Shown here: piece after piece, positions 1 to 12,472 of the stretch
Position numbering within the stretch: the stretch's first letter is position 1
Layout: every line of letters begins with the position of its first letter
Assembly (NCBI GenBank): GCA_002772495.1
Contig: PCSX01000036.1
Coordinates: 1-12,472, forward strand
DNA from: Candidatus Vogelbacteria bacterium CG22_combo_CG10-13_8_21_14_all_37_9
GTDB taxonomy: Bacteria; Patescibacteriota; Minisyncoccia; Phycocordibacterales; XYD1-FULL-46-19
Length of the DNA stretch: 12,472 nucleotides
Reading direction: 5' to 3'
Notes under the pieces: generated by a model
The model's input: only the letters and a program-made list of their open reading frames with translations
Database searches by the model: none
What the model was told of the DNA's origin: nothing
Position numbers and translations under genes: made by a program

Positions 1-1467
1 AAGGTAGAAGTAGCCGGTCCAGGTTTCATTAATTTTTATCTTAGTGATCAATATTTATTTTCTGAATTGGCGATTATTAAAAAAACTGACCCTTACGGTC
101 TTAATCAATCAAAACACGGTCAAAAAATTATTATTGAATATACTGATCCAAATCCCTTTAAGCTTTTTCACATTGGTCATTTGATGAGTAATACCATTGG
201 AGAATCAATCGCTCGACTTTTAGAATTTTCGGGAGCGGAAATTAAAAGAGCTTGTTATCAAGGTGATGTCGGCTTACATGTGGCTAAAACTATTTGGGGG
301 ATTAAACAAAATTTATCACAATTACCAACTGACAATGAGTCGCTAGTAAACAAAGTGGCTTTTTTGGGCCTAGCTTATTCGGCTGGCTCAAAAGCTTTTG
401 AATTGGCGACGACCGAAATTAAAGCAGAAATTTTAGCTTTAAACAAGAAAATTTATAATCGTTCGGATCAAGAAATAAATACGCTTTATGATTTAGGTAA
501 AAAATGGAGCCTAGAATATTTTGAGAGTATTTATCAGCGCTTGGGCACTAAATTTGATTTTTATTTTTTTGAAAGTAAGACTGGTGATTTTGGTCGTCAG
601 GTAGTTGAAAATCACCCTACGGTTTTTGTGAAAAGTGAGGGGGCAGTAGTTTATCAGGGTGAAGCCGAAGGTCTGCACACTCGAGTTTTTATCAATCAAG
701 AAGGTTTACCCACTTATGAAGCCAAAGAACTAGGTTTGGCAAAAATAAAATATGATCATTATCCTTACGATTTATCTTTAGTGGTGACAGGTAATGAAAT
801 CAGTGAATATTTTCGGGTTTTGTTATCTGCTTTGAAAAAAGTTTTTCCGGATTTAGCCCTTAAGACCAAACATTTGGCTCATGGGATGTTGCGTTTACCA
901 TCAGGAAAAATGTCTTCTCGAACTGGAGAAGTGATTAGCGCCGAAGATTTAGTAGTGGAAATTAAAAATAAATTAAGTGAAAAAATTGGTGAGAAAAAAA
1001 TTACCGTCAGTGATTTGGTTTTAGATCAAATAGCGGTTGGGGCGATTAAGTATTCAATTTTAAAACAAGATAGTCAAAAAGATTTAATTTTTGATTTAGA
1101 AAAAACTGTTTCTTTCGATGGTAACTCTGGTCCTTATTTGCAATACACTTATGCTCGAGCGATTAGTTTGCTCGCTAAAGCTAATTTCAGCTCGACTGAA
1201 TATCTAGTCCCTGATCAAGCTAGTCCTTTGGAACATTTACTGTATCGTTTTCCGGAAGTGGTAGAATATTCGGCCGAAAATTATGCCCCGCACCATCTCT
1301 GCACCTATCTCTATGAATTAGCGAGCACTTTTAACAATTTTTACAATCAAGACAAAATCATCGGTGCTCCTGATGAAGCTTATCGTTTAGCACTGACTTC
1401 GGCCAGCGCTCAAATTTTAAAAACCGGTTTAGGTTTATTGGGAATTATTAGCCCTGAAAAGATGTAA
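1..1467 (+). CDS. argS: Arginyl-tRNA synthetase, 5'-truncated by the window edge
   Basis: Class I aminoacyl-tRNA synthetase that attaches arginine to tRNA-Arg in the cytosol. The frame is open from base 1 and its first residues (VAGPGFINFYL, residues 4-14) match the end of the ArgRS-specific N-terminal domain, so the true start lies upstream. The TTG at 67 is internal. 488 residues are visible. The ATP-binding signature is HIGH (57-60), following a PNPFKLF stretch, and the KMSKS-equivalent is KMSSRTG (from 303), the usual ArgRS form. The C-terminal third has the DALR-type helical anticodon-binding domain, with SGPYLQYTYAR just before it and a hydrophobic end (LGLLGIISPEKM). It stops with TAA, directly followed by a large inverted repeat that may end its transcript. 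Identity is very secure; only the N-terminus is missing. Confidence 0.97.
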   Translation, partial: KVEVAGPGFINFYLSDQYLFSELAIIKKTDPYGLNQSKHGQKIIIEYTDPNPFKLFHIGHLMSNTIGESIARLLEFSGAEIKRACYQGDVGLHVAKTIWGIKQNLSQLPTDNESLVNKVAFLGLAYSAGSKAFELATTEIKAEILALNKKIYNRSDQEINTLYDLGKKWSLEYFESIYQRLGTKFDFYFFESKTGDFGRQVVENHPTVFVKSEGAVVYQGEAEGLHTRVFINQEGLPTYEAKELGLAKIKYDHYPYDLSLVVTGNEISEYFRVLLSALKKVFPDLALKTKHLAHGMLRLPSGKMSSRTGEVISAEDLVVEIKNKLSEKIGEKKITVSDLVLDQIAVGAIKYSILKQDSQKDLIFDLEKTVSFDGNSGPYLQYTYARAISLLAKANFSSTEYLVPDQASPLEHLLYRFPEVVEYSAENYAPHHLCTYLYELASTFNNFYNQDKIIGAPDEAYRLALTSASAQILKTGLGLLGIISPEKM

Positions 1468-1540
1468 CCCGGTAGTAGATTTTGACATAGTCTGTCCCTA
1501 GGCAGACGCTCTCCGAGCAATGTCAAAACTCACTACCGGG
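1468..1540. repeat. 73-nt cruciform / three-way-junction palindromic element between argS and ileS
   Basis: The outer arms 1468-1488 and 1520-1540 form two perfect 9-bp blocks (cccggtagt/actaccggg and ttttgacat/atgtcaaaa) separated by a 3-nt opposed AGA/CTC. Between them lie two back-to-back hairpins. The first is gtctg 1490-1494 with cagac 1503-1507, extended by CC/GG past a one-base bulge. The second is gctc 1508-1511 with gagc 1515-1518, loop tcc. The element begins on the base after the argS stop and ends 57 bp before the ileS ATG. A short T-run (1543-1547) follows, so it might also terminate argS transcription. The shape resembles REP/MITE-type palindromic units; this identity is inferred. 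Confidence 0.75.
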
Positions 1541-1561
1541 TAATTTTTAACCTCGAATCAT

Positions 1562-1590
1562 TTGCGAGTGGTCTAAAAATAGGCTAAATT
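1562..1590 (+). promoter_or_regulatory. Candidate promoter of ileS giving a leaderless mRNA
   Basis: A -35-like TTGCGA (1562-1567), a 17-bp spacer and a -10-like TAAATT (1585-1590) lie just after the palindromic element. A start about 7 bases past the -10 would fall at 1597-1598, on the ileS ATG. Each box matches the sigma-70 consensus at 4 of 6 positions. The spacing is ideal and no ribosome binding site is present, but such boxes are easy to find in AT-rich DNA. Confidence 0.45.
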
Positions 1591-1597
1591 GAAACTT

Positions 1598-4500
1598 ATG
1601 GACGAAACTAAAAAATCACCTCAAGCCGAGCGAGAAGAAAAAATTTTAGAGTCTTGGCAAACTGAAAAAATTTTTGAACAAAGTTTAAATAAAGCTAACC
1701 CTAAAGGAGAGTTTGTTTTTTATGATGGGCCACCTTTTGCCACTGGTCTGCCTCACTATGGACATATTTTGGCTGGAACGATTAAGGATGTAATTCCGCG
1801 CTATAAAACAATGCAGGGCTATCATGTTCGACGACGTTGGGGTTGGGATTGTCATGGTTTACCGCTCGAAAATTTAGTGGAACAAGAACTTAAATTGGAA
1901 CACAAAAAAGATATTGAAGGATATGGTATTGATCGCTTTAATGAATACGCTAAAAAAAGTGTTTTACGTTTTGTTGATGACTGGAAGAAGATTATTCCGC
2001 GCCTTGGTCGTTTTGTCGATATGGAAGATGATTATCGGAGTTTAGATGCTTCTTATTCGGAAAGTGTTTGGTGGATTTTTAAAACTCTCTATGAGCGAGA
2101 TTTAATTTACGAAGGTTACAAATCAATGCATATTTGTCCTCGTTGTGAGACCACCTTGGCTAATTTTGAAGTTAATCAGGGCTACAAGGACGTGACGGAT
2201 ATATCCGTCTATGTTAAATTTAAAATTCACCCTGTGGAATATGACGCAAAAGGCGTCATAAAATCTGAAGGATTTTTATTCCACGGGGTAAAAAATGCAG
2301 ATCAAAAATTAAAAATAGAGGATAACACTTATCTCGTGGCTTGGACGACGACTCCTTGGACTTTGCCGGGTAATGTCGCTTTGGCGGTAAATAAAGAGAT
2401 TGACTATGTCAAATTAAAAATTAAAAATGAAAAATTAAAAGTTGAAAATCCAGCAGTCAAACCAGAAACTCCTAAAAACGAAATCTTGATTGTCGCTAAG
2501 GATCTTTTGGAGAAAGTTTTTAAAGATGAAAATTATGAAATTATAGAAGAATTTAAAGGCTCTGAATTAATCGGCTTAGCTTACGAGCCAGTCTTTGATT
2601 ATTACTTAAAAGATGAAATCTTAAAAAATCGGGAGCGGGGATGGAAGATATATGGTGCCGATTTTGTCAGTACTGAAGAGGGAACAGGGATAGTTCATAT
2701 CGCTCCAGCTTTTGGTGAAAATGATTTACTTTTAAGTCAGCAAGCTAATTTACCTTTTATCCAACATGTCAAAATGGATGGGACTTTTAAACCAGAAGTG
2801 ACAGATTTAGTTGGACAAGCAGTTAAACCAATTGAAAATCCTCAACAAGCTGATATCGAAATCATTAAATTGCTCGCGGTTAAGGGCTTACTATTGGCCA
2901 AAGAAAAAATCGTCCATTCCTACCCACATTGTTGGCGTTGTGAGACTCCACTCTTAAATTATGCTACTTCGTCTTGGTTTGTAAAAGTGACCGCTTTAAA
3001 AGATAAATTAATTAAAGCCAATCAAGAAATTAATTGGGTCCCCGATAATATTAAAGCTGGTCGTTTTGGAAAGTGGTTGGAAGGGTCACGAGATTGGGCT
3101 ATTTCTCGGAGTCGCTTTTGGGGCGCTCCGCTACCAGTCTGGCGTTGCCCTGATTGTCAAAAATTAAAGATTGTCGGTTCTTTGGAGGAATTGCAGTCGG
3201 ATCATCAAGGGTCTAAAAATAATTATCAAGTTATTCGTCACGGTGAAGCGCTTAGTAATTTGACTAATAAAATAAGTTTTGGCACTGAAGCTGAAGATGG
3301 CTTAACACCAGCTGGTGTCGAACAAGTTAAACAAGCCAGCCAAACTTTAAGCAAGCAAAAGATCGATCTGATTGTCAGCTCACCTTTTCGGCGAACTCGA
3401 GAAACGGCCGAGTTGATTGCTCAAACAATCGGCCTATCTTCTGAACAAACAATTTTCGATGAACGCTTACAAGAAATCAATCCTGGTGATTTGGATGGTC
3501 TGTCTTGGTCTGATTATCAGATCCAAGTTAAAACAAAACAAGCTAATGGTCGAGAATCCCTACCAACTATTCGGACTCGGGTTATGAGTTTATTGTTTGA
3601 TTTAGAACAACGTTATGAGGCAAAAAATATTTTAATCATTAGTCATGGTTTACCACTACGTTTATTATTAATCGCTTCAGCTGGAGTAGCTAATCGGGAT
3701 TTACGAACTAATACTAAGTGGTCTCTTTCTGCTTTGGCCAATGCTGAAATTAGAGCTTTAAATTTTAAACCTTATCCTCATAATCCTGATTTTGATTTGG
3801 ATTTTCATCGACCTTATATTGATGATATTAAATTAACTTGCTCTTGTGGCTCGGCGATGAATCGAGTAGCAGAAGTTTTCGACTGTTGGTTTGAATCTGG
3901 AGCCATGCCTTATGCCCAAGATCATTTTCCTTTTGGTAATAGTCGCCGTTTGATTGATCCGGACCAAAAAATTGGTTTTCCAGCTGATTTTATTGCCGAA
4001 GGTTTAGACCAAACCCGGGGTTGGTTTTATAGTCTCTTAGTTTTAGGAGTGGCTTTATTTGATCAGAGTCCTTATAAAAATGTCATTGTCAACGGCATGG
4101 TTTTGGCCGAAGACGGTCAAAAAATGTCTAAACGCCTTAAAAATTATCCTGACCCAATATTGATGGTTGATAAATATGGGGCTGACGCGCTTCGTTTTTA
4201 TTTAATGATTTCACCGGTCGTTCGCGGAGAAGATTTAAATTTAAGTGAAAAAGGGATTGGAGAAGTGGCTAGACGAGTTTTAGCTCGATTGGATAATGTT
4301 CTTACTTTCTTTTTGACTTATGGTGATTTGACTGAGACCTTAGTCAGCCCAGATTCTGACCAGATTTTAGATTCTTGGATTCTCGCTCGTTTAACTGAAC
4401 TTATTAATTTAGTTAGTCTTAATTTGGACCGTTATGAATTAGATAAATCAGCTCGAGCGATTGATGATTTTATCGATGATTTATCAAATTGGTATCTTCG

Positions 4501-5221
4501 CCGTTCTCGAGATCGTTTTCATAGTGAAGATTTAGCTGATCAAAAAAGGGCCAATAATACTTTGCGTTGGATTTTAATAGAATTAGCCAAAGTTTTAGCT
4601 CCCTTTACACCCTTTTTAGCCGAAAATATTTATCAACAATTAGGTCCTGATCATAAGTTAGCTAGTATTCATCTGGAAACTTGGCCGGAATCAAAAACTC
4701 TAAAGCCTTCACTTGAAGAAAGGAAAGACCTGATACCTTTAATGTCCGAATTACGACTTCTGGCTACTTTAGGTTTAGAGTTAAGAGCGAAGGCGGGGAT
4801 TAAAGTTCGTCAACCTTTAAATAAATTAAGTCTTCAGTCGGATCGTTTGAGCGGTCAAATGGAATTACTAAAACTTCTAAGTGAAGAGTTAAATGTTAAA
4901 ACAATTGAATTTGATAAAAATCTTTCGACGGTCGCCGAACTTGATTTAGTTATTAGTCCGGACTTGAAACAAGAAGGTTTGGCTCGAGATTTAATTCGTT
5001 TAATTCAAGAAGGTCGCAAACAAGCTGGACTAAGTCCTTTAGATTTAGCTAATCTAGATATTTATCTCACTCCCGAATTGGTGGTAGTTTTAACTAATTA
5101 TGAAACCGAGATCAAACGAGTAGCTAAATTGAAGCAAATAAAAATTCAAACTAGTCCTAACTCTGAATTAATTAAATTAGATCAGGCGGAGCTCGCTTTT
5201 CGTCTGGAACGGGCAAATTAA
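1598..5221 (+). CDS. ileS: Isoleucyl-tRNA synthetase with an inserted histidine-phosphatase domain
   Basis: Charges tRNA-Ile with isoleucine and edits misactivated valine. 1207 residues from ATG 1598; the in-frame TTG at 1589 is less likely. Landmarks: HYGH (53-56), WGWDCHGLPLE (about 82-92), CP1 editing-domain motif WTTTPWTLPGN (249-259), KMSKR (842-846), then the helical anticodon-binding domain and a C-terminal region. The CP1-distal core (FWGAPLPVW, VFDCWFESGAMPYAQ) is of the archaeal/eukaryotic-like type. Between the cysteine pairs CPDC (517-520) and CSC (748-750) sits about 180 residues of histidine phosphatase, which makes the protein unusually long. The CP1 region also carries extra residues encoded by a nested palindrome (2229-2289) and an A/T repeat (2411-2440). 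There is no Shine-Dalgarno. The stop overlaps the recO ATG by one base (TAATG), suggesting translational coupling. Confidence 0.97.
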   Translation: MDETKKSPQAEREEKILESWQTEKIFEQSLNKANPKGEFVFYDGPPFATGLPHYGHILAGTIKDVIPRYKTMQGYHVRRRWGWDCHGLPLENLVEQELKLEHKKDIEGYGIDRFNEYAKKSVLRFVDDWKKIIPRLGRFVDMEDDYRSLDASYSESVWWIFKTLYERDLIYEGYKSMHICPRCETTLANFEVNQGYKDVTDISVYVKFKIHPVEYDAKGVIKSEGFLFHGVKNADQKLKIEDNTYLVAWTTTPWTLPGNVALAVNKEIDYVKLKIKNEKLKVENPAVKPETPKNEILIVAKDLLEKVFKDENYEIIEEFKGSELIGLAYEPVFDYYLKDEILKNRERGWKIYGADFVSTEEGTGIVHIAPAFGENDLLLSQQANLPFIQHVKMDGTFKPEVTDLVGQAVKPIENPQQADIEIIKLLAVKGLLLAKEKIVHSYPHCWRCETPLLNYATSSWFVKVTALKDKLIKANQEINWVPDNIKAGRFGKWLEGSRDWAISRSRFWGAPLPVWRCPDCQKLKIVGSLEELQSDHQGSKNNYQVIRHGEALSNLTNKISFGTEAEDGLTPAGVEQVKQASQTLSKQKIDLIVSSPFRRTRETAELIAQTIGLSSEQTIFDERLQEINPGDLDGLSWSDYQIQVKTKQANGRESLPTIRTRVMSLLFDLEQRYEAKNILIISHGLPLRLLLIASAGVANRDLRTNTKWSLSALANAEIRALNFKPYPHNPDFDLDFHRPYIDDIKLTCSCGSAMNRVAEVFDCWFESGAMPYAQDHFPFGNSRRLIDPDQKIGFPADFIAEGLDQTRGWFYSLLVLGVALFDQSPYKNVIVNGMVLAEDGQKMSKRLKNYPDPILMVDKYGADALRFYLMISPVVRGEDLNLSEKGIGEVARRVLARLDNVLTFFLTYGDLTETLVSPDSDQILDSWILARLTELINLVSLNLDRYELDKSARAIDDFIDDLSNWYLRRSRDRFHSEDLADQKRANNTLRWILIELAKVLAPFTPFLAENIYQQLGPDHKLASIHLETWPESKTLKPSLEERKDLIPLMSELRLLATLGLELRAKAGIKVRQPLNKLSLQSDRLSGQMELLKLLSEELNVKTIEFDKNLSTVAELDLVISPDLKQEGLARDLIRLIQEGRKQAGLSPLDLANLDIYLTPELVVVLTNYETEIKRVAKLKQIKIQTSPNSELIKLDQAELAFRLERAN
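2229..2289. repeat. 61-nt nested palindrome inside the ileS reading frame
   Basis: The outer 12-bp stem pairs 2229-2240 (accctgtggaat) with 2278-2289 (attccacggggt), including one T-G pair. It encloses two adjacent perfect hairpins: atgacgc 2241-2247 with gcgtcat 2253-2259 (loop aaaag), and aaaatc 2260-2265 with gatttt 2271-2276 (loop tgaag). Only T2277 and the two 5-nt loops are unpaired. It encodes about residues 211-231 of IleRS (around HPVEYDAKGVIKSEG), between VYVKF and WTTTPWTLPGN, where other IleRS are usually shorter. Likely an in-frame palindromic insertion; origin unknown. Confidence 0.75.
2411..2440 (+). repeat. A/T-rich short tandem-like repeat inside ileS
   Basis: An A/T tract built on the unit AAATTAA, encoding the lysine-rich stretch KLKIKNEKLK in the CP1 domain. 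Its first 19 bases (2411-2429) recur exactly, in inverse orientation, at 11846-11864 between rpsF and ssb, and a shorter version occurs at 2304-2316. This suggests a dispersed low-complexity repeat family, though base composition alone could explain part of the match. Confidence 0.5.
3221..3769 (+). other. Histidine phosphatase (PGM-like) domain inserted within IleRS
   Basis: Sub-region of ileS, about residues 542-724. It shows the histidine phosphatase signature in order: VIRHGE with the phospho-acceptor His548 and Arg547, SSPFRRTRETAE with the phosphate-binding arginine near 599, the acidic residue in RLQEINPGDLDG near 626, and IISHGLPLR with the second catalytic His683. All core catalytic positions are therefore present, so activity is plausible. 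It is flanked by typical IleRS sequence (GSLEEL before, DFHRPYIDDIKL after), so the insertion lies within one continuous open frame. Substrate unknown. Confidence 0.93.
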
Positions 5222-5817
5222 TGTCTCATCGACTTTATCACACTGAGGGTTTTGTTTTACGTCATCTGCCCCGAGGTGAAGCCAATAAACTCCTTTATTT
5301 ATTTACGCCGGAATTTGGTCGCTGTTTAGTTTTAGCTCAAGGAGTCCGGCAGGAGAAATCAAAATTACGACCAAACTTGGTCGATTATAATTTCGGCCAC
5401 TTCTCTTTAGTCCGAGGTCGAGAATTTTGGCGTCTAGTTTCAGCCGAGAAAGATTCTCGTTTTACAGCACTTTATCAGTCAGCTGAAAAACAGCTAATTG
5501 TGGCCAATCTTTTTAATTTATTAGCTAAAATTTTAGTGGAAGAGGAAGATAGTCAAATTATTTTTGAAGACTTAGTCCTGCTTTGTCAGACCCTCATCGA
5601 ACTGCCTCCGCAAAGTGATTTAATCCCTATTAGTGAACGTTTATTTTTATTACGTTTGATTAAGCATTTAGGTTATTGGCCGAACGAAGTTGGGCTGACT
5701 GATTTTGTTGAGACTAAAATTTGGTCCTTAGAGTTGTTAAAAAATTTAGCTGAACCAGCTCTTAGTCAACAAGCGACTAAAGTTATTAATCATTTTTTCA
5801 CCACTAAAATTGTTTAA
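5221..5817 (+). CDS. recO: DNA repair protein RecO, short form
   Basis: RecO binds single-stranded DNA and SSB and helps load RecA during gap repair and RecF-pathway recombination. 198 residues. The N-terminal OB-fold is clear: TEGFVLRHLPRGEANKLLYL (8-27), FTPEFGRCLVLAQGVRQ (28-44) and FSLVRGREFWRLVSAE (61-76). The C-terminal helical part is recognisable (LFLLRLIKHLGYWPN). The family is usually about 240 residues with a cysteine zinc finger in many members; here the C-terminal part is short and lacks a cysteine cluster. The ATG shares its A with the ileS TAA and there is no ribosome binding site, so translation probably depends on ileS. Identification is firm from the N-terminal domain. Confidence 0.9.
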   Translation: MSHRLYHTEGFVLRHLPRGEANKLLYLFTPEFGRCLVLAQGVRQEKSKLRPNLVDYNFGHFSLVRGREFWRLVSAEKDSRFTALYQSAEKQLIVANLFNLLAKILVEEEDSQIIFEDLVLLCQTLIELPPQSDLIPISERLFLLRLIKHLGYWPNEVGLTDFVETKIWSLELLKNLAEPALSQQATKVINHFFTTKIV

Positions 5818-5840
5818 TTTTGCTCCGCTAGTGTTATAAT
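5810..5840 (+). promoter_or_regulatory. Candidate extended -10 promoter upstream of the surface-protein gene
   Basis: A perfect -10 TATAAT (5835-5840) is preceded by TGT, giving an extended -10 (TG at 5832-5833). A weak -35-like TTGTTT lies at 5810-5815 with a long 19-bp spacer. A start about 7 bases past the -10 would be near 5847, five bases before the ATG at 5852, leaving no room for a ribosome binding site. The boxes overlap the end of recO. Confidence 0.6.
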
Positions 5841-5851
5841 CTTAGAAAATA

Positions 5852-7771
5852 ATGTTTCCCGCTGATAAAAACAATCGTCTTGATGAATTAGCTAATCGCC
5901 TCGATCAGGGTAATTTGTCGAGTGTCCGTTTAAAGCGTTCAAAACTAAGTAATCCCAGTCTTTCGGCCCCGACTGAATGGCCTGAAGAGTTAGTGGCTGA
6001 TTATGGTGAGCGAGGAGATTCTCGAACTTGGCTGTGGTTAAAACGTCTCTTGATCGGATCAAGCTTATTCTTTGTTTTAGCCGTGGCCATTGCTTTGTTT
6101 ATATTTTTTAGTGGTTCTAACTTAATTTCTAATAATCGAATTGATCTATCTATCACGGGACCAATTTCTCTTAAGGCGGGGGAGGAAGCTAATTGGCAAT
6201 TAACAATTATCAATCGTAATAAAAGCACTCTTCAATCCGCTCGGCTATTATTAGATTATCCACCGGGCACTCGCTCCAGCAAAAATATTCAACAAGAATT
6301 AATTCATGAGTCTATTAGTTTAAGTGATATAAAACCGGGGGCGATGGTTAATCAAACGGCTCGGGCTTTTGTGTTCGGACCAGCCAATAGTCAATCGACG
6401 ATTAAAGCCACTTTGGAATATCGTTTGGCTAATTCTAGTGCCGTTTTTACCAAAGATTTAGACTATAATTTCACCATCAATGATTCCCCAATTAATTTAA
6501 GTTTAGCTTTGCCAACGGAAATAAATTCTGGCCGAGATTTAACTTTAGATCTTAAAATTATTTCTAACTCCTCAACTATTTTAACTAATGTTTTATTAGC
6601 CATTAATTATCCGCCGGGCTTTAGTTTCCGATCAGCTAGTTTACCACCAACTAAGGATAATAATGTTTGGTCCTTAGGTGATCTGCCGGTCGGAATTGAA
6701 AAACACCTCGTCATCCAAGGGGTTTTAGATGGTCAAGATGAAGAATTAAAAACTTTTCAAACTACGATTGGTCTAGCTGATAGTCAAATCGTTGATAAAA
6801 TGTCAGTTGTTTATAATAAAATTACTCAATCAATTGCTATTCGACGACCCTTTGTGGGTTTAAATTTATCTTTAGGTAATCAAGCTAATCCTGGTGATAG
6901 TTCTGTTTTTAGTTCCGGAGAATCAATTCCCGGTCAACTTTCTTGGATTAATAATACTCCCAACCTGGTTCGTAATTTAAAAATTAAATTAGCGTTAGTG
7001 GGACCAATTTACGATCGTCGCTCGGTCAATGCTAATGATGGTTTTTATCGATCAACTGATGAGACTATTATTTGGGATAAAAGTTTGATTGAGGGCTTGG
7101 CGGTTCTCAAACCGGGTGATAGTGCTAACGCTAGTTTTTCCTTCTCTCTTCTTCCTAGTTCAGCTTTACAAGGGGCTTTAGCTAATAATCCGCAATTAGA
7201 AATTATTGTGATTATTGAAGGAGAACGAATAACTGACGATAACCAAAGCGAGGCGCTTAAGACTGAAATTCATAAAATTGTTCGCTTGCGATCGGCGATT
7301 AATCTAGCCACCAAAACTTCCTATCAGAGTGGACCTTTCACTAATAGTGGACCCCTACCACCAAAAGTGAATGAAAAAACCACTTATACTCTAACTTGGT
7401 CGCTAACTAATCCTTCGAATAATTTAAGTAATGTTCAAGTTAAGACCGTTTTACCACCGTATATTACTTGGTTAGATACCAGTTCGCCTCAAATCGAAAA
7501 ATTAACTTACAGTGAAAAAGATCATAGTTTAATTTGGGATCTTGGTTTAGTCCCGGCTGGGACAGGTTTTAATATTCCGATTCGAGAAGTATCTTTCCAA
7601 ATCGGTCTTGTTCCTAGTTTAAGTCAACTTAATCGTAGTCCTAATTTGAGTGGTTCGATAGAGTTAAGTGGAGTGGATAATTTTACAGGGACTAAAGTTC
7701 AACTTAATTACAATCCTTTAACCACTCAGGCTAGTGATGGTGGGGGAGCCACTAGTTCGGTTGTGGAATAG
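5852..7771 (+). CDS. Single-pass membrane protein with about four extracellular Ig-like repeats, function unknown
   Basis: 639 residues with no catalytic motif that I recognise. Residues 1-65 are polar with basic residues and probably cytoplasmic. One transmembrane helix spans about 66-87 (LLIGSSLFFVLAVAIALFIF), preceded by WLKR, consistent with the N-terminus inside. The rest is a large extracytoplasmic beta-rich region with repeated units near 97-208, 214-322, 334-480 and 482-622. Each opens with a strand such as IDLSITGP or INLSLALP. Most contain phrases such as LLLDYPPGT, LAINYPPGF or KTVLPPYITW and a W(S/D)LG(D/L)LP/VP(A/V)G turn, as in DUF11/CARDB-like adhesion or scaffold domains. It is rich in Asn, Ser and Thr, with no cysteines seen and no C-terminal sorting motif. 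The neighbouring downstream gene is also a membrane protein. A cell-surface role is inferred. Confidence 0.85.
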   Translation: MFPADKNNRLDELANRLDQGNLSSVRLKRSKLSNPSLSAPTEWPEELVADYGERGDSRTWLWLKRLLIGSSLFFVLAVAIALFIFFSGSNLISNNRIDLSITGPISLKAGEEANWQLTIINRNKSTLQSARLLLDYPPGTRSSKNIQQELIHESISLSDIKPGAMVNQTARAFVFGPANSQSTIKATLEYRLANSSAVFTKDLDYNFTINDSPINLSLALPTEINSGRDLTLDLKIISNSSTILTNVLLAINYPPGFSFRSASLPPTKDNNVWSLGDLPVGIEKHLVIQGVLDGQDEELKTFQTTIGLADSQIVDKMSVVYNKITQSIAIRRPFVGLNLSLGNQANPGDSSVFSSGESIPGQLSWINNTPNLVRNLKIKLALVGPIYDRRSVNANDGFYRSTDETIIWDKSLIEGLAVLKPGDSANASFSFSLLPSSALQGALANNPQLEIIVIIEGERITDDNQSEALKTEIHKIVRLRSAINLATKTSYQSGPFTNSGPLPPKVNEKTTYTLTWSLTNPSNNLSNVQVKTVLPPYITWLDTSSPQIEKLTYSEKDHSLIWDLGLVPAGTGFNIPIREVSFQIGLVPSLSQLNRSPNLSGSIELSGVDNFTGTKVQLNYNPLTTQASDGGGATSSVVE

Positions 7772-7789
7772 AGCATCTCAACTCAAAGT

Positions 7790-7819
7790 TTGCCAGAACT
7801 AAGGATTCTGTAGTATTAT
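7790..7819 (+). promoter_or_regulatory. Candidate promoter of the AI-2E gene giving a leaderless mRNA
   Basis: A -35-like TTGCCA (7790-7795), an 18-bp spacer and a -10-like TATTAT (7814-7819) lie in the 54-bp gap after the surface-protein gene. A start seven bases beyond the -10 is 7826, exactly the A of the ATG. No ribosome binding site is present. Each box has 4-5 of 6 consensus bases. Confidence 0.6.
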
Positions 7820-7825
7820 CAAACT

Positions 7826-8917
7826 ATGAGTGAAAAATCTGATCTAGTTAAGGTTAGTTTTACTTATGGCGGTTTATTCCGATTTTTTTTGGTACTGGCC
7901 CTACTAGTTTTAGCTTACTACCTTCAAGATTTATTGATTGTTTTATTAACGGCAGTTGTGGTGGCGGCGGCGGTTAGACCTTTTGCTCGTTGGTTTGAAT
8001 CTTGGCATTTACCTCGGACGGTAGCGGTTTTATTAGTCTACGGAATCTCTTTTTCAGTTATTATTGGTACAGTTTATTTTTTCATCCCTCCAATTTTTAA
8101 TGAATTGATTGATTTGGCTGTCACCTTACCTCACCAATTAAATGTTTTTCTTTTAGGTAATCCGACTTGGAATGTTGTTTCTCCCTTAACGAGCAATTTC
8201 ATTAAAGATTTTTCTGTTCTTGATTTGGCTAATTCTAGTGCTAGTGCCTACCTACCAGCTATCCCGACCAATATCGCTTCGACGATTCGTTTTCTATTTA
8301 ATAGTATTTTTGATCTGACTTTAATTATTGTTATTTCTTTTTATTTAGCCGTTCAAACTAATGGTATTGAAGATTTAATTCGCTTGATTTCACCCCTGCG
8401 GAATGAAAAATATGTTTTAGGTTTATGGAAAAGGGTAGAGACAAAAATTGGTCGCTGGCTTCAAGGTCAACTATTATTAGGGCTGATTATCGGCCCAATC
8501 GTCTTTTTAGGTTTGACTCTCTTGGGGGTAAAATACGCTTTGACTTTAGCCATTCTAGCTTCGGTCTTTGAATTAATTCCTCTGTTTGGACCGATTCTCT
8601 CTTCGGTTCCGGCTATTTTGCTTGGTTTTTCTGTTAGTGCTCCAGTTGGTTTAATGGTTTTAGGTTTATATATTGTTGTCCAACAATTTGAAAATCATCT
8701 GATTTATCCATTGGTAGTTCGAAAAATTATCGGTGTTCCACCCTTAGTGGTTATCATCTCTTTGATTATTGGGGCCAATCTAGCTGGTTTTCTGGGTATT
8801 ATCTTGGCGGTCCCCGCCGCCACTTTGTTGATGGAATTAGTTAGTGATTTAGCCGCTTCTAAAGGTCAATTTAGACTTCAGCAAAAAATCAATGCTCCCG
8901 AAGAAGATGTCGCGTAA
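7826..8917 (+). CDS. AI-2E family transporter (PerM/TqsA-like membrane protein)
   Basis: 363-residue polytopic inner-membrane protein of the AI-2E transporter family, whose members include TqsA (autoinducer-2 export) and sodium/proton antiporters; the substrate here cannot be read from sequence. The order is typical: two N-terminal helices (about 17-32 and 35-52), a third near 66-90, a soluble loop (about 91-155), a helix near 157-178, an amphipathic stretch with RWLQGQLLLGLIIG (210-223), then the family core ELIPLFGPILSSVPAILLG (249-267). VVQQFENHLIYPLV (284-297) and the final helices with FLGIILAVPAATLL (322-335) follow. Length fits the family. No Shine-Dalgarno; its own promoter-like boxes abut the ATG. 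Its 3' end overlaps metG by 11 bases. No luxS is visible here, so an AI-2 role should not be assumed. Confidence 0.9.
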   Translation: MSEKSDLVKVSFTYGGLFRFFLVLALLVLAYYLQDLLIVLLTAVVVAAAVRPFARWFESWHLPRTVAVLLVYGISFSVIIGTVYFFIPPIFNELIDLAVTLPHQLNVFLLGNPTWNVVSPLTSNFIKDFSVLDLANSSASAYLPAIPTNIASTIRFLFNSIFDLTLIIVISFYLAVQTNGIEDLIRLISPLRNEKYVLGLWKRVETKIGRWLQGQLLLGLIIGPIVFLGLTLLGVKYALTLAILASVFELIPLFGPILSSVPAILLGFSVSAPVGLMVLGLYIVVQQFENHLIYPLVVRKIIGVPPLVVIISLIIGANLAGFLGIILAVPAATLLMELVSDLAASKGQFRLQQKINAPEEDVA

Positions 8918-10352
8918 AGTTTATCTAACCACGACTCTGGCTTATGTTAATGCTGAGCCTCATTTGGGTTTTGCCGCTGAGTTAATTCGAGCTGATGCTT
9001 ATGCTCGCTATCGGCGACTTTTAGGTGACGAAGTTTTTTTTAATACTGGCACCGATGAACATGGCGATAAAATTTATCGAAAAGCCTTAGAGGCTAATGA
9101 ATCGGTTCAGACTTATGTCGATCGTTATGCCCTTAAATTTAAAAATTTAATTACTGACTTAAATTTAAGTGAGGTCAATTTTATTCGGACCACTGACCCT
9201 CATCATCAAGTAGCGGTCAAGGAATTCTGGAACCAATCTCTGGCTAATGGTTTTATTGAAAAAAAAACCTATCAAACTAAATATTGTGTTGGTTGTGAAT
9301 TAGCTAAAACTGATTCGGAGTTACTCAATGATCATTGTCCGGAACACCCTAATTTAACGATTGAACTTTTAGCTGAAGAAAATTATTTTTTTAAATTTTC
9401 TAAATTTCAAACTTATTTATTATATTTATATCAAGCCCAGCCTAATTTTGTTATTCCGGAAATTAGATTTCGGGAAATAAAATCTTTTGTGACTAGTGGC
9501 CTGCAAGATTTTAGTATTTCTCGAGTGAAAGCTAAAATGCCCTGGGGGATTCCAGTGCCTAATGATCCAGATCAAGTGATTTATGTTTGGTTTGATGCTT
9601 TGATTAATTATTTATCAGCTATTGGTTGGCCTAATGATCAGGCTAGTTTCGAATCATGGTGGCCAGTGATTCAATTTTGCGGTAAAGATAATTTGCGTCA
9701 ACAGTCGGCAATGTGGCAGGCGATGTTGGCTTCAGTTGGCCTAGCCTCTTCTAAAAATATTGTTATTAATGGTTTTATTACTAGTGGGGGTCAAAAAATG
9801 AGTAAGAGTTTAGGTAATGTCGTTGATCCGGTGCTTTTAGCTCATAATTGGGGAGTGGATAGTTTGCGTTATTTTATTTTACGCGAGCTAAGTCCTTTTG
9901 AAGATAGTGATTTCACTTTGGAGCGTTTCCGAGATTCTTATAATGGTGAATTAGCTAACGGTTTGGGTAATTTAACTAGTCGGATTATCAAAATGGCTGA
10001 AACTTATGAGGTAAAAATCCTGCCGGCCGATTTACGGCCGGCAGGAGTCTGGCTCCTCGATGATTTTTTTGCCGAGTACCGCTCGGCCATTGAAGAATTT
10101 CAACCTAATCGCGCTTTGGATTTTATTTGGACTCAAATTAAAGAAGCCGATCTCTATATTCAAAATACCGAACCTTTTAAATTAATTAAAACTGAACCAG
10201 CTAAAGCCAAAGAACATGTTGAATACTTACTTGGCGCATTATGGAGGATTGCTATTGGCTTAGAACCTTTTTTACCGGAGACGGCACTGAAGATTCAAAA
10301 AATGATTAAGCGAGAATTACCACTTGAGCCTTTATTTTTACGTCGCGACTAA
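8907..10352 (+). CDS. metG: Methionyl-tRNA synthetase
   Basis: Charges initiator and elongator tRNA-Met. I chose ATG 8907 (MSRKVYLTTTLAYVNAEPHL) because it begins just before the first family strand and has a weak GAAGAAG ribosome-binding-like stretch upstream; ATG 8892 is an alternative. 481 residues. The HIGH signature reads HLGF (19-22), with Phe in place of the second His. The connective domain has zinc ligands Cys127, Cys130, Cys144 and His147 (CVGC and CPEH). FCGKDNLRQQSAMWQAML (257-274) and KMSKS (297-301) follow. The anticodon-binding helical domain ends without the C-terminal EMAP/OB tRNA-binding extension seen in many bacterial enzymes. A perfect GC-rich palindrome (10018-10046) lies in the linker after the catalytic core and encodes about LPADLRPAG. 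It overlaps the preceding gene by 11 bases, suggesting co-translation. Confidence 0.96.
   Translation: MSRKVYLTTTLAYVNAEPHLGFAAELIRADAYARYRRLLGDEVFFNTGTDEHGDKIYRKALEANESVQTYVDRYALKFKNLITDLNLSEVNFIRTTDPHHQVAVKEFWNQSLANGFIEKKTYQTKYCVGCELAKTDSELLNDHCPEHPNLTIELLAEENYFFKFSKFQTYLLYLYQAQPNFVIPEIRFREIKSFVTSGLQDFSISRVKAKMPWGIPVPNDPDQVIYVWFDALINYLSAIGWPNDQASFESWWPVIQFCGKDNLRQQSAMWQAMLASVGLASSKNIVINGFITSGGQKMSKSLGNVVDPVLLAHNWGVDSLRYFILRELSPFEDSDFTLERFRDSYNGELANGLGNLTSRIIKMAETYEVKILPADLRPAGVWLLDDFFAEYRSAIEEFQPNRALDFIWTQIKEADLYIQNTEPFKLIKTEPAKAKEHVEYLLGALWRIAIGLEPFLPETALKIQKMIKRELPLEPLFLRRD
10018..10046. repeat. Perfect 12-bp palindrome within metG
   Basis: tcctgccggccg (10018-10029) is the exact reverse complement of cggccggcagga (10035-10046), with loop attta. 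The arms are very GC-rich in an otherwise AT-rich gene. The sequence is read in frame as about ILPADLRPAG, at the variable linker between the catalytic and anticodon-binding domains. An 8-bp outer pairing (10010-10017 with 10066-10073, one T-G) is possible but may be chance. Probably an in-frame palindromic insertion. Confidence 0.75.
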
Positions 10353-10385
10353 TTAATTAAACTTAAATCTCAAAACGTAAAACTC

Positions 10386-10459
10386 AAAGCTTAAGTTTAA
10401 AAATAAAAGCTAATAATAAACAGAATTGATTCAAGCTTTTAGTTTCTAGTTTAAGTTTT
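10386..10459. repeat. Imperfect inverted repeat filling the metG-tatD spacer
   Basis: Arms 10386-10411 and 10434-10459 match at 20 of 26 positions, and three of the mismatches are G-T pairs in RNA. The central 8 bp (taaaagct against agctttta, 10404-10411 with 10434-10441) are perfect. The 136-bp spacer has no ORF of note. It holds A-rich CTCAAA-type repetition on the left and a tandem TGCGCTT doublet on the right (10459-10472). It may act as a terminator for metG or be a degenerate repeat element. No convincing tatD promoter is visible; TAAACT at 10473-10478 is a weak -10 candidate. Confidence 0.5.
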
Positions 10460-10488
10460 GCGCTTTGCGCTTTAAACTTTCAACTTCT

Positions 10489-11271
10489 ATGAAATACTTT
10501 GACGCTCACACTCATCTAAATTTACCGGAATTTGATTCTGATTGGTCGGAGGTAGCTTTACGAGCCGAATCAGTCGGAGTATCTTTTCTTAATATCGGCA
10601 CTGATTTAATTAATTCGGCTAAAGCGATTTTGATTGCCAAAGCTTATCCCAATTTAGCTTGGGCTTGTGTTGGACTCCATCCTCAGACTAAAGCGATTGA
10701 AAATGAACAAGACCAATTAGCCGACTTAGCTAAAAATAAAGAAGTAGTGGCGATTGGGGAATGTGGTTTCGACCGCTTAGCTGAAGCGAGTGAAGCCGAA
10801 GTTTTACGTCAACGAGAATTATTAACTTGGCAACTTGATTTAGCTCTTAAACTCAATAAGCCCGTGATGATTCATTGTCGGGAAGCTTATTCAGAATTAT
10901 TAACGGTTTTGATTGATAGAAAAAAAACTGCTTCACTACCACTAATCAATATGCATTTTTTTGCGGGGGATTGGACTATCGCTCAGCAATTTCTTGAATT
11001 AGGTTGTTATCTGTCTTTTACTGGTGTCCTGACCTTTACTCATGATTATGATGAAGTGGTCAAAAATATGCCTCTTGATCGACTATTGGCTGAAACTGAT
11101 GCCCCCTACGTTACTCCTGTGCCTTATCGTGGGAAGCGGAATGAGCCAGCTTATGTCGTGGAGGTGGTTAAAGCTATGGCTCGGATTAGAGGGGAGGACG
11201 AGACTAAGATAGCCGAACATCTCTATACTAATGCTATCCGATTTTTTGGCTTAAATAAGCTTAATTTTTGA
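10489..11271 (+). CDS. tatD: TatD family metal-dependent hydrolase / DNase
   Basis: A TIM-barrel metallohydrolase of the TatD family; characterised members are 3'-5' exonucleases or DNases linked to DNA repair. The start is ATG 10489 (MKYFDAHTHLN), where the family begins; the upstream in-frame TTG at 10465 would add eight residues of repeat sequence and is rejected. 260 residues, the normal length. Metal and catalytic positions are visible: His7 and His9 in DAHTHL, Glu91 in IGECGFD, His129 in MIHCRE, His156 in NMHFFAGD (usually HCFSG), and Asp204 in ETDAPY. GLHPQ (62-66) and RGKRNEPAYV (214-223) are also family hallmarks. No ribosome binding site. It ends with TGA, which overlaps the candidate promoter of rpsF. 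Confidence 0.93.
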   Translation: MKYFDAHTHLNLPEFDSDWSEVALRAESVGVSFLNIGTDLINSAKAILIAKAYPNLAWACVGLHPQTKAIENEQDQLADLAKNKEVVAIGECGFDRLAEASEAEVLRQRELLTWQLDLALKLNKPVMIHCREAYSELLTVLIDRKKTASLPLINMHFFAGDWTIAQQFLELGCYLSFTGVLTFTHDYDEVVKNMPLDRLLAETDAPYVTPVPYRGKRNEPAYVVEVVKAMARIRGEDETKIAEHLYTNAIRFFGLNKLNF

Positions 11272-11296
11272 CTTTTACATTTAGTAATGATAGGAT
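11268..11296 (+). promoter_or_regulatory. Candidate promoter of rpsF giving a leaderless mRNA
   Basis: A -35-like TTGACT (11268-11273, 5 of 6 consensus) overlaps the tatD stop. A 17-bp spacer leads to TAGGAT (11291-11296) with an extended TG at 11288-11289. The start would fall near 11303, immediately before the rpsF ATG at 11304. No ribosome binding site fits in this arrangement. Confidence 0.55.
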
Positions 11297-11303
11297 TAAG
11301 CCC

Positions 11304-11816
11304 ATGGAAAATACTGATTCGGAGGTAATCTTGCCTCTTAATTTATATGAAATTGCTTATCTCTTAAGCCCTTTAGTGCCAGCCGAAAATGCCAGTACCG
11401 AGTTTAATAGTGCTATTCGTTTATCACTGGAAAATTTAGGAGGCATTTTTGCTAGTGAGTTAACTCCGATTCTTCGTCCACTCGCTTATCCCGTCACTAA
11501 AGTTATTGGTAGTAATCATCAGAAATATAATGATGCTTACTTTGGGGCGACTCGTTTTGAATTGAGTACTCAAGCGATTTTAGCGCTTAAAGATATACTT
11601 GATAAAAACGAACAAATTTTACGCTTTATGATTATTCGTTTACCTAAAAATGCGGATAAGGCCATCAATCCTATTTATCGAAAAATTTTAGCTCCAATTC
11701 GTCGTGAAAATAATGATAGTCCTAAAGGAGAAATAACTGAAGTTCATGAAGCGATTGATGAAGTTGAGTTAGATAAAGAAATTGAAGAATTATTAGAAGA
11801 TAAAGTCATCGTTTAA
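11304..11816 (+). CDS. rpsF: 30S ribosomal protein S6 with a long acidic C-terminal tail
   Basis: S6 sits on the platform of the small ribosomal subunit and pairs with S18. I chose ATG 11304 because the S6 core begins soon after it (NLYEIAYLLSPLVPAE, 13-28); the TTG at 11268 would start inside the tatD stop region. 170 residues. Core features are LENLGGIF (42-49), RPLAYPVTKVIGSNHQKYND (58-77), YFGATRFEL (79-87) and NEQILRFMIIRLPK (102-115). Most bacterial S6 proteins are about 95-140 residues; here residues about 135-170 form a charged, mostly acidic tail rich in Glu and Asp. Placement before ssb and rpsR is the classical bacterial order and supports the call. Regulation by S6:S18 binding to a leader RNA is known elsewhere, but there is no room for such a leader if this mRNA is leaderless. 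Confidence 0.92.
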   Translation: MENTDSEVILPLNLYEIAYLLSPLVPAENASTEFNSAIRLSLENLGGIFASELTPILRPLAYPVTKVIGSNHQKYNDAYFGATRFELSTQAILALKDILDKNEQILRFMIIRLPKNADKAINPIYRKILAPIRRENNDSPKGEITEVHEAIDEVELDKEIEELLEDKVIV

Positions 11817-11826
11817 ATCAACTTTT

Positions 11827-11852
11827 TCCGCCAGCCGGCGGATTACATTTTT
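11827..11852 (+). terminator. GC-rich hairpin plus T-run after rpsF
   Basis: tccgcc (11827-11832) pairs perfectly with ggcgga (11837-11842) across the loop agcc, followed by ttaca and a T5 run. This could be an intrinsic terminator or attenuator after rpsF. The short stem and the five bases before the T-run make it weak. It could instead be a small palindromic repeat like the GC-rich one in metG. Confidence 0.45.
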
Positions 11853-11880
11853 AATTTTTAATTTTTAATTTTAAATTTAT
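11846..11880. repeat. A/T-rich TTTTTAA tandem repeat between rpsF and ssb
   Basis: About three and a half copies of TTTTTAA fill the second half of the 68-bp spacer. The first 19 bases (11846-11864) are the exact reverse complement of 2411-2429 inside ileS. It may be a dispersed low-complexity repeat, and it also places AT-rich, easily melted DNA just before ssb. Confidence 0.5.
11872..11877 (+). promoter_or_regulatory. Possible -10 box of ssb
   Basis: TAAATT lies seven bases before the ssb ATG, the same box and spacing as in front of ileS (TAAATT, 7 nt ending in CTT, ATG). No convincing -35 is present, only T-rich sequence at 11849-11854, so this is tentative. ssb may simply be read through from rpsF. 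Confidence 0.3.
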
Positions 11881-11884
11881 TCTT

Positions 11885-12355
11885 ATGTATCTCAACAAAG
11901 CAATAATTTACGGTAATCTCACTCGTGACCCTGAACGTCGAGCCCTGCCATCTGGAGCGGCCGTCTGTAATTTTTCAGTGGCGACCTCTCGGGTTTGGAA
12001 AGATAAGAATGGTGTTCGTCAGGAAGATACCCAGTATCATAATATTGTCGTTTTCGCTCAACTGGCCGAATTAGTGTCGCAATATCTGCGCAAAGGTTCT
12101 GGGGTTTTAGTTGAGGGACGAATTCAGACTCGTTCTTGGGATAGTCCTGAAGGAAAAAAATACCGGACTGAAATTGTGGCTGATGGAATTCAATTTGGCC
12201 CGAAACGGGAAGGGGGATCAACTAGCTCTAGCCCCAATCCTAAACCAGACGAGGGAGAAGGGGAGGCTAATCCAATTTCCAAAAATAATAAAGAACCAAT
12301 TGATACGATCGAGTATCCCGAAGAAGATATTAATCCCGACGATATTCCTTTTTAA
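11885..12355 (+). CDS. ssb: Single-stranded DNA-binding protein
   Basis: SSB coats single-stranded DNA during replication, repair and recombination and recruits partners, including RecO, through its acidic tail. 156 residues from ATG 11885. The OB-fold covers about residues 1-107: MYLNKAIIYGNLTRDPERRA (1-20), VCNFSVATSRVWKD (27-40), TQYHNIVVFAQLAELVSQYL (49-68), GSGVLVEGRIQTRSW (71-85) and the TEIVAD strand. A low-complexity Gly/Ser/Pro/Glu linker follows. The protein ends in NPDDIPF, the conserved acidic tip with terminal Phe that binds partner proteins. Position between rpsF and rpsR matches the classical operon. No Shine-Dalgarno. Confidence 0.97.
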   Translation: MYLNKAIIYGNLTRDPERRALPSGAAVCNFSVATSRVWKDKNGVRQEDTQYHNIVVFAQLAELVSQYLRKGSGVLVEGRIQTRSWDSPEGKKYRTEIVADGIQFGPKREGGSTSSSPNPKPDEGEGEANPISKNNKEPIDTIEYPEEDINPDDIPF

Positions 12356-12370
12356 ATTAGCTTAAAAAAT

Positions 12371-12472
12371 ATGAAACAGTGTTATTTTTGTACCAATAAT
12401 AATAAAGAGATCGATTACAAAGATGTGGAGACTTTGAAGAATTTTCTCGATCCTCATGCTCGTCTGACCAAA
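12371..12472 (+). CDS. rpsR: 30S ribosomal protein S18, 3'-truncated by the window edge
   Basis: Partner of S6 on the small-subunit platform. 34 residues are visible from ATG 12371, fifteen bases after the ssb stop. The opening MKQCYFCTNNNKEIDYKDVE is the S18 N-terminal signature, including the Cys pair (Cys4, Cys7) of zinc-binding versions and the EIDYKDVE box, followed by TLKNFLDPHARLTK. The frame is still open at the last base. No ribosome binding site is seen, so it is probably translated with or soon after ssb. The short length is due only to the window end. Confidence 0.93.
   Translation, partial: MKQCYFCTNNNKEIDYKDVETLKNFLDPHARLTK

Follow-up and report, generated by a model that had tools for sequence, protein, structure and literature searches.

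A histidine phosphatase domain embedded in the catalytic core of isoleucyl-tRNA synthetase in Patescibacteria

Results

An isoleucyl-tRNA synthetase gene with an internal phosphatase domain

The window, as we call the whole stretch of 12,472 nucleotides analysed here (Candidatus Vogelbacteria bacterium CG22_combo_CG10-13_8_21_14_all_37_9, contig PCSX01000036.1), contains the features listed in Table 1, and downstream of ileS Pfam identifies recO, a DUF11 protein, an AI-2E transporter, metG, tatD, an S6-like protein and ssb. The gene ileS lies in an open frame at 1589-5221 on the forward strand, in which ATG 1598 is the likely start and TTG 1589 is also possible; the database copy of the protein (P0001) has 1207 residues. 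The product is an isoleucyl-tRNA synthetase (IleRS), with 875.9 bits against the NCBIfam model TIGR00392 (ileS; cut-off 621.4) and with both the HxGH and the KMSKS motifs. Pfam divides its tRNA-synt_1 domain (PF00133) into two stretches that flank a His_Phos_1 domain (PF00300) at residues 548-707, and this match cannot be put down to chance because it reaches 100.1 bits (E 1.6e-28) against a curated cut-off of 21.7. Profile score and catalytic residue set both place the insert in branch 1 of the histidine phosphatase (HP) superfamily. An initial annotation had read the gene as a single frame that passes from IleRS core into an HP signature and back into IleRS core; every motif it named is found at its place, the Pfam run that it proposed puts PF00300 between the two tRNA-synt_1 stretches, and the limits that it gave for the insert (3221-3769) are right to within about 25 bases when compared with insert-free IleRS.

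Table 1. Coordinates of argS, ileS and the motifs and domains encoded by ileS, in window positions
Feature	Position	Strand	Details and basis
argS, directly upstream of ileS	1..1467, 5' end beyond window	+	PF00750, PF05746
ileS, isoleucyl-tRNA synthetase with embedded HP	1598..5221	+	1207 aa from ATG 1598
HIGH motif (HYGH) of synthetase	1754..1765	+	Motif search
CPRC, first half of zinc site 1	2135..2146	+	C183 in 113/121 rows, 6 gaps
CWRC, second half of zinc site 1	2930..2941	+	C448 in 118/121 rows, 3 gaps
FWGAPLPVW, synthetase core just 5' of insertion site	3116..3142	+	Motif search
CPDC, first cysteine pair of knuckle 2	3146..3157	+	C520 in 49/121 rows
Inserted HP domain, aa 539-735	3203..3793, core 3212-3772	+	PF00300; limits set against the insert-free IleRS of G015, G036 and G043
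RHGE with R550 and nucleophile H551	3236..3247	+	R and H in 121/121 rows and 55/55 relatives
N557, conserved Asn after RHG	3257..3259	+	120/121 rows, 54/55 relatives
SSPFRRTRETAE with S598, R602, T606	3377..3412	+	S598 and R602 in 121/121 and 55/55
E629, catalytic acid position	3473..3475	+	121/121 rows, 55/55 relatives
ISHG with second catalytic His H686	3638..3649	+	121/121 rows, 55/55 relatives
CSC, second cysteine pair of knuckle 2	3839..3847	+	Motif search; not general
VFDCWFESG	3875-3901	+	Motif search
KMSKR (KMSKS motif)	4121..4135	+	Motif search
Anticodon-binding domain PF08264	4370..4819	+	Pfam, aa 928-1077

At the place of the insert, IleRS that lack it carry a short linker, as seen when two genomes of one genus are compared: G013 reads LRRHTKK, 191 residues and then LPHNDNFEIDLHRP, and its insert-free genus mate G015 reads LKSHLAP, 3 residues and then LPTNSEGEIDLHRP. 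The CPRC and CWRC pairs upstream form what we take to be zinc site 1. For the second set of cysteines, the suggestion had been that CPDC and CSC make a zinc knuckle from which the phosphatase projects. The insert of the window does sit between these pairs, but the full four-cysteine set is kept in only 39 of the 55 insert-bearing relatives and is incomplete in the other 16; knuckle 2 is therefore no required base of the insert, and we reject it in that role.

Occurrence in relatives and across the phylum

With the whole IleRS as query, 61 genomes (that of the window and 60 relatives) were searched, and 60 of them yielded the enzyme. The whole insert is present in 55 of the 61 and one further genome (G031) shows half of it at a contig end; three lack it (G015, G036 and G043, with 3-14 residues in its place), and in two it is not visible, as G004 shows only the part behind the insert and G052 yielded no IleRS. 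A search with the insert region matched 255 database proteins, and the best 120 of these all carry PF00133 together with PF00300. Where the source organism of these best 120 is named, it is a member of the Patescibacteria or plain 'bacterium', and because of these names we call the fusion-bearing group Patescibacteria.

The phylum sample of 379 genomes extends this picture. An HP domain lies in a frame of 1122-1228 residues in 16 of 17 genomes of the same order, the window's own included, and in 9 of 15 from the rest of the class, counts that rest on frame length, with a minority of these frames typed; among the other 347 genomes, at least 41 have HP in a frame of 544 residues or more. Proteins with both domains, for which a search had been proposed, are thus widespread in the order to which the window belongs and also occur in other parts of the phylum. 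An assembly chimera at 3200-3770 had been named as one finding that would undo a functional fusion. As 55 of the 61 genomes carry the complete insert within a single frame, and with the 255 database proteins, independent assemblies refute a chimera of assembly or binning, to which we give practically no weight. The genome from which the window comes, 93.6% complete, has no PF00300 other than the embedded one.

Valyl-tRNA synthetases, a second site and further domains

Among the 61 genomes, each PF00300 frame over 400 residues is an IleRS, with the exception of two valyl-tRNA synthetases (ValRS) from G049 and G026 (L062 and L063), where HP occupies the homologous position and follows WYGHRVPVW and WFGHRIPVW. 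A search with the HP region of ValRS gave 22 proteins, of which Pfam content and names mark 20 as ValRS-type. Of at least 70 large HP frames in the 379-genome sample, 34 were typed by BLAST against one IleRS and one ValRS together with the top NCBIfam model: 22 are IleRS, 12 are ValRS and none is another synthetase. The top NCBIfam model is above cut-off in 32 of the 34, the two below being a split frame (L128) and a frame cut by a contig end (L213). HP also occurs outside synthetases, as in L129, a 462-residue frame of another kind with a C-terminal HP.

Several synthetases hold more than one copy. Two HP copies are found in the IleRS L119-L121 and L227-L230 and in the ValRS L118, and the IleRS L116 has three, the third at a second insertion site at the boundary between catalytic and anticodon domains (near residues 916-921 of the window protein) that is also used in L117 and L122. 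A truncated metagenome ValRS, P0150, has four copies, one of them at an upstream site. Other enzyme domains occur in IleRS or ValRS as well: GNAT in L117, HAD with a serine hydrolase in L126 and a serine hydrolase in L214.

Conservation of the active site

In the HP superfamily, the His of the RHG motif is the nucleophile and acts with a second Arg, an acid and a second His. Conservation was read from two sets: an alignment of 121 rows, which comprises the window protein and the best 120 of the 255 database matches (one being the window's own copy and some being fragments) and was selected by the insert region, and the IleRS of the 55 relatives, selected by the whole IleRS as query. R550, H551, S598, R602, E629 and H686 are identical in all 121 rows and all 55 relatives. 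T606 is found in all 121 rows and in 51 of the 55 relatives, the other four having Ser (three) or Ala (one). The phosphatase signature had been described as complete, and this description holds up in an intact fusion, as each catalytic residue of the superfamily (R550, H551, R602, E629 and H686) is present in the window protein.

Across the phylum, the R, H, R, E, H set is kept in 41 of 45 HP domains of the 34 IleRS and ValRS frames, counting domains above 60 bits in frames above 500 residues. The exceptions are L116 copy 2 (E to D), L127 (E to D, H to S), L130 (E to S) and L226 (E to D). Among other ValRS HP domains the set is kept in 22 of 23, with P0168 (E to A) as the exception. The domain itself is more divergent than its host, with a mean pairwise difference of 0.64 versus 0.49 over 49 rows (49 of the 55 insert-bearing IleRS, with frames over 1000 residues).

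These data bear on the view that the insert is a structural spacer, whose fold would aid tRNA binding or stability and whose catalysis would be irrelevant. Domain inserts in synthetases can bind tRNA, and the loss of catalytic residues in 4 of 45 phylum copies agrees with such a role; however, none of the 55 relatives departs from the catalytic residues while the domain as a whole diverges more than the host, and free forms of the HP domain exist, so that we hold a mere spacer to be very unlikely.

Histories of insert and host

The trees described here are of the quick kind, with SH-aLRT support only, and the deep forks among HP domains are mostly weak. In a host tree built without the insert columns (52 of 60 IleRS, over 700 host columns), the IleRS cores with an altered motif (GxHH or AxHH, 12 rows) form one clade with support 100, and the insert is present on both this and the other core type. 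Presence and absence of the insert require three changes on the host tree, on which the insert-free genomes are scattered. We read these changes as losses, since both G015 and G036 have a sister genome that carries the insert (support 100).

In a tree of 107 HP domains, a picked set with 43 of the 55 relatives' IleRS inserts, chosen phylum copies, 8 further ValRS and 22 free domains, the insert of G028 (altered motif) groups with that of G045 (support 98) and the insert of G048 (altered motif) with those of G018, G040 and G044 (support 96). Both groupings recur in the other HP tree, from which free domains covering under 140 profile positions were dropped, with supports of 94 and 100. Because HP clades join G028 with G045 and G048 with G018, G040 and G044, these trees suggest that inserts have moved, or recombined, between the two IleRS core types. 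The grouping of G013 with G006 in the HP tree (95) is a weaker case of exchange, since the core of G006 adjoins the altered-motif clade. Over the same 49 rows, host distances are 0.42 and 0.46 within the core types and 0.55 between them, and HP distances are 0.66 and 0.64 within and 0.65 between, showing no split and lying near saturation. Full congruence of insert and host was not found in comparisons of HP with host trees and distances, and the correlation between them is weak (Mantel r 0.24, with 7 of 2000 permutations as high; 49 rows).

A single origin of the IleRS inserts is rejected, as a constraint that unites the 66 IleRS domains in one clade gives p-AU 0.019. One clade of the 19 ValRS HP domains is not rejected (p-AU 0.504), and in the other HP tree 23 ValRS HP domains do form one clade with support 97. 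The trees indicate that synthetases probably captured HP more than once.

Type of phosphatase and the question of a mutase

By profile, the structures nearest to the insert are the phosphatase 1ebb/1h2e (101 bits), which we take to be PhoE, phosphoserine phosphatase 1 (4ij5, 95 bits) and CobC (6nru, 82 bits). Among 25 of the 31 NCBIfam models matched, no phosphatase equivalog reaches its cut-off with the window protein, as for CobC (72.2 bits against 162.9), PspA (51.7 against 350), GpmB (45.9 against 261) and the archaeal dPGM (74.1 against 225), and we therefore assign no named substrate.

The same superfamily includes the cofactor-dependent phosphoglycerate mutases, whose substrate residues are the Tyr of an ERxYG motif, a Lys and an Arg pair, and a glycolytic mutase housed in IleRS had to be considered. 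The window's genome has enolase and has no cofactor-independent mutase (iPGM), no PF01676 and no second PF00300, at 93.6% completeness, and short mutases exist (1fzt has 211 residues). Gene content by itself is thus compatible with a mutase role in this genome. The residues argue the other way: the mutase Tyr, at alignment column 632, is missing from all 121 rows and occurs in a single one of the 55 relatives, and the arginine pair of the loop is seen in 4 of 121 rows, so that on its substrate residues the insert falls outside the cofactor-dependent mutases. Unlike the insert, the free HP copies L036, L079 and L085 do have the motif, as ERNYG or ERDYG, followed at some distance by an arginine pair, and L036 adjoins enolase. 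The phylogenetic profile points in the same direction, as 23 of the 61 genomes are without enolase and 19 of those 23 have the whole insert, and genomes of this set with iPGM also carry it. Disfavoured by both substrate residues and phylogenetic profile, a mutase appears highly improbable.

Free relatives of the insert

Three genomes have a free HP gene between argS and an insert-free ileS. Immediately before ileS in G404 and G330 comes the free HP, which in turn follows argS, and the HP domains of both lie in that region of the HP tree which holds the insert (support 90-93). G387 has argS, then a small ORF, then HP, an HD_4 gene (PF13328) and insert-free ileS, and here the HP domain lies outside that region of the tree; HD_4 is, we presume, kin to small alarmone hydrolases. 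For comparison, the window has argS followed by ileS with the embedded HP. The three cases all belong to one class and do not amount to a statistical test, and in G234 and G429 the free HP and the insert-free ileS lie on separate contigs. With HP between argS and ileS in three genomes and HP in ValRS too, the tie to IleRS that had been proposed extends beyond the fusion itself. The free PF00300 genes of the insert-free G015 and G036 are in other clades of the HP tree, and G043, likewise insert-free, has no PF00300 anywhere in its genome. Because G015, G036 and G043 do without the insert, and G043 without any PF00300, the function of HP is dispensable.

Outside the phylum, the nearest free subfamily is found in Halomonas, other Gammaproteobacteria, Spirochaetes, Planctomycetes and others. 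We kept 80 of 140 relatives as loci, which are non-independent because many are from Halomonas. A PhnD-like gene lies within 3.5 kb in 42 of the 80, any PhnC/D/E-like gene in 49 of 80 by a looser criterion (PhnC is a common ABC ATPase), and alkaline phosphatase in 3 of 80; an HP inside an IleRS or ValRS frame was found in none of the 80. We infer that the ancestral substrate was a phosphomonoester.

These neighbourhoods feed the main rival to a role in charging, namely that HP is a passenger on a permissive loop, where it would perform general phosphate salvage unrelated to charging, with the synthetase as mere carrier in a small genome. The PhnD-like and alkaline phosphatase genes near free kin are in line with it, GNAT, HAD and serine hydrolase domains have likewise settled in some IleRS and ValRS, the embedded domain is the only PF00300 of the window's genome, and the insert can be missing, as it is from three scattered genomes. 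A passenger with no tie to charging would, however, leave unexplained that among the synthetase frames examined HP is confined to IleRS and ValRS, that free copies lie near ileS in three genomes and that the insert sits on both IleRS core types. On balance we regard a passenger as a real contender, albeit a rather unlikely one.

Discussion

The reading that we prefer, with a probability of roughly 0.55, is that the insert is probably an active branch-1 phosphomonoesterase, similar to PhoE, phosphoserine phosphatase 1 and CobC and without mutase function, which is seated in a loop of the IleRS catalytic domain and would serve the charging of Ile and Val. It is preferred because catalysis appears to be kept, because IleRS and ValRS are the only synthetases seen with HP among the frames examined, and because HP takes several sites and copies, also occurs as a neighbour gene and is found on both core types. 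The predicted reaction is hydrolysis of a phosphomonoester, or of a terminal phosphate, along the route usual in this superfamily, in which H551 presumably accepts the phosphate, R550, R602 and H686 hold it and E629 is the acid. Such an active phosphatase could clear a phosphorylated molecule that slows the charging of tRNA-Ile (and tRNA-Val), for example an inhibitor that resembles a nucleotide and bears a phosphate, or a tRNA whose 3' end is phosphorylated or pyrophosphorylated, and tethering to the synthetase would raise the local concentration of the phosphatase. The initial annotation had put forward a phosphorylated small molecule or a product of aminoacylation as the substrate, and either may apply.

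Several points speak against the preferred reading. The insert is dispensable in G015, G036 and G043, free HP and ileS lie on separate contigs in G234 and G429, and the free HP of G387 stands apart from the insert in the tree. A loop that tolerates inserts could gather domains that bring charging no gain, as with GNAT, HAD and serine hydrolase in some IleRS and ValRS, and L129 shows HP fused to a protein that is no synthetase. The acid is lost in 4 of 45 phylum copies and in 1 of 23 ValRS copies, and L127 lacks the second His as well.

A narrower proposal makes HP a built-in repair or immunity module, which would clear phosphate or pyrophosphate that toxic small alarmone synthetases put on the 3' ends of tRNA-Ile and tRNA-Val, or would clear it from nucleotide-like inhibitors, with GNAT, HAD and serine hydrolase as further detoxification modules; we offer it as a distinctly unlikely, tentative idea. 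Small RelA_SpoT ORFs occur three times in the 61 genomes, and two of the three adjoin a free HP gene (G026 and G032). A further lead is the HD_4 gene that separates HP from ileS in G387. Certain tRNAs are reported to be pyrophosphorylated by the toxin FaRel2, a modification that a small alarmone hydrolase takes off again (PMC11559606). The same study describes tRNA-Val as a very poor substrate of FaRel2 (PMC11559606), which counts against repair. So does the persistence of the insert in 10 genomes without a RelA_SpoT domain. As a general substrate, ppGpp is made less likely, since 10 of the 61 genomes are without RelA_SpoT and the R, H, R, E, H set is retained in the inserts of all 10.

Synthetases of other bacteria are phosphorylated by HipA-type kinases, and HP might reverse such an attack on its own synthetase. 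HipA_C (PF07804), which stands for the only type of kinase searched, is found in 0 of 61 genomes versus 4 of 14 control genomes, and we consider a reversal of HipA-type phosphorylation highly unlikely.

A phosphatase with its catalytic set intact in the IleRS core across an order, which is found also in ValRS and in other parts of the phylum and as a neighbour gene in a few genomes without the fusion, points strongly to a so far undescribed reaction that accompanies the charging of Ile and Val. It offers a defined protein, a nucleophile (H551) and natural insert-free sisters, with G015 beside G013 and G036 beside G027. Databases already hold fusion sequences with both domains marked; literature searches, which covered titles and the starts of abstracts with incomplete coverage, found no description of an IleRS-HP or ValRS-HP fusion.

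Several known systems resemble parts of this architecture. The window IleRS has its best PDB match in 8c8u, a synthetase with which it shares HxGH, KMSKS, the anticodon domain and DUF5915, and it is presumably related to the eukaryote-like type 2 IleRS; compared with that type, the window protein has about 197 additional residues between core segments. The catalytic set of the insert is common to PhoE-type phosphatases, phosphoserine phosphatase 1 and CobC, whereas the HP of the window is embedded in a synthetase core. The bifunctional RNase H/acid phosphatase (PRK07238) is alike in having HP fused to a nucleic-acid enzyme, but there HP makes up the latter half (profile positions 172-359 of 378), the HP of the window is internal, and the window protein scores 74.7 bits against a cut-off of 326. 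Domain fusions of synthetases are a known kind, and an NCBI model exists for one between IleRS and GNAT (NF040702, ileS_w_GNAT), which likewise joins a catalytic enzyme domain to IleRS. The enzyme domain is a different one, and the window protein, at 329.1 against a cut-off of 1999, is therefore not ileS_w_GNAT.

Histidine phosphatase genes and fusions beyond the embedded domain

Across the whole genome to which the window belongs (93.6% complete), enolase is present; neither iPGM nor PF01676 was found, and no PF00300 domain was detected except the one embedded in IleRS. Elsewhere, the histidine phosphatase (HP) domain is also joined to a protein that is not a synthetase. At locus L129 it forms the C-terminus of a membrane protein, putatively DedA-like as judged by eye, and, among the matches listed, three further family f102 genomes have frames of comparable length that also contain a match.

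Stand-alone HP genes lie in varied surroundings. In two genomes, G026 and G032, a small stand-alone RelA_SpoT ORF directly adjoins the free HP gene, and the pair possibly constitutes a two-gene module. In G387, whose ileS lacks the insert, an HD_4 domain gene sits between the free HP gene and ileS. Free HP genes of another clade are found near tRNA synthetase genes, and in many Gammaproteobacteria free kin of the insert adjoin phosphonate-type ABC transporter genes (loci L138, L141, L147, L162 and others).

Coordinates, within each locus, of HP-containing frames and of genes at free HP loci
Locus	Position	Strand	Feature
L117	1638-5990	-	IleRS/ValRS with HP and GNAT domains; other phylum member
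L126	327-4157	+	IleRS/ValRS with HP, HAD and serine hydrolase domains; other phylum member
L214	195-4037	+	IleRS/ValRS with HP and serine hydrolase domains; other phylum member
L223	996-4418	-	ValRS, HP at aa 540-703
L129	1773-3158	-	Membrane protein with HP
L241	1794-2255; 2334-2969		Adjoining pair of RelA_SpoT ORF and free HP (G026)
L243	3145-3600; 2443-3111		Adjoining pair of RelA_SpoT ORF and free HP (G032)
L246	3426-5048		HD_4 domain gene (G387)
L234	2434-5508	-	Free HP near class II synthetase gene, D/K/N type
L233	1030-2983	-	Free HP near synthetase gene, W/Y type

Variation within the synthetases

Some IleRS/ValRS proteins carry further enzyme domains beside HP (see table). In the ValRS of L223, HP seems to be shifted forward along the profile by about 30 positions relative to the other ValRS, perhaps to a different insertion site. 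A truncated metagenomic ValRS (P0150) contains four HP copies, one of them at a separate upstream site. In G241 (locus L128), ileS is split into two overlapping frames of 295 and 863 aa, with HP in the second.

The HxGH signature of IleRS itself varies. Its last His is missing from three proteins, which align as HYGS (G006 and G019) or HHGT (G020), and the swapped form, GxHH or AxHH, occurs in 12 of the 52 well-covered IleRS from the 61-genome set. In IleRS2, A/GxHH is tied to mupirocin hyper-resistance (PMC10485003).
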